Origin: a virus
Strand: one strand, 5' to 3'
Virus record (IMG/VR): IMGVR_UViG_3300046485_000008
Coordinates: 1 to 43,225 of that record
DNA length: 43,225 bases
Below, one piece after another: positions 1 to 43,225 of this stretch. The notes beneath the pieces were generated by a model, which was not told the DNA's origin, did not search any database, and saw only the letters and a program-made list of their open reading frames with translations. How positions within the stretch are numbered: position 1 is the first letter of the stretch; each line of letters starts with the position of its first letter. The translations under genes and the position numbers were made by a program.

Positions 1-459
1 TCGTTCTCGTGGTTCCTGGATTGGAGAACACAGATCGCCGCCTTCAGGACCTTCCTAGCCGCGAGGAGGGGCCAGGCCGTCCCCTTCTGGCTTCCCTCCT
101 GGAGGCAGGACATCTCCCTGACCGTTGACCTGATCTCCAGCGCGACAGTGATCACCATCTCCTTCTTCGGCTACACGAAATTCATGTTCCCTGACATGGC
201 TCGGCGCCATGTGGTCTTCATCCTCGCGGACGGCTCCAAGATCTACCGGAAGATCACTGCATCCCTGGACAATGGGAACGGGACAGAGAACATCACCATA
301 GACTCCACGATAGGAGTGGCAGTCCCCGCCGCTACGACGATGGTCTGCTTCCTCCAGCTTTGTCGGCTTGCGACTGATGAAGTCTCCCTGGAGTGGCAGA
401 GCATGAACTTCGCAGAGGCTACCCTCCCCATCGTTGAGATCCCCAGGGAGGTCCCATGA
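1..459 (+). CDS. Tail protein upstream of the BR0599-type protein (C-terminal part)
   Basis: The reading frame is open from the first base, so the start lies outside the left edge. The 152 visible residues begin SFSWFLDW and contain FLAARRGQAVPFWLP. That pattern is familiar from tail proteins encoded just before BR0599/DUF2163-type proteins in Mu-like (B3/D3112-like) and GTA-like tail modules, where it lies in the N-terminal half. Its stop overlaps the next start, so the two are translationally coupled. The first 49 codons are very probably those at 43077-43225, because the two fragments join in frame when the common TC is counted once, giving about 201 residues. A tail-tip structural role is inferred from position, not from a catalytic motif. 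Confidence 0.75.
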   Translation, partial: SFSWFLDWRTQIAAFRTFLAARRGQAVPFWLPSWRQDISLTVDLISSATVITISFFGYTKFMFPDMARRHVVFILADGSKIYRKITASLDNGNGTENITIDSTIGVAVPAATTMVCFLQLCRLATDEVSLEWQSMNFAEATLPIVEIPREVP

Positions 460-1247
460 CCTACGCCGCAAGAGAAACCAGCCGATACAGTGGGCTCCCG
501 TATGAAATCTACTTATTCTCCAGCGTCACTGAGAACTGGAGGATGACCTCAGGGGACATCGACAGGACCTATCTAGGCCAGATCTATTCAGCCACAGCCA
601 TGAACAGGACCGAGATCGCCCAGGACCAGGAACTCTCCAGCGGCTCCATCAAGGTGACGGTCCCCAGGACCTGCGACCTAGCCTCCCGCTTCGTGGCCTA
701 CATCCCTTCCACCCCTGTCTCCCTGGTGATCTACCGTGGGCACGATGGGGACTCAGAGGTGGTGGTGAACTTCACAGGAAGGATCGCCAGTGTGACCTTC
801 GCGGATGAGTGCGAGATCGAGGTGGTCCCAGAACAGCAGGTCCTGCGGAGGCAGGTCCCCATCCAGAAGTTCCAAGCGCAGTGCAACTGGGTCCTTTATG
901 GCGGCGGGTGCGGGGTGGCGAAGATCGGATTCCTGACCCCAGGGACTGTCCTCACTGTGTCTGGGGCTGTGGTCACCATAGCTGCCGCAGGAACGAAAAC
1001 GAATGGGTGGTTCAATAACGGCTATCTGGAGAAGGGGGAGGAGCGAAGGATGATCCTGTCCCACACTGGGACCTCCATCACGCTCATAAACTTCCTGGCG
1101 AACCTTGTTCCTGGGGACAGCGTGAACCTGTACGCGGGATGCCAGAGAAACGCCGATGACTGCACCCGCCGCTTCAATAATCTAGTGAACTTCTGGGGGT
1201 TCCCCTGGATTCCCACGAAGAATCCATTCGGTGGAGGGCTTCTCTGA
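456..1247 (+). CDS. Tail-tip protein, phage BR0599/DUF2163 type
   Basis: A 263-residue protein. Its C-terminus has the cysteine-containing signature of the BR0599 family: GCQRNADDCTRRF followed by NFWGFPWIP and NPF. A second cysteine pair lies near residues 143-152 (CNW and GCGV). In GTA and Mu-like phages, members of this family sit in the baseplate or tail tip below the tape measure protein and next to the hub. The ATG follows a GGGAGG site and overlaps the previous gene by 4 bases; the end overlaps the next ATG by one base. The family call rests on the C-terminal motif and on synteny. The exact structural role is inferred. Confidence 0.82.
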   Translation: MTYAARETSRYSGLPYEIYLFSSVTENWRMTSGDIDRTYLGQIYSATAMNRTEIAQDQELSSGSIKVTVPRTCDLASRFVAYIPSTPVSLVIYRGHDGDSEVVVNFTGRIASVTFADECEIEVVPEQQVLRRQVPIQKFQAQCNWVLYGGGCGVAKIGFLTPGTVLTVSGAVVTIAAAGTKTNGWFNNGYLEKGEERRMILSHTGTSITLINFLANLVPGDSVNLYAGCQRNADDCTRRFNNLVNFWGFPWIPTKNPFGGGLL

Positions 1248-4009
1248 TGGGCTTCTGGTTCGCATTCTTCCTACTGGTAGCCACGACAGTGGTGTCTGCC
1301 CTCATGCAGAAGCACCCGAAGGACGCTGTTGCGGCTGGGGCTGGAGAGTTCACTGTCCCCACTGCTGAAGCAGGTCGCCCCATCCCCGTGGCGTATGGCA
1401 CCGTGAAGCTTCAGGGACCGAATGTGACATGGTGGGGGGACCTGGTCGTGCAAGCCCTCACCCAGAAGTCGGGAGGCTTCCTGGGCATCGGTGCGAAGAA
1501 GGTCGCCACTGGCTACCAGTACTTCGCAGGGATGATGCTGGCTCTGTGCCACGGGCCCGTGGACTCGATAGTCCAGATTCAGGTCGGTGATGTGGAGGTA
1601 GATCCCCACATGACCCAGACTCCCATCGGGATAGATCGCATCAGCGTGGCGATCAATAACCCAGAACTATTCGGAGGGAATAACAGGGAAGGGGGCATCG
1701 CAGGGACAGTCTCCTTCTACAAAGGACTCACGACCCAGCTTTCTAACGCATACCTCACCTCCAAGCTGGGGAGGACTTCCCCTGCCTATCACGGGCTCTG
1801 CTACGCAGTCCTGGAAAGGGTCTACCTAGGGACCAGCCAGTACCTGAAGAACTGGGCTTTCGTGGTGAAGCGGTGCCCGAACACCCTCGGGCTCACAGGG
1901 GGCCAGGAGGCGATCCGGTGCCAGCCTTCCTCCTATTCGAACCTCAGCGTGGGGAACGGGACCATGACGGGGCTGTCCCTGGGCTATCTCTCCTTCACCG
2001 ACATCGTGACCGTGAAGGCAACCGATGCGACTCACTTCAATGTCACCTCGCAGTCTGGGGCGTGGTTCGGTGCCGCTGTCGCCACTGTGGGGGTGGCGTA
2101 TTCAGGCTATGGGGTAGCCTTCACCATCAATGCGGGGACCATCCCCTTCGCCGCTGGGGACACCTTCTTCATCCAGAGCGATGGGAACTACGATGCGAAC
2201 CCAGCTTGCGTGGTTTATGACCTGATGACCTCTGTCACCTATGGTCTGGGGCTCCCCCCATCCCGCTTCGATATCGCCAGCTTCCAGACCGCAGGGAACA
2301 CCCTCTACACCGAGGGCTTCGGGGTCTCCTTCCTGATGGACAGATCCACCACAGCCGACAACATTCTTTCGGACATGGCGAGGACCTGTGACTTCGTCCT
2401 CTACACCGACCCCGCCACTGGGCTGTGGACCATGAGGCTGGTCCGTGCGGACTACTCCCCTGCTTCCCTGGTGGAGTACACCATCGATGACATGCTGGAG
2501 GCTCCCCGCTTCACCAGGGGCTCGTGGTCTGAAACCGTCAACGAGGTGAAGGTCGAATACATCAGCCGAGTCCAGAACTTCTCCACCCAGATCGCCCAAG
2601 CCCAGGAGCCAGCGAACTACGCTGTGCGCCAGGAGCTGGTCTCCGAGACCTTCAGCTATCACTCCATTTCGAACAATGCGATGGCACAGTGGATCGCCAG
2701 CCGCGAGGTGAAGACCCATTCCTACCCCCTCGCCCACTTCACTGTGAAGCTGAACAGGAAGGGCTGGTCCCTTCGCCCCGGCTCTGTGTTCAAGCTGACC
2801 TGGGCTCCTCCTTCAGGTCCCACCTTCACGGGGCTGGTGGTGCGGGTCCTGGCGATCCGCTATGGAGACATGGGGAACCCTGGGATCGAGGTGGATGTCT
2901 GCGAAGACATCTTCTCGATTGCGAACACTGCCTACACCACAGACGCCCCCACTGGATGGGTGCCCCCCATTGATCTCCCAGCACAGGCTTCGGCCCAGTT
3001 CCTCTTCGAAGCCCCCTACCATCTGGTCGGGGAAGAACGCTGGTGCGTGGCTGTGGCGGCCCGAGGAGACCTTACCTCCTATCAAGCCGAGGTCTGGGTG
3101 AACGAGAGTGCGGGGTACTTCAGATCCACACTGATGACGAATATCACCCCCTCGGGCTCCCTGTTGAACGCCTTCAATGCCAGGAATGCGATGGACGATG
3201 GGGTGGGCTTCACCATCGCCTCGGGTGGGGTGGACATGAGCAGGCTGGTGGCAGAGACCACGAACTCGGCCGGCCGATCTTCTGGGAATAACCTAGCCCT
3301 CTTCCAGGACACGGGAGAGATCGTGGCGTGGACTACCTGCACAGACAACCTGGACGGCACCTTCACCTTCTCTGGGGTCCTCCGTGGAGTCCTCGACACA
3401 GTCCCCGCCGACCACGCTTCCTCAGTCAGGGTCTGGTTCTTCAGCGAGGGCTGTTGCACGACCAAGGACACAGCCTACCCAGTCGCCACGCTGGTTTACG
3501 CGAAAATGCTTCCGATGAACTGGAAGGGGACAGCCCCCATCGCAGGGGCGACAGAGGTCACCCTGAACATGCCAGGGAGACCCTTCGCACCGAACCCTCC
3601 AGGGAATGTGAAGATGAACAATCTCGGCTACGCCAATTGGCCGACTTCCACCCTGAGCGATGCGGTCCTCTCCTGGAGCCACAGGAACAGGATCACCCAG
3701 GGGGTCAACGGGGCGATGGTCTCCCAGGACACGGCTGGGACCTACACCATCGAGGGGACCATCACCGTGGAGGTCTATGTGGGAGGGGTGCTGAAGCAGA
3801 CCTATTCGGGGCTCACAGGGACCTCCCAGACCTACACCGCCCTCCAGCGGATAGCAGATGACACAGACGGCACGAAAGCCGTCACGATGAAGATCAAGCC
3901 AATAGACGGGACCTACACCTATTTCGGGACTGTCCGCACTACGCCGCCGTTCACCATGTCTGGGTTCGGCATGACTTTCGGGAATCTCTTTGGAGGTAGC
4001 CAAGCATGA
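1247..4009 (+). CDS. Large tail-tip/hub protein (phage-tail_3, gpJ-like)
   Basis: A 920-residue protein. It begins with a hydrophobic stretch (about residues 2-18), then a region typical of tail-hub proteins: AGRPIPVAYGTVKLQGPN (about 42-59) and a GGFLGIGAKKVATGYQYFAG block. The middle has hub-like segments (DMARTCDFVLYTDPATG, then the ADYSP strand region) and the C-terminal third looks like beta-sandwich modules. In lambda J and GTA hub relatives this protein closes the tail tube and carries receptor or cell-wall contacts. The start overlaps the previous stop (TGATG). Specificity cannot be read from the sequence. Confidence 0.8.
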   Translation: MGFWFAFFLLVATTVVSALMQKHPKDAVAAGAGEFTVPTAEAGRPIPVAYGTVKLQGPNVTWWGDLVVQALTQKSGGFLGIGAKKVATGYQYFAGMMLALCHGPVDSIVQIQVGDVEVDPHMTQTPIGIDRISVAINNPELFGGNNREGGIAGTVSFYKGLTTQLSNAYLTSKLGRTSPAYHGLCYAVLERVYLGTSQYLKNWAFVVKRCPNTLGLTGGQEAIRCQPSSYSNLSVGNGTMTGLSLGYLSFTDIVTVKATDATHFNVTSQSGAWFGAAVATVGVAYSGYGVAFTINAGTIPFAAGDTFFIQSDGNYDANPACVVYDLMTSVTYGLGLPPSRFDIASFQTAGNTLYTEGFGVSFLMDRSTTADNILSDMARTCDFVLYTDPATGLWTMRLVRADYSPASLVEYTIDDMLEAPRFTRGSWSETVNEVKVEYISRVQNFSTQIAQAQEPANYAVRQELVSETFSYHSISNNAMAQWIASREVKTHSYPLAHFTVKLNRKGWSLRPGSVFKLTWAPPSGPTFTGLVVRVLAIRYGDMGNPGIEVDVCEDIFSIANTAYTTDAPTGWVPPIDLPAQASAQFLFEAPYHLVGEERWCVAVAARGDLTSYQAEVWVNESAGYFRSTLMTNITPSGSLLNAFNARNAMDDGVGFTIASGGVDMSRLVAETTNSAGRSSGNNLALFQDTGEIVAWTTCTDNLDGTFTFSGVLRGVLDTVPADHASSVRVWFFSEGCCTTKDTAYPVATLVYAKMLPMNWKGTAPIAGATEVTLNMPGRPFAPNPPGNVKMNNLGYANWPTSTLSDAVLSWSHRNRITQGVNGAMVSQDTAGTYTIEGTITVEVYVGGVLKQTYSGLTGTSQTYTALQRIADDTDGTKAVTMKIKPIDGTYTYFGTVRTTPPFTMSGFGMTFGNLFGGSQA

Positions 4010-4461
4010 CGAACACTCTGGGACCTAACCTCGGCCTTCTCGTGAACGCGAACACAGGAGAAGCCCACGATGCGAACCTTCGGCTGTTCCTGAAGGGGAT
4101 CGACTGTCTGACCATGCCGAATGTGAAGGGCTACCTGACGAACACCCCGCCAGGGTCTCCAGTGGATGGGGACACATACATCATCGGCGCCGCCCCCACG
4201 GGGGTCTGGGCTTCTTCGGCTGGCAAGGTGACCCGCTACTCCTCCCTGGCTGTGGCGTGGGAGTTCTACACCCCGAAGAACGGCTGGATGCTGGGTGATA
4301 ACACCACCCGAGCCCTCTACCGCTACACCGCTTCAGCGTGGGAGGTCTTCGTAGGAGCGAAGGCAACCGTCACGGGCTCCAGGGCTGGAAACGCCGCCCT
4401 CGCCTCTCTTCTCACAGGACTCGCCACCGCAGGGATCATCACTGATTCCTCGACGGCATAG
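4006..4461 (+). CDS. DUF2793-like tail-tip accessory protein
   Basis: A 151-residue protein that overlaps the tail hub by 4 bases (ATGA). Residues about 35-118 match the DUF2793 pattern: TPPGSPVDGDTYIIG, then WASSAGKVTRYSS, then a tryptophan/aromatic-rich segment ending ALYRYTASAWEVF. Such domains are usually found on phage tail fibres or as small proteins behind the hub; their biochemical role is not known. The last 25 residues are Ala/Thr-rich and low in complexity. It could be a short fibre or a virion decoration near the tail tip. No chaperone or adhesin motif is visible. Confidence 0.68.
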   Translation: MTNTLGPNLGLLVNANTGEAHDANLRLFLKGIDCLTMPNVKGYLTNTPPGSPVDGDTYIIGAAPTGVWASSAGKVTRYSSLAVAWEFYTPKNGWMLGDNTTRALYRYTASAWEVFVGAKATVTGSRAGNAALASLLTGLATAGIITDSSTA

Positions 4462-4469
4462 GAGAACCC

Positions 4470-4841
4470 ATGAACCTGAACTACTCCCAGACAACGGGGC
4501 GCATTACGAAGGACGATGGGGACCTGGTCACAGAAGGCTGGGCGGGGAATGGCGAGGGAAAGAATAATCCAGCCATGCAGGGAGTCCACTCTGTCGGACC
4601 TCTTCCGCAGGGGGTCTACCGTGTGGACCCTTGGGAAGAACAGCACGGGCACCTCGGACCGATAGTCGCCCACCTCTGCATGATCAGCGGGGACCCGATG
4701 GGGAGGGATGCCTTCTTCATCCACGGACCCAGCATGGGTGAGAACTTCGGGCAGGAGTCCAAAGGGTGCATCGTAATCCCGCGCGAGGGCAGGAAGTGCG
4801 TGAAGTGCCTCCAGCCCGATACCCTCACAGTCACCCCGTAG
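4470..4841 (+). CDS. DUF2778/tlde1-type cell-wall enzyme, probable endolysin
   Basis: A 123-residue protein with the tlde1 (DUF2778) pattern. It starts with a YSQTTGRI strand (5-12), then GPLPQGVYRV (43-52), FIHGPS with His85, and SKGCIVIP with Ser97, Gly99 and Cys100. This is the His plus Ser-x-Gly-Cys core of L,D-transpeptidase-like folds. Tlde1 effectors cut or exchange peptides of peptidoglycan stems in the periplasm. There is no signal peptide, so export would need a holin, and two small membrane proteins follow directly. The ATG has a GGAGAAC site. It stands where an endolysin is expected, and no other lysozyme or amidase was seen in the window. The lytic role is inferred. Confidence 0.72.
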   Translation: MNLNYSQTTGRITKDDGDLVTEGWAGNGEGKNNPAMQGVHSVGPLPQGVYRVDPWEEQHGHLGPIVAHLCMISGDPMGRDAFFIHGPSMGENFGQESKGCIVIPREGRKCVKCLQPDTLTVTP

Positions 4842-4849
4842 GAGATGCC

Positions 4850-5248
4850 ATGTCGCACGGCAACGAGCCGACCCCACGCTACGGGTCTCCCATTCCTCCC
4901 ATCCAGCCGCAACCCCATGTTGCGACAGACCGAACAGGCCGACGCATGACCGATGTACAAGCACGAGAACTCACCTTCCCTGTCGCAATGGACCGGATGG
5001 TCATGTGGCTGATCGCAGGGCTAGTCTCAGCGGTGGTCGCCCTGGTCGGATGGCTCTGCCTTCAACAGCAGGAACAAGGGAAGCTTCTCGTGAAGATGGA
5101 CGAGCGTGGGCAAGCCACGAAGGAGCAGATGACCATCCTCCATCAGGAACTGGAACGGCTCACCCTCACCGACAACCGTCTATCGCTCCAGCTAAACAAG
5201 CTTCAACTCCAAGCTGCCGAGCATGGCTGGAAGGGGGTGGGAGAGTGA
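4850..5248 (+). CDS. Small membrane protein with one TM segment and a coiled coil (lysis cassette)
   Basis: The ATG at 4850 is chosen because it lies just past the previous stop, with a GGAG site; an earlier in-frame ATG would sit deep inside the endolysin gene. The 132-residue product has a proline-rich N-terminus, one hydrophobic segment at about 51-71 (VMWLIAGLVSAVVALVGWL) and a charged, heptad-like C-terminal helix of about 55 residues rich in Gln, Leu and Glu. This layout is compatible with a class III holin, an antiholin or an i-spanin. The position between the cell-wall enzyme and the two-TM protein supports a lysis role. No family was recognised. Confidence 0.65.
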   Translation: MSHGNEPTPRYGSPIPPIQPQPHVATDRTGRRMTDVQARELTFPVAMDRMVMWLIAGLVSAVVALVGWLCLQQQEQGKLLVKMDERGQATKEQMTILHQELERLTLTDNRLSLQLNKLQLQAAEHGWKGVGE

Positions 5249-5514
5249 GAGACCTCCTCGCTGGGCTGATCAATCCCGAGCAGAAGGAGCAGGATGTGAA
5301 GCTTCTCATGTTCGGTGCTGTGGCTGTCTTCGGGTGCGGGAAGCTGGCATGGAGCCCGATTGATGCGAACTGGGTGAACGCTTGGTACGGACTCTGCGCC
5401 CTGGTCGGGCTTGGAGGTGCGAGCTGGGCGGCTGTGGACAAGTGGAAGGGCGGGAAGAATGCGACACCACCAGCCACGCAAGAGGGAACACAGGACAAGG
5501 AGGGGAAGCCATGA
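5245..5514 (+). CDS. Probable holin, two TM segments
   Basis: The start is GTG at 5245, which overlaps the upstream TGA (GTGA) and has a GGGAG site; earlier in-frame ATGs lie inside the previous gene. The 89 residues contain two hydrophobic helices at about 20-36 (LLMFGAVAVFGCGKLAW) and 47-64 (WYGLCALVGLGGASWAAV) and a charged tail KWKGGKN followed by Gln/Glu-rich sequence. A short protein with two TMs and a hydrophilic C-terminus next to a cell-wall enzyme is typical of class II holins, which form lesions in the inner membrane. The call is by topology and context, not by a conserved motif. Confidence 0.6.
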   Translation: MRDLLAGLINPEQKEQDVKLLMFGAVAVFGCGKLAWSPIDANWVNAWYGLCALVGLGGASWAAVDKWKGGKNATPPATQEGTQDKEGKP

Positions 5515-6146
5515 ACCCGAAACTGACGGCATGGATCGCAGGGGTGGTTCTGGTCTTCACCTCAGGTCTGGGGCTGGGGTGGAAGCTGTGGGGGACGAAG
5601 CCCACGAAGGTGGAGACCTATGCCCCTCCAGTGGTCCAGCAGGATGGGAGCGTGGTCCTGGAGAGGAAGCCTCAGGCAGACGCAAAGCCAGCCCAGCAGA
5701 TTCCCAAGGGGGGCAAGGTGGAGCGAGTGGTCCAGGTCGTGGTCCAACCGACCCAGCAGGTCCCCAGCCTTCCTCCAAGCGGGGTGCCTTCAGTCCCCTC
5801 CGCATCAGGTGCTTCTCTTGAGCCAGCCCGTCCTCCCTGCCCCCCTGTGAGGGTGGACCTCACGCTGGTGAGGATGCCCGATGATTCCCGCCGAGTGGTG
5901 GCTTCCAGCCCTGATGGGAAGGTCGTGGGGGGCGTGGACATCCCAGTGACCCCTTCCGTGCCTCCTAGACCCCTCCTGTGGGCGGCTGGTGGGCTTTACA
6001 GCGTCAAGGACAGGGGGGTGGGGGTCTGGCTGGACAGGGACCTCGCCTTCGCCAGGGTGGGAGGGGAGATCATCAGGACCCCCGCCACCTCCACGGGTCT
6101 TCCTGCACAGTGGACAGGATCTGTCCGTTTAGGGCTCCGATTCTAA
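5511..6146 (+). CDS. Membrane-anchored lysis-cassette protein, possibly spanin-like
   Basis: The ATG at 5511 overlaps the previous stop (ATGA) and has an AAGGAGGGGAAG site. The 211-residue product has an N-terminal membrane anchor at about 6-25 and a Lys/Pro/Gln/Val-rich periplasmic linker (about 30-115, including PSLPPSGVPSVPSASG). A C-terminal domain has alternating strands and ends in aromatic SVRLGLRF, like the end of an outer-membrane beta strand. A spanin that links the inner to the outer membrane would fit this layout, but no Rz coiled coil or lipobox is present. It closes the lysis block. Confidence 0.5.
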   Translation: MNPKLTAWIAGVVLVFTSGLGLGWKLWGTKPTKVETYAPPVVQQDGSVVLERKPQADAKPAQQIPKGGKVERVVQVVVQPTQQVPSLPPSGVPSVPSASGASLEPARPPCPPVRVDLTLVRMPDDSRRVVASSPDGKVVGGVDIPVTPSVPPRPLLWAAGGLYSVKDRGVGVWLDRDLAFARVGGEIIRTPATSTGLPAQWTGSVRLGLRF

Positions 6147-6196
6147 CTTGTGACCCCCTCCCCCTCGTTTTCATGCAAGGGGGCCAGGTCCGCAGG

Positions 6197-6223
6197 TTTT
6201 TTCTTGTTTAGCGGTACTGTGCT
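6197..6223 (+). promoter_or_regulatory. Copy 1 of a recurring intergenic motif (candidate promoter or operator)
   Basis: After the lysis genes, a T run leads into CTTG, three bases, AGCG, three bases and CTGTGCT. The same string with the same spacing recurs at 26905-26930, directly after a terminator, and the core recurs at 26552 and 31068. The gap 6147-6253 also holds a CCCCC/GGGGG hairpin candidate near 6162-6184. This is the junction between the lysis block and the early region, where a new promoter is expected. No good sigma-70 -35/-10 pair was found, so a phage or unusual host promoter, or an operator, is inferred. Confidence 0.35.
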
Positions 6224-6253
6224 GTTCAACATGACCAGCAGGAGGAGGGGAGC

Positions 6254-6484
6254 GTGAACTGGGAAACGAAATTCGGGCTATGGGTCCGAAACCACGGTGT
6301 GGACATCCTGTGCCAGGAACTGGATGTCACGAAGAACGCCATCTACCACTGGATCGCTGGAAGGTCACAGCCTCGCGCTGAACACTGCCAGAAGATGATC
6401 GAACTGTCCCACGGGGGTCTCTCCCTGAAGGACATCCTCGATCACGCAGGGTCCGTCCAGCAGGGAGACCCCGTCACGACCTGA
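6254..6484 (+). CDS. Cro-like helix-turn-helix regulator
   Basis: A 76-residue protein starting at GTG 6254 behind a strong AGGAGGGGAG site. Residues about 18-50 form a Cro-type helix-turn-helix: VDILCQELDVTKNAIYHWIA, followed by an RSQPRAEHC helix. The YHWIAGRSQPR segment is typical of small phage repressors and Cro proteins that bind as dimers. It is the first gene of the early block and is followed by an 8-bp inverted repeat at 6504-6529 that could be its operator. With no CI partner or integrase in view, it more likely controls early transcription than lysogeny. Confidence 0.72.
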   Translation: MNWETKFGLWVRNHGVDILCQELDVTKNAIYHWIAGRSQPRAEHCQKMIELSHGGLSLKDILDHAGSVQQGDPVTT

Positions 6485-6503
6485 TCTTCTTCCATCACCA
6501 CCA

Positions 6504-6529
6504 GCAGGAGGAGCCCTCGGACCTCCTGC
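6504..6529. repeat. 8-bp inverted repeat with 10-base spacer
   Basis: GCAGGAGG at 6504-6511 is the exact reverse complement of CCTCCTGC at 6522-6529. It lies in the gap between the Cro-like gene and the next gene. The left arm continues a 14-base direct repeat, ACCAGCAGGAGGAG, also present just upstream of the Cro-like gene (6233-6246). An operator for the regulator, or an RNA hairpin that hides a ribosome site, are both possible. Confidence 0.35.
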
Positions 6530-6570
6530 CCTCTCACTGACTTCCGAGAGTCACGCTCAGGAGGAGAACC

Positions 6571-7155
6571 ATGAGCACGGCACATGAACACGCACGAATG
6601 GCTATGAGGGCGGCCGTCAAAGCCCTTGAAGGGGAGGCACCTCCCACGCTGGAGGACTTCAAGGCGGCCAGGGATCTGGCGAAGTCCGCTTTTGAGACCC
6701 TGAAGGCTTCCTACGATCTCCTGTCGAAGGGGATCAATCAGGTGATGGAGGACGAGGTGGAGGCTCCACCAGCCTCCCCTTCTGCCCCCCTCTTCACCGA
6801 GGAGGGGCACCCCCGCCCCGAGGCAGATCTCTCGATCCCTGCCCTCCTCTGCAAGCCTTACCCAGAAGAGGGAGCCCTGGATGTGGAGATCGTGGGAGAC
6901 CCCGCCACGCAGTTCTGTTCCCTCCTGGATGAGTGGGAGAAGGCAGGATTCGAAGAGGGCCGATCCCTGAAGACCTTCATCCAGATGAGGGACCTCTGGT
7001 GGGAAGAGTTCCAGAAGGACATCACCCCCGAGAAGCAGGAGACCCTGGGGCTCCTCAAGTGGGCGATGGAGAATGTCTCGGGGTGCTGGTGCGATCCCAA
7101 GTGCGCCCTGGACCTCCAGATGCCCTCCCCTGGAGAGGAGGTGGCGAATGGCTGA
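6571..7155 (+). CDS. Hypothetical early protein
   Basis: A 194-residue, acidic, soluble protein behind an AGGAGGAG site. The first 60 residues look helical (Ala/Lys/Leu-rich), residues about 66-80 are a Pro/Ser linker, and the second half has many aromatic residues with a cysteine pair close to the end (GCWCDPKC). I do not recognise the family. It is the first gene of the early operon that leads to the RecT-like gene, and its end overlaps the next start, so an accessory role in recombination or replication is plausible but not shown. Confidence 0.65.
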   Translation: MSTAHEHARMAMRAAVKALEGEAPPTLEDFKAARDLAKSAFETLKASYDLLSKGINQVMEDEVEAPPASPSAPLFTEEGHPRPEADLSIPALLCKPYPEEGALDVEIVGDPATQFCSLLDEWEKAGFEEGRSLKTFIQMRDLWWEEFQKDITPEKQETLGLLKWAMENVSGCWCDPKCALDLQMPSPGEEVANG

Positions 7156-7927
7156 AGCCCAGCTAGTCACCCCACAAGAGATCGCAGAGAAGGCAGAGCG
7201 TGAAGCCCAGCTAGTCCTCACTGCGGCGAAGTCCTTGGTCATCGTTTCAGATGATGACTACCGAATGGCTGGTCGTGAGTTCGTGGCGATCAAGAACATG
7301 ATCAAGGATCTGGAAGCCCAGCGGGTAGCCATCACGAAACCGATGGATGCGGCGAAGGCGGCTGTGATGGATCTCTTCAGGCGCCCGAAGGAAGCCTTTG
7401 AAGCGGCTCTGGCACTGAGAGAGAAGCCGATGGTCGCTTACCAGAGGGAGGTGGAGGAGAAGCGCAAGAAGGCAGAGGCAGAAGCCAGGGCAGAGACTGA
7501 ACGCCTCCAGAGAGAAGCCAGACTGCGTGAGCAGGAGGAGAGGGACAGGCTGGAGCAGATCCGCAAGGACGCAGAGGAGGCTCAACGCAGAGCCAGCAGT
7601 GCCTCCTCCCCCCTGGCCGCTTTCCTCGCCAAGAAGGAAGCCGCTGAACTCACCCAAGCCGCCGACCAGCAGGTCCAGGTCGTGACCGATTCGATCCGAG
7701 AAGCCGTCACTGTTCAGGCTGTGGTGGACTACATTCCCAAAGCCACAGCCGCAGGAACGTCTGCACGCACGAACTGGAAGTTCCGCATCACTGACCCCGA
7801 CCTGATCCCCCGCCAGTGGCTGGTCCCTGACGAGAGAGAGATCGGGGCTTATGTCCGCATGCACAAGGACAAAGCAGTCATCCCAGGAATCGAGATCTAC
7901 AACGACATCACCATCGGAGGACGATAA
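7148..7927 (+). CDS. Coiled-coil protein upstream of RecT
   Basis: The ATG at 7148 overlaps the previous gene by 8 bases; upstream in-frame ATGs would lie deep in that gene. The 259-residue product is mainly one long charged coiled coil (about residues 95-170, rich in Glu, Arg, Lys and Ala), followed by a small C-terminal domain with NWKFRITDPDLIPRQWL and EIGAYVRMHK. That C-terminal pattern is common in phage proteins found beside RecT or single-strand-annealing genes; its function is not established. The stop overlaps the next ATG by one base (TAATG), which points to a common complex or coordinated expression with the annealing protein. Confidence 0.65.
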   Translation: MAEAQLVTPQEIAEKAEREAQLVLTAAKSLVIVSDDDYRMAGREFVAIKNMIKDLEAQRVAITKPMDAAKAAVMDLFRRPKEAFEAALALREKPMVAYQREVEEKRKKAEAEARAETERLQREARLREQEERDRLEQIRKDAEEAQRRASSASSPLAAFLAKKEAAELTQAADQQVQVVTDSIREAVTVQAVVDYIPKATAAGTSARTNWKFRITDPDLIPRQWLVPDEREIGAYVRMHKDKAVIPGIEIYNDITIGGR

Positions 7928-8889
7928 TGGCTAAGACCCAGACCACCCCCACCACTCAGGCTCCTGCTGCCCCCCAGCCGCCGCAGAATCAGCCCACCCC
8001 TGCACCCATGACCCCCGCCACACGCCCCCAGATCCCGAACGAGATCATCCACATGGGCATGGACACCGTCCAGGGGTTCGAAGCGATCCAGAGGTGCGCC
8101 AGACTGCTGTCTGCTTCCCCCTTGGTCCCCGAGATCTATCGTGGGGCTGATGGTCTCCCCTCCTGTGTCATCGCCCTGAACATGGCGACACGCCTGAAGG
8201 CAGACCCTCTGATGGTCATGCAGAATCTGTTCATCATCAAAGGGAAGCCAGGATGGAGTTCGAAGTTCCTGATCGCCACCTTCAATCAGTGCGGAAGGTT
8301 CAGCCCCATTCGCTACGAGTTCCAGGGCACTGAAGGCAAGGATGACTGGGGAGCCCGAGCCACTGCTGTGGAGAAGGCAACAGGGGAGAAGCTGGTCGGG
8401 CCCCTTGTGACCATCGCCATCGCGAAGGCAGAGGGCTGGCTCCAGAAGAACGACAGCAAGTGGAAAACCATCCCTGAGCAGATGATGCGATACCGTTCAG
8501 CCGCATGGTTTGTGAACACAGTCGCCCCAGAACTGGCGATGGGGCTCCCCACCAGTGATGAGGTGGAGGACTTCATCGAGGGAGAGACCATCCCCCAGAA
8601 GACCTCCCAGGGACGGCCTTCCGCCGGAATGCCCACCCCCGTGAACGACTGGGGGATCGAGGATCTGGAAGCCCTGGAGGACCTGCTGGATCAGGTCTAC
8701 CAAGTATTCAAGGCAGGAGGGCTGGCGGGGCAGTATGAGCCCTACGCCGCGAAGGTGAAGGCACGCAGGAACCAGGAGACCCCTGGGGTCCTGCTGGTGG
8801 AAGTCCGCAGTGATCTGGCCGCCATGAAGGGTGAGCCCCAGGACGAACCCGCCAGCATGGACTCCATCCTGGAGGACGGATCGAAATGA
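7927..8889 (+). CDS. recT: RecT-like single-strand DNA annealing protein
   Basis: A 320-residue protein. A Pro/Gln/Thr-rich N-terminus (1-35) precedes a RecT-type core: GFEAIQRCARLLSASPLVP, then VIALNMATRLKADPLMVMQN, GKPGWSSKFLIATFNQCG, and near the end of the core MMRYRSAAWFVNTVAPEL. RecT family proteins bind single-stranded DNA and anneal it to a complementary strand during phage recombination and repair. No RecE-type exonuclease was found next to it; a small PD-(D/E)XK nuclease lies three genes downstream. The family is assigned from motif order; a distant relationship to RecT is also possible. Confidence 0.75.
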   Translation: MAKTQTTPTTQAPAAPQPPQNQPTPAPMTPATRPQIPNEIIHMGMDTVQGFEAIQRCARLLSASPLVPEIYRGADGLPSCVIALNMATRLKADPLMVMQNLFIIKGKPGWSSKFLIATFNQCGRFSPIRYEFQGTEGKDDWGARATAVEKATGEKLVGPLVTIAIAKAEGWLQKNDSKWKTIPEQMMRYRSAAWFVNTVAPELAMGLPTSDEVEDFIEGETIPQKTSQGRPSAGMPTPVNDWGIEDLEALEDLLDQVYQVFKAGGLAGQYEPYAAKVKARRNQETPGVLLVEVRSDLAAMKGEPQDEPASMDSILEDGSK

Positions 8890-9236
8890 GCCGACTGTTC
8901 GCTCCTGGCTTCACGCAGGATGACGATCTGGCGGGTCTCCCTTTGTTCGTAGCAGGGGGGGCTCCTGCCCCTCCTGCTTCTCCTCCTGCTGTGGTCCACA
9001 TCCCGCCTCAGGACCCGAAGGTCCGAGGCACTGAGGAAGAACCCCGCTTGACCCGTCAGTCCCTCGCCATCCTCGCTAGACTCCGCGAGGGTCCTGCATC
9101 CAACTCGGACCTGGTCCTGATCGCCCAACGCTTCGGGGCTCGTGTCCATGACCTCCGAGAAGCTGGCTACCCCATCACCATCCTGTCCCGAGATCGAGCC
9201 TCTGGGGTCACTGTCTACGCCCTGGAGGAGCCATGA
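8886..9236 (+). CDS. Helix-turn-helix protein (HTH_39 type)
   Basis: A 116-residue protein overlapping the RecT-like gene by 4 bases. A flexible Pro/Ala-rich N-terminus is followed by a winged-helix-like domain at about 53-113: LTRQSLAILARLREG, then RVHDLREAGYPITI. The segment RVHDLREAGYPI is a hallmark of the HTH_39 group of small phage DNA-binding proteins. It may regulate the early operon or help load replication proteins on DNA; neither can be read from the sequence. Confidence 0.68.
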   Translation: MSRLFAPGFTQDDDLAGLPLFVAGGAPAPPASPPAVVHIPPQDPKVRGTEEEPRLTRQSLAILARLREGPASNSDLVLIAQRFGARVHDLREAGYPITILSRDRASGVTVYALEEP

Positions 9237-9445
9237 AGGGGAAGGACTGTGTCGAGACCCTGCTGGACATGGCAGACCGCAGGGTGAGGGCTATTCCCAT
9301 CCGCGAGGCAGAGAGGAAGGTCCCAGACCATCACCTCCGCAGGGAGGTCTCTGCCCTCAGGCTGGCTCTGGTGTTTATGAACACCCCCAGGGACATCCTC
9401 CCGATCCTCCCTGAACTCCCAGACCACCTCAGGAGGAAGCCATGA
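9233..9445 (+). CDS. Hypothetical small protein
   Basis: A 70-residue basic protein in the early operon, with 4-base overlaps on both sides (ATGA). It is mostly helical by composition, with many Arg and Asp residues in the first half and a Pro-rich end (DILPILPELPDHL). No family is recognised. The tight overlaps suggest it is translated together with the HTH protein before it and the nuclease after it. Confidence 0.6.
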   Translation: MKGKDCVETLLDMADRRVRAIPIREAERKVPDHHLRREVSALRLALVFMNTPRDILPILPELPDHLRRKP

Positions 9446-9786
9446 GTTCGCCAGACTCAGAACTTGAAGACACCTTCGCCTTCCAGCTTCGTGTGGCGGG
9501 GCTCCCTGTCCCCATCCGACAGTTCCAAGCCATCCCCGGAAGGAAGCTGGCATTCGATTTCGGCTTCCCAGAGTGGAGGCTTCTGGTGGAGATCCAGGGA
9601 GGTGTCTGGACGAAGGGGAAGCATGGGAGAGGGTCTGGGATCATCCAGGACCAGAACAAGCTGAACGATGCGGTCCTGAACGGGTTCTACACCCTCCAGT
9701 TCTCGGTGAACCACATCAAGGACGGGACTGCCCTCCTGGTCACCCAGAGGGCTCTGAGGGTCCTCCCACGAGTAGGGAGGGCATGA
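9442..9786 (+). CDS. Small PD-(D/E)XK nuclease (Vsr/resolvase-like)
   Basis: A 114-residue protein with the core of a PD-(D/E)XK nuclease: E9 or E11 in the first helix, KLAFDFGFPEWRLLVEIQGG (Asp about 39, Glu about 50, then Gln) and a basic loop WTKGKHGRGSG followed by QDQNKLNDAVLNGF. Small phage proteins of this type are Vsr-, Holliday-junction-resolvase- or VRR-like endonucleases that work with recombination genes. In this operon it could cut recombination intermediates or trim ends for the RecT-like protein. Which substrate it cuts is not visible. Confidence 0.72.
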   Translation: MSSPDSELEDTFAFQLRVAGLPVPIRQFQAIPGRKLAFDFGFPEWRLLVEIQGGVWTKGKHGRGSGIIQDQNKLNDAVLNGFYTLQFSVNHIKDGTALLVTQRALRVLPRVGRA

Positions 9787-10664
9787 TGGGTCGCCCCTGG
9801 TTCCCCCTCTATGCGGCAGACCTCCTGGTGGACGCAAAGGTCGCCCAGCTTTCGGACCCGCAGTTCAGGATGCTGGTCCGAGTCTGGTGTCGGTGCTGTC
9901 TGGATGGCTCTGTCCCAGCAGAAGCAAAAGCTTTCGCCAAGGTCATGGGGTGCCGCGAGAATGTGGCTCGATTGACCCTCCAATGGCTCGTCAATTTTAT
10001 ATCTATTGACCCCTCAATGGGGGGCCGATTGATCTCTGAACGGATGCACCGTGAAGCCCAGAGATACGAGGCAAAGGTTGAAAAGCTTCGGGCTAACGGT
10101 TTGAAGGGTGGTCGTGGGCATAAAGCAAAAGCTTCCGAAATGCTTGTGGAACCACAACCACAACCACAACCACAAAAAGAAAAAGAACAAAAGACCCCCC
10201 GCAAGCGGGGACCAGCCAAGCCTGAGCCCACCTCCCTGGAGGAGATCTTGAAGGGAGGGAAGGGCACCCCCTACTGGGAAGCCTACTGGAAGCTGGTGGG
10301 CACCTTTGGGGGGCAGAGCAAGAACCCAGCACCCCGCACGACAGCCGCCCTCTACATGACTGCGACAGTCGGCTACCACCCAGAACACATCCAGGGGAAG
10401 GCTGAAGACCTGCGAGCTCAGACCAGCGAAGCGAAGTTCATGCCCCAGCTTGCGAAGTGGCTGGAAGGGTGCGGATACGCCACTCCAGACCTCCCGAAAC
10501 CCCCGAAAACGAACGGAGCGAATCATGCCAGATCACCCCAGCACCGAGCAGAAGTCGATGCCGCTTACATTGAGACCCTTCACCGCAAGCCATCTGCTGC
10601 CCCCCTTGAAGCCTTCACCCCCGACCCTGAACTGCACAGTCTGTTCGAATCAAGTCCCACATGA
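9783..10664 (+). CDS. DUF1376-type replication initiator-like protein
   Basis: The ATG at 9783 overlaps the previous stop (ATGA). The 293 residues start with the DUF1376 pattern WFPLYAADLLVDAKVAQLS and a winged-helix-like N-terminal domain (about 4-90). Next comes a basic hinge with a PQ repeat (123-131) encoded by four perfect CCACAA hexamers, a Lys/Glu-rich stretch, and a C-terminal helical region with YWEAYWKLVG. Proteins with this N-terminal domain commonly lie before a DnaC-type loader and act like lambda O in starting replication. AT-rich sequence with repeats lies inside the gene (see the origin candidate). The last 140 bases overlap the next gene. Confidence 0.72.
   Translation: MMGRPWFPLYAADLLVDAKVAQLSDPQFRMLVRVWCRCCLDGSVPAEAKAFAKVMGCRENVARLTLQWLVNFISIDPSMGGRLISERMHREAQRYEAKVEKLRANGLKGGRGHKAKASEMLVEPQPQPQPQKEKEQKTPRKRGPAKPEPTSLEEILKGGKGTPYWEAYWKLVGTFGGQSKNPAPRTTAALYMTATVGYHPEHIQGKAEDLRAQTSEAKFMPQLAKWLEGCGYATPDLPKPPKTNGANHARSPQHRAEVDAAYIETLHRKPSAAPLEAFTPDPELHSLFESSPT
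9922..10175. other. Candidate replication origin inside the initiator gene
   Basis: Within the DUF1376-like gene the base composition becomes AT-rich and repetitive. AAGCAAAAGCTT occurs at 9922-9933 and 10123-10134, with a third AAAAGCTT at 10081-10088. ATTGACCCTCCAATGG at 9971-9986 recurs as ATTGACCCCTCAATGG at 10005-10020, flanking an AT-rich stretch (about 9991-10006). Four CCACAA hexamers follow at 10152-10175. Lambda and relatives carry iterons and an AT-rich melting region inside gene O, so the same design is likely here. No unwinding element could be computed. Confidence 0.45.
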
Positions 10665-11400
10665 TCGTCTGGTCCTCTCCAGAGCCTCGGGGCAACCCGT
10701 CACGCCATTCATCTGCATGGAGTGCTGGAACAGGAGCCAGGAGGTCACCAGGAAGGCTCACGAAGCGGCTGTGATCCTGGATGATCTGGAAGCCTGGACC
10801 ACTGAACGCCTCCACCGTGTGGGGATGTCCAAGCGGGAAACGAAGGCAGATCTGGTGAAGGTTCCACCAGTAGTCCGACAAGCCCTCCCGAAGGAGCCCG
10901 TGAAGATCCTCCTGGAGGGCAGGGTGCCCACTGCTGGGTTCGGGCTGGGAGGGAACACCGATGGAGGGAAGACGATGGCTCTGGCCGCCATCCTACGCCG
11001 CCATGTGGAGGCTTGGGCACGAAGAGAGGCACCCCTGAAGGGCAAGCTGGAGGACCCGCTGTGGATCAGATGGGTCTCTTGGCCCGATGAGGTCCAGTGG
11101 CTCAGGGGTCACGCCATTGATGGGTCCATCCCCGATCGTCTGGATGCCCTCGCAAGCGTCCCCCTGCTGGTCCTGGATGATCTGGGCAGGGAGAGGATCA
11201 AGGGCTCGTATTCCGATGACTGGGCGGCTTCCCAGCTAGACTTCGTGGTGAACAGCAGGTATCGGGAAGAATTGATCACCATCTGGACCACGAATGTGAG
11301 GGAAGCGGACCTGGCCCTGCTCTACGGGGGCGCATTGATGAGAAGGCTCACAGCAGAGAACCCCCTCACATGGATCGAGAATCTGGGGAGCGCACGATGA
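10525..11400 (+). CDS. DnaC/IstB-like helicase loader ATPase
   Basis: A 291-residue protein. The ATG at 10525 is chosen for its GGAG site; the gene then overlaps the initiator gene by 140 bases in another frame. Two CxxC pairs (C37/C40 and C64/C67) form a probable zinc site. They are followed by an AAA+ core with Walker A GNTDGGKT (143-150), Walker B VPLLVLDDLG (211-220) and a sensor-like ITIWTTN. Loaders of this class open the replicative helicase ring and place it at the origin, as DnaC or lambda P do. No phage helicase, primase or polymerase was seen, so the host replisome is probably recruited. Confidence 0.8.
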   Translation: MPDHPSTEQKSMPLTLRPFTASHLLPPLKPSPPTLNCTVCSNQVPHDRLVLSRASGQPVTPFICMECWNRSQEVTRKAHEAAVILDDLEAWTTERLHRVGMSKRETKADLVKVPPVVRQALPKEPVKILLEGRVPTAGFGLGGNTDGGKTMALAAILRRHVEAWARREAPLKGKLEDPLWIRWVSWPDEVQWLRGHAIDGSIPDRLDALASVPLLVLDDLGRERIKGSYSDDWAASQLDFVVNSRYREELITIWTTNVREADLALLYGGALMRRLTAENPLTWIENLGSAR

Positions 11401-11564
11401 AGGTGGACTGGTGGAAGTGCGGAGAGTGCAGAGCCATCCACGGGCCTGAGGTGGAGGCATGTCCCTGTCTCGATGAAGGGGAGCAGATGAGCAAGGGAGA
11501 ACGAGAGGAGGAGGCTATGTGGGCGGCTGCCGACAGAGCCCTGGCCGAGATGGAGAACCGATGA
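11397..11564 (+). CDS. Small cysteine-containing protein
   Basis: A 55-residue protein starting at the ATG that overlaps the loader stop (ATGA). It has CGEC near the N-terminus and CPC about 18 residues later, suggesting a small metal site, then a very acidic helical tail (KGEREEEAMWAAADRALAEM). It ends in a 4-base overlap with the next gene. No family is recognised. Confidence 0.55.
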   Translation: MKVDWWKCGECRAIHGPEVEACPCLDEGEQMSKGEREEEAMWAAADRALAEMENR

Positions 11565-11824
11565 CCCAGCACGAACTTCAGGATGCCCACCTCTACGGAT
11601 GGGGACCTCCAGGAGCCCCAGGAGAGATCCCTGTCCCTGACGATGTGGCTCAGTGGTATCGAGAGTTCCGTCCAGGGTACTGGGGCTACGTATGCCCCTG
11701 TTGCAAGTGCGTCTGGGCTCCTGGCTGGGGAGAAGATCTGCCCAAGTCATTCCGAGCGCATGTGACTCCCTACCTGCGAGGTGGGGGGTGCTTTTTTGAA
11801 CCCAAAGCCGAAGGGAAAAAATGA
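11561..11824 (+). CDS. Hypothetical protein with a CPCCKC site
   Basis: An 87-residue protein; the ATG at 11561 overlaps the preceding stop. It is rich in aromatic residues (YWGYVCPCCKCVWAPGW) with a compact CPCCKC cluster likely to bind zinc, and a final cysteine in GGGCFFEP. It sits between the loader and the deoxyribosyltransferase-like gene with overlaps on both sides. No function can be assigned. Confidence 0.58.
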   Translation: MTQHELQDAHLYGWGPPGAPGEIPVPDDVAQWYREFRPGYWGYVCPCCKCVWAPGWGEDLPKSFRAHVTPYLRGGGCFFEPKAEGKK

Positions 11825-12177
11825 CACCGCAAGCCTACATCGCAGGACCCTACTCTTCTGTCTCGCCTCAAGAGATCCAGCAGAATGTGAAGCGTGCAGT
11901 GTGCGCTGGATGGCTGGCGGCCGCACGAGGCTATCTCCCCATCATCCCCCACTCGATGGGACCTCATCACGGGGTCACATGGGACGGTGCGATGGAGAGA
12001 TGCAGGAGACTGGTGGGGGACCTGGACCCCCATCGGGACATCCTGGTGACCCTGCCCGACTGGGAAGAGTCCCCAGGGGCGAGGGAGGAGGTGGCTCTGG
12101 CTCTGGGGCTCCGAATCCCTGTCCTTAGGCTGGAAGACCTCATGAAAAGACCCACCCTTCCAGGTCCTTACTGGTAG
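11821..12177 (+). CDS. DUF4406/nucleoside 2-deoxyribosyltransferase-like protein
   Basis: A 118-residue protein that begins AYIAGPYS, the nucleotide-binding start motif of the nucleoside 2-deoxyribosyltransferase superfamily. It continues with PIIPHSMGPH, DILVTLPDWEESPGAREEVALAL and a final VLRLEDL. Glu and Ser in the SPGAREE segment match the conserved position of this group. Relatives exchange or hydrolyse bases on deoxynucleotides; phage DUF4406 members are poorly characterised. It is the last gene before a terminator-like hairpin. A role in nucleotide supply or modified nucleotides is inferred. Confidence 0.7.
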   Translation: MTPQAYIAGPYSSVSPQEIQQNVKRAVCAGWLAAARGYLPIIPHSMGPHHGVTWDGAMERCRRLVGDLDPHRDILVTLPDWEESPGAREEVALALGLRIPVLRLEDLMKRPTLPGPYW

Positions 12178-12203
12178 AAACAACGCACATATTAAAAAAA
12201 GAA

Positions 12204-12235
12204 CCCACCCTCTATCATTTTTCGTAGGGGGTGGG
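12204..12235 (+). terminator. Terminator-like hairpin closing the replication operon
   Basis: CCCACCCTC (12204-12212) pairs with GGGGGTGGG (12227-12235) over 9 bp with one G-T pair. ATCATTTTA follows on the + strand. On the opposite strand the hairpin is followed by TTCTTTTTTTAA, so it could stop transcription in either direction. A smaller GGGG-ATGA-CCCC hairpin lies at 12248-12259. Confidence 0.6.
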
Positions 12236-12273
12236 ATCATTTTAGTCGGGGATGACCCCCACTGGGAGACCAC

Positions 12274-12414
12274 ATGAACCGACTCACCATGCCCTTCTCT
12301 TCCTCAGATGACCTCCAGAAGGTCTCTGAGTTCGTTTCCAATCTTCTCCATCAAGGTGTTCGCTTTGAAGCCCAGCAGGACTTCGACAGCATCATCTTCA
12401 CCTTCATCCGATAG
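12274..12414 (+). CDS. Small hypothetical protein, 46 residues
   Basis: It begins MNRLTMPFSSSDD and ends DSIIFTFIR. The ATG at 12274 follows a GGGAG site and lies just past the terminator, so it opens a new block. The product looks soluble and alternates helix and strand. No family is recognised. It is supported by its ribosome site, its coding-like third positions and the close spacing to the next gene (8 bases). Confidence 0.5.
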   Translation: MNRLTMPFSSSDDLQKVSEFVSNLLHQGVRFEAQQDFDSIIFTFIR

Positions 12415-12422
12415 GAGCCGAC

Positions 12423-12587
12423 ATGACCCTCACCGACCACATCACTATCCTCCACTTGATCTCCAACGATGAAGGCTCTGACTTCATAGAGATCGGTTCC
12501 ATTGACACAGAAGCCCCCACAGCGGCAGTCCTGAAGGCTCAGGAACTGGCACAGAAGCTGGAAGCCGCAAAGCCAGGGCAGGTCTAG
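12423..12587 (+). CDS. Small protein ending at an amber codon that is in frame with the next gene
   Basis: A 54-residue product (starts MTLTDHITILHLI) with a TAGGAGCC ribosome site. It stops at TAG 12585-12587. The same frame stays open past this codon into the gene annotated from 12618, and the intervening codons (VYDWADSETI) look like ordinary coding sequence. The next start has no clear ribosome site. The two pieces may therefore be one gene of about 283 codons interrupted by a CAG-to-TAG change, a read-through pair, or a sequencing error. Confidence 0.5.
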   Translation: MTLTDHITILHLISNDEGSDFIEIGSIDTEAPTAAVLKAQELAQKLEAAKPGQV

Positions 12588-12617
12588 GTCTACGACTGGG
12601 CAGACAGCGAGACGATC

Positions 12618-13274
12618 ATGGTGTACCCCGCAGAGGAAGGTCAGGTCTATGGGGAAGAGACTCACACTGGAACCTTCACGATAGAAGTGGAGCCCACCCT
12701 CCAATGGGTGAGGGAGTTCGGTGCTGAGTACCAGTGCCCCCCCTGCCCCTCCTTCCTGGATGACCAGTCATGGCATAACGACATCTGCCCCTCGTATGGC
12801 TATTACAGCGAGGAGCATGGGCAGATGCTGGTGTCCGTGTGGATGGAACACCCTGTCCAGGAGCAGAGAGATTCCCAGGACCTGAAGCGGTTCTGGGCTT
12901 GTGGGACAGAAGCCTCTGGCTACCCCACCATCCTCGCCTCTGATGACTTCGAAGAAGTGGTAGCCGCCGCGAAGGAATCACTGGAGCGCACAGCCGCAGA
13001 GATCGGTCTCACCCTCAGGCATCAAGAGACCAAGAAGCAGACACTGGAACGCCTCAGGAAGACCTTCACGCTCGTGGATGCGTGCTGGTACCCAGAGGAA
13101 CACCCAGAGGTGGATGAAGACAGCATCCCCACAGAAGCCCGTGCGAACGAGATGTCCGAAGAAGCCATCGCCGAATTGAGCCAGATCATCGGACGAGACA
13201 TCGACATGACCGCAGAACACGCCACCTTCGGGGACCTGATCCTCTGGTGCGAAGACGAGATCGCCACCCTTTAA
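12618..13274 (+). CDS. Hypothetical protein, possibly the C-terminal part of a split gene
   Basis: A 218-residue acidic protein from the first available ATG. It has a CPPC pair and a later cysteine (residues about 41-57), aromatic and His-rich sequence (SWHNDICPSYGYYSEEHG), and a helical second half ending in Glu/Asp-rich sequence. No clear ribosome site precedes this ATG. The frame is continuous with the 54-residue gene upstream except for one TAG, so the true N-terminus may be at 12423. The family is not recognised. Confidence 0.55.
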   Translation: MVYPAEEGQVYGEETHTGTFTIEVEPTLQWVREFGAEYQCPPCPSFLDDQSWHNDICPSYGYYSEEHGQMLVSVWMEHPVQEQRDSQDLKRFWACGTEASGYPTILASDDFEEVVAAAKESLERTAAEIGLTLRHQETKKQTLERLRKTFTLVDACWYPEEHPEVDEDSIPTEARANEMSEEAIAELSQIIGRDIDMTAEHATFGDLILWCEDEIATL

Positions 13275-13296
13275 CCCCACCCAACAGGAGCCCACC

Positions 13297-13656
13297 ATGC
13301 GTCACGCTTACACTGCCCACCACCCCACCACCTACGCCATGAAGTCCTTCAAGTGGTCCCCATCCAGGACAGAGGAGACGAACTGCTTCCAAGCCTCTCT
13401 CACGCGCGAGGGGAAGGTCGTGGCCGCCGTTCATAACCAAGGGACAGGGGGGGGGAACATTCTGTCCTTCGTGAACAACAAGGAGGAAAAACGCTTCCGC
13501 GAGTTCTGTGCCTCTCTTGAACCGGACACCTACGAGGAGGCTGGTGAGGTGACCTCGATCCTCATGCCCCCCAGTGGGGACCAGGGCACTGTGGAGGTCA
13601 CCATCGGTTCCACCGTCTACACCGTGAACTACGCCATCAAAGGGGGTGCGAAATGA
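13297..13656 (+). CDS. Hypothetical protein
   Basis: A 119-residue protein behind an AACAGGAGCCC site. It appears to be a small alpha/beta domain: strands with FQASLTREGKVVAAVHNQG, a glycine run GTGGGN, a basic helix KEEKRFREFC and C-terminal strands (TVEVTIGSTVYTVNY). Its end overlaps the next gene (ATGATG). No function is recognised. Confidence 0.6.
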   Translation: MRHAYTAHHPTTYAMKSFKWSPSRTEETNCFQASLTREGKVVAAVHNQGTGGGNILSFVNNKEEKRFREFCASLEPDTYEEAGEVTSILMPPSGDQGTVEVTIGSTVYTVNYAIKGGAK

Positions 13657-14102
13657 TGAAGCCGAAGATCAATTCCCAGCATGAGTTCATCTCCATGAGC
13701 CTCGGGAACAATCGGACCATGACGGTCTCCCGCTCAGGGGTCAGGGGCAAAGGGAAGATCCCCCAGGAGGTCTTCTCCTTCTGGGATGAGGCTACGAGGT
13801 TCAAGCCTGAAGCCCTCCAGAAGCTGGGGCTCCGCACAGATGCCAGGAGCAACATGAACCCCGAGGGAGTCACGATGGGTCAGGTGATCCAAGCCTTCGC
13901 AGATCAGATCGACACCATCTGGCCCGAGTGGGCTGTGGCTCCTGCCCTCCCCACTGTCGGCCAGGAAGTCCGCATCTCCTTCGGGAAGAAAAAGGGCATG
14001 GACTCAGGGGTGGTGGAGAAGGTGAAGGGGACCATGATCACAGCCCGATTCTCCCGCGAGGGTCTAGTCTCCTTCCCCGCTGACATGATCGAGCAGGGGT
14101 AG
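13653..14102 (+). CDS. Hypothetical protein with a KOW/SH3-like C-terminus
   Basis: A 149-residue protein; two adjacent ATGs (13653 and 13656) follow the overlap with the previous stop. The N-terminal half has beta-rich sequence (MSLGNNRTMTVSRSGV) and a helical middle. The last 50 residues, VGQEVRISFGKKKGMDSGVV followed by VKGTMITARFSREG, look like a small KOW or SH3-type barrel that binds nucleic acid or protein. The resemblance is by pattern only. Confidence 0.58.
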   Translation: MMKPKINSQHEFISMSLGNNRTMTVSRSGVRGKGKIPQEVFSFWDEATRFKPEALQKLGLRTDARSNMNPEGVTMGQVIQAFADQIDTIWPEWAVAPALPTVGQEVRISFGKKKGMDSGVVEKVKGTMITARFSREGLVSFPADMIEQG

Positions 14103-14104
14103 CC

Positions 14105-14509
14105 ATGAGCGCACAGAATGAACTCTCCTTCTACTTCGGCTCAGACTCCTGGAAAGCCCTCAGGAAGGTGGTGGACCAGCACCTCTCCCTGGTCCCCCTT
14201 GCCCCTCTGACCGATGAGGAGACCGCAGACCTCTCCTACATCCAGGAAGCCATGCAGGAGGTGGAGAAGATCTGCACCTATCACCCCGCCCCGCACTATC
14301 CCCTCTGGCCCGGAAAGCCCACCCCCATCCAGAACGGGGAGGAGACCCTGTGGCTCGTCTGGTATGGACACTGCCAGCAGGGGAACACCTCCCTGGAGTT
14401 CTTCACCCCCGACACCTCCCTGTGCCCCTATGGACCATTCAGGACCCAGGAGGAAGCTGCCACACTACGCCGCCGACTCGTGAGCGCATGGTTCGCCCAC
14501 CAGGACTGA
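14105..14509 (+). CDS. Hypothetical protein
   Basis: A 134-residue protein 2 bases after the previous stop. The N-terminal half is helical (LSYIQEAMQEVEKICTYH) and the C-terminal half is rich in Trp, Pro and Gly with ETLWLVWYGHCQQGN and FRTQEEAATLRRRLVSAWFA. No family is recognised. It ends before a strong G/C hairpin. Confidence 0.58.
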   Translation: MSAQNELSFYFGSDSWKALRKVVDQHLSLVPLAPLTDEETADLSYIQEAMQEVEKICTYHPAPHYPLWPGKPTPIQNGEETLWLVWYGHCQQGNTSLEFFTPDTSLCPYGPFRTQEEAATLRRRLVSAWFAHQD

Positions 14510-14526
14510 TCCTTCACCATCACCTC

Positions 14527-14544
14527 GGGGGGCTCATGCCCCCC
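14527..14544 (+). terminator. Strong G/C hairpin between genes
   Basis: GGGGGGC (14527-14533), loop TCAT, GCCCCCC (14538-14544): a perfect 7-bp stem, followed by TTCCTTCTTC. The tail is pyrimidine-rich but not a run of T, so termination would be partial. It lies in the 56-base gap between two genes of the same strand. Confidence 0.45.
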
Positions 14545-14565
14545 TTCCTTCTTCAGGAGCAAGCC

Positions 14566-14910
14566 ATGAACAGACCGCAACGCCACCCCTTTCCAGACTG
14601 GGAAGTCCGCCCCCGATACGCCCCCGAGAAGGGGATCACGAATGTCTGGGTGAACATCTACATCGGACCCGTGAGCATGTGCCCAGACGCGACCAGAGAG
14701 ACAGTGCAGGAACTGCGAGCTCTGGCTGATGACATCGAGGTGCTACTCAACGAGAAGGATGTCCACGACTCCACTCCTGAGGACCTGGCCGTCCCCGCCG
14801 CCGCCGAAATCGCACGAGATCGGAACTCCCCAGAGGAAGACGCCGCGATGGATCTCCTGGAAGCCACGCAGAAGGAAGCAGGAGCCCAGGGGGTGACCAG
14901 TGAGGACTGA
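14566..14910 (+). CDS. Hypothetical protein
   Basis: The ATG at 14566 has a CAGGAGCAAGCC site. The 114-residue product has an N-terminal strand-rich segment (NVWVNIYIGPVSMCPDATRE) and then a helical, acidic second half (VQELRALADDIEVLL, EEDAAMDLLEATQKEA). No family is recognised. The next gene starts inside its last codons. Confidence 0.55.
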   Translation: MNRPQRHPFPDWEVRPRYAPEKGITNVWVNIYIGPVSMCPDATRETVQELRALADDIEVLLNEKDVHDSTPEDLAVPAAAEIARDRNSPEEDAAMDLLEATQKEAGAQGVTSED

Positions 14911-15133
14911 AGAGATGCCCCTGGGTGCGAAGGTGATCCGAATCCTGCTGGACATCGCTTGCGCCTTCGCCCTGTTCCTCTTCCTGGCTCCCATCTTCCT
15001 GATGATCGCCCACCGCATCGAGGTCCAGAGGGCCGAGAAGAGATGGCAGGAAACCATCGAGCAGGAGAACGCCAAGACCGAGAAGGCTGTGAAGGCATGG
15101 CGGGATGCAGTGGAACGAGCGAGGGTCAAGTGA
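14900..15133 (+). CDS. Small single-TM protein
   Basis: A 77-residue protein from GTG 14900 (AGGGGG site 8 bases upstream); ATG 14915 is an alternative start. One hydrophobic helix at about 15-37 (ILLDIACAFALFLFLAPIFLMIA) is followed by a charged helix of about 38 residues rich in Glu, Lys and Arg. It is the first of two consecutive membrane proteins well away from the lysis genes. Possible roles include membrane docking of replication or superinfection exclusion; there is no direct evidence for either. Confidence 0.55.
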   Translation: MRTEEMPLGAKVIRILLDIACAFALFLFLAPIFLMIAHRIEVQRAEKRWQETIEQENAKTEKAVKAWRDAVERARVK

Positions 15134-15579
15134 GAGGGGATGCCGAGGTGGTCATCGCGGGGGTCCTTGCCTATGGTCTCCTCATCACGGTGGTGGGCAT
15201 CGGCTGGTCCATCACCATGGACAAGGAAGCAGAACAAGAGAACCGGAAGAACAGACTGAAGCGGCTCAGGCAGGAATGGCTCCAGGGGGCTCTGACCAGC
15301 ATCCACGACGATCTGGTGACCCAGGACAGGACCTTCCGAGCAGTGCTGAAGACAAGAAGGCAGGAGCAGGAAGACCTCTGGAACTTCAAGCTGGCACAAG
15401 CCCAGGAACTCAAACGCAAGTCCGTCCTGGAGTGCTGGGGCGGGGACATCCACCAGGAGGAAGACATGATCATCACCGAGCGCAGGGAGTCCAGACTGCT
15501 CCCCCGAATCTTCTACATCGACATCGCCGCCCTGCTGGACAGAGCCCTGCGGGGTCTGGGGTTCAGGGGGCTCCTGTGA
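15130..15579 (+). CDS. Single-TM protein with long cytoplasmic helix
   Basis: The start is GTG 15130, overlapping the previous TGA (GTGA). The 149-residue product has an N-terminal TM at about 6-27 (VVIAGVLAYGLLITVVGIGW), then about 120 charged, mainly helical residues (KEAEQENRKNRLKRLRQEW, and later RRESRLLPRIFYIDIAALL). It is coupled to the preceding TM protein and the two may form a membrane pair. The family is not recognised. Confidence 0.55.
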   Translation: MRGDAEVVIAGVLAYGLLITVVGIGWSITMDKEAEQENRKNRLKRLRQEWLQGALTSIHDDLVTQDRTFRAVLKTRRQEQEDLWNFKLAQAQELKRKSVLECWGGDIHQEEDMIITERRESRLLPRIFYIDIAALLDRALRGLGFRGLL

Positions 15580-15857
15580 TCCCCCACGAGACCATCATCA
15601 GGAATGCGATCAAGGCAGGACCCTACCCTGCCGTCCGTTCAGCCGCCCTCGCCTCCCTGGATGCACTGGCAGGGGAGAGGGCGGCCCTCGGGCTGTTCCT
15701 CTGGAAGGTGGCAGACCTCCTGGGAGTCCAGCCTGTGGGAGGGTGGCCGGATGACAGCACCGCAGGGATCGTAGAAGAACACATCACCGAAGCGGTCATA
15801 GAACTGAAGGCGAAAGCATTCCCACCCATCGAAGAACCCATCACGGAGCGCACATGA
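15576..15857 (+). CDS. Hypothetical small protein
   Basis: The start is GTG 15576, overlapping the previous TGA, with an AGGGGG site. The 93-residue product has a helical, Ala-rich first part (SAALASLDALAGERAALGLFLW) and an acidic C-terminal helix. It overlaps the ParB-like gene by 4 bases. No function can be read. Confidence 0.52.
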   Translation: MIPHETIIRNAIKAGPYPAVRSAALASLDALAGERAALGLFLWKVADLLGVQPVGGWPDDSTAGIVEEHITEAVIELKAKAFPPIEEPITERT

Positions 15858-16663
15858 GATTCCAGGATCAAGGCAAGCGGGGAGTCCTCCAGAACATAGA
15901 CCCCAGGACCATCTTGGAGGAGCCAGGATGGAACCAGAGGCAGGACACCCCTGCCCTCACAGCCCACATCCAGTCACTGGCTCAGTCCATTCGGGCTATC
16001 GGGGTTCTGGAACCCCTGACCGTCTACATCAAGGGGGAAGAGATCCGACTGGTGAACGGTCACTGCCGACTCGCCGCGGTGAAGATCCTCCTCGCAGAAG
16101 GCCAGGAGATCCTGACCGTCCCAGCCAGAGTGGAAGCCCAGACCGCCAACGATGCGGACAGGGTCCTGAGCATGGTCACCCGCAATTCAGGGAAGCCTCT
16201 GGAACCCATCGAGGTGGCGGCTGTCTTCAAGCGCCTGGAGGCTTTCGGCTGGGATGTTCATGCCATCTCTGCGAAGTCGGGCTACTCGGAGAACAGAGTG
16301 CTGGAACTCCTCAGGCTGAATGCGGCGCCAGAGGTGGTCAAGGAGATGATCCACAAGGGGGAGGTGAGTGCCAGCACAGCGGCGAAGGTGATCAGCCAGC
16401 ATGGGGCAGAGAAGGCGACCCCCATCCTGGTCCAGGCCGTCAAGACGGCGAAAGCGGACGGGAAAACGAAGGCAAGCGGGAAACACCTCCCACCCAAGCC
16501 AGCCAAGAAGCCCGTCACCCCACTCCTGACTCTGGCCGTGACCCAGGAAGCAGAGGAGGCGATCCTGGAGGAGGCGTGGAACCGCTTCAAGTCTCACCAC
16601 AGTGACCAGTTCAGCCCCACGATGATGGCCGCCTTCAAAGCCTCCATTCTCGGGAGGTCCTGA
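15854..16663 (+). CDS. ParB/Spo0J-like DNA-binding protein
   Basis: A 269-residue protein. The N-terminal ParB domain has SIRAIGVLEPLTVYI and VNGHCRLAAVKIL (the position of the nucleotide-binding ParB box), then a helix-turn-helix with AKSGYSENRVLELLRLN and VSASTAAKVI. A Lys/Pro-rich linker leads to a helical tail. ParB-type proteins are CTP-binding DNA clamps; phage relatives act in partition, in transcription control or next to DNA-modification genes. No ParA is in the window, so plasmid-type partition is unlikely. It heads the run of cysteine-rich genes before the methyltransferases. Confidence 0.78.
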   Translation: MRFQDQGKRGVLQNIDPRTILEEPGWNQRQDTPALTAHIQSLAQSIRAIGVLEPLTVYIKGEEIRLVNGHCRLAAVKILLAEGQEILTVPARVEAQTANDADRVLSMVTRNSGKPLEPIEVAAVFKRLEAFGWDVHAISAKSGYSENRVLELLRLNAAPEVVKEMIHKGEVSASTAAKVISQHGAEKATPILVQAVKTAKADGKTKASGKHLPPKPAKKPVTPLLTLAVTQEAEEAILEEAWNRFKSHHSDQFSPTMMAAFKASILGRS

Positions 16664-17046
16664 TGTCTGCCCTGATCTTTCATCCCCAGCATGGGGTGAA
16701 CCCCTCCCTGCCGGTCTGTGCCTTCTGTGGACAGCCCACAGGGGAGATCCTTCTCCTGGGCTATAACCGAGGCAAGGAAGCCAAGCATCTAGCGATCTAC
16801 AATCCGCACCAGCCCTGCAAGGCGTGCGCCGAAAAGATGTCCTACGGGATCACCTTCATCGAGGCGATCCCCCACCCTGACCATGACTGGGTGCCAGGAG
16901 CGTGGATCGTCATCAAGGAGGAGTCCAATCTGGTCCAGAGCATCGAGCCCAAGGAACTGAAGGACCACATCCTGAAGGCACGACAGGCTCTGGTTCCCCC
17001 TGCCGACTGGGACGAGATCGGTCTGCCCAGGGAGGACAAGGGATGA
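16663..17046 (+). CDS. Zinc-finger-like protein with two CxxC motifs
   Basis: A 127-residue protein that overlaps the ParB-like stop (TGATG). CAFC (about 19-22) and CKAC (about 52-55) probably form one treble-clef or ribbon-type zinc site. The rest includes GYNRGKEAKHLAIYNPHQ and a C-terminal helix SIEPKELKDHILKARQAL. It is the first of four consecutive cysteine-rich genes. The function is unknown. Confidence 0.6.
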   Translation: MSALIFHPQHGVNPSLPVCAFCGQPTGEILLLGYNRGKEAKHLAIYNPHQPCKACAEKMSYGITFIEAIPHPDHDWVPGAWIVIKEESNLVQSIEPKELKDHILKARQALVPPADWDEIGLPREDKG

Positions 17047-17456
17047 GTGAGAACCTGTGCGGGTCCTGCCTCCTCTGTTGCAAGGTGATGGAGGTCCCCG
17101 AAATTGCGAAGCTGTCCTGCAAAATGTGCGACCACGCAGAACCAGGGGCTGGGTGCCAGATCTACTCAGCCCGACCTGAGTCCTGCCGTGAGTTCGAATG
17201 CCTCTGGCTTCAGACCCAGAAGGACCCCGTGGCGAAGTTCCCAGAGTCCCTTCGTCCAGATCACTGTCATGTGGTCCTGACCACCACCGAGGACGGGGAA
17301 GTCCTCCTGGCTCATGTGGACCCATCCTACCCAGACGCATATCAGCAGGGCGGCCTGGGCTCCTTGATCGAGTCATTCCGCATGAAGAGGGAAGCTGTGG
17401 TCGTGGTCACCGGGAAGAAGCGGAAGATCCTCACCATCCGAGAGAGGTCTCTATGA
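17043..17456 (+). CDS. YkgJ-type zinc/iron-chelating domain protein
   Basis: The ATG at 17043 overlaps the previous stop; upstream in-frame starts lie inside the preceding gene. The 137-residue product starts with CGSCLLCCKVMEV and continues with CKMC, GCQIYSARPESCREFEC, matching the CxxCxxCC and Cx(n)C spacing of the YkgJ/FliB (zinc- or iron-chelating) domain. Some relatives are flagellin lysine methylases; phage members are uncharacterised. The second half is a small alpha/beta part without a known motif. A modification or redox role is possible but not shown. Confidence 0.7.
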   Translation: MSENLCGSCLLCCKVMEVPEIAKLSCKMCDHAEPGAGCQIYSARPESCREFECLWLQTQKDPVAKFPESLRPDHCHVVLTTTEDGEVLLAHVDPSYPDAYQQGGLGSLIESFRMKREAVVVVTGKKRKILTIRERSL

Positions 17457-17851
17457 ACGAGTTCGAAAGTCGGGGGCTCATCCTGTCCCCATCTCACCTC
17501 ACCCCCTCAATGGCTGCCCGAATTCTCGGCGTGACCCCTTCAGCAGTGCTGGGCAGGATGAAGCGGGGCACCCTCCCAGTGGAGACGCACTGGGGCGTGA
17601 AGCTGATCCCCGCCCATGCCCTGATGACTGCCCTGGATCTGAAGACCGAAGGGAATGCGAAGGCGATCATGGACCTGAAGGGCAAGGGCTACACCTTCCA
17701 GAAGGTGAGCAAGTGCCGAGCCTGTGGGGAGAAGATCCTCTGGGCACTGACACCCAAGGGGAAGCGGATGCCCTTCAATGCAGGGACCGACAAGCCTCAC
17801 TGGGACACATGCCAGAAGACGCACAGGGCTGATCCCAAAGGGAGACCATGA
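17453..17851 (+). CDS. Helix-turn-helix protein with C-terminal zinc ribbon
   Basis: The ATG at 17453 overlaps the previous stop. The 132 residues have an excisionase/MerR-like helix-turn-helix at about 20-50 (LTPSMAARILGVTPSAVLGR, then a wing GTLPVETHWGVKLI) and a C-terminal metal site with CRACGEKILWALTPKG and HWDTC. DNA binding is likely. It could be an excisionase-type or transcription factor, but the absence of an integrase favours regulation. Confidence 0.65.
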   Translation: MNEFESRGLILSPSHLTPSMAARILGVTPSAVLGRMKRGTLPVETHWGVKLIPAHALMTALDLKTEGNAKAIMDLKGKGYTFQKVSKCRACGEKILWALTPKGKRMPFNAGTDKPHWDTCQKTHRADPKGRP

Positions 17852-18180
17852 TGGGACTCTTCGGCTGGGATCTCCCTCCAGGATGCAGGGCTTGTGATCT
17901 CCCAGGGGGTGAGCCAGATCCCCCCTGTGAGATCTGCGGGAAGGATGTGGACTCCTGCATCTGCCCCGAGTGCCCTGTCTGCTTCCAGCAGGGGGCTCCC
18001 GAATGCTATAACCCGAACCCGACCATCTGTGACAAGGGCACGGACCTGGCCCTCTGCGATCACCCGTCTGGGGCTCACTGTTCACTGGTCAGGACTCAAG
18101 CGCAGATTGATTCCCTCGCACAAGCCGAGGCAGAGTGGAAGGACATGGGGAGCGACCATGACGGCTACGATGAAGCATAG
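17848..18180 (+). CDS. Cysteine-rich protein (12 Cys in 110 residues)
   Basis: It starts at ATG 17848 (a second ATG follows directly), overlapping the previous stop. Twelve cysteines occur in CRAC, CEICG, CICPECPVC and later single positions, enough for three metal sites. An acidic tail rich in Asp and Glu follows. The sequence resembles stacked zinc ribbons without a recognised family. Its last bases overlap the next gene. Confidence 0.6.
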   Translation: MMGLFGWDLPPGCRACDLPGGEPDPPCEICGKDVDSCICPECPVCFQQGAPECYNPNPTICDKGTDLALCDHPSGAHCSLVRTQAQIDSLAQAEAEWKDMGSDHDGYDEA

Positions 18181-18394
18181 ATACGCACTGGTCCCTCTCC
18201 GACTCATGGAGAGATTCCAGATCAAGACCGACCCCGACTCCTTCATCTCGCAGGAGGTGGGGGACGAGGAGGTGGATGCCCTGCTGGATCAGGGATACCT
18301 ATGGGTCCGCACTGAAGGGGGGTTCGCCCTCCTTGAACTCGTCCTGGACCCCTCTGCCGTCGTTCTGGATGCCCTCCAGATCTCCAAGCCATGA
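18158..18394 (+). CDS. Hypothetical small protein
   Basis: The ATG at 18158 is chosen for its GGGGAG site; ATG 18170 is an alternative. The 78-residue product has RYALVPLRLMERFQI and an acidic region with DEEVDALLDQGYLWVRTEGG, ending in a hydrophobic helix. No family is recognised. It overlaps the methyltransferase start by 4 bases. Confidence 0.52.
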   Translation: MTATMKHRYALVPLRLMERFQIKTDPDSFISQEVGDEEVDALLDQGYLWVRTEGGFALLELVLDPSAVVLDALQISKP

Positions 18395-19572
18395 ACCAGG
18401 AGCCCCATGTACCACTTCGCGAGATGCACCTCTTCTCAGGGGCTGGGGGAGGAATCCTCGGTGGGCTCCTTCTCGGGCATGTTCCAGTCTGCGCCATCGA
18501 ACTGGAGGAACACTGTCGGGAGGCTCTGCTCCAGCGTCAAAGGGATGGAGTCCTCCCCTGGTTCCCCATCTGGGATGATGTCCGAACCTTTGACGGAAGA
18601 CCCTGGCGAGGAAGAGTGGACATCTGTGCAGGAGGATGGCCGTGCCAGGACATTTCAGTCGCAGGACTGGGCGAAGGGCTTGATGGAGAACGCTCTGGAC
18701 TCTGGGATCATTTCGCAAGGATTATTGGCGAGATACGACCCCAGATCGTATTCCTGGAAAATTCCCCAGCCCTCACTTCTCGGGGGCTGGGAAGAGTTCT
18801 CGGAGACTTGGCCGAGATGGGGTATCTGGGGGTTCACGGGGTACTGGGCGCAGACGATGCAGGGGCTCCCCATGTCAGGAAGCGGATGTGGATTCTGGCC
18901 TACACCCGTGTCTTCGGATGTGGGAGCGAGGAAGAAGAGATACGCCCAGGGCGGGATGCCCCTGAGCCTAGCCGCCCAGATCTGGCCGACCCCGACATGC
19001 AACATGATCAGCGGGGGTCCGAATCACTCCTCCCCACAGGTCCTGGCGGGGAAGCATGGGATCAATCTGCACGGGGCAGTGATCTCCTGGTCCACCCCGA
19101 AAGCCAGGGACTACCGAAGCCCCAGAGCCAAGGAACCAGACAGCAGGAACAGCCCAGACCTGAATGTTCAGGTGTTCCTGGAGGACGGCCGGCCGAGTGG
19201 TGGGATGTTGAACCCCCTCTGGGTCGCATGGCTGATGGGGTGGCCGCCAGGGTGGGAAGACTCCGAGCCCTTGGGAACGGGCAGGTTCCAGCAGTGGTGC
19301 GACTTGCATGGCATGTCCTGCACGAACGAATGAAACAGACAAGCCATGACAAGTGCCCGATCCTATTCAGGGAGCCTGAACCATCACCCCAGGAACGGCG
19401 CGGCCCCGCACCTCCTGTCCAGAAGGAGCCTGACCGTGAAAAGCCAACTGGTCCCATATCTGTGTTGCTTTGGCTTGGGCATCATCGCCAGAGAATGGCT
19501 TGCCTTAATCCGAATCGCCTTGAAATACATCAGACCGTAACTGTCCACAAGGAGGCACCATGGCTGGGCTGA
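18391..19572 (+). CDS. DNA (cytosine-5) methyltransferase
   Basis: A 393-residue reading frame with the C5-methyltransferase motifs in order: I FSGAGG (15-20), IV GGWPCQD with catalytic Cys85, VI ENS (123-125, ENV in most), VIII RKRMWI (163-168) and IX/X GRLRALGNGQVPAVV (about 303-317). It transfers a methyl group from SAM to carbon 5 of cytosine in phage DNA, usually for protection or as a first step to further modification. The region after motif VIII is low in complexity, and the same DNA encodes a second conserved-looking protein in another frame. The last 80 or so residues run into a compositionally different cassette and may be an artefact of its insertion. The start has no clear ribosome site and relies on coupling (ATGA). 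Confidence 0.85.
   Translation: MNQEPHVPLREMHLFSGAGGGILGGLLLGHVPVCAIELEEHCREALLQRQRDGVLPWFPIWDDVRTFDGRPWRGRVDICAGGWPCQDISVAGLGEGLDGERSGLWDHFARIIGEIRPQIVFLENSPALTSRGLGRVLGDLAEMGYLGVHGVLGADDAGAPHVRKRMWILAYTRVFGCGSEEEEIRPGRDAPEPSRPDLADPDMQHDQRGSESLLPTGPGGEAWDQSARGSDLLVHPESQGLPKPQSQGTRQQEQPRPECSGVPGGRPAEWWDVEPPLGRMADGVAARVGRLRALGNGQVPAVVRLAWHVLHERMKQTSHDKCPILFREPEPSPQERRGPAPPVQKEPDREKPTGPISVLLWLGHHRQRMACLNPNRLEIHQTVTVHKEAPWLG
18407..19333 (+). CDS. Overlapping second protein in the methyltransferase gene
   Basis: A 308-residue frame, +1 relative to the methyltransferase, open across nearly its whole length. Its ATG has a perfect AGGAG four bases upstream, better than the site of the methyltransferase itself. 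It contains ARYDPRSYSWKIPQPSLLGG, FSETWPRWG, two WPTP motifs, LAGKHGINLHGAV, STPKARDYRS and LNPLWVAWLMGWPPGW. I recognise this order from phage proteins usually annotated as methyltransferase-related and from C-terminal parts of other phage cytosine methyltransferases. Conserved motifs in both frames argue for real dual coding. The function is unknown; a target-recognition or partner subunit is inferred. Confidence 0.6.
   Translation: MYHFARCTSSQGLGEESSVGSFSGMFQSAPSNWRNTVGRLCSSVKGMESSPGSPSGMMSEPLTEDPGEEEWTSVQEDGRARTFQSQDWAKGLMENALDSGIISQGLLARYDPRSYSWKIPQPSLLGGWEEFSETWPRWGIWGFTGYWAQTMQGLPMSGSGCGFWPTPVSSDVGARKKRYAQGGMPLSLAAQIWPTPTCNMISGGPNHSSPQVLAGKHGINLHGAVISWSTPKARDYRSPRAKEPDSRNSPDLNVQVFLEDGRPSGGMLNPLWVAWLMGWPPGWEDSEPLGTGRFQQWCDLHGMSCTNE
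19436..19540 (+). CDS. Small membrane protein candidate, first gene of the foreign-looking cassette
   Basis: A 34-residue product from GTG 19436 behind TGTCCAGAAGGAGCC, the leader type shared by the next five genes. It is hydrophobic (PYLCCFGLGIIAREWLALIRI) and ends in a basic KYIRP. It lies inside the C-terminal extension of the methyltransferase frame. The shared leader is the main support. Confidence 0.4.
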   Translation: MKSQLVPYLCCFGLGIIAREWLALIRIALKYIRP

Positions 19573-19739
19573 GGCACGATGCTAAAGTTTGCCGCGATCA
19601 TGCGAAGTCAGAACTGATCCGCCATTCGCTGGGGATCTTGACGCCTGAAGAACAAGCCGACAAAGACCGGCGCGACGAAGAAAAGCGCATCGCCGCCGCG
19701 AAACTCGCCACCAAGGGCAACGCCCTTTTCCCTGAATAG
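19560..19739 (+). CDS. Small basic/acidic helical protein, 59 residues
   Basis: The ATG at 19560 lies behind TGTCCACAAGGAGGCACC. The product is highly charged (TPEEQADKDRRDEEKRIAAA) and helical, ending GNALFPE. Its codon use (CGC and CGG for Arg) differs from the surrounding phage genes, although R5 is AGG. No family is recognised. It is supported by a strong ribosome site and the cassette pattern. Confidence 0.55.
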   Translation: MAGLRHDAKVCRDHAKSELIRHSLGILTPEEQADKDRRDEEKRIAAAKLATKGNALFPE

Positions 19740-19760
19740 CTTTTGTCCAGGAGATACCCA

Positions 19761-19922
19761 ATGGATTACGACTTCATCACCGACCTTGAGGACACGCTCT
19801 CCAGCTTCCCCGGCTTGGAGGACATCACCCGCCGCCATTGCACCCCCGCAGGGGATACCGGTTTGATCGTCATCACCCTTGAGAACGCGCGGAAGTACAC
19901 CCTGTCCTTTGAACCCGCTTGA
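19761..19922 (+). CDS. Small hypothetical protein, 53 residues
   Basis: The ATG at 19761 follows TGTCCAGGAGATACCCA. The product begins MDYDFITDLEDTL and has a short C-terminal beta hairpin (GLIVITLENARKYTLSF), suggesting a small compact domain. No family is recognised. It carries the cassette leader and a codon use without AGG or AGA arginines. Confidence 0.52.
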   Translation: MDYDFITDLEDTLSSFPGLEDITRRHCTPAGDTGLIVITLENARKYTLSFEPA

Positions 19923-19944
19923 TCTTGTCCAGGAAGGAGCCTCA

Positions 19945-20529
19945 GTGAAGTTCTCAACCATCGTTTCCGATCCACCCTGGGCCTACAATGCCCCGGCCCA
20001 ATTCGGATGCACCCTGGAACACCGTCCCAACCGGGACAAGACCAAGGGATGCCTGGGCGCTGGCTCCAGTTCCCGCTATGGGTCCATGACCATGCCCGAA
20101 TTGAAGGCACTCAAGGTCGAGGATCTGGCCGAGCCCAATGCGCACCTTTACCTCTGGACCACCAATTCATTCATGGTCGAAGCTCACGATCTAGCCCGAG
20201 CGTGGGGATTCGACCCCAAGACCATCATCACCTGGACGAAGTATCGCCATGAGGACGGCCAGCCCTCAATGAAGATGGGCTATTACTACCGAGGGGCCAT
20301 GGAGCATTGTCTGTTCTGTGTCCGTGGATCGCTCCGATTGATGGGTCCAGCGGCTTCCACGGCACTACTCCTACCCCGCCGACCACACAGCGAAAAGCCT
20401 CCCGAGTTCTACGAAATGGTTGAGTCGCAAAGCCCCGGCCCCTACCTGGAAATGTTCTCCCGGCGTAAGCGGTTCGGCTGGTCTGCCTGGGGCAACGAGT
20501 TCAACCCCGATATTCAACTCGGCGCTTAA
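19945..20529 (+). CDS. MT-A70 family N6-adenine methyltransferase
   Basis: A 194-residue protein from GTG 19945, preceded by TGTCCAGGAAGGAGCC. The catalytic motif DPPW lies at 9-12, in STIVSDPPWAYNAP. It is followed by HLYLWTTNSFMVEAHDLARAWGFDPKTIITW-like alternating strands and helices and by RPHSEKP, the usual late motif of MT-A70 phage enzymes. The final motif LEMFSRRKRFGWSAWGNE also fits. It would methylate N6 of adenine in phage DNA. It sits in the cassette with a different leader and codon use, so it may have been acquired separately from the cytosine methyltransferase upstream. Confidence 0.85.
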   Translation: MKFSTIVSDPPWAYNAPAQFGCTLEHRPNRDKTKGCLGAGSSSRYGSMTMPELKALKVEDLAEPNAHLYLWTTNSFMVEAHDLARAWGFDPKTIITWTKYRHEDGQPSMKMGYYYRGAMEHCLFCVRGSLRLMGPAASTALLLPRRPHSEKPPEFYEMVESQSPGPYLEMFSRRKRFGWSAWGNEFNPDIQLGA

Positions 20530-20555
20530 CCGCCAATGTCCAGAACGAGGAACCA

Positions 20556-20771
20556 ATGACCTCATTCCATTGTCCCAACTGCTCACGGATCTGGAGCCAG
20601 GGCGTGACCCGCGACCACCAGGAAACTTGGTGCTGGGTCTGCCAGGGCAACGCTCACCAGACGACCACCGAGGAACGCGACCTCTACCGCGACAGCCTCA
20701 AGCAAATCATGGGCGTCTGCGATCCCAGCACCATGCCATACCGAATCGCCCGTGAAGCCCTGAAACCGTAA
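20556..20771 (+). CDS. Small zinc-ribbon protein
   Basis: A 71-residue protein behind TGTCCAGAACGAGGAACCA. CPNC (about 6-9) and CWVC (about 26-29) form a ribbon-type zinc site (HCPNCSRIWSQG, ETWCWVCQG), followed by a helical C-terminus. It follows the MT-A70 gene with the same leader and may act with it. There is no recognised family beyond the ribbon. Confidence 0.6.
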   Translation: MTSFHCPNCSRIWSQGVTRDHQETWCWVCQGNAHQTTTEERDLYRDSLKQIMGVCDPSTMPYRIAREALKP

Positions 20772-20797
20772 CTGTCCATCAGCCAGGGGGGGAAGCC

Positions 20798-21253
20798 TTG
20801 ATCAAGTGCGCCAGACATGGATGTAGGAGGGAGCCTGTGGAGGGTCTTCCTCACTGCCAGAGGTGCCACGATAGTCGTGAGAAGAGGCTCCAGGCCGCCA
20901 GGACCGAACTCCGAAGGCTCAGGCCGACCCCCAGACGCAAGGGCAAGCCCACCCCCAGGATCAAGCCAGACAGGGTGGAGGACCCCGAGTGGCTGGACAG
21001 GGTCCGAGACCTCCCCTGTTGCATCTGTGGGCAAGCCCCGCCCAGCGAGGCTCACCACCTCAGGGGAGTGGAGGTGGGCACAGGGAAGAAAGCAGGGGAC
21101 CACTCCACCATCCCCCTCTGTCTGGACCACCACAGGACAGGACGCATGGGCATCGCCTTCCATGCGGGTCCAAGGATCTGGGAAGCGGCATTCGGCACCC
21201 AGAAGGAACACCTCCAGGACACCCTCCTCGCACTGGAGCCTGAAAAAGCCTAA
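20798..21253 (+). CDS. Ref-like HNH nuclease
   Basis: A 151-residue protein starting at TTG 20798 behind AGGGGGGGAAG. An N-terminal CxxxxC...CQRC zinc site is followed by a basic hinge (RRLRPTPRRKGKPTPRIK). The HNH-like core has CCICG (74-78), EAHHLRGVE, KKAGDHSTIPLCLDHHRTG and IWEAAFGTQ. The sequence matches phage Ref (RecA-dependent nuclease) proteins, which cut at RecA filaments. It also carries the TGTCCA element, but farther away (19 bases). Its codon use returns to the phage average (AGG-rich). It may assist recombination or head packaging. Confidence 0.75.
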   Translation: MIKCARHGCRREPVEGLPHCQRCHDSREKRLQAARTELRRLRPTPRRKGKPTPRIKPDRVEDPEWLDRVRDLPCCICGQAPPSEAHHLRGVEVGTGKKAGDHSTIPLCLDHHRTGRMGIAFHAGPRIWEAAFGTQKEHLQDTLLALEPEKA

Positions 21254-21274
21254 ACTCCCCGCAAGGGGGGCGAC

Positions 21275-22039
21275 ATGGACATCAGGTTCGACATAGACAC
21301 ACGAGCCCTCTTGGATCGCCTCTCTGCTGCCGTGGGAGGCGATCTTGCGAAAGCCACTTCCATCGCCCTGACGAACACAGCCAAGATCGCACGGTCGAAT
21401 GTTCAGGCAGAGATGCGAAGGGTCTTCGACAGACCCAAGGACTACACCATCAATTCGGTGTGGATTGAAGCCAGCACCCGCACGAAGCTGTTCGCATTCG
21501 TCCGCATCGCAGACAGATCTGGCTCCAAGTCCATCCCAGCGTCCAAGTATCTCCAGCCAGAGATCGAGGGAGGCACCCGCAGATCCAAAGCACTGGAGCT
21601 CGCTGTCCTCCAGATCGCGGCACAGCAGAAGGTGGTCCATCTGAAGGGCGTGCTGTCTGGGGATGTTCAGTTCGTGCCAGGGCAAGGGGCAAAGCTGGAC
21701 GCATACGGGAACATGAGCCGTCCATTTTCGAACCAGATGCTGTCGGGCCTACGAGCCTGGACTGCTGAAGGCTTCAGTGCGAATGAGACAACGAAGTCCA
21801 AGAAGCGGAAGCGGAAGGGTGCATCCACGGGCTTCTTCATCGGGCTGATCAAAGGGACCTTCGGGGTCTTCCAAAGGTTCCAGGGTGGAGCAGTGCGCCC
21901 TGTCTTCGTGGCTGTGCGGAAGCCTCACTATCGGGTGCGCCTCAGGTTCAACGAGGTGATCAGGAACACATGGGAAGACGAGTTCCCTGATCAGTTCAAC
22001 AGAGCCGTGAGCCTAATCCTGCTCAAGAGACAGGGATGA
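21275..22039 (+). CDS. Conserved phage protein of unknown function
   Basis: A 254-residue basic protein. The segment ATSIALTNTAKIARSNVQ resembles minor-tail-Z or head-tail joining proteins, and FVPGQGAKLDAYGNMSR is a motif I have seen in several phage proteins encoded close to packaging genes. A Lys/Arg-rich loop (about 173-184) follows. A hairpin CCCCGCAAGGGG directly before the ATG could control its translation. It lies upstream of the packaging genes, so it is probably a virion or morphogenesis protein. The family is not certain. Confidence 0.62.
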   Translation: MDIRFDIDTRALLDRLSAAVGGDLAKATSIALTNTAKIARSNVQAEMRRVFDRPKDYTINSVWIEASTRTKLFAFVRIADRSGSKSIPASKYLQPEIEGGTRRSKALELAVLQIAAQQKVVHLKGVLSGDVQFVPGQGAKLDAYGNMSRPFSNQMLSGLRAWTAEGFSANETTKSKKRKRKGASTGFFIGLIKGTFGVFQRFQGGAVRPVFVAVRKPHYRVRLRFNEVIRNTWEDEFPDQFNRAVSLILLKRQG

Positions 22040-22277
22040 GGCAGGGGGCTCTGTGTCCAAGGGCTCACGCCCTACCCCTCCCGCCTCGTGTAGGGGCACC
22101 CAGGACGCAGGGCAGGGCAGTCTCGATCAGGTCCCAGACGCACGAGGAGGGGGCACCCTCGCCCCCCCCCCATAGGTTCTTCTGGCGCATCAATGCCTCG
22201 GGGGTAATTGGAACCCCGGTGGTTAGTTAGATAACGACTCGCAACGCTTGACTTGATTTTGACCCCCTGGAGCATCT
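22040..22277. promoter_or_regulatory. Largest non-coding gap, upstream of the packaging and late genes
   Basis: 238 bases without a supported gene. The left part is GC-rich, with a small hairpin AGGGC-TCAC-GCCCT (22060-22073) and GGGGG-CACCCTCG-CCCCC (22150-22166) that leads into a run of ten C (22162-22171). The right part (about 22200-22260) is the most AT-rich non-coding stretch of the late region, with TTAGTTAGATAAC and TTGACTTGATTTTGACC. A promoter for the late operon and a packaging start (cos or pac) upstream of the terminase are both plausible here. No exact consensus was found. Confidence 0.35.
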
Positions 22278-22940
22278 ATGGCAGACACCCAGAAAGCTAC
22301 CCCACGAAGCTGGCAGAACAGGATCATCGGGCATGGGGAGGAGGCACCCGACCAGCTTCTGGCGAACCCGAAGAACTGGAGGGTCCACCCAGCCGCGCAA
22401 CAGCAGGGAATGGAGGCAGTCCTGGACACCGTGGGCTGGGTCCAGTCGGTGGTGGTGAACAAGCGCACGGGCTTCCTGGTGGATGGACACCTCCGGGTGA
22501 CCCTTGCCCTGAGGAGATCCGAGCCGATGATCCCTGTGGTCTATGTGGATCTGGACCCCGTGGAGGAGGACCTGATCCTGGCGACCATTGATCCCCTCGC
22601 CTCCATCGCCAGGACCGACCAGGCCAAGATCGCAGAACTTCTGGCAGACATCGGGAGCGCAGACATGGCGGCGGGGGACATCGTGAAGATGATCGCTGAA
22701 GACGCAGGTCTGATCCCAGCTTGCCTCCAGGATGCCGACTCGGAGTGGAAGGGAATGCCCGAGTTCGAACAGGAGGACCAGCTTGCCCACCGTCAGGTCA
22801 TCGTGTCCTTCTCCTGTGATGAGGATGCGGACAGCTTCTTCAAGCTGGTGGGACAGAGCGTGACCCCGAAGACAAAGTCCATCTGGTATCCGAAGCAGGA
22901 GTCCCTGAACCTCAAAGCCCTGGAGGTGGTCCATGAGTGA
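22278..22940 (+). CDS. ParB-like protein before the glycosyltransferase
   Basis: A 220-residue protein. The N-terminal ParB/sulfiredoxin-type domain has LLANPKNWRVHPAAQQQ, LDTVGWVQSVVVNKRTG and VDGHLRVTLAL (the ParB box, G-H-L-R). The remaining part ends with a small domain HRQVIVSFSCDEDADSFFKL followed by TPKTKSIWYP, also seen in phage ParB-like proteins beside DNA-modification genes. It overlaps the glycosyltransferase by 8 bases and probably works in the same pathway, for instance as a nucleotide-dependent DNA-binding or selecting factor. It differs from the ParB-like protein at 15854. Confidence 0.72.
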   Translation: MADTQKATPRSWQNRIIGHGEEAPDQLLANPKNWRVHPAAQQQGMEAVLDTVGWVQSVVVNKRTGFLVDGHLRVTLALRRSEPMIPVVYVDLDPVEEDLILATIDPLASIARTDQAKIAELLADIGSADMAAGDIVKMIAEDAGLIPACLQDADSEWKGMPEFEQEDQLAHRQVIVSFSCDEDADSFFKLVGQSVTPKTKSIWYPKQESLNLKALEVVHE

Positions 22941-23868
22941 TCCCCATCACCCCCAGTTCCCTCTCTACATCCCGAGCAAGGGGCGCCACGAGTACATGAT
23001 CACCAGTAAAGCCCTCACCCAGATGGGGGTGCATCACTTCATCGTGGTGGAGCCCCAGCAGGTGGAGGACTACCAGAGGGCCGTCAAGAAGTTCGACCTG
23101 ATGACCACCGTCCTCCCCCTGGACCTGACCTTCAAGGACCGCTACGAACTCTGCGATGACTTGGGTCTGACCAAGTCCACAGGACCAGGACCAGCCAGGA
23201 ACTTCGCATGGGAGCATTCCATCAGCTTGGGCTTCGACTGGCACTGGGTCATGGATGACAACATCGTGGACTTCCACCGATTGAATAAGAACCTGAAGAT
23301 CCGTGTCCATGCCCCTGTCTTCTGGAGGGTGATGGAGGACTTCTGCCTCCGATACGAGAACGTGGCGATGGCTGGTCCGAACTACGAGATGTTCGTGCCC
23401 AGGAAGGCGAAGGTCCCACCCTTCGTTCTGAACACGCGGATCTATTCCTGCAACCTCATCCGAAATGATGTCCCCTTCAGGTGGCGGGGACGCTACAACG
23501 AGGACACCATCCTGAGCCTCGACATGCTGAAGGCTGGCTGGTGTACCGTCCAGTTCAATGCCTTCCTTCAGAAGAAGCTGAACACCCAGACCATCCCTGG
23601 GGGGAACACCGCCGAGTTCTACCACGCAGAGGGCAAGGTGAAGGACGGGGAGAAGTACGCGGACACAGGCACCCTGGCGAAGTCCAGGATGCAGGTAGCG
23701 GTCCACCCTGATGTCTCCACCCTTGTCTGGCGGTTCAAGCGGTGGCATCACCTCGTTGACTATTCAGGCTTCAGAAGGAATCGTCTAAGGCTCAAGAAGG
23801 GGCTGGAGGTCCAGGCCGATCCCAACGAATACGGGATGACGATCCAGAAGGTGGCGAATGCAAAGTGA
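22933..23868 (+). CDS. TET-associated glycosyltransferase-like protein (TAGT)
   Basis: A 311-residue GT-A-type glycosyltransferase. Motifs in order: YIPSKGR (12-18), HFIVVEPQ, GPARN (86-90), SLGFDWHWVMDDNI (acidic DDN at 108-110, for the metal-bound sugar nucleotide), RYNEDTILSLDMLKAGWC (187-204) and IPGGNTAE. This order fits the TAGT family, defined in phages and in the animal protein GREB1, thought to add sugars to oxidised 5-methylcytosine in DNA. The cytosine methyltransferase could supply the base, but no TET/JBP oxygenase was found. It sits between the ParB-like gene and the terminase. Confidence 0.8.
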   Translation: MSDPHHPQFPLYIPSKGRHEYMITSKALTQMGVHHFIVVEPQQVEDYQRAVKKFDLMTTVLPLDLTFKDRYELCDDLGLTKSTGPGPARNFAWEHSISLGFDWHWVMDDNIVDFHRLNKNLKIRVHAPVFWRVMEDFCLRYENVAMAGPNYEMFVPRKAKVPPFVLNTRIYSCNLIRNDVPFRWRGRYNEDTILSLDMLKAGWCTVQFNAFLQKKLNTQTIPGGNTAEFYHAEGKVKDGEKYADTGTLAKSRMQVAVHPDVSTLVWRFKRWHHLVDYSGFRRNRLRLKKGLEVQADPNEYGMTIQKVANAK

Positions 23869-24061
23869 ACAGGAACGCCAGAAGATGATCGTGAAGGCGA
23901 ACCGGATGCTGGACCAGGGCTTCTGCCTTCAAGCCATCAGCGCGGAGGTGGGGGTTCAGCTTGGAGACCTCATGGACCTGTGCCGAATCCTTGGGCAGCA
24001 GAGGCTCCAGCAGAGGCACGAGAAGCTGGTGGTCCACCAGGAGGGTGATCCATGTCAGTAG
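23858..24061 (+). CDS. Small HTH-like protein before the terminase
   Basis: A 67-residue protein overlapping the glycosyltransferase stop. Residues about 14-44 (RMLDQGFCLQAISAEVGVQL then LMDLCRILG) look like a short helix-turn-helix. The C-terminus is Gln/His-rich. It overlaps the terminase small subunit by 10 bases. It could be a terminase accessory DNA-binding protein. No family is recognised. Confidence 0.5.
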   Translation: MQSEQERQKMIVKANRMLDQGFCLQAISAEVGVQLGDLMDLCRILGQQRLQQRHEKLVVHQEGDPCQ

Positions 24062-24645
24062 GGATCGAGGAGATCTGCCGAGTCCTGGCGGGGCATGGGA
24101 ATCCACCCCTGACTCCTGAGCGTGTGCGACAGCTTGTGAACGAGGGCATGGAGAAGGACGGGCATGGGAAATACGATGCCGTGCGGTGCATGTTCTGGTA
24201 CTTGGGCAAGGTCAGGAGGATGGTCTCCCACAAGGAGACAGAGAACGATGACGGCTCCTCTTCGGGGATCAGGGGAGAGAGGAGGCGGCTCCTCTCTGCT
24301 CAGGCAGACACCGCCGAGATGGAACTGGCGAAGGCACGGGCCGAGACCATCAGCATGGAGGACCATGTCCGAATCCTGTCGGAGCTGGTTCAGGAGACCA
24401 AGGGACGAATGATGTCTATCCCCGCCAGAGCCGCCGCTGATGTGGTGGGGGAGACCTCCCGCGTGATGGTCCAAGCCAAGATCGAGAAGAGGGTGAGGGA
24501 GGCGATGGCTCATCTGGCCGAAAAGAGCCCCAAGCCAGCCACAGAAGTGGAGAAGCCGAAGAGGGAAGTGAAGCCGAAGCCCAAAAAGGAAGAGAAGCCG
24601 AAGGTGAAGAAGAAGCCCACACGCAGGAAGCCTGTGAGCCGCTGA
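24052..24645 (+). CDS. terS: Terminase small subunit (Nu1-like)
   Basis: A 197-residue protein directly upstream of the large subunit, sharing its last base with that gene's start. The N-terminus is a helix-turn-helix (IEEICRVLAGHGNPPLTPER, then VRQLVNEGM), as in lambda Nu1 and DUF1441-type proteins that bind the packaging site. The middle is a long oligomerisation helix (QADTAEMELAKARAETISME). The C-terminal 45 residues are a Lys/Pro/Glu-rich tail that probably contacts DNA or the large subunit. Confidence 0.75.
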   Translation: MSVGIEEICRVLAGHGNPPLTPERVRQLVNEGMEKDGHGKYDAVRCMFWYLGKVRRMVSHKETENDDGSSSGIRGERRRLLSAQADTAEMELAKARAETISMEDHVRILSELVQETKGRMMSIPARAAADVVGETSRVMVQAKIEKRVREAMAHLAEKSPKPATEVEKPKREVKPKPKKEEKPKVKKKPTRRKPVSR

Positions 24646-26552
24646 TGTACCAGACGCACCCATCGGCCCTGGCCGCGCTGGACCTCGCCCACGAGCAGGT
24701 CCGAAGGCTCTGGGAACCTCCTCCCGACATCACTGTCTCCCAGTGGGCAGAGGCGAACAGGGTCATGCCCAGAGGAACCACCTCCCGACCTGGCCCATTC
24801 CGTGCGGAGAAGTTCCAGCGGGAGATGATGGATGTCTTCTGTGATCCCCTGGTCCACAAGATCGCAGTGATGAAGGGGACGCAGATCGGATACACGGATG
24901 CGGTCCTGAACAACCTCATCGGATACACCATAGACCTGGACCCGAAGCCGATAATGATGGTTCTTCCTGGTGGGGATGTGGTCAGGGAATACGCCAGGAA
25001 GCGGCTGAACCCGATGGTCGAAGCCACTCCCTGCCTCAGGTCAAAGGTAAAGGAGGCGAAGTCTCGGGACGGTGGGAACACCCTGAAGATGAAGACCTTC
25101 CCAGGGGGCTTCATCAAGCTGGCGAATGCAGGGTCTGGGAAGGATCTCCGATCTGATCCCATCCCCCTCCTGCTGTTCGATGAAGTGGACGGATACGAGG
25201 ACGATGTGGGAGGTGAGGGTGATCCTCTCCAGATCGGTGAACGGCGAACTGACCAGTACCCTGACGCGAAGATCCTCTACGGTTCCACCCCTGCAAAGCC
25301 GAAGGGCTTCTCCAAGATCGAAGACCTCTACGAGAGGTCAGACAAGCGGCGTTTCCATGTGCCATGCCCCTACTGTGGGCACATGCAGGTCCTGCGCTGG
25401 AGGGACCAGAAGACGAATGTCTACCGACTCACATGGGAGAAGGATGTGGAGGGGTATCCCATCCCCGAGACTGTCCGCTTCATGTGCAACGGGTGCGGGG
25501 TGGGCATCGCTGAACACTTTAAGCAGAGGATGCTGGACTCCGGGGAGTGGCTGGCAGAGTGCCCTGGGCGTGAGATCGTGGGCTTCCACATCAATGCACT
25601 CTACTCACCCTGGAAGGAGAACTGGGCGATCCTGGCGAAGGAGTGGCATGAGGCACAGGGGAACCAGGAGAAGCTTCGCGCCTTCATCAATCTGAGACTC
25701 GGGGAGACCTTTGAGGAATCAGGGGACAGGCTGGAAGCAGAAGGTCTCGGAACCCGTCTGGAGGAATGGCCCGAGGACATCATCCCTCACGATGTGGCTG
25801 TCCTCACTGCTCAGGCCGATGTCCAGGGGAACCGGATCGAGGCGACCATCGAGGGCTGGGCGGCCGGGGAACAGTCGTATCTGATCCACAGGGAGGTGTT
25901 CTGGGGTGACCCATCCACTGACCCTGGGGTCTGGGAACAGCTTGAGGAGTTCCGCTTGAGGGAGTGGAAGCACTCCTGCGGTGCCATCCTGCGCCCGATC
26001 ATTCTCGTCGTGGATTCAGGAGACCAGACAGATGCGGTCTACGACTATGTCCTCCCTCGGCAGAACATCAGGGACAGGGTCTTCGCCATCAAGGGGGTGG
26101 ACTTCCATGCGAAGCCAGTGCTGGTCCAGGATGGAGCCAGCAAGCGTCACGCCATCCGACTGTTCACGGTGGCGACCCATGCGGCGAAGGAACGGATCTT
26201 CTCCCGCCTGAAGATGAACAAGCCAGAGCCAGGACAGCCCTATCCTCAGGGCTGGATTCATCTGCCCACCCATCTGGCGAACGAAGAGTATCTGGCACAG
26301 CTAACCTCCGAGAAGAAGCTGACGGTCACCGACAAGAAGACCAGGGCTCGGAAGGTGGTCTGGGTGAAGACGCACACTCGGAACGAGGCTCTGGACTTGA
26401 AGGTCTACGCCCTGGCCGCCCTGTTCATTCTCCAGAACCACATCGACCCAGTGACCTTCAGGGATCTGGGAGCCCTGGCCGCCGCCATCAGGGGGGAAGT
26501 CCCACTGGCGGGGAGGAGGACCAGGGGCATGAGGTCTCAGGCTGGCGGGTGA
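24645..26552 (+). CDS. terL: Terminase large subunit, GpA type
   Basis: A 635-residue GpA-family packaging motor. The ATPase part has a deviant Walker A AVMKGTQIGYT (74-84), as is usual in GpA proteins, and Walker B PLLLFDEVDG (174-183). A zinc-like pair of knuckles, CPYC (241-244) and CNGC (281-284), separates it from the nuclease. The nuclease has TAQADVQGNRIEATIEGW (Asp392) and VVDSGDQTDAVYDYV (Asp457). The enzyme cuts concatemers and pumps DNA into the prohead. GpA relatives often make cohesive ends, so cos packaging is favoured, but the window ends show no matching overhangs. Confidence 0.92.
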   Translation: MYQTHPSALAALDLAHEQVRRLWEPPPDITVSQWAEANRVMPRGTTSRPGPFRAEKFQREMMDVFCDPLVHKIAVMKGTQIGYTDAVLNNLIGYTIDLDPKPIMMVLPGGDVVREYARKRLNPMVEATPCLRSKVKEAKSRDGGNTLKMKTFPGGFIKLANAGSGKDLRSDPIPLLLFDEVDGYEDDVGGEGDPLQIGERRTDQYPDAKILYGSTPAKPKGFSKIEDLYERSDKRRFHVPCPYCGHMQVLRWRDQKTNVYRLTWEKDVEGYPIPETVRFMCNGCGVGIAEHFKQRMLDSGEWLAECPGREIVGFHINALYSPWKENWAILAKEWHEAQGNQEKLRAFINLRLGETFEESGDRLEAEGLGTRLEEWPEDIIPHDVAVLTAQADVQGNRIEATIEGWAAGEQSYLIHREVFWGDPSTDPGVWEQLEEFRLREWKHSCGAILRPIILVVDSGDQTDAVYDYVLPRQNIRDRVFAIKGVDFHAKPVLVQDGASKRHAIRLFTVATHAAKERIFSRLKMNKPEPGQPYPQGWIHLPTHLANEEYLAQLTSEKKLTVTDKKTRARKVVWVKTHTRNEALDLKVYALAALFILQNHIDPVTFRDLGALAAAIRGEVPLAGRRTRGMRSQAGG

Positions 26553-26565
26553 GCGATTCTGTGCT
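26552..26565 (+). promoter_or_regulatory. Copy 2 of the AGCG-N3-CTGTGCT motif
   Basis: AGCGATTCTGTGCT begins at the last base of the terminase stop codon and ends 35 bases before the gpW-like start. It matches copies at 6210 and 26917 in the fixed bases and in the spacing. TAGACC follows. The gpW-like gene has no visible ribosome site, so this element may have a role in its transcription or translation. Confidence 0.35.
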
Positions 26566-26600
26566 AGACCCCCAGGGGTGCCTCCCTCTACCTTCTCGGC

Positions 26601-26828
26601 ATGGCTGGAATCGACCTCACCATCGCACAGGCTCACCTCACCTCCTGGCTTGCGGCAGAGACTGCTGTGGCGGGGGGCCAGGCTTACACCATCGGGAACA
26701 GGACCATGCGCTTCGCAGACCTCCAGCAGATCAGGGAGCAGATCCAGTACTGGGACGGCATGGTCCAGAAGTTATCGGCTTCAGGTGGACAACGAGGCAT
26801 GAGGGTCCGAGGCGTGACCCCCTGCTAG
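26601..26828 (+). CDS. gpW/DUF6148-like head-tail joining protein
   Basis: A 75-residue protein. Its pattern is that of short head-completion proteins: ITIAQAHL-like helix, SWLAAETAVAGGQAYTIG, MRFADLQQIREQIQYWDG and a C-terminal RVRGVTPC. Lambda gpW binds the portal after packaging and makes the site for tail joining. The location between terminase and portal is the same as in lambda. No Shine-Dalgarno sequence is visible before the ATG. Confidence 0.78.
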   Translation: MAGIDLTIAQAHLTSWLAAETAVAGGQAYTIGNRTMRFADLQQIREQIQYWDGMVQKLSASGGQRGMRVRGVTPC

Positions 26829-26834
26829 ACTCGA

Positions 26835-26881
26835 CTCGGCGGTCGCTCCCCGCCAGTGGCTGGAACTCCTCCCCAGCCGAG
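26835..26881 (+). ncRNA. Predicted three-way RNA junction
   Basis: CTC (26835-26837) pairs with GAG (26879-26881). Inside, GGCGG (26838-26842) pairs with CCGCC (26850-26854) and GGCTGG (26858-26863) pairs with CCAGCC (26873-26878). An alternative six-pair outer stem is CTCGGC with GCCGAG. A strong terminator follows directly. It does not have the loops of a tRNA. It could be a small RNA or a leader that controls termination before the portal gene. Confidence 0.4.
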
Positions 26882-26909
26882 CCCCCCCCTTGACCGGGGG
26901 GGGCTTTTT
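26881..26909 (+). terminator. Rho-independent terminator between gpW-like and portal genes
   Basis: GCCCCCCCC (26881-26889), loop TTGACC, GGGGGGGGC (26896-26904): a 9-bp G/C stem with a T5 tract at 26905-26909. It is the clearest terminator in the window and lies inside the late gene block, so the portal and downstream genes probably have their own promoter or need antitermination. Confidence 0.85.
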
Positions 26910-26930
26910 CTTGGTGAGCGAATCTGTGCT
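26905..26930 (+). promoter_or_regulatory. Copy 3 of the motif, directly after the terminator
   Basis: TTTTTCTTG, three bases, AGCG, three bases, CTGTGCT. The T tract is shared with the terminator. The same arrangement, including the T run and CTTG, is found at 6197-6223. It is the best candidate for a promoter serving the portal gene, though no standard -35/-10 pair is visible. Confidence 0.4.
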
Positions 26931-26986
26931 TCAGGGCTCAAGTGGTTCCGGCCTATCGTTTGCGGGAATGGACTGTGGGGGACAGC

Positions 26987-28972
26987 GTGCCAAAAGATGA
27001 TCGGGGAATCCTGAAGGTTCGCCCCAACCTGCTGGACCGTGCCATCTCTTATTTCGACCCAGCCCGAGGTGCTGAACGCATCAGGAATCGGGCTCAGGGT
27101 GGGATGTTCGACGCTATGGTGGGGGCTTGGACTGGAGCCCGAACAGATCGCAGATCCATGATGTCCTGGGTCACTTCTCCAGGATCGGCCAATGCCGACA
27201 GCCTTGTGGATCTGCGACTTCTCCGACAGAGGTCCAGGGACCTGATCAGGAACCAGCCCCTCGCAGGAGGTGCCATCGCCACGGTGGTCTCCAATGTGGT
27301 GGGCTCAGGGCTCACCCTCCAGTCCAGGATAGACAGGGACTTCCTGGGGCTGGATGACGAGGCTGCCGACCAGTGGCAGGAAGACGCCGAGAGGGAGTAC
27401 TGCTTCTGGAGTGAGTCCACAGACTGCGACATCACCCGCACCCAGAACATGGCAGAACTCCAGGATCTGGTCTTCCGATCCACCCTGGAGAGTGGGGACT
27501 GCTTCACCCTTCTCCCGATGGTCCCTGTGCGTGGGAATCCTTATTCCACGAGGGTCCAGATCATCGAGGCAGACCGAGTCTGCAATAAGACGATGGCGGC
27601 GAACTCCACGACCCTGGCTGGTGGTGTCGAGATGGACTCCTATGGCGCCCCCGTGAACTACCACATCCTCCAGAGCCATCCTGGGGACTTTATGAACTCC
27701 AAGTCCTGGGTCTGGGAGGTGGTCCCTGCCTTCGGTGCGAAGACGGGTCGGAGGAATGTCCTCCACCACTTCCGCAGGACACGCCCTGGGCAGAACCGAG
27801 GCATCCCCTACCTCGCCCCAGTCATCGAAGCCTTCAAGTCCCTGGGCACCTATTCAGACGCTGAACTCCAGGCCGCTGTCGTGTCGGCCCTCTTCACTGT
27901 CTTCGTGAAGTCCAACGGGCCTGGGCTCATCCCTGGGCTCCCTGGGACCATGTCCGCAGAGACTGGGGCAACGATGCAGGACTCGGACCTGAAGCTTGCC
28001 CCTGGAGCAGTGGTGGATCTGGGACCAGGGGAAGAGATCCAGATCGCAGATCCCAAGAGACCGAATGCGAACTTCGACCCCTTTGTCCTGGCTGTCCTGA
28101 GACAGATCGGGGTCGCCCTGGAAGTCCCCTTCGAAGTCCTGGTGAAACACTTCAATTCGTCCTACTCGGCAGCCCGAGCCTCCCTGTTGGAGGCGTGGCG
28201 GTTCTTCAGGGGTCGGCGTGCGTGGCTGGCTTCCTCATTCTGCCAGCCGATCTACGAGACCTTCATGGACGAAGCAGTGGCGGCCGGCCGCCTTCAGGCT
28301 CCAGGATATTTCGCAGACCCTGCCATCCGCAGAGCCTACACCCGCGCGGCTTGGATCGGGGACAGCCCTGGACAGATCAACCCGAAGGACGAGGCAGATG
28401 CCGCGAAGCTTCGGCTGGACATCGGGGTCTCGGACCTCGCCACCGAGACCCCCGCCATGACGGGTCTGGACTGGATGACCACCCATCGCCAGCAGGTCAA
28501 GGAGAGGCGCATGAGGCTGGAGGCTGGGCTGATCCAGCCCGTGGCTGGTGCGGCGGCTCCGAACATGACTCACCCTGGGGCTCCTTCAGCCCCTGAGGGG
28601 GAGGACCCGAAGGAGGAGAAGGGGGACACCAGCGAGGACCCGAAGGCTCCTGGGGAGAATGCCGAGATCCTGCGAGCTCTGAGTGCCCAGACCCAGTCCC
28701 TGGTCTCCATCGCTCATGCGGTGAAGTACCAGGAAGACCCTGCCCCTCCTGCCCCCCAGCCAGCCCCAGACATCACGGTGAACTGTCCCGAGGTTCAGGT
28801 AGGAGCCCCGCAGATCCACATGCCAGAGATAACCGTCACGATGCCCCCCGTCACCCTCAATGTGACGATGGAAGCCCCTGCTCCAGGAGCCCCATCATCG
28901 AAGACCATCCACATCCAGCGCGGACCTGATGGATCAGCCCTGGGCTACACCGTTTCGGAGGAGAAGCCATGA
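26987..28972 (+). CDS. Portal protein, lambda type
   Basis: The frame is open from GTG 26942, but GTG 26987 has a GGGGGA site and gives the N-terminus usual for lambda portals (NLLDRAISYFDPARGAERIR). The 661-residue product has LRQRSRDLIRNQPLAGGAI, ESGDCFTLLP, VQIIEADRVCN and FEVLVKHFNSSYSAARASLL, all typical. Twelve copies form the ring at the head vertex through which DNA passes. The last 130 residues form a Pro/Glu-rich tail with repeats around PAPDITVNCPEVQVGAPQIH, longer than in most relatives. The stop overlaps the next start (ATGA). Confidence 0.88.
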   Translation: MPKDDRGILKVRPNLLDRAISYFDPARGAERIRNRAQGGMFDAMVGAWTGARTDRRSMMSWVTSPGSANADSLVDLRLLRQRSRDLIRNQPLAGGAIATVVSNVVGSGLTLQSRIDRDFLGLDDEAADQWQEDAEREYCFWSESTDCDITRTQNMAELQDLVFRSTLESGDCFTLLPMVPVRGNPYSTRVQIIEADRVCNKTMAANSTTLAGGVEMDSYGAPVNYHILQSHPGDFMNSKSWVWEVVPAFGAKTGRRNVLHHFRRTRPGQNRGIPYLAPVIEAFKSLGTYSDAELQAAVVSALFTVFVKSNGPGLIPGLPGTMSAETGATMQDSDLKLAPGAVVDLGPGEEIQIADPKRPNANFDPFVLAVLRQIGVALEVPFEVLVKHFNSSYSAARASLLEAWRFFRGRRAWLASSFCQPIYETFMDEAVAAGRLQAPGYFADPAIRRAYTRAAWIGDSPGQINPKDEADAAKLRLDIGVSDLATETPAMTGLDWMTTHRQQVKERRMRLEAGLIQPVAGAAAPNMTHPGAPSAPEGEDPKEEKGDTSEDPKAPGENAEILRALSAQTQSLVSIAHAVKYQEDPAPPAPQPAPDITVNCPEVQVGAPQIHMPEITVTMPPVTLNVTMEAPAPGAPSSKTIHIQRGPDGSALGYTVSEEKP

Positions 28973-29385
28973 CGCTTGGAATGAACACAGCCCTGAGGAA
29001 CACCCGCGTGACCTGTGTCCTCACGGACCTGGACAAGAACGCCTCGGCGGGATTCGTGGAGATCTACTCAGGAACCCGCCCCGCAACGGGGGCAGGAATC
29101 GGCGCGGCTGTCCTGCTGGCTACCTGCCCTCTTTCGAAGCCCTGCGGGACCTGCACTGGAGGAGTCCTGACCTTCTCGGCCATCTCCAACGGGACCGGAA
29201 CGGCTGGGGCTGGGGCTGGGCTGAATGCTACATGGTGCCGCTTCAAGGATGGGGCGGGGACCTTCGTCCAGGATGGTTCGGTGGGTCTCAGTGCTTCCGA
29301 CCTGAACCTCACGGGCTCCACCCTGATCGCCACTGGGCAGACCGTCACCATCTCCTCGGGCTCCATCACTGAGGGGAACGCATAA
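28969..29385 (+). CDS. Hypothetical virion-associated protein
   Basis: A 138-residue protein overlapping the portal stop. It is rich in Gly, Ala and Thr, with three or four cysteines in the middle (TCPLSKPCGTCTGG) and C-terminal beta-rich sequence (NLTGSTLIATGQTVTISSG). Composition and context point to a head surface or joining protein. No family is recognised. Confidence 0.6.
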   Translation: MTLGMNTALRNTRVTCVLTDLDKNASAGFVEIYSGTRPATGAGIGAAVLLATCPLSKPCGTCTGGVLTFSAISNGTGTAGAGAGLNATWCRFKDGAGTFVQDGSVGLSASDLNLTGSTLIATGQTVTISSGSITEGNA

Positions 29386-30057
29386 ATGGCCGCCCCTGTT
29401 GCCGCGAAGGTCACGCTCCCGACAGATGCTGGGAACACTGGGTCCAAGGTCAGGACCCAGACCCGCGTGGTGGGGGCAGACACCGTCCACGAACACTTCT
29501 TCATTCCCATCTCCAATCGGAGCAAGCTGGGGAACTTCAAGGTCGCCCTGGTCCCTCCAGTGGCGGTCCCTGCGGCTGTCCACAACGGGACCACGACTGG
29601 CTTCCTGTGGCTGTTCAATCCAGTGGGCTCTGCGGTGAAGATGGCGATCAAGAGATGCACGATCACCGACCAGTTCACTGCCCTCGCCGCAGACCTCCTG
29701 GCTGGTGAACTCAGGGTGAACCTGTTCACCTTCACAGGGACTGCATCGGGTGCCTCCCTCACCCCTGGGAAGCACGATTCGACAGACGCCGCGGCTGTGG
29801 GGAACGCCAGGACAGCCTCCACTGGACTGACTTGCACCCTGGGGGCGTGTGTCCTCTCCCGCATGTACCAGACGATGGATCTGGTCACTGGTGGAGGTGG
29901 GCACTGGTCCCCCTACACCACCGAATGGAACCCTGGGACAGAGGACGAAGAAATCATCCTGCGTCCTGGCGAGGGTCTGGTGTTCTGGCATGCGACCGCC
30001 GTCACCGCAGGGAACCGACGCCTGACGGTCAACTCCGCGTGGGAAGAAATCGAGTAG
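29386..30057 (+). CDS. Hypothetical structural protein
   Basis: A 223-residue protein that starts directly after the previous stop. The beta-rich sequence has TVHEHFFIPISNRSKLGNFK, FLWLFNPVGSAVKMAIKRC and EEIILRPGEGLVFWHATAVT, a pattern of jelly-roll-like virion proteins. It is located between portal and protease with two other unknown structural genes. A head decoration or fibre-base protein is inferred. Confidence 0.62.
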   Translation: MAAPVAAKVTLPTDAGNTGSKVRTQTRVVGADTVHEHFFIPISNRSKLGNFKVALVPPVAVPAAVHNGTTTGFLWLFNPVGSAVKMAIKRCTITDQFTALAADLLAGELRVNLFTFTGTASGASLTPGKHDSTDAAAVGNARTASTGLTCTLGACVLSRMYQTMDLVTGGGGHWSPYTTEWNPGTEDEEIILRPGEGLVFWHATAVTAGNRRLTVNSAWEEIE

Positions 30058-30060
30058 CCG

Positions 30061-31182
30061 ATGGCTGATGTCTGGGGACCTCTAAACGATGTCGTTCCCA
30101 CCTCTCTGGGCGATACCTTTGAGGCGGTCCCGGCAGCTTGGGCGGCTCCCCCCTGGTTCCCCCTGCTGGGCTACCAAGAAGCCCCAGAGGGTGGTGGGGT
30201 CGTTGGGGATCTGGTGGCGGTCCTGGATGGAGCCTCCGCTTCCCTGGCTGGGTCTGCCAGGGTCTCGGGGTCTATCGCATCGTCCCTGGGTGGGGGAAGC
30301 CTCTCGGCTTCTGGTTCCGTGCGTGTCTCTGGGACCTTCGCATCGGTGCTGGCGGGTGCCTCCGCGAACCTCACAGGAACGGTCTCCTCTGCGGCTGTGG
30401 TGGGCGACATCCTCTCCACCCTGGGGGGTGCCTCCCAGACCTTCTCGGGCATGGTCCTGGTCTCGGGCTCCTTCTCCTCCACCCTGGGAGGGGCATCCTC
30501 CACCGTGTCTGGATTCGTGGGGGTCTCTGGCACCTTCACCCCGTCCCTGTCTGGGGTCACCTCCTCGCTGTCTGGATTCGTAGGGATCTCTGGCACCCTG
30601 GCGATCACCACAGCGGACCTGGCCCTCTCCCTGGCGGGGCTGGTCAAGGATGTGGGGGCTCTGGCTTCCACCCTCCAGGGAGCCTCGGGGAACCTCTCGG
30701 GCTCAGTGCTGGTCCAGGGAGCCATCTCTGCGACCCTCGCAGGAGCCACAGCCTCCCTCACTGGCACGGTGGGCTCGTCAGGAGTCACGGGGACGATCTC
30801 CAGCACCCTGGGAGACCTTCAGGGCTCCCTCCTGGCTCAGGTCTCGATCTCTGGGGCTCTGTCCTCTGGGGCTGGTCCTGCCTCGATGTCCCTGGCTGGA
30901 GTGGTCACCTCCCCGCTGGTGGGGTCCATCTCCTCCACCCTGGAGGATGCCGTCCTGCTCATGGAACAGACTCCCCCTGGGGTCCAGCAGGGCTCAGGAG
31001 GGGCGGGGTCACGCCGAAGGGCTGGAGGGAGGCTGGTCTGGGTGACGGCTCCCCTGCCCCCCTGTGAAGCGAATCTGTGCGTTGTCCTGGCTGGAGCCTC
31101 TGCGACCATCACCGGGAAGACGATCAAGCCGTCTAAAGACATCAGCATCGAAGAACTCATCCTGCTCCTGGAGGTCGCGTGA
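30061..31182 (+). CDS. Repeat protein of about 21-residue units (head or surface fibre candidate)
   Basis: A 373-residue protein. From about residue 48 to 310 it is built of about 12 units of roughly 21 residues with consensus SGTISSTLGGASSSLSGSV, for instance SGTFASVLAGASANLTGTV, SGSFSSTLGGASSTVSGFV and QGAISATLAGATASLTGTV. Each unit could form two beta strands, so the whole may be a beta-solenoid or fibre. A unique N-terminus (MADVWGPLNDVVPTSLGD) probably attaches it to the head and a basic Gly-rich linker precedes a last unit. The AGCG-N3-CTGTGC motif lies near its end (31068). The number of repeats may vary between relatives. Confidence 0.65.
   Translation: MADVWGPLNDVVPTSLGDTFEAVPAAWAAPPWFPLLGYQEAPEGGGVVGDLVAVLDGASASLAGSARVSGSIASSLGGGSLSASGSVRVSGTFASVLAGASANLTGTVSSAAVVGDILSTLGGASQTFSGMVLVSGSFSSTLGGASSTVSGFVGVSGTFTPSLSGVTSSLSGFVGISGTLAITTADLALSLAGLVKDVGALASTLQGASGNLSGSVLVQGAISATLAGATASLTGTVGSSGVTGTISSTLGDLQGSLLAQVSISGALSSGAGPASMSLAGVVTSPLVGSISSTLEDAVLLMEQTPPGVQQGSGGAGSRRRAGGRLVWVTAPLPPCEANLCVVLAGASATITGKTIKPSKDISIEELILLLEVA
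31068..31080 (+). promoter_or_regulatory. Copy 4 of the AGCG-N3-CTGTGC motif, inside a coding region
   Basis: AGCGAATCTGTGC inside the end of the repeat-protein gene, about 99 bases before the protease start. It lacks the final T and the CTTG part. In the protein it encodes SEANLCV-type sequence, so it could be chance; the match over ten fixed bases to the three intergenic copies is the reason to list it. Confidence 0.25.
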
Positions 31183-32543
31183 AGATCCTCAACATCCTGA
31201 CCGAGCCCTGGGCTCTAAGCGCAGAGAAGCTGGGGGAGGTGATCTCTGTCTACGGTGCCCACATCAGGGGACCGAAGATCGACTTCCAAGCCATCCAGAA
31301 GCGGATGTCCCTGGGAGGTGATGCACCCCAGCCCCCCTACGACCTCGTCAATGGCGTGGCAGTGATTCAGGTCCAGTCCGTCCTGACCAAGGGGACCACC
31401 CTCTTCTCCTACCTCTTCGGTGGGACCAGCATGGCGAGGACTCAAGCGAACTTCCAGCAAGCCATCAGCGATCCCAGTGTCCGCGCGGTGGTCCTCCATG
31501 TGGACTCCCCTGGGGGTTCAGTGGATGGCACCCAGGAACTGGCGAATGCGATCTTCCAAGCCCGTGGGCAGAAGCCGATCATCGCCCTGGCCGATGGGAT
31601 GATGGCTTCAGCGGCCTACTGGGTGGGCTCTGCCGCAGACCGTGTCTACATGACCTCCGACACGACAGTCATGGGTTCAATCGGTGTCGTGGCCGCCCAT
31701 GTGGATGTCTCCAAAGCAGAGGAGCAGATGGGCGTGAAGGTGACTGAGATCACCGCAGGAGAATACAAACGAATCGCTTCGAATCATGCCCCCCTCTCGC
31801 AGGAGGGCAGGAACACCATCCAGGACCAAGTGGATCAGATCTACGAGGTCTTCCTGGGTGATGTGGCGAAGCATCTGGGCACCTCCCCTGAGGATGTCCA
31901 TGCACGAATGGCGAATGGCAGGACCTTCATGGGGAAGAAAGCCATCGAAGCGGGGCTGGCAGACGGTGTCTCTAGCCTCTCCGCTTTGGTCGGACAGCTT
32001 GCCCAGGGTGGTCTGAAGTTCGACATGGGACGAAGGGCTTCGGTAGAAGCCCAGGAGCCCACAGTCCCTGAAACGGTGGGCGGTAGTCCCACGACCCAAG
32101 AACCTCCCAAGGAGACCCTTATGGAACCCACGAACCCCCAGACCCCCGAGGCGGCTGATCAGCTCACCCGCGAGGAGATCATGGCTCAGGGTGCGGCGGC
32201 TGAACGCCAGCGGATCGCTGATGTCCGAGCCCAGTCCATTCCCGGCCACGAAGACCTGATCGAAGCCCTTGCCTTCGATGGGAAGACCACGGGCCCCGAG
32301 GCGGCTGTCGCCATCCTCTCGGCTGAACGAACCCTGCGTGCCTCTGCCCTGGCGAACCTCCAGGCTGATGCACCCAAGCCCCTGAACGCCTCCAGCCCCG
32401 AACAGCCGAAGGTGGAAGAGACCAAGGAAGAGAACCCCTCCGAGACCGCTGAGAAGGCCAGGAAGTATCAGGCAGAACAGAAGGTCCTCGGCCACTCCAT
32501 CAGCGCGGCTGAAGCCGTCGCTTTCGTAACGAAGGAGAACTAA
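31179..32543 (+). CDS. S49/ClpP-like prohead protease with C-terminal scaffold domain
   Basis: A 454-residue protein from GTG 31179, overlapping the upstream TGA (GTGA). The protease part (about 55-275) has VVLHVDSPGGSVDGTQELA, catalytic Ser144 in DGMMASAAYW, VMGSIGVV and a probable catalytic Lys197 in GEYKRIAS, the Ser/Lys dyad of SppA (S49) enzymes such as lambda gpC. The remaining 140 residues are helical, Glu/Ala-rich and can be made separately from an internal start (32121). It processes scaffold and itself during head maturation. Confidence 0.85.
   Translation: MKILNILTEPWALSAEKLGEVISVYGAHIRGPKIDFQAIQKRMSLGGDAPQPPYDLVNGVAVIQVQSVLTKGTTLFSYLFGGTSMARTQANFQQAISDPSVRAVVLHVDSPGGSVDGTQELANAIFQARGQKPIIALADGMMASAAYWVGSAADRVYMTSDTTVMGSIGVVAAHVDVSKAEEQMGVKVTEITAGEYKRIASNHAPLSQEGRNTIQDQVDQIYEVFLGDVAKHLGTSPEDVHARMANGRTFMGKKAIEAGLADGVSSLSALVGQLAQGGLKFDMGRRASVEAQEPTVPETVGGSPTTQEPPKETLMEPTNPQTPEAADQLTREEIMAQGAAAERQRIADVRAQSIPGHEDLIEALAFDGKTTGPEAAVAILSAERTLRASALANLQADAPKPLNASSPEQPKVEETKEENPSETAEKARKYQAEQKVLGHSISAAEAVAFVTKEN
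32121..32543 (+). CDS. Nested scaffold protein (Nu3-like), in frame inside the protease gene
   Basis: ATG 32121 corresponds to codon 315 of the protease and has a perfect AAGGAG site 7 bases upstream, which is not expected inside a gene. The 140-residue product is helical, with REEIMAQGAAAERQRIADVR and AEKARKYQAEQKVLGHSI, and would be the internal head scaffold. Lambda makes Nu3 from inside gene C in just this way. The protease and scaffold would share the C-terminal part that binds the capsid protein. Confidence 0.7.
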   Translation: MEPTNPQTPEAADQLTREEIMAQGAAAERQRIADVRAQSIPGHEDLIEALAFDGKTTGPEAAVAILSAERTLRASALANLQADAPKPLNASSPEQPKVEETKEENPSETAEKARKYQAEQKVLGHSISAAEAVAFVTKEN

Positions 32544-32544
32544 C

Positions 32545-32919
32545 ATGGCGAACCTCGGCCTGATCAAGTCCTACAACGCTGGCGGTGCGATCACCGCCTT
32601 CTCCATCGTGAAGCCCGGTTCCAACGACTACGATGTGGTCCTGGGTGCCGCTGGCGCCGACAAGGTCATCGGCGTGACCCGCGAGTTCGCCGCCGCTTCT
32701 GGTGAGCCTGTGGATGTCATCCACGATGGCATCGCGAACCTCAAGCTGGGCGGCACCGTGACCCGTGGAGACCTGCTGATGTCCGATGGCTCGGGCTTCG
32801 GAATCGTCGCCTCCGCTGGTGCTGGTACGAATGTCCGCGTCATCGGTGCCGCGATCATCTCCGGTGTCTCTGGCGACATCATCCCCGTTATGGTCGAGGT
32901 CGGGTCCTTCCAGGGTTAA
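32545..32919 (+). CDS. Capsid decoration protein (gpD/DUF2190-like)
   Basis: A 124-residue protein starting one base after the protease stop with an AAGGAG site. It is rich in Gly, Ala and Val, with IVKPGSNDYDVVLGAAGADKV, GVTREFAAASGEPVDV, LKLGGTVTRGDLLMSDGSG and a C-terminal DIIPVMVEVGS. This is the pattern of small beta-barrel head cement proteins placed between protease and major capsid protein. It stabilises the expanded head. Confidence 0.75.
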   Translation: MANLGLIKSYNAGGAITAFSIVKPGSNDYDVVLGAAGADKVIGVTREFAAASGEPVDVIHDGIANLKLGGTVTRGDLLMSDGSGFGIVASAGAGTNVRVIGAAIISGVSGDIIPVMVEVGSFQG

Positions 32920-32961
32920 TCCCTCGGACCTCCTCATCACCCCTTCCCAGGAGAACAAGTC

Positions 32962-33921
32962 ATGTCCCAGACTCCCTTCGTCATCCAGCCCCGCCTCACC
33001 TCGATTGCGCTCACCTACCGCAACGAGAAGATGATCGCGGACCAGGTCCTCCCCCGCGTCCCGGTGGAGTCCCAGACCTTCAAGTACTCGCAGTTCACTC
33101 AGGCCGATGCCTTCACTGTCCCCGACACGAAGGTGGGACCGAAGTCGGCTGTGAACGAGATCGACTGGACCGCCACCGAAGCCAGTGCCTCCACCCAGGA
33201 CTACGCCCTGGAAGACCTCATCCCCGGCTACGATGTCCAAGCGGCTCAGGCCGCCCAGCTCGCCCAGGGCGTGATGCCCATTGATCCTCAGGCTCGGTCC
33301 ACCGAACTGATCACCAGCCTCCTGGAACTGGACCGCGAGACCCGTGCCGCTGGTCTGGTCTTCAATGCGGCGACCTACCCCGCCGCGAACAAGTCCACCC
33401 TCGCCGGTGTGACCCAGTGGTCCGACTACACGAACTCCAATCCCGTGACGGCCATCCTCACTGCGATGGACGGGATGCTGGTTCGCCCGAACAGCCTTGT
33501 GCTGGGTCAGGCGGTCTGGACCATCCTGCGGCAGCATCCCAAGGTCGTTCAGGCGATCCTGGGGAACACGAACAACGCTGGCGTGGTGAACCAACAGCAG
33601 GTCGCAGACCTGCTGGAGATCGACAATCTGCTCATCGGCAAGGGCTGGAGCAACAGCGCCAAGCGGGGCCAGACCCCCACGATGGCGCGGCTCTGGGGCA
33701 AGTTCGCCTCCCTGCTCTACATCGACCCGAACGCCTCCAGTGCCAAGGGTGCCATCACCTTCGGCATCACCGGACAGTGGGGGACCCGCATCGCGGGGAC
33801 CATCGAGAATGACCCCTCCATCGGTATGCGTGGGGGCACGAGGGTCCGTGTGGGCGAAGCCGTCAAGGAACTCGTCCTGGCTTCGGATGCTGGCTACCTC
33901 TTCTCTTCCGCTGTCGCGTAG
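32962..33921 (+). CDS. Major capsid protein
   Basis: A 319-residue protein behind a CAGGAGAAC site. The sequence fits major capsid proteins of the gpE-like group: LTYRNEKMIADQVLPRVPVE, FTVPDTKVGPKSAVNEIDW, LVFNAATYPAANK, LVLGQAVWTILRQHPKV, and C-terminal RGGTRVRVGEAVKELVLA. Its codon use is more uniform (many GTC, CGC, GCC) than in neighbouring genes, as expected for a very highly expressed protein. It makes the icosahedral shell around the scaffold. Confidence 0.87.
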   Translation: MSQTPFVIQPRLTSIALTYRNEKMIADQVLPRVPVESQTFKYSQFTQADAFTVPDTKVGPKSAVNEIDWTATEASASTQDYALEDLIPGYDVQAAQAAQLAQGVMPIDPQARSTELITSLLELDRETRAAGLVFNAATYPAANKSTLAGVTQWSDYTNSNPVTAILTAMDGMLVRPNSLVLGQAVWTILRQHPKVVQAILGNTNNAGVVNQQQVADLLEIDNLLIGKGWSNSAKRGQTPTMARLWGKFASLLYIDPNASSAKGAITFGITGQWGTRIAGTIENDPSIGMRGGTRVRVGEAVKELVLASDAGYLFSSAVA

Positions 33922-33933
33922 CAGGAGGCACCC

Positions 33934-34404
33934 ATGCCGAAATTCGTCGCGAACTGGCAACTCCAGGGTCTCACTGAAAAGCCCCTGGAAGCTGGGATGG
34001 AGATCGAACTGTCCAACGAGGAAGCCGAGTTCTTCCTCGCGGACGGTGTCCTCTCCAGACTGGCTGATTCCAGCACGACCCTGGATGAACTCACTGCGGC
34101 TGAACTTGTTCGGCTTGCGGCGAAGGACTTCGGGTTCAAGCTGGACCCCACCCTGGACCACGCTGAACTCCTGGCTGTGGTCAAGGATCTGGGGGAGCGT
34201 GAGATCGCAGAGGGTGGGCAGGGTGCCTCTCCGAGCGATGACTCCACCTCACCAGAAGCCCTCATGGTTCAGTACCGAAGCGCACAGAATAAGCAGGTCC
34301 TCTCAGACCTGGCCCTGGCGAACCTCGGCCTGAGCCTTGACCCTGAAGAACTCAAGCGTGAGGACATGGAAGCCCAGATCCTCGCCCACTTGATGCAGGA
34401 GTAG
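33934..34404 (+). CDS. Head-tail connector region protein
   Basis: A 156-residue acidic protein behind an AGGAGGCACC site. The N-terminal half has beta sequence and DELTAAELVRLAAKDFG, which resembles HeH/LEM-like small helical domains of head proteins downstream of the capsid gene. A Ser/Asp linker and a second helical segment (DLALANLGLSLDPEELKRED) follow. An assembly or packaging accessory role is inferred from its position. Confidence 0.6.
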   Translation: MPKFVANWQLQGLTEKPLEAGMEIELSNEEAEFFLADGVLSRLADSSTTLDELTAAELVRLAAKDFGFKLDPTLDHAELLAVVKDLGEREIAEGGQGASPSDDSTSPEALMVQYRSAQNKQVLSDLALANLGLSLDPEELKREDMEAQILAHLMQE

Positions 34405-34406
34405 TC

Positions 34407-34700
34407 GTGGCATTCTTCCGAGATTCCGATATCGAAGCGATGCTGGCTGGTCTGGGTGGCGTGGATGTTGTCCACGGTGCTGAGACTGGGAAGGGTCTGC
34501 TGGATCTGGGAGACCAGATCGTCCTCCAGGGGACCGATATCGGGGTCTCGGCACGAATGTTCGCAGTCACCATCCGGTCCAGTGCCTTCCCCACATTGAA
34601 GGCACGAGACACGATCACCGTGGATGGGATCACCGTCAAGGTCACAGACCGAGTCAAGGTAGACGATGGAGCCCTGTCCTCTCTCCAGTGCAGTAGGTAG
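34407..34700 (+). CDS. Head-tail attachment protein (FII-like)
   Basis: A 97-residue protein from GTG 34407 with an AGGAG site. The beta-rich sequence ends RDTITVDGITVKVTDRVKVDDGALSS-like, a form seen in phage head-tail attachment proteins (gpFII group), here with an N-terminal DSDIEAMLAGLGG helix. It would bind the portal-gpW complex and present the tail-docking site. The order capsid, connector, FII-like, gpU-like agrees with lambda. Confidence 0.7.
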   Translation: MAFFRDSDIEAMLAGLGGVDVVHGAETGKGLLDLGDQIVLQGTDIGVSARMFAVTIRSSAFPTLKARDTITVDGITVKVTDRVKVDDGALSSLQCSR

Positions 34701-34703
34701 CCC

Positions 34704-35159
34704 ATGTCCAGTATCCGATCCCAGATCCTCACCTTCCTGATCTCTGCCCTCAATGGGGCGGGGAAGCCCTCAGGAGTCACGGTGGATAAGTACAGGTTGG
34801 ACTCACTGGAACCCTCCCAGCTTCCCTCGATGATCGTCTACCCGACCCAGGAACAAGTGGAGAGGGCTCTGCCCGAACTGCGATCTCCAGTGGTGAACAG
34901 GACCCTGACCGTCCGCATTGAGTGCAGGGCTTCCGAGGCTTCACCAGCCACTCCTGACGAGATGCTGGACCTCATGCTCACTTGGGCAGTGAAGTCCTGC
35001 CTCGCAGACAGGACCCTGGGCAAGCTGGCAACCGACACCCAGGAGACTCTGCTGGAGTGGTCGGCAAGCGGTGATCCAGATGCAGACTACGCCAAAGGGA
35101 ACATCGAATTGACCGTGCGGTATGCGACCAAGACCGTGGACCCTGAAGCCCTCCCATGA
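34704..35159 (+). CDS. Minor tail/tail-terminator protein (gpU-like)
   Basis: A 151-residue protein 3 bases after the previous stop. It starts with a helical segment SSIRSQILTFLISALNG, then strands PSMIVYPTQEQVERA, NRTLTVRIECRA and C-terminal GNIELTVRYATKT. This is the fold order of tail-completion proteins that stop tail-tube growth. It lies before the tube protein. Confidence 0.65.
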   Translation: MSSIRSQILTFLISALNGAGKPSGVTVDKYRLDSLEPSQLPSMIVYPTQEQVERALPELRSPVVNRTLTVRIECRASEASPATPDEMLDLMLTWAVKSCLADRTLGKLATDTQETLLEWSASGDPDADYAKGNIELTVRYATKTVDPEALP

Positions 35160-35212
35160 ACCTCTTCACCCTCTCCCCTGATTCTCGTCAACCCTTGAAG
35201 GAGGACTAGCCA

Positions 35213-35986
35213 ATGGCTACCCCATCCACCTCGAACCTCTATCTCGGCGCTGGCGAGATCTGGTTTAATCGTTTCGACACCAGCGGAAACAAGACCCAGT
35301 GGCGACACCTCGGGAACTGCTCCAAGTTCGAACTGGACCCGAATGTGAACACCGTCGAGAAGTACTCCAGCATGAGTGGAGCCCGTGGGCTTCTCTCCCG
35401 TGCTGTGGTCCAGACGGGTGCCTCGGTCTCCATGACCCTGAACGAGTTCGACCCTGAGAACCTGGCCCTCGCCTTCCTCGGCGTGACCACCGTGGCAGGG
35501 CTCCAGACTGGCGGGACCGCGACCGACCTCACGACCGCCCCCGCCACGGCGAAGAAGGGCTACTCCCTCGACACCGGGAAGCGGAAGATCGTGGTCACCT
35601 CGGCCAAGAAGTCCCCCAGCACGGCTCTGGTATCTGGCACGGACTACACCTACGACAGCGACTCCGGGCTCATCAACATCCTCCCCGGCGCGACGGCCAT
35701 CGCTGACGGCGACACCCTGCTCTGGACGGGAACCTTTCCCGCCATCACGACCCCCATCGTCCAGGCCCTGGCGAACGCCCTGCTCATCGGTGCCCTCCGC
35801 TTCCGCAGTGCCTCTGATGCGGTGGGTCCTCGCTTCGTGGTGGATGTCTGGAAGGCTTCCATACAGCCCGATGGCGCGGTGGGTCTCATCGGGACCGACT
35901 ATGGCGAACTGGGCTTCAAGGCCGCCTGTCTCCAGGACACCTCTCAGGCCGCTGGGAATCAGTTCTTCCAAGCCCAGCAGCTTTAG
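35213..35986 (+). CDS. Major tail tube protein
   Basis: A 257-residue protein behind an AAGGAGGACTAG site. The N-terminal sequence STSNLYLGAGEIWFNRFD and segments NCSKFELDPNVNTVEKYSS and VQTGASVSMTLNEFDPENLALA are typical of long-tailed phage tube proteins. A C-terminal half with VSGTDYTYDSDSGLINILPG suggests an Ig-like or surface loop. It polymerises around the tape measure protein. A strong hairpin follows the gene and probably lowers expression of the downstream chaperone genes. Confidence 0.85.
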   Translation: MATPSTSNLYLGAGEIWFNRFDTSGNKTQWRHLGNCSKFELDPNVNTVEKYSSMSGARGLLSRAVVQTGASVSMTLNEFDPENLALAFLGVTTVAGLQTGGTATDLTTAPATAKKGYSLDTGKRKIVVTSAKKSPSTALVSGTDYTYDSDSGLINILPGATAIADGDTLLWTGTFPAITTPIVQALANALLIGALRFRSASDAVGPRFVVDVWKASIQPDGAVGLIGTDYGELGFKAACLQDTSQAAGNQFFQAQQL

Positions 35987-36009
35987 TCCGACAATCGTGG
36001 ATGAAACAC

Positions 36010-36035
36010 GGGGCGAGGCTTAAACCCCTCGCCCC
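36010..36035 (+). terminator. Strong hairpin after the tail tube gene (attenuator)
   Basis: GGGGCGAGG (36010-36018), loop CTTAAACC, CCTCGCCCC (36027-36035): a perfect 9-bp stem. It lacks a T run (TACTTC follows), so it may be a partial terminator or a barrier that protects the tube mRNA from 3' decay. It marks the step from a very abundant to low-abundance proteins. Confidence 0.6.
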
Positions 36036-36052
36036 TACTTCTGGAGGATGGA

Positions 36053-36505
36053 ATGAGTGGAGCAGTGGGACTCGGCGGGAAGCGTTTCGTGCGGGTGGAG
36101 AACAGCACCGTGCGGCACGACTTCTGGCTCATGGCTCAGGCAAGGAAGGCTGGGCTGAACAGGATCGAGGCGAAGGCAGGGGGCACCGTGGAGGACTTCG
36201 TGGACGAGATCCTGGGCAGGCTCCTGGACTCGGACATGGTCTTCGTCCTGCTGGGTGGGCTCCTGGTCCCTGAGGGGCTGGACATGAAGGACTGGACCCC
36301 AAAGGTCGCAGAGGATGTCTCCCGCCATCTGGAACTCCTCACCAGCCAGGAGGACAAGGAAGCGATCAAGCCCCTGACGGCTTCCATGCTCATCGGTTTT
36401 TTTCGCTCAGGGATCGCCTCCTTGCGGACTTCCCAGCCCTCTTCTCCAGAGGGAAGTCAGGAGAACGATCCCAGCCAGACAGGGCGGCCGGCCGATGGGG
36501 AATAG
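36053..36505 (+). CDS. Tail assembly chaperone, short form (gpG-like)
   Basis: A 150-residue protein behind an GGAGGATGGA site. It is mainly helical (DFWLMAQARKAGLNRIEAKA, DFVDEILGRLLDSDMVFVLLGG) and acts with the frameshifted form as a chaperone on the tape measure protein during tail assembly, as gpG and gpGT do in lambda. The codons after the slippery site (36395-36403) encode a hydrophilic Ser/Pro/Gln tail of about 34 residues. It ends before the second frame's region. Confidence 0.8.
   Translation: MSGAVGLGGKRFVRVENSTVRHDFWLMAQARKAGLNRIEAKAGGTVEDFVDEILGRLLDSDMVFVLLGGLLVPEGLDMKDWTPKVAEDVSRHLELLTSQEDKEAIKPLTASMLIGFFRSGIASLRTSQPSSPEGSQENDPSQTGRPADGE
36395..36403 (+). other. Programmed -1 frameshift site GGTTTTTTT
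   Basis: In the zero frame the codons are GGT TTT TTT (36395-36403). Moving back one base continues at TCG 36403 in a frame that is open for 111 codons to the TGA at 36733-36735. The site lies near the end of the short chaperone, where lambda and most siphoviruses have a slippery site. The efficiency cannot be estimated. Confidence 0.75.
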
Positions 36506-36735
36506 ACTTCGGAGAATGGAACCTTCTGGTGCGTGAACTCGCAGGGTGGGCTCCAGATCGCTACGACCTGGTCCTCTCATGGTCACTGCGAGAAGCACTC
36601 CTGGCCTACGAGCAGAAGCTGAAGAAGGAAGCACGAGCCAGCTACTTCCAGGAGACCGTCATCTTCTCGATCCTGGCTCCCTGGACTAAAGAAGCAGGGA
36701 AGCCCCCGCAACTCCCCGACATCCTGAAGGACTGA
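36403..36735 (+). CDS. Tail assembly chaperone, frameshift extension (gpT-like)
   Basis: Reached by a -1 shift from the gene starting at 36053, this adds 110 residues to the first 117, giving a fusion of about 227. The extension begins SLRDRLLADFPALFSR and continues with WGIDFGEWNLLVRELAGWAP, YDLVLSWSLREALLAYEQKL. This region has the aromatic, helical pattern usual for gpT. An ATG at 36529 could begin only its last two-thirds and has no strong ribosome site, so frameshift expression is favoured. The extension binds the tape measure protein. Confidence 0.75.
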   Translation, partial: SLRDRLLADFPALFSRGKSGERSQPDRAAGRWGIDFGEWNLLVRELAGWAPDRYDLVLSWSLREALLAYEQKLKKEARASYFQETVIFSILAPWTKEAGKPPQLPDILKD

Positions 36736-36739
36736 CCAC

Positions 36740-39406
36740 ATGGCTGGAGCCCCCGACATCCGAGTGAAGCTGTCCGCTGATGGGGTGGAGGAGGTAGTCC
36801 GAGCCCTTCAGAAGGTGCAAGCGCAAGCCAAGAAGACCAGCGATGAAGCCAAGAAGGGAGGGGGCGGCTTCAAGATCATGGGCGAAGCCATGAGCGACCT
36901 CCAGGGGCTCATTCCAGCCATCGGTCTGGCTGAAGGGGTCAAGGGGCTGGTGGAAATCACGAAGGGGGCTATCGAGTCGGCAGACGCTATGGCGAAACTG
37001 TCCAAGAAGACGGGGATCTCGGTGGAGTCCCTGTCGGTCCTGGGGCTGGGTGCGGAACTGGCTGATGTGGGGATCGAGGGGTTGGCGAAGGGTCTGAAGA
37101 AAATGCAGGTCGCCATGTACGATCTGGAGACTGGAGGCGGGGCTGCCGCAATCGGGTTCCGACAGATCGGGCTGGGTGCGAAGGACCTCCAGGGGCTGAA
37201 GACGGACGAGGCATTCCTGAAGATCGCCAACGCTGTGGCGAAGCTTCCCCCTGGGTTCGTCCAGACGAATGCGGCTGTGAAGATCTTCGGGAAATCAGGT
37301 GCGGACCTCATCCCGATGATGCAGGAACTCTCTGGGAGTGGCTTCGAAGAACTCCAAGCCAAGGCGCAGAAGCTGGGGCTCGTGATGAACTCCGAGACAG
37401 CCGCCGACGCTGAGACCCTGAACGATGAACTCAAGGTCCTGGAGAAGACCGTGAAGGCGACAGCCCTGTCCTTCGCGGCGGGGATGATGAACAGCCTCCT
37501 GGGGGTCACCCGCCAGATGGAGGGGAACGCCGCCGCATCGAAGGACTTTTTCGCCTCGGTGGGAGTCGGTCTGGGTCTGGTGGTGGAAAGTCTCACCACA
37601 GGTCTGGAACTGATCGGGCGGTTCACTGGGGCTCTGTCGGTGATCGACTGGTCCAAGCTGATGAACGCTGATGTGATCGGGTTCTTCAAGTCCCTGAAGA
37701 GTGAGATGGCGGGGGTCATCGAAGAGATGGACCGCCCCTTGAATGATGCGATCAAAGCCCTCCCAGAGAAGGTCACGAAGATCAGGGCACAGATCGCCAA
37801 GCTTCCCCAGGAACAGCAGGGGGAACAGCTTGGGAAACTCACTGGAGCCATGAACCAGGGAAGCGGGAATCGCAGGGACCTGTCCAAGATGGTCATCTCG
37901 GTGGACATGGTCGGGAAGACGGTAGACGCCGCGGTGAAGGCTCGTGAACAGGTAGCCGCTGAAGCAGAGGCGACAGCCAGGGAACGAGCCATCAAGCTGT
38001 CGAAGGACCTGTCCGCGACAGCCCAGGGGCAAGCCTCCAACGAATTGACCATCCAGCAGTCGAAGATAAAAGCCCAGCAGGAGATGGACAAGGAACTCTA
38101 TGACGCCCAGATCATTGATCTGGTGGAGTACTACCGACTACGCAGGGAGTCTATTGATGCCCTGAACTCCGCAGAGCTGGAGGCGATGAAGAAGAAGCGG
38201 ACAGCCATCGCGAATGAGAAGCTAGACCCGAATGATCCTGGCGCCGCCATGAAGAAGGCACAGGAACTCGCGGCGATTGATGCACAAGTCCAGGCCAAGA
38301 AGATCGACCAGCAGACCGCCAGGAATGCCATGACGGATGAGGAGAGACAGAAGCTGGAGGATCTGGGGAAGCGCAGGCTGGAACTGGAAGCCCAGATCAT
38401 GGACGCTCAGGGTCTGACCTACGCCGCCGCCATCGCCAGGATTGATGCCCAAGCCAAGGAACTGAAGAAGCAGGGGATCGACCCCGCCACGGTGGACAAG
38501 CTGGCAAACGCCCAGAAGCAGGGGGCACTGTTCAAGGAGAACCAGACCCAAGCTGGGGCGGGGATGGATGCCCTGGGCATGATGAAACAGGGGCTGGACA
38601 CGAAGGAGAAGGGAGGGGAACTCTTCCCCACTCAGGCCGCCCAGCAGTACCAAGCGGCCATCAATACGCTCCTGCCCACCCTGCGGGAATACGCCCAAGC
38701 CATGCGCGATGCGGCGATCACCCCAGAGGAGATCAAGGCCGCCGAGGACTACACCCTGAAGCTGGATGATCTGGCTGTCTCTGCGAACCAGGACGCTATC
38801 GAGATGGGGAAGTTCAAGGCAGGTCTGGAGGCGGCTCTGACCTCGGACCTCACGAACTTCTTCACCACGGGCATCGAGGAGGCGAACTCCTTCGGGGATG
38901 CCATGAAGGGACTCGCGAATGCCGTCCTGGAATCCCTCAAGAAGATGGCGGCCCAGATGCTGGCGAACATCGCCATCCAGCAGATGATGAAGGCTGTCGA
39001 AGCGATGGGATATTCAGGGGGCGGCTATGTGGCGAAATACGCTGAAGGGGGCCAGGTCGTAGGTCCTGGCACTGGAACCAGTGACTCGATCCCAGCCATG
39101 CTCTCCCACGGGGAGTTCGTGGTTCAGTCGAAGGCTGTCGCCCAGCCAGGAGTCCTCTCCATGCTTGCGGCTCTGAATGGGGGTGGACTCAGGGGCTCTG
39201 CTGGTCCACGCTTCGCCACAGGAGGTCTCGTGAGTGCTTCTGATGTGATGGGGCAGGGAGTCACCCTGGACGCTTCCTTCGGCCTTGACGAGGGCGTGGT
39301 CATGCGGCAGATGAAGGCTTACACCAAGAGCGCAGACGGGCAGAGAGACATCATCAAGGGTCTGTCCATGAACCAGAAAAAAGCCAGCCAAGCCATCGGG
39401 AGGTAG
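36740..39406 (+). CDS. Tape measure protein
   Basis: An 888-residue protein. The N-terminal part begins with VEEVVRALQKVQAQAKKTSDEAKKGGGG, which is coiled coil, followed by hydrophobic helices (IPAIGLAEGVKGLV). The middle is Ala/Lys/Glu/Gln-rich long coiled coil (about 370-690). Near the C-terminus PGTGTSDSIPAMLSHGEFVV is a signature of tape measure proteins. Using the usual 0.15 nm per residue, a tail of about 130 nm would be expected. It is assembled with the chaperones at 36053-36735. Confidence 0.92.
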   Translation: MAGAPDIRVKLSADGVEEVVRALQKVQAQAKKTSDEAKKGGGGFKIMGEAMSDLQGLIPAIGLAEGVKGLVEITKGAIESADAMAKLSKKTGISVESLSVLGLGAELADVGIEGLAKGLKKMQVAMYDLETGGGAAAIGFRQIGLGAKDLQGLKTDEAFLKIANAVAKLPPGFVQTNAAVKIFGKSGADLIPMMQELSGSGFEELQAKAQKLGLVMNSETAADAETLNDELKVLEKTVKATALSFAAGMMNSLLGVTRQMEGNAAASKDFFASVGVGLGLVVESLTTGLELIGRFTGALSVIDWSKLMNADVIGFFKSLKSEMAGVIEEMDRPLNDAIKALPEKVTKIRAQIAKLPQEQQGEQLGKLTGAMNQGSGNRRDLSKMVISVDMVGKTVDAAVKAREQVAAEAEATARERAIKLSKDLSATAQGQASNELTIQQSKIKAQQEMDKELYDAQIIDLVEYYRLRRESIDALNSAELEAMKKKRTAIANEKLDPNDPGAAMKKAQELAAIDAQVQAKKIDQQTARNAMTDEERQKLEDLGKRRLELEAQIMDAQGLTYAAAIARIDAQAKELKKQGIDPATVDKLANAQKQGALFKENQTQAGAGMDALGMMKQGLDTKEKGGELFPTQAAQQYQAAINTLLPTLREYAQAMRDAAITPEEIKAAEDYTLKLDDLAVSANQDAIEMGKFKAGLEAALTSDLTNFFTTGIEEANSFGDAMKGLANAVLESLKKMAAQMLANIAIQQMMKAVEAMGYSGGGYVAKYAEGGQVVGPGTGTSDSIPAMLSHGEFVVQSKAVAQPGVLSMLAALNGGGLRGSAGPRFATGGLVSASDVMGQGVTLDASFGLDEGVVMRQMKAYTKSADGQRDIIKGLSMNQKKASQAIGR

Positions 39407-39409
39407 TCC

Positions 39410-40990
39410 ATGTCCTACGAAACCGGAACAGCGACCAGTGCGGTAGATCTACTGGCGAAGCTGAACACCTTCCTCCTGAAGGGTCACACGCTGTCCCCTG
39501 CCTACGCTGGCACAGGGACAGGGCTGATCACGGGGCTGATCGGCTCATCCACCTCTGTCCTGGAGACCATCACTGTGACCTTCACCAGCGCGACAGCGTT
39601 TGGCGTGGTGGGCTCAGTCACTGGCTCGATGGGGACAGGGACCACTGGGACCTTGTTCACCCATGCGAAGGTCTCCTTCACGATCACCGTGGGAGGCACT
39701 GCATGGGTCAGCGGGGACACGATCATCTTCGTGATGACTCCTCCCTGGATTTCCAAGCGGTATCAGACGGATGTCTCCCGCCTCGCCCTCCTGGGGGACT
39801 TCACGAACCCGACCTACCCTGCCTCACAAGCATTCGACGGGACCTACACCACACTTGCCTCGACGAACGCCGCCCTCCCGCATCAACTCGGCCAACAGTT
39901 CAGCGCAGCCGTCACACTGACCCGGTTCATCATCACAGGGGGACAGACCCCAGGAGAAACCCCGAAGGACTTCACCATCGAGTACTCGGACAACGGGACA
40001 GCCTGGACTAACTCAGGGACCTACACGAACCAGACAGCGTGGGGCGTGGGTGAGGCGAGGACTTTCACCGTCACCGGAGGCTCTGGGGCTCATGCCTACT
40101 GGCGGGTCAATGTCTCCACGAACAACGGTGGAGCCTACACCTCCTTCGGGGAACTTGCCTTCTACGATGGAGCCACAGCCTCAGACCTCCTGCCTCGCCC
40201 CACCGAAGCCATCTGGCAAGCCCCAGGGAACTCCAACGCAGACCAGATCCTAGTCGGTGCGAGGTACTTCTCGGACATCGTGGGCTATTACAACCTCCAG
40301 CTCGGGGGCTTCACTGCCTACTCTGCTGGGGTGGACTTCGGTCTCCAGCCAGGGTCCATCGTAAACTCGGCCACGCTTCACAGCCCCTGCATCCCCCTGT
40401 CGAATGCCTCCATGACTTACTGGTTCATGGCGAATGGGAGGCGGGTGATCATCATCGCCAAAGCTGGCACGAACTACGAGTCTGCGTATCTGGGGTTCAT
40501 AGAGAACTATCCCAGCCCAGGGCAGTGGTCCTACCCCCTGGCTGTGGGAGGCTCGATGGCATTCAATTCCGAACCAGCTTCGAACTCTGCTCTGTGGGCT
40601 TATTCGAATGCGGCGAATGCTCACTCTGCCTTCTGGAGGGGCATCCCTGAGACCACGAACACTCTGACCCAGCTTCGCCTCAGGAAGCCCGATGGCGTGT
40701 GGCAGGGCTTCTCCTCCACCGCTTACAACGGGACCCAGGGGACCATCTGGCCCTACGCCAATTCCATGACAGATCTGCGCGCGAATCTGGACGGGACCTA
40801 CCCCCTGCTCCCCATCATCCTGAGCGACTACGCCCCGAACATGTACGGGAGGCTGGACGGAATCTGGGCTGTGACTGGCTACCTCCAGACACCCGAGAAC
40901 ACCATCACCATCGGGCGGGACACATGGCTCGTGATCCAGAATGTGATCAGGAATACCAAAATCGACTTCGCCGCCGTGCGAATGGACTGA
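39410..40990 (+). CDS. Tail protein with a discoidin-like (F5/8-type) insertion
   Basis: A 526-residue protein. The N-terminus YETGTATSAVDLLAKLNTFLL is shared with the next gene (YSTGAATGPIDLLQKLVAWLV). A stretch at about 130-258 (YPASQAFDGTYTTLASTN, LTRFIITGGQ, KDFTIEYSDNGTAWT, AYWRVNVSTNNGGAYTSFGELAF) has the order of an F5/8-type C carbohydrate-binding domain. The C-terminal half is rich in Trp, Tyr and Asn and beta-rich, like tail-tip proteins. It could bind surface glycans. The exact position in the tail is inferred. Confidence 0.7.
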   Translation: MSYETGTATSAVDLLAKLNTFLLKGHTLSPAYAGTGTGLITGLIGSSTSVLETITVTFTSATAFGVVGSVTGSMGTGTTGTLFTHAKVSFTITVGGTAWVSGDTIIFVMTPPWISKRYQTDVSRLALLGDFTNPTYPASQAFDGTYTTLASTNAALPHQLGQQFSAAVTLTRFIITGGQTPGETPKDFTIEYSDNGTAWTNSGTYTNQTAWGVGEARTFTVTGGSGAHAYWRVNVSTNNGGAYTSFGELAFYDGATASDLLPRPTEAIWQAPGNSNADQILVGARYFSDIVGYYNLQLGGFTAYSAGVDFGLQPGSIVNSATLHSPCIPLSNASMTYWFMANGRRVIIIAKAGTNYESAYLGFIENYPSPGQWSYPLAVGGSMAFNSEPASNSALWAYSNAANAHSAFWRGIPETTNTLTQLRLRKPDGVWQGFSSTAYNGTQGTIWPYANSMTDLRANLDGTYPLLPIILSDYAPNMYGRLDGIWAVTGYLQTPENTITIGRDTWLVIQNVIRNTKIDFAAVRMD

Positions 40991-41000
40991 GGAGAACGAG

Positions 41001-42005
41001 ATGGCCGCTTCCTACTCAACAGGTGCCGCGACTGGTCCCATTGATCTCCTCCAGAAGCTGGTGGCGTGGCTGGTCACGCAGGGCTGGACTAGCAACATGA
41101 GCGTGGCAGAAGGCACAGGCTGGAGGGCTCACCTCTCCAAGGGTTCCGTCTATGTGAACCTCCGAGCCTCAGTGGGCACAGACGCCGCCACGACCACCGT
41201 GTGGGCGAACGGGACCTACAACACCGCGACCCTCACCGGGATCTCGATCTACACGGGGACAGGCTACTCGGGCGCGGCTTCTTGGAACGCCCAGGCCGGG
41301 GCACCGATTGCAGCGGGGAACAATACCGGGTGCGTTCTGACCTCCTACGCTTCCGCGATGCCGTCCTACCACTTCTTCGACGATGGGTCGGATAACATCG
41401 TAGTCGTGTGTGAGAAGACAACGAATGTCTATTCCCACATGGGATGGGGACCGTCACTCACGAAGGCGGGGACCTGGACGGGTGGTGCCTACTTCTTCGG
41501 GACGACAGGATCGTTCAACGGGATGACGAATGCTGGATGGGCAGGGACCACCCTCACCGCGAACTGCCCCTTCTCCTATTCCGACGTCGGGGTGTGGTAC
41601 TGCCCGACAGGGTATGTTCGTGCCGATGTGGACGGGTTCACCTCCAAGTGGCTGGGGTGCGGGGCATCGGTGGCAGGGGCGCAGGGGTACACGGGGAAGT
41701 GGTGTTCCAGTCAATACGGAGGCGCGACCGCGATCCCCGTCGAGATCCCGAGCTATGGTTTGGGCGCGACGGTGAACACGGGGTTCTTCCCCCGTTCTGT
41801 GTCTGCCCTGAACTCCCAGGCGAACCTCCTCCCCCTTCGAATCTTCTGCCAGCGCGACACCTCTGGCTGGTCTCTGCTCGGGGATGTCCCGAACATCTTC
41901 TATTCGAACGGCGTGGGGAACGGGTTCAACACTGGTTCCGTCTATGCGATCAGCGCCCAAAATTACATGATGTTCCCAAACTTCTGCGTCCAGAAATTCG
42001 CATAG
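41001..42005 (+). CDS. Tail protein, paralogous N-terminus
   Basis: A 334-residue protein behind a GAGGAGAACG site. The first 25 residues match those of the preceding protein in pattern (G-A-T-G-x-I/V-D-L-L-x-K-L), suggesting a common attachment module that has been duplicated. The rest is Gly/Ser/Thr/Trp-rich beta sequence with seven cysteines (e.g. NCPFSYSDVGVWYCPTG) and no F5/8 domain. It uses GCG, CGC and ACG codons slightly more than its neighbours. A tail-surface role is inferred. Confidence 0.65.
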   Translation: MAASYSTGAATGPIDLLQKLVAWLVTQGWTSNMSVAEGTGWRAHLSKGSVYVNLRASVGTDAATTTVWANGTYNTATLTGISIYTGTGYSGAASWNAQAGAPIAAGNNTGCVLTSYASAMPSYHFFDDGSDNIVVVCEKTTNVYSHMGWGPSLTKAGTWTGGAYFFGTTGSFNGMTNAGWAGTTLTANCPFSYSDVGVWYCPTGYVRADVDGFTSKWLGCGASVAGAQGYTGKWCSSQYGGATAIPVEIPSYGLGATVNTGFFPRSVSALNSQANLLPLRIFCQRDTSGWSLLGDVPNIFYSNGVGNGFNTGSVYAISAQNYMMFPNFCVQKFA

Positions 42006-42015
42006 CGGGGGGACT

Positions 42016-43077
42016 GTGACTGCCTACTCTGGATTCATCCCCGCCCCTGAACTCTTCCTGCCCCCGAAGGCTGTTTCGGGGAACATGGGGGCGATGGTCT
42101 GGGCTCCCACCATGACCCTCCAGAGGGAGTCGGGACCTTCCAGCGGTGGTTCGAATTACATCGGGAACATTTACATCTGGAAGGTCGGGCTGGGTGGGAA
42201 CTCCTGGACGATGTTCGATGGTGTGCTGTTCGAACGCATTGTCACCATGCCCAGGACCAAGTCCCTGGGCTTCGTGCTGTCGGATCAGACCTTCCAGGTG
42301 GAGGTCTGGAATGCCCACATGCAGAAGTTCTCGGTGATGACTGGTATCACGGTGGCGGGTGGAGGTGGGACCACCGTGGCGAACCCTGGGGGCACTCCCC
42401 TCCTCTTCGGGCCAGACCAGTCGGTCACCTTCACGGTCTCAGTCCCTGCTGTGGGCGTGGCCGCCCTCAGGGATCTCGTGACATGGGTCTTCACTGGAGA
42501 ACTGGGGGCAGACCTCCTGGTCACGGGTTCACGCCTCACGCCCTTCTCCTTGGACATCGACTGGAGCCAGGGCTTCACTGAGGTGACCCAGTACAAGACG
42601 GCCATCCTGAAGTCCTGGTCCGACATGGAGCAGAGAATCCAACAGCGCACGGTGCCCCGCCCCCATGCGACCTTCTCCCTAGCAACGATGGGAGCCCAGG
42701 AGTCCTCGTATCTGGATTCCCTGCTCTGGTCCTGGCAGCACCGCGTGTTCGGTGTTCCCTGGTGGCCGGATGCCTCCATCCTTGCGGCTGATCTCTCCAT
42801 CGGAGCGACCTCTGTCACGGTCTCCACCACGAACAAAGCCTACACGGGTGGCGGCCTGATCATGCTCTGGAAGGACTACAAGACATGGGAGGTGATGGCG
42901 ATCACCACCCTGAGCGCAGGGAGCGTTAGCTTCGCTTCGCCCACCCAGTTCCTGTGGAAGGCGGGGACCATCCTCCTCCCCTTGAACCGTGGGCGGCTGG
43001 CTAACACCCAAACCCTCACCAGGACCACGAACTTCCTGACCTCTGGCTCTGTGTCCTTCGAAATCGAGGTGGTGTAA
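42016..43077 (+). CDS. Tail protein upstream of the tail-tip genes
   Basis: A 353-residue protein from GTG 42016, with a GGGGGGA site. Beta-rich sequence, with WSQGFTEVTQYKTAILKSW and a following basic RIQQRTVPRPH that resembles a segment of D3112-like tail proteins encoded before the BR0599 block, and a C-terminal ATSVTVSTTNKAYTGGGLIM / QTLTRTTNFLTSGSV region. It probably forms the upper part of the distal tail. The stop overlaps the next gene by one base (TAATG). Confidence 0.7.
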   Translation: MTAYSGFIPAPELFLPPKAVSGNMGAMVWAPTMTLQRESGPSSGGSNYIGNIYIWKVGLGGNSWTMFDGVLFERIVTMPRTKSLGFVLSDQTFQVEVWNAHMQKFSVMTGITVAGGGGTTVANPGGTPLLFGPDQSVTFTVSVPAVGVAALRDLVTWVFTGELGADLLVTGSRLTPFSLDIDWSQGFTEVTQYKTAILKSWSDMEQRIQQRTVPRPHATFSLATMGAQESSYLDSLLWSWQHRVFGVPWWPDASILAADLSIGATSVTVSTTNKAYTGGGLIMLWKDYKTWEVMAITTLSAGSVSFASPTQFLWKAGTILLPLNRGRLANTQTLTRTTNFLTSGSVSFEIEVV

Positions 43078-43225
43078 TGACCACATACCAGACCTTCGAA
43101 GTGCTGGAGATCGAGCCCAACGCACGAGAGGACAGGACCGACACCCTAACCAGGACCTTCGTCCGCTTTGACCCAGGGCTGGGTGCTGTGGCTGTGGATG
43201 ACCGTGGCGGGACTCCAATCGCCTC
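43077..43225 (+). CDS. N-terminal part of the tail protein that continues at position 1
   Basis: Forty-nine codons from ATG 43077 (it shares its first base with the stop of the preceding gene), starting MTTYQTFEVLEI and ending GGTPIA with a trailing TC. No stop precedes the edge. The reading frame of the first gene in the window (from base 1, beginning TCG) matches if the trailing TC is the same as the leading TC, giving PIASFSWFLDW. The protein would be about 201 residues. It is therefore the missing N-terminus of that tail gene if the molecule is circular or permuted. Confidence 0.72.
   Translation, partial: MTTYQTFEVLEIEPNAREDRTDTLTRTFVRFDPGLGAVAVDDRGGTPIA

Follow-up and report, generated by a model that had tools for sequence, protein, structure and literature searches.

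A phage C5-cytosine DNA methyltransferase gene whose two overlapping reading frames very probably encode two subunits of one enzyme

The locus and the proteins of its two frames

The window, that is, the whole analysed stretch of DNA (43,225 nucleotides, positions 1 to 43,225 of IMG/VR record IMGVR_UViG_3300046485_000008), belongs to an uncultured virus record. The GC content of the window is 61%. Siphovirus-like genes for tail assembly, the terminase large subunit, the portal, the head protease and the tape measure are present, together with genes for ParB and an MT-A70 adenine methylase. The latter gene (19945-20529) lies shortly downstream of the locus under study, and two types of DNA modification are probable for the window phage. 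When a few neighbouring ORFs were scanned for a cognate restriction endonuclease, the only proteins recognised were the MT-A70 adenine methylase and ParB.

The locus consists of a C5-cytosine methyltransferase gene (alpha) and a second frame (beta) that is nested within it at +1 (Table 1). Both ORFs were found where a preliminary description of this DNA had placed them; the beta frame was confirmed to be open for 308 codons from 18407, as was the claim that AGGAG stands four bases before the beta ATG (18398-18402) and that no Shine-Dalgarno sequence precedes alpha in the window. The ATG of beta follows that of alpha by 16 nt.

Table 1. Features of the alpha/beta locus, with positions numbered along the window.
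Feature	Position	Strand	Remarks
Upstream ORF	18170-18394	+	74 aa; same frame as beta; its TGA overlaps the alpha ATG (ATGA)
alpha, C5-cytosine methyltransferase	18391-19572	+	393 aa; motifs I-VIII and X, without motif IX; Pfam DNA_methylase PF00145, E=1.4e-25; PHROG_363, 5.5e-60
Shine-Dalgarno sequence of beta, AGGAG	18398-18402	+	4 bases 5' of the beta ATG; from sequence
beta	18407-19333	+	308 aa; +1 frame, nested in alpha; PHROG_1008, 2.2e-19
beta leader (aa 1-109)	18407-18733	+	kept open, weakly constrained; low model confidence; interrupted in 21/127 relatives
alpha motif I	18433-18453	+	
alpha motif IV	18631-18651	+	GGWPCQD with the catalytic cysteine
beta functional core (aa 110-304)	18734-19318	+	SWK block, WPRWG, WPTP blocks, motif IX, FQxW tail; column z up to 32; beta-type substitution from VIII to IX
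beta SWK block	18734-18781	+	
alpha motif VI	18751-18786	+	
beta WPRWG	18797-18823	+	
alpha motif VIII	18871-18894	+	HVRKRMWI; end of the catalytic domain
beta WPTP blocks	18893-18907 and 18980-18997	+	
alpha spacer (aa 177-283)	18919-19239	+	pLDDT <50 nearly throughout; codon position 1 fastest; non-dominant frame
beta motif IX-like block	19208-19255	+	LNPLWVAWLMGWPPGW; regex match in beta of most loci, in alpha of none
alpha motif X	19258-19290	+	RLRALGNGQVP; directly 3' of beta motif IX in the DNA; alpha-type constraint back

The hallmarks of C5-methyltransferases, i.e., motifs I, IV (PCQ), VI (EN), VIII and X, are present and conserved in alpha, and PC and ENS are invariant or nearly so in the alpha alignments (A2, A4). 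Motifs I, IV, VI, VIII and IX/X had been attributed to this frame in the preliminary description; the attribution stood for all of them except motif IX, the pattern of which (searched as a regular expression) was absent from every alpha among the relatives scanned. In the AF2 model of alpha, pLDDT exceeds 90 over most of residues 11-170 and is about 97 at residues 301-310, and comparison with M.HhaI in Foldseek gave an rmsd of 2.0 over 171 columns; the catalytic domain and the stretch around motif X are modelled with confidence. The model is poor between about residues 177 and 283, a low-confidence gap at the place to which the recognition region and motif IX belong. Neither motif IX nor a recognition domain was found in the alpha chain, residues 177-283 of which lie largely below pLDDT 50. 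At its far end (19340-19572), alpha extends about 70 codons beyond motif X, more than most relatives do; its last 43 residues have pLDDT values below 50, and this tail may be a chance extension.

The IX-like block of beta has the consensus LNPxWVxWLMGWPxGW and sits directly before motif X of alpha. Motif IX was assigned to beta by its position together with short similarity, and the reading of LNPxWVEWLMGWPxGW as motif IX is supported by a distant methyltransferase (L055, 2486-3409), in which motif X belongs to alpha and a classical motif IX (LTWTECERLMGFPDGW) is read at +1. Modelled on its own, beta gave an AF2 model with a pLDDT of 55 and a pTM of 0.30 that shows local elements only, among them one helix over motif IX (aa 270-276) and one at aa 292-301; nearly every residue from 1 to 104 scores below pLDDT 50. 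So poor a solo model would fit a subunit that folds on its partner, yet it would fit many other things too. A fold search returned no structural match for this model, the beta profile gave chance matches only against the PDB, with no solved methyltransferase among them, no Pfam family was found for the beta of the window, and no HNH match was found among 79 betas. PHROG_1008 is matched by all 79 of these betas (79/79), and relatives of beta occur in 97 phage records. Relatives of the second translation, the lack of which had been named beforehand as evidence against it, are abundant in the databases.

Both frames are under protein-coding selection

For the window taken alone, the evidence that beta is coding is suggestive, not conclusive: among synonymous shuffles of its gene, in which the alpha protein and the codon usage are preserved, 0.35% contain a +1 open run of at least 308 codons. 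With a codon alignment of 39 alphas and shuffles that likewise preserve each protein and its codon usage, three +1 stops were observed in the overlapped columns versus 179 expected, and 547 stops were observed versus 470 expected in the +2 frame. The shortage of +1 stops extends over every region of beta, the leader included (1 versus about 55 in columns 99-214). Column z-scores of beta rise up to 32, in SWKTxQ, TWPRWG, WPTP and LNPxWVEWLMGWPxGWTxLxPL...FQxWLxxHG, and conservation there goes far beyond what alpha imposes; conserved DNA lifts identity in all frames, and column z alone is no proof. Because identity in the +2 frame is also raised in the same columns, reliance was placed on the stop counts and on the substitution patterns at the three codon positions.

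Substitution rates at alpha codon positions 1/2/3 were determined from 152 pairs of alphas (62-97% identical), which share sequences and are not independent. In motifs I-VIII the rates were 0.154/0.087/0.335, with the third position of alpha fastest, as in an ordinary gene. From VIII to IX they were 0.532/0.332/0.395 and over motif IX 0.258/0.085/0.116, the first position of alpha, which is the wobble position of beta, being fastest in both stretches; over motif X (0.135/0.098/0.362) the third position was fastest again. Synonymous suppression over the whole gene is a weak, mixed signal and becomes clear once the gene is divided by region. The test of synonymous sites in aligned homologues that had been proposed in the preliminary description gave a fall of the alpha wobble rate from 0.335 in I-VIII to 0.116 over IX. 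The alpha and beta frames are both under protein-coding selection, and constraint alternates along the DNA from alpha (I-VIII) to beta (recognition region and IX) and back to alpha (X). As judged from the assigned motifs, the order of this alternation is the motif order of one ordinary C5-methyltransferase, divided over two chains.

The idea that beta is a chance open frame in GC-rich DNA, its similarity being a mere echo of homologous methyltransferase DNA, is in keeping with the 61% GC of the window and with the observation that some similarity is seen in every frame of DNA homologous to alpha (the +2 column identity is raised as well), but its probability is negligible, given that the frame is also open in AT-rich relatives (L003, L060 and L065, 38-44% GC), that stops are avoided in +1 and not in +2, and that the alpha wobble rate drops over motif IX. 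Chance openness, which had been called possible at the outset, was ruled out by the synonymous shuffles and the substitution patterns.

Relatives, layouts and start sites

Scans with beta and alpha were carried out on IMG/VR and on phage, plasmid and genome collections and yielded more than 140 loci. At every locus at which both were found, beta lies in the +1 frame of an alpha; this includes 80 of the 80 genome loci kept. When GTDB genomes were searched with the beta alignment, at least 286 places were confirmed, in many bacterial phyla and in two archaeal MAGs. The 16 closest loci retrieved by alpha alone (L034-L049), and thus unselected for beta, all have beta (16/16). Two further, near-identical loci (L050 and L051) are decayed, with both frames broken, and in a decayed copy from an E. 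coli prophage (L148, 4001-4762) each frame is interrupted by a stop, the two lying almost side by side (offsets 363 and 367). In these decayed copies the alpha and beta frames have been lost together. Stops in the beta frame are confined to its N-terminal third, in 21 of 127 relatives, and the core is uninterrupted in intact relatives. Homologues with a broken second frame and a retained methyltransferase, which had been named beforehand as the observation that would speak against beta, were therefore not what was found: the core is intact, and the two decayed genes are broken in both frames. The leader is dispensable, because the beta frame opens only later in those 21 of 127 relatives.

Motif X is located in alpha at 71 of the 80 genome loci and clearly in beta at four. 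In an AquI-like layout, seen in eight relatives (L002, L012, L039, L057, L064, L086, L129 and L140), alpha stops just past motif VIII and beta has both IX and X; L048 has the nested layout and is not AquI-like. On the tree of the catalytic domain these eight rows need seven changes of layout, a rough number, the bootstrap being not settled. Such movement of motif X from one frame to the other would make little sense if the two did not contribute to one enzyme.

At 76 loci an ATG or GTG of beta stands exactly 4 nt after the NTG start of alpha, and at 68 of these a TGA in the beta frame directly precedes the beta ATG. An upstream ORF of at least 40 codons terminates at this TGA in 30 of the 68 tandem-start relatives. 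Since the upstream ORF ends at the pair of starts, a ribosome finishing there could restart in either frame.

In RefSeq and GenBank, alpha alone is usually annotated, sometimes beta alone (as a hypothetical protein) and rarely both. Thus, RefSeq lists only alpha (DNA cytosine methyltransferase) in L060, L061 and L147, where beta is missing, and both frames are annotated in some phage records (L002, L004, L064). In a record of a Pseudomonas aeruginosa plasmid (L062, 958-1644), the annotated hypothetical protein is beta, and alpha (ORF 945-1628) is unannotated. The E. coli prophage region of L147 contains a second DNA cytosine methyltransferase gene (1043-2029), about 2 kb upstream of alpha/beta.

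One enzyme in two chains: interpretation and known systems

Alpha and beta are very probably two subunits of one C5-cytosine DNA methyltransferase, alpha forming the catalytic and cofactor half and beta the half with target recognition and motif IX. Alpha would fold into a SAM-binding catalytic domain (I-VIII) and resume with motif X past the spacer; beta, translated from its own start codon, would add the target-recognition region and the motif IX that alpha lacks. Together they would form a single heterodimer, which would modify the phage genome, most likely against host restriction. Production of both proteins, their binding to one another and methylation of a specific site by the complex are what we infer. 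The substitution pattern from VIII to IX suggests that it is beta which contains the recognition region.

A single full-length chain could also be produced by programmed frameshifting, with a start in alpha, a +1 shift into beta after motif VIII and a return before motif X. Read along the DNA, the motifs follow one another as they would in one chain (I-VIII from alpha, then the recognition region and IX from beta, then X from alpha), and one shift would be enough in the AquI-like relatives. We nevertheless regard this mechanism as very unlikely: the common layout requires two opposite shifts, and beta is already constrained opposite alpha motifs V-VIII, a stretch in which the two frames are therefore in use simultaneously. 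The beta leader, upstream of any shift, stays open (1 stop versus 55 expected, columns 99-214), and the beta start is conserved (z of 7-14 in the MSW columns; the 4-nt tandem start in 76 loci). Frameshifting is disfavoured because beta keeps a conserved start codon and an open leader, neither of which is needed for a shift. The preliminary description had left the choice between two subunits and linkage by a shift; two separately initiated subunits are favoured.

Alternatively, beta might be a separate phage protein of independent function that shares its DNA with a methyltransferase sufficient in itself. Viruses often have overlapping frames whose functions are unrelated, beta matches no Pfam family, and a mobile HNH endonuclease of the ShiLan type can be hidden as an insertion in the third frame of some phages' methylases (PMC11855218). 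The locus described here resembles the latter in that a second protein is encoded in another frame of a phage methylase gene; it differs in that the overlap is the methylase itself, always at +1 and with no HNH match. A separate function for beta is highly improbable, as alpha is without motif IX in every relative, the IX-like block of beta stands exactly at the place of IX, motif X has switched frames in scattered lineages, and every beta found is the +1 frame of an alpha.

Division of one C5-methyltransferase into two chains has precedents. Lee, Kam and Shaw reportedly described M.EcoHK31I in 1995 as the product of two ORFs (about 309 and 176 aa), the shorter of which is read from the longer in a different frame, and both polypeptides are reportedly needed in vitro. 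The large polypeptide of this enzyme has motifs I-VIII and X, the small one has motif IX, and the target-recognition domain has been assigned to the large subunit (PMC3404938). In M.AquI, the large subunit carries motifs I-VIII, and the small one has the recognition region together with IX and X (PMC3404938). Complementation by fragments is known for single-chain C5-methyltransferases (PMC3404938, PMC5944983).

As described, M.EcoHK31I (YGGCCR) and its relative M.EaeI are like alpha/beta in having two chains, with IX only in the small one and X in the large one. The small subunit of M.EcoHK31I is likewise reported to overlap the large one in another frame; here the overlap is +1, both for the window and for 80 of 80 genome loci. 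The differences are that the recognition domain of M.EcoHK31I is in the large subunit, whereas here the VIII-IX region is under beta constraint and the corresponding part of alpha has no confident structure; that beta usually starts beside the alpha start and spans almost the whole gene; and that alpha/beta is a widespread phage or prophage gene. M.AquI (CYCGRG) shares its layout with the eight AquI-like relatives, whereas the window and most relatives keep X in alpha and have a nested beta.

Two-chain C5-methyltransferases being known already (M.EcoHK31I, M.AquI), alpha/beta is a variant of them; what is new is how widely it occurs among phages and prophages, far beyond two enzymes, that its constraint is interleaved and that the recognition region appears to be part of beta. 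No paper on the phage alpha/beta arrangement was found in the open-licence literature searched. The proteins themselves are not unseen: beta and alpha are contained in PHROG_1008 and PHROG_363, both labelled DNA methyltransferase, and some records annotate both. These labels are silent on shared DNA and on a single enzyme; what has been missing is the connection between the two proteins.

If alpha and beta are indeed subunits of one enzyme, hundreds of phage and prophage cytosine methyltransferases are annotated at half, and alpha cloned alone would give an inactive enzyme. Prediction of target specificity from alpha would go wrong, as the recognition region would lie in the other frame. The loci also form a large collection of dual-coding genes that lends itself to clean tests, with selection on either frame resolved to single residues. 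More tentatively, the overlap may be a conserved means of interleaving one enzyme in two frames, with either chain working precisely where its partner serves as spacer; the recognition region could then diversify largely decoupled from the catalytic core, and target specificity could be altered by the ratio of alpha to beta or by phages swapping beta during co-infection, a possibility that we hold to be rather doubtful.

Two distant methyltransferases (L054 and L056) carry a LSPKACAGILRRA-type stretch in the +1 frame. Together with L055, they have other recognition sequences, and their C-terminal parts are likewise in +1; division of C5-methyltransferases between frames may extend beyond the alpha/beta family.

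Follow-up and report, generated by a model that had tools for sequence, protein, structure and literature searches.

Organization of the locus

The window analysed here is the whole 43,225-nucleotide stretch of viral DNA. It carries, just ahead of the terminase genes, a gene pair coding for a ParB-like protein that ends in a small domain, named MPEF after its motif, and for a glycosyltransferase of the TAGT family. The features of this region, all on the + strand, are the following.

18391..19572, + strand: C5-cytosine methyltransferase (PF00145, E=1.4e-25), outside the conserved cassette
19879..20529, + strand: MT-A70-type adenine methyltransferase (PF05063, E=4e-24), not conserved with the TAGT
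21275..22039, + strand: minor tail protein (phrog_1924 tail, E=1.7e-53; PF06763, E=0.001, below cut-off)
22278..22940, + strand: ParB-MPEF partner, 220 aa, directly upstream of the TAGT; ParB fold by structure search and by profile comparison with solved ParBs
22347..22673, + strand: ParB/Srx domain, residues 24-132 (phrog_498 and phrog_620; similar to the amino-terminal portion of a type II methyltransferase model)
22746..22892, + strand: MPEF domain, W157 to P205 (HMM 5e-25; no Pfam family)
22933..22940, + strand: overlap of the ParB-MPEF and TAGT frames, 8 bases, read from the sequence itself
22933..23868, + strand: TAGT-family glycosyltransferase (PF20691), 311 aa (Pfam E=3.8e-42; phrog_842; predicted GT-A fold)
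23254..23262, + strand: DDN motif, D108 D109 N110; expected metal/nucleotide-sugar site, by analogy with the GT-A fold
23503..23505, + strand: D191, within the NED motif; probable region of the catalytic base
24052..26552, + strand: small and large terminase subunits (PF07471, below cut-off; PF05876; PF20454), just downstream of the TAGT

The overlap between the two frames of the pair suggests that synthesis of ParB-MPEF and TAGT is translationally coupled.

The TAGT protein

The TAGT family was reportedly defined by Iyer et al. in 2013. The product of 22933-23868 is a TAGT with unbroken catalytic motifs, as a reading of the sequence alone had proposed. The PF20691 match spans residues 9-219 and profile positions 1-201 of 205 (145 bits for a cut-off of 27.5), and phrog_842 matches the same ORF with E=1.4e-41. 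Among 122 relatives D108-D109 (WVMDDN), D191 (NED) and G223-G224 are 100% conserved. The three aspartates are invariant also in eight outgroup TAGTs, including Ggt of phage T6, and the glycine pair is found in T6 Ggt and in TET-linked TAGTs. Judged by these residues, the GT-A motifs DD and NED are intact.

Sequence search gave no solved structure matching the TAGT. An AlphaFold2 model was obtained for a relative that carries MPEF fused to TAGT (L315, with 46-48% identity to the window TAGT), so that its values describe the relative: pLDDT is 90.5, pTM is 0.88, and both parts fold into a single body. The model has a GT-A fold and matches GalNAc-T2 with a Z of 14.2 over 235 residues in a structure search. 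The window TAGT has a positive net charge and would transfer a sugar onto DNA.

The ParB-MPEF partner

The sequence-only reading had noted two ParB-like proteins in the window without recognising one of them as the TAGT's conserved partner. Relatives are encoded on more than 598 viral stretches, of which 80 were kept. When the window proteins were compared with relatives' loci by tblastn, a homologue of the ParB at 22278-22940 stood directly upstream of the TAGT in 91 of 97. ParB-MPEF precedes the TAGT in 137 of 138 cases among relatives. A median of 2 nt separates the ParB stop from the TAGT domain, and the gap is at most 90 nt in 126/138. Of these 138 ParB-type loci, 98 have a terminase-like family downstream, and the cassette precedes the terminase in most relatives. 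Across 21 genomes or prophage regions, which are not independent as seven share a backbone or many genes, ParB-MPEF and TAGT are the only families common to all; no third one is found at blastp or profile level, and the next real family is a terminase present in 14.

The amino-terminal domain of the partner has the fold of ParB (Foldseek matches 7bm8 and 6sdk), with G70 of the conserved G..R loop invariant and R73 nearly so, and its closest folds are CTP-binding ParBs. It matches ParB domains carried by DNA methyltransferases (phrog_498; PDLC03229, with 1.9e-8 for the window protein and 1.8e-37 for its E. coli homologue). It is also 53-58% identical to ParB domains of Stenotrophomonas phages that are encoded a short way ahead of the terminase and continue into a different C-terminal part. 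In Stenotrophomonas phage Suso, the product of L325:43835-44584 is annotated as a DNA methylase and is actually a ParB domain with only a short methyltransferase-like tail.

MPEF forms the final third of the protein, with the motif W..MPEF...TKSIWYP. It has no Pfam match and is apparently a small undescribed domain. Queried independently it returned 78 domains, every one of which has a TAGT nearby (78/78), so that it can be read as an adaptor devoted to TAGT. It occurs joined to ParB in 95 loci, standing alone just upstream of the TAGT in 42, and fused to the TAGT amino terminus in 15 plain cases and in L097, beside a TET. Prophages with the window's MPEF type occur in Chryseobacterium gambrini DSM 18014 and C. 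daeguense DSM 19388. A role of MPEF as substitute for TET was considered and rejected: the domain co-occurs with TET (L097, L317) and, in T4-like phages, with a hydroxymethylase gene.

Other genes of the window and around the TAGT

The C5-methyltransferase, which the sequence-only reading had listed with the pathway, is matched in none of the remaining 20 of the 21 genomes or regions and is found by tblastn in 2 of 97 relatives' loci; it was rejected as maker of the acceptor, since the relatives do not share it. The MT-A70-type enzyme is present in 2/21 genomes or regions and in 1/97 relatives' loci. Two ORFs had been put forward as oxygenase candidates. That at 21275-22039 was rejected, since its profile match (phrog_1924) identifies a minor tail protein; that at 12423-13274 has an in-frame TAG at codon 55, and the true open frame, 12618-13274, has no family match in any library searched. 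Family searches recognised no other glycosyltransferase in the window, separate alpha-GT and beta-GT models lying outside the scan. A DNA-level search of the phage collection found no relative of the window. A Tlde1-domain protein (4470-4841; PF10908, E=7e-11) is encoded in the tail/lysis region and is probably a phage lysis enzyme.

In relatives, a cytidylyltransferase (PF01467) adjoins MPEF-TAGT in 43 loci (e.g. L062:10906-11358), and some TAGTs have as neighbour an FkbM methyltransferase (7 loci), an NAD-dependent epimerase (8) or another class I methyltransferase. This company fits sugar-nucleotide supply and sugar decoration, and the cytidylyltransferase, FkbM and epimerase proteins possibly act as donors or decorators of the sugar.

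Completeness of the window and search for TET/JBP and hydroxymethylase

The two ends of the window (43078-43225 and 1-459) are parts of a single tail gene split by the cut. Across the junction, 49 residues before and 152 after it align in register to a single unbroken tail gene of Suso, a Stenotrophomonas phage (187 residues aligned for 189 codons), the join being imperfect by a one-base frame shift. Since both ends fall inside one gene that is continuous in Suso, the window represents the phage genome essentially in full, which bears out the earlier estimate that it was nearly so.

A TET/JBP hit in the window, named beforehand as a finding that would speak against a TET-less TAGT, was looked for and is absent. 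PF12851 gave no match in six frames at E<=10. A second profile, which included divergent phage TETs and was run with all filters off, reached at best 1.7 bits in the window, against 238-431 bits for the control sequences from which it was built. The Pfam search does pick up real TETs elsewhere, divergent ones included, in a TET-bearing contig from the bacterial genomes and in phages Altadena, Indlovu, S-CBWM1 and P12024L, which served as positive controls; the divergent TETs score under the Pfam cut-off. HxD motifs were too frequent across six frames to be informative. On the strength of the two profiles a TET/JBP gene hidden in the window was rejected; the window shows no such gene beside its TAGT, where TET-TAGT cassettes have one. 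The thymidylate-synthase/hydroxymethylase fold (PF00303) gave no match either, leaving the window without the dCMP/dUMP hydroxymethylase of T-even-type pool hydroxymethylation. With neither TET/JBP nor a pyrimidine hydroxymethylase encoded there, the earlier suggestion of an acceptor supplied from another source gains support.

Lack of TET is also no oddity of one genome, as it had been taken to be. TET was found in none of 43 viral records (the nearest relatives, among the largest kept), in none of 35 further records fetched through a Vibrio relative, and is absent from 49 of 50 records fetched through MPEF. Many of these relatives are fragments, so that each single absence is weak. TET is missing as well from 16 of 17 prophage-bearing bacterial genomes with the cassette, and supply of TET by the host was rejected on this ground; in the one positive genome TET shares a contig with a ParB-less fused MPEF-TAGT and a second TAGT. 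None of the 28 viral records from the window's branch has PF00303. As a rule, TAGTs of this branch come without TET, and no hydroxylase recurs among the genes near the TAGT in relatives.

Comparison with known systems

In the phages considered by the sequence-only reading, TAGTs act on hydroxymethylcytosine (hmC) made by TET. This proves too narrow: the TAGT of T6 adds a second glucose to hmC that is already glucosylated (alpha-glucosyl-hmC), and this hmC originates in nucleotides hydroxymethylated at the pool stage (PMC13216743, PMC13390438). T6 Ggt, the beta-glucosyl-HMC-alpha-glucosyltransferase, belongs to the same Pfam family as the window TAGT and has the DD, D191 and GG positions in common with it. 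It differs in lying beside the dCMP hydroxymethylase gp42, in having no adjoining ParB and in occupying a separate part of the tree.

TET/JBP-TAGT cassettes (Arthrobacter phage Altadena, Mycobacterium phage Indlovu, Nonlabens phage P12024L; L145-L187) share the TAGT-family transferase. A ParB gene lies upstream in 42 of 45 TET loci, and also in Altadena and Indlovu; TET sits between ParB and TAGT, MPEF is lacking, and some of these cassettes have a GlcNAc deacetylase. In Indlovu the gene between ParB and TAGT (L328:809-1687), annotated as queuine tRNA-ribosyltransferase, gives a weak TET/JBP match (PF12851, below cut-off) and is probably misannotated. The methyltransferase likeness of the ParB domain, together with the upstream ParB of TET phages, leads to its reading as a shared module: it looks like a DNA-directing component common to post-replicative modification cassettes.

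The TAGTs of T4-like Aeromonas phages, Kuja and henriette 12B8 belong to the same clade as the window TAGT (about 46-51% identical) and have MPEF, as fusions or pairs; their MPEF protein lacks ParB, and several of these phages encode a thymidylate-synthase/hydroxymethylase.

TAGTs without a known partner were reported earlier, 288 of 753 phage genomes having a TAGT but neither alpha- nor beta-GT (PMC13216743). They were noted there as unexplained, with no mention of ParB. The open-access papers searched contained neither the ParB-TAGT partnership nor TET, TAGT and ParB together, and the link may be new.

ParB-TAGT pairs beyond the window's branch

DNA similarity to a Pantoea relative led to ynaK-type ParBs in 1,587 of 5,426 complete E. 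coli genomes. In the E. coli prophage examined, the gene after ParB is annotated 'hypothetical protein' and is a TAGT (PF20691, E=1.7e-35); this TAGT is present over >=80% of its length in 865 of the 5,426. The pair lies just before the terminase in C7 (L334:3501-5214) and STEC308 (L333:4288-5220). Annotations of the E. coli TAGTs read 'hypothetical' or 'GREB1-related', and the ynaK ParB is called a truncated pseudogene in L333:3501-3758 and L342:3220-3477, other genomes having an intact 262-aa form. L342 (NZ_CM135829.1) is an E. coli labelled DH5alpha that has a TAGT prophage; the strain label looks doubtful.

The same order, ParB immediately before TAGT and upstream of the terminase, is found in archaeal virus HHTV-2 (Haloarcula), Lactobacillus phages jlb1 (L. 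gasseri) and c5 (L. delbrueckii) and a Porphyromonas phage, and by profile in Nocardia phage NTR1. Like the window, the E. coli, Lactobacillus, Nocardia, Porphyromonas and HHTV-2 pairs lack TET, and both TET and PF00303 are missing from six complete isolated ParB-TAGT genomes. The ParBs of this sister branch differ from that of the window in having another C-terminal domain in place of MPEF, and their TAGTs form a distant branch. No TAGT was found on plasmids. Phages often have ParB ahead of the terminase for other reasons, so that for the non-MPEF branch the neighbourhood alone is weak evidence.

A candidate DNA-glycosylation cassette

The best reading of the locus, and on balance a probable one, is a ParB-directed, TET-independent DNA-glycosylation cassette. 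Counted in its favour are the conserved linked pair, the MPEF-TAGT fusions, the methyltransferase-like ParB, the sugar-nucleotide neighbours and the positive charge of the TAGT; the acidity of ParB-MPEF (-15) is odd for a DNA binder and counts against it. ParB-MPEF and TAGT would form a compact, horizontally moving cassette, whose expression would accompany that of the late genes ahead of the terminase. The ParB domain would bind phage DNA and serve as guide, MPEF would hold or tether the TAGT, and the TAGT would take a sugar off a nucleotide-sugar and attach it to DNA. Neither TET/JBP nor a thymidylate-synthase-type hydroxymethylase would make the acceptor, and the sugar may protect against host nucleases.

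To our knowledge, DNA glycosylation requires a prior hydroxyl on the base, introduced by TET/JBP or at the nucleotide stage. As no recurrent hydroxylase accompanies the TAGT, the acceptor is either not made by known enzymes, or comes from an unrecognised enzyme, or is not a hydroxymethyl base. We put forward only tentatively that ParB-MPEF and TAGT alone suffice to glycosylate bases that were never hydroxymethylated, for instance at an exocyclic amine or on a self-made acceptor, a chemistry for which we know of no precedent.

A less probable alternative is that an unrecognised hydroxylase, from a fast-evolving phage gene or from the host, makes the acceptor and that the TAGT works classically on a hydroxymethyl-pyrimidine. 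The T6 TAGT, whose chemistry was worked out, acts on hydroxymethyl-derived DNA (PMC13216743), and the ParB-TET-TAGT order of Altadena, Indlovu and L097 indicates that ancestors of the cassette may have had TET. However, without a third family common to the 21 genomes or regions such a hydroxylase would need to vary phage by phage; the TET-less bacterial genomes with the cassette (16/17) and the lack of a family match for ORF 12618-13274 also speak against it.

GT-A/GT2-like enzymes glycosylate proteins too. That the TAGT modifies a protein, of the phage or of the host, or another polymer, its link to ParB reflecting a common insertion spot before the terminase, seems to us more doubtful still. 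The GT-A fold is near that of protein- and polysaccharide-modifying enzymes, and FkbM methyltransferase, epimerase and cytidylyltransferase neighbours would also suit surface glycans, but ParB and TAGT are joined domain by domain through MPEF. MPEF-TAGT fusions moreover occur alongside a thymidylate-synthase/hydroxymethylase gene in T4-like Aeromonas phages and Kuja, and TAGTs of T4-like phages usually serve in DNA glycosylation.

It is very improbable that the TAGT is a second-step enzyme extending a sugar placed by another glycosyltransferase: T6 TAGT does so (PMC13216743) and L097 and Kuja have two TAGTs each, yet the general family searches found no further glycosyltransferase in the window and solitary TAGTs are common (288/753 genomes; PMC13216743). 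Least credible of all is a TET/JBP gene missed or lying outside the window, which might be short by a few bases and where a divergent TET could fall under the Pfam cut-off: the ends join inside one gene, the divergent-TET profile finds nothing and the six complete isolated ParB-TAGT genomes likewise lack TET.

A new kind of base-modification pathway, as first suggested for this locus, is possible. The cassette recurs with neither TET/JBP nor hydroxymethylase in unrelated bacterial viruses and in one archaeal virus, and ParB gives the solitary TAGTs (PMC13216743) a consistent partner. Either DNA is sugar-coated by an unrecognised route or the enzyme has another target, and both readings can be tested in cultured viruses available now. 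If DNA is indeed glycosylated, a widespread way of coating it with sugar has escaped notice, and this would bear on restriction, CRISPR and other defences. The sister form of the pair resides in prophages of at least 865 of the 5,426 complete E. coli genomes.
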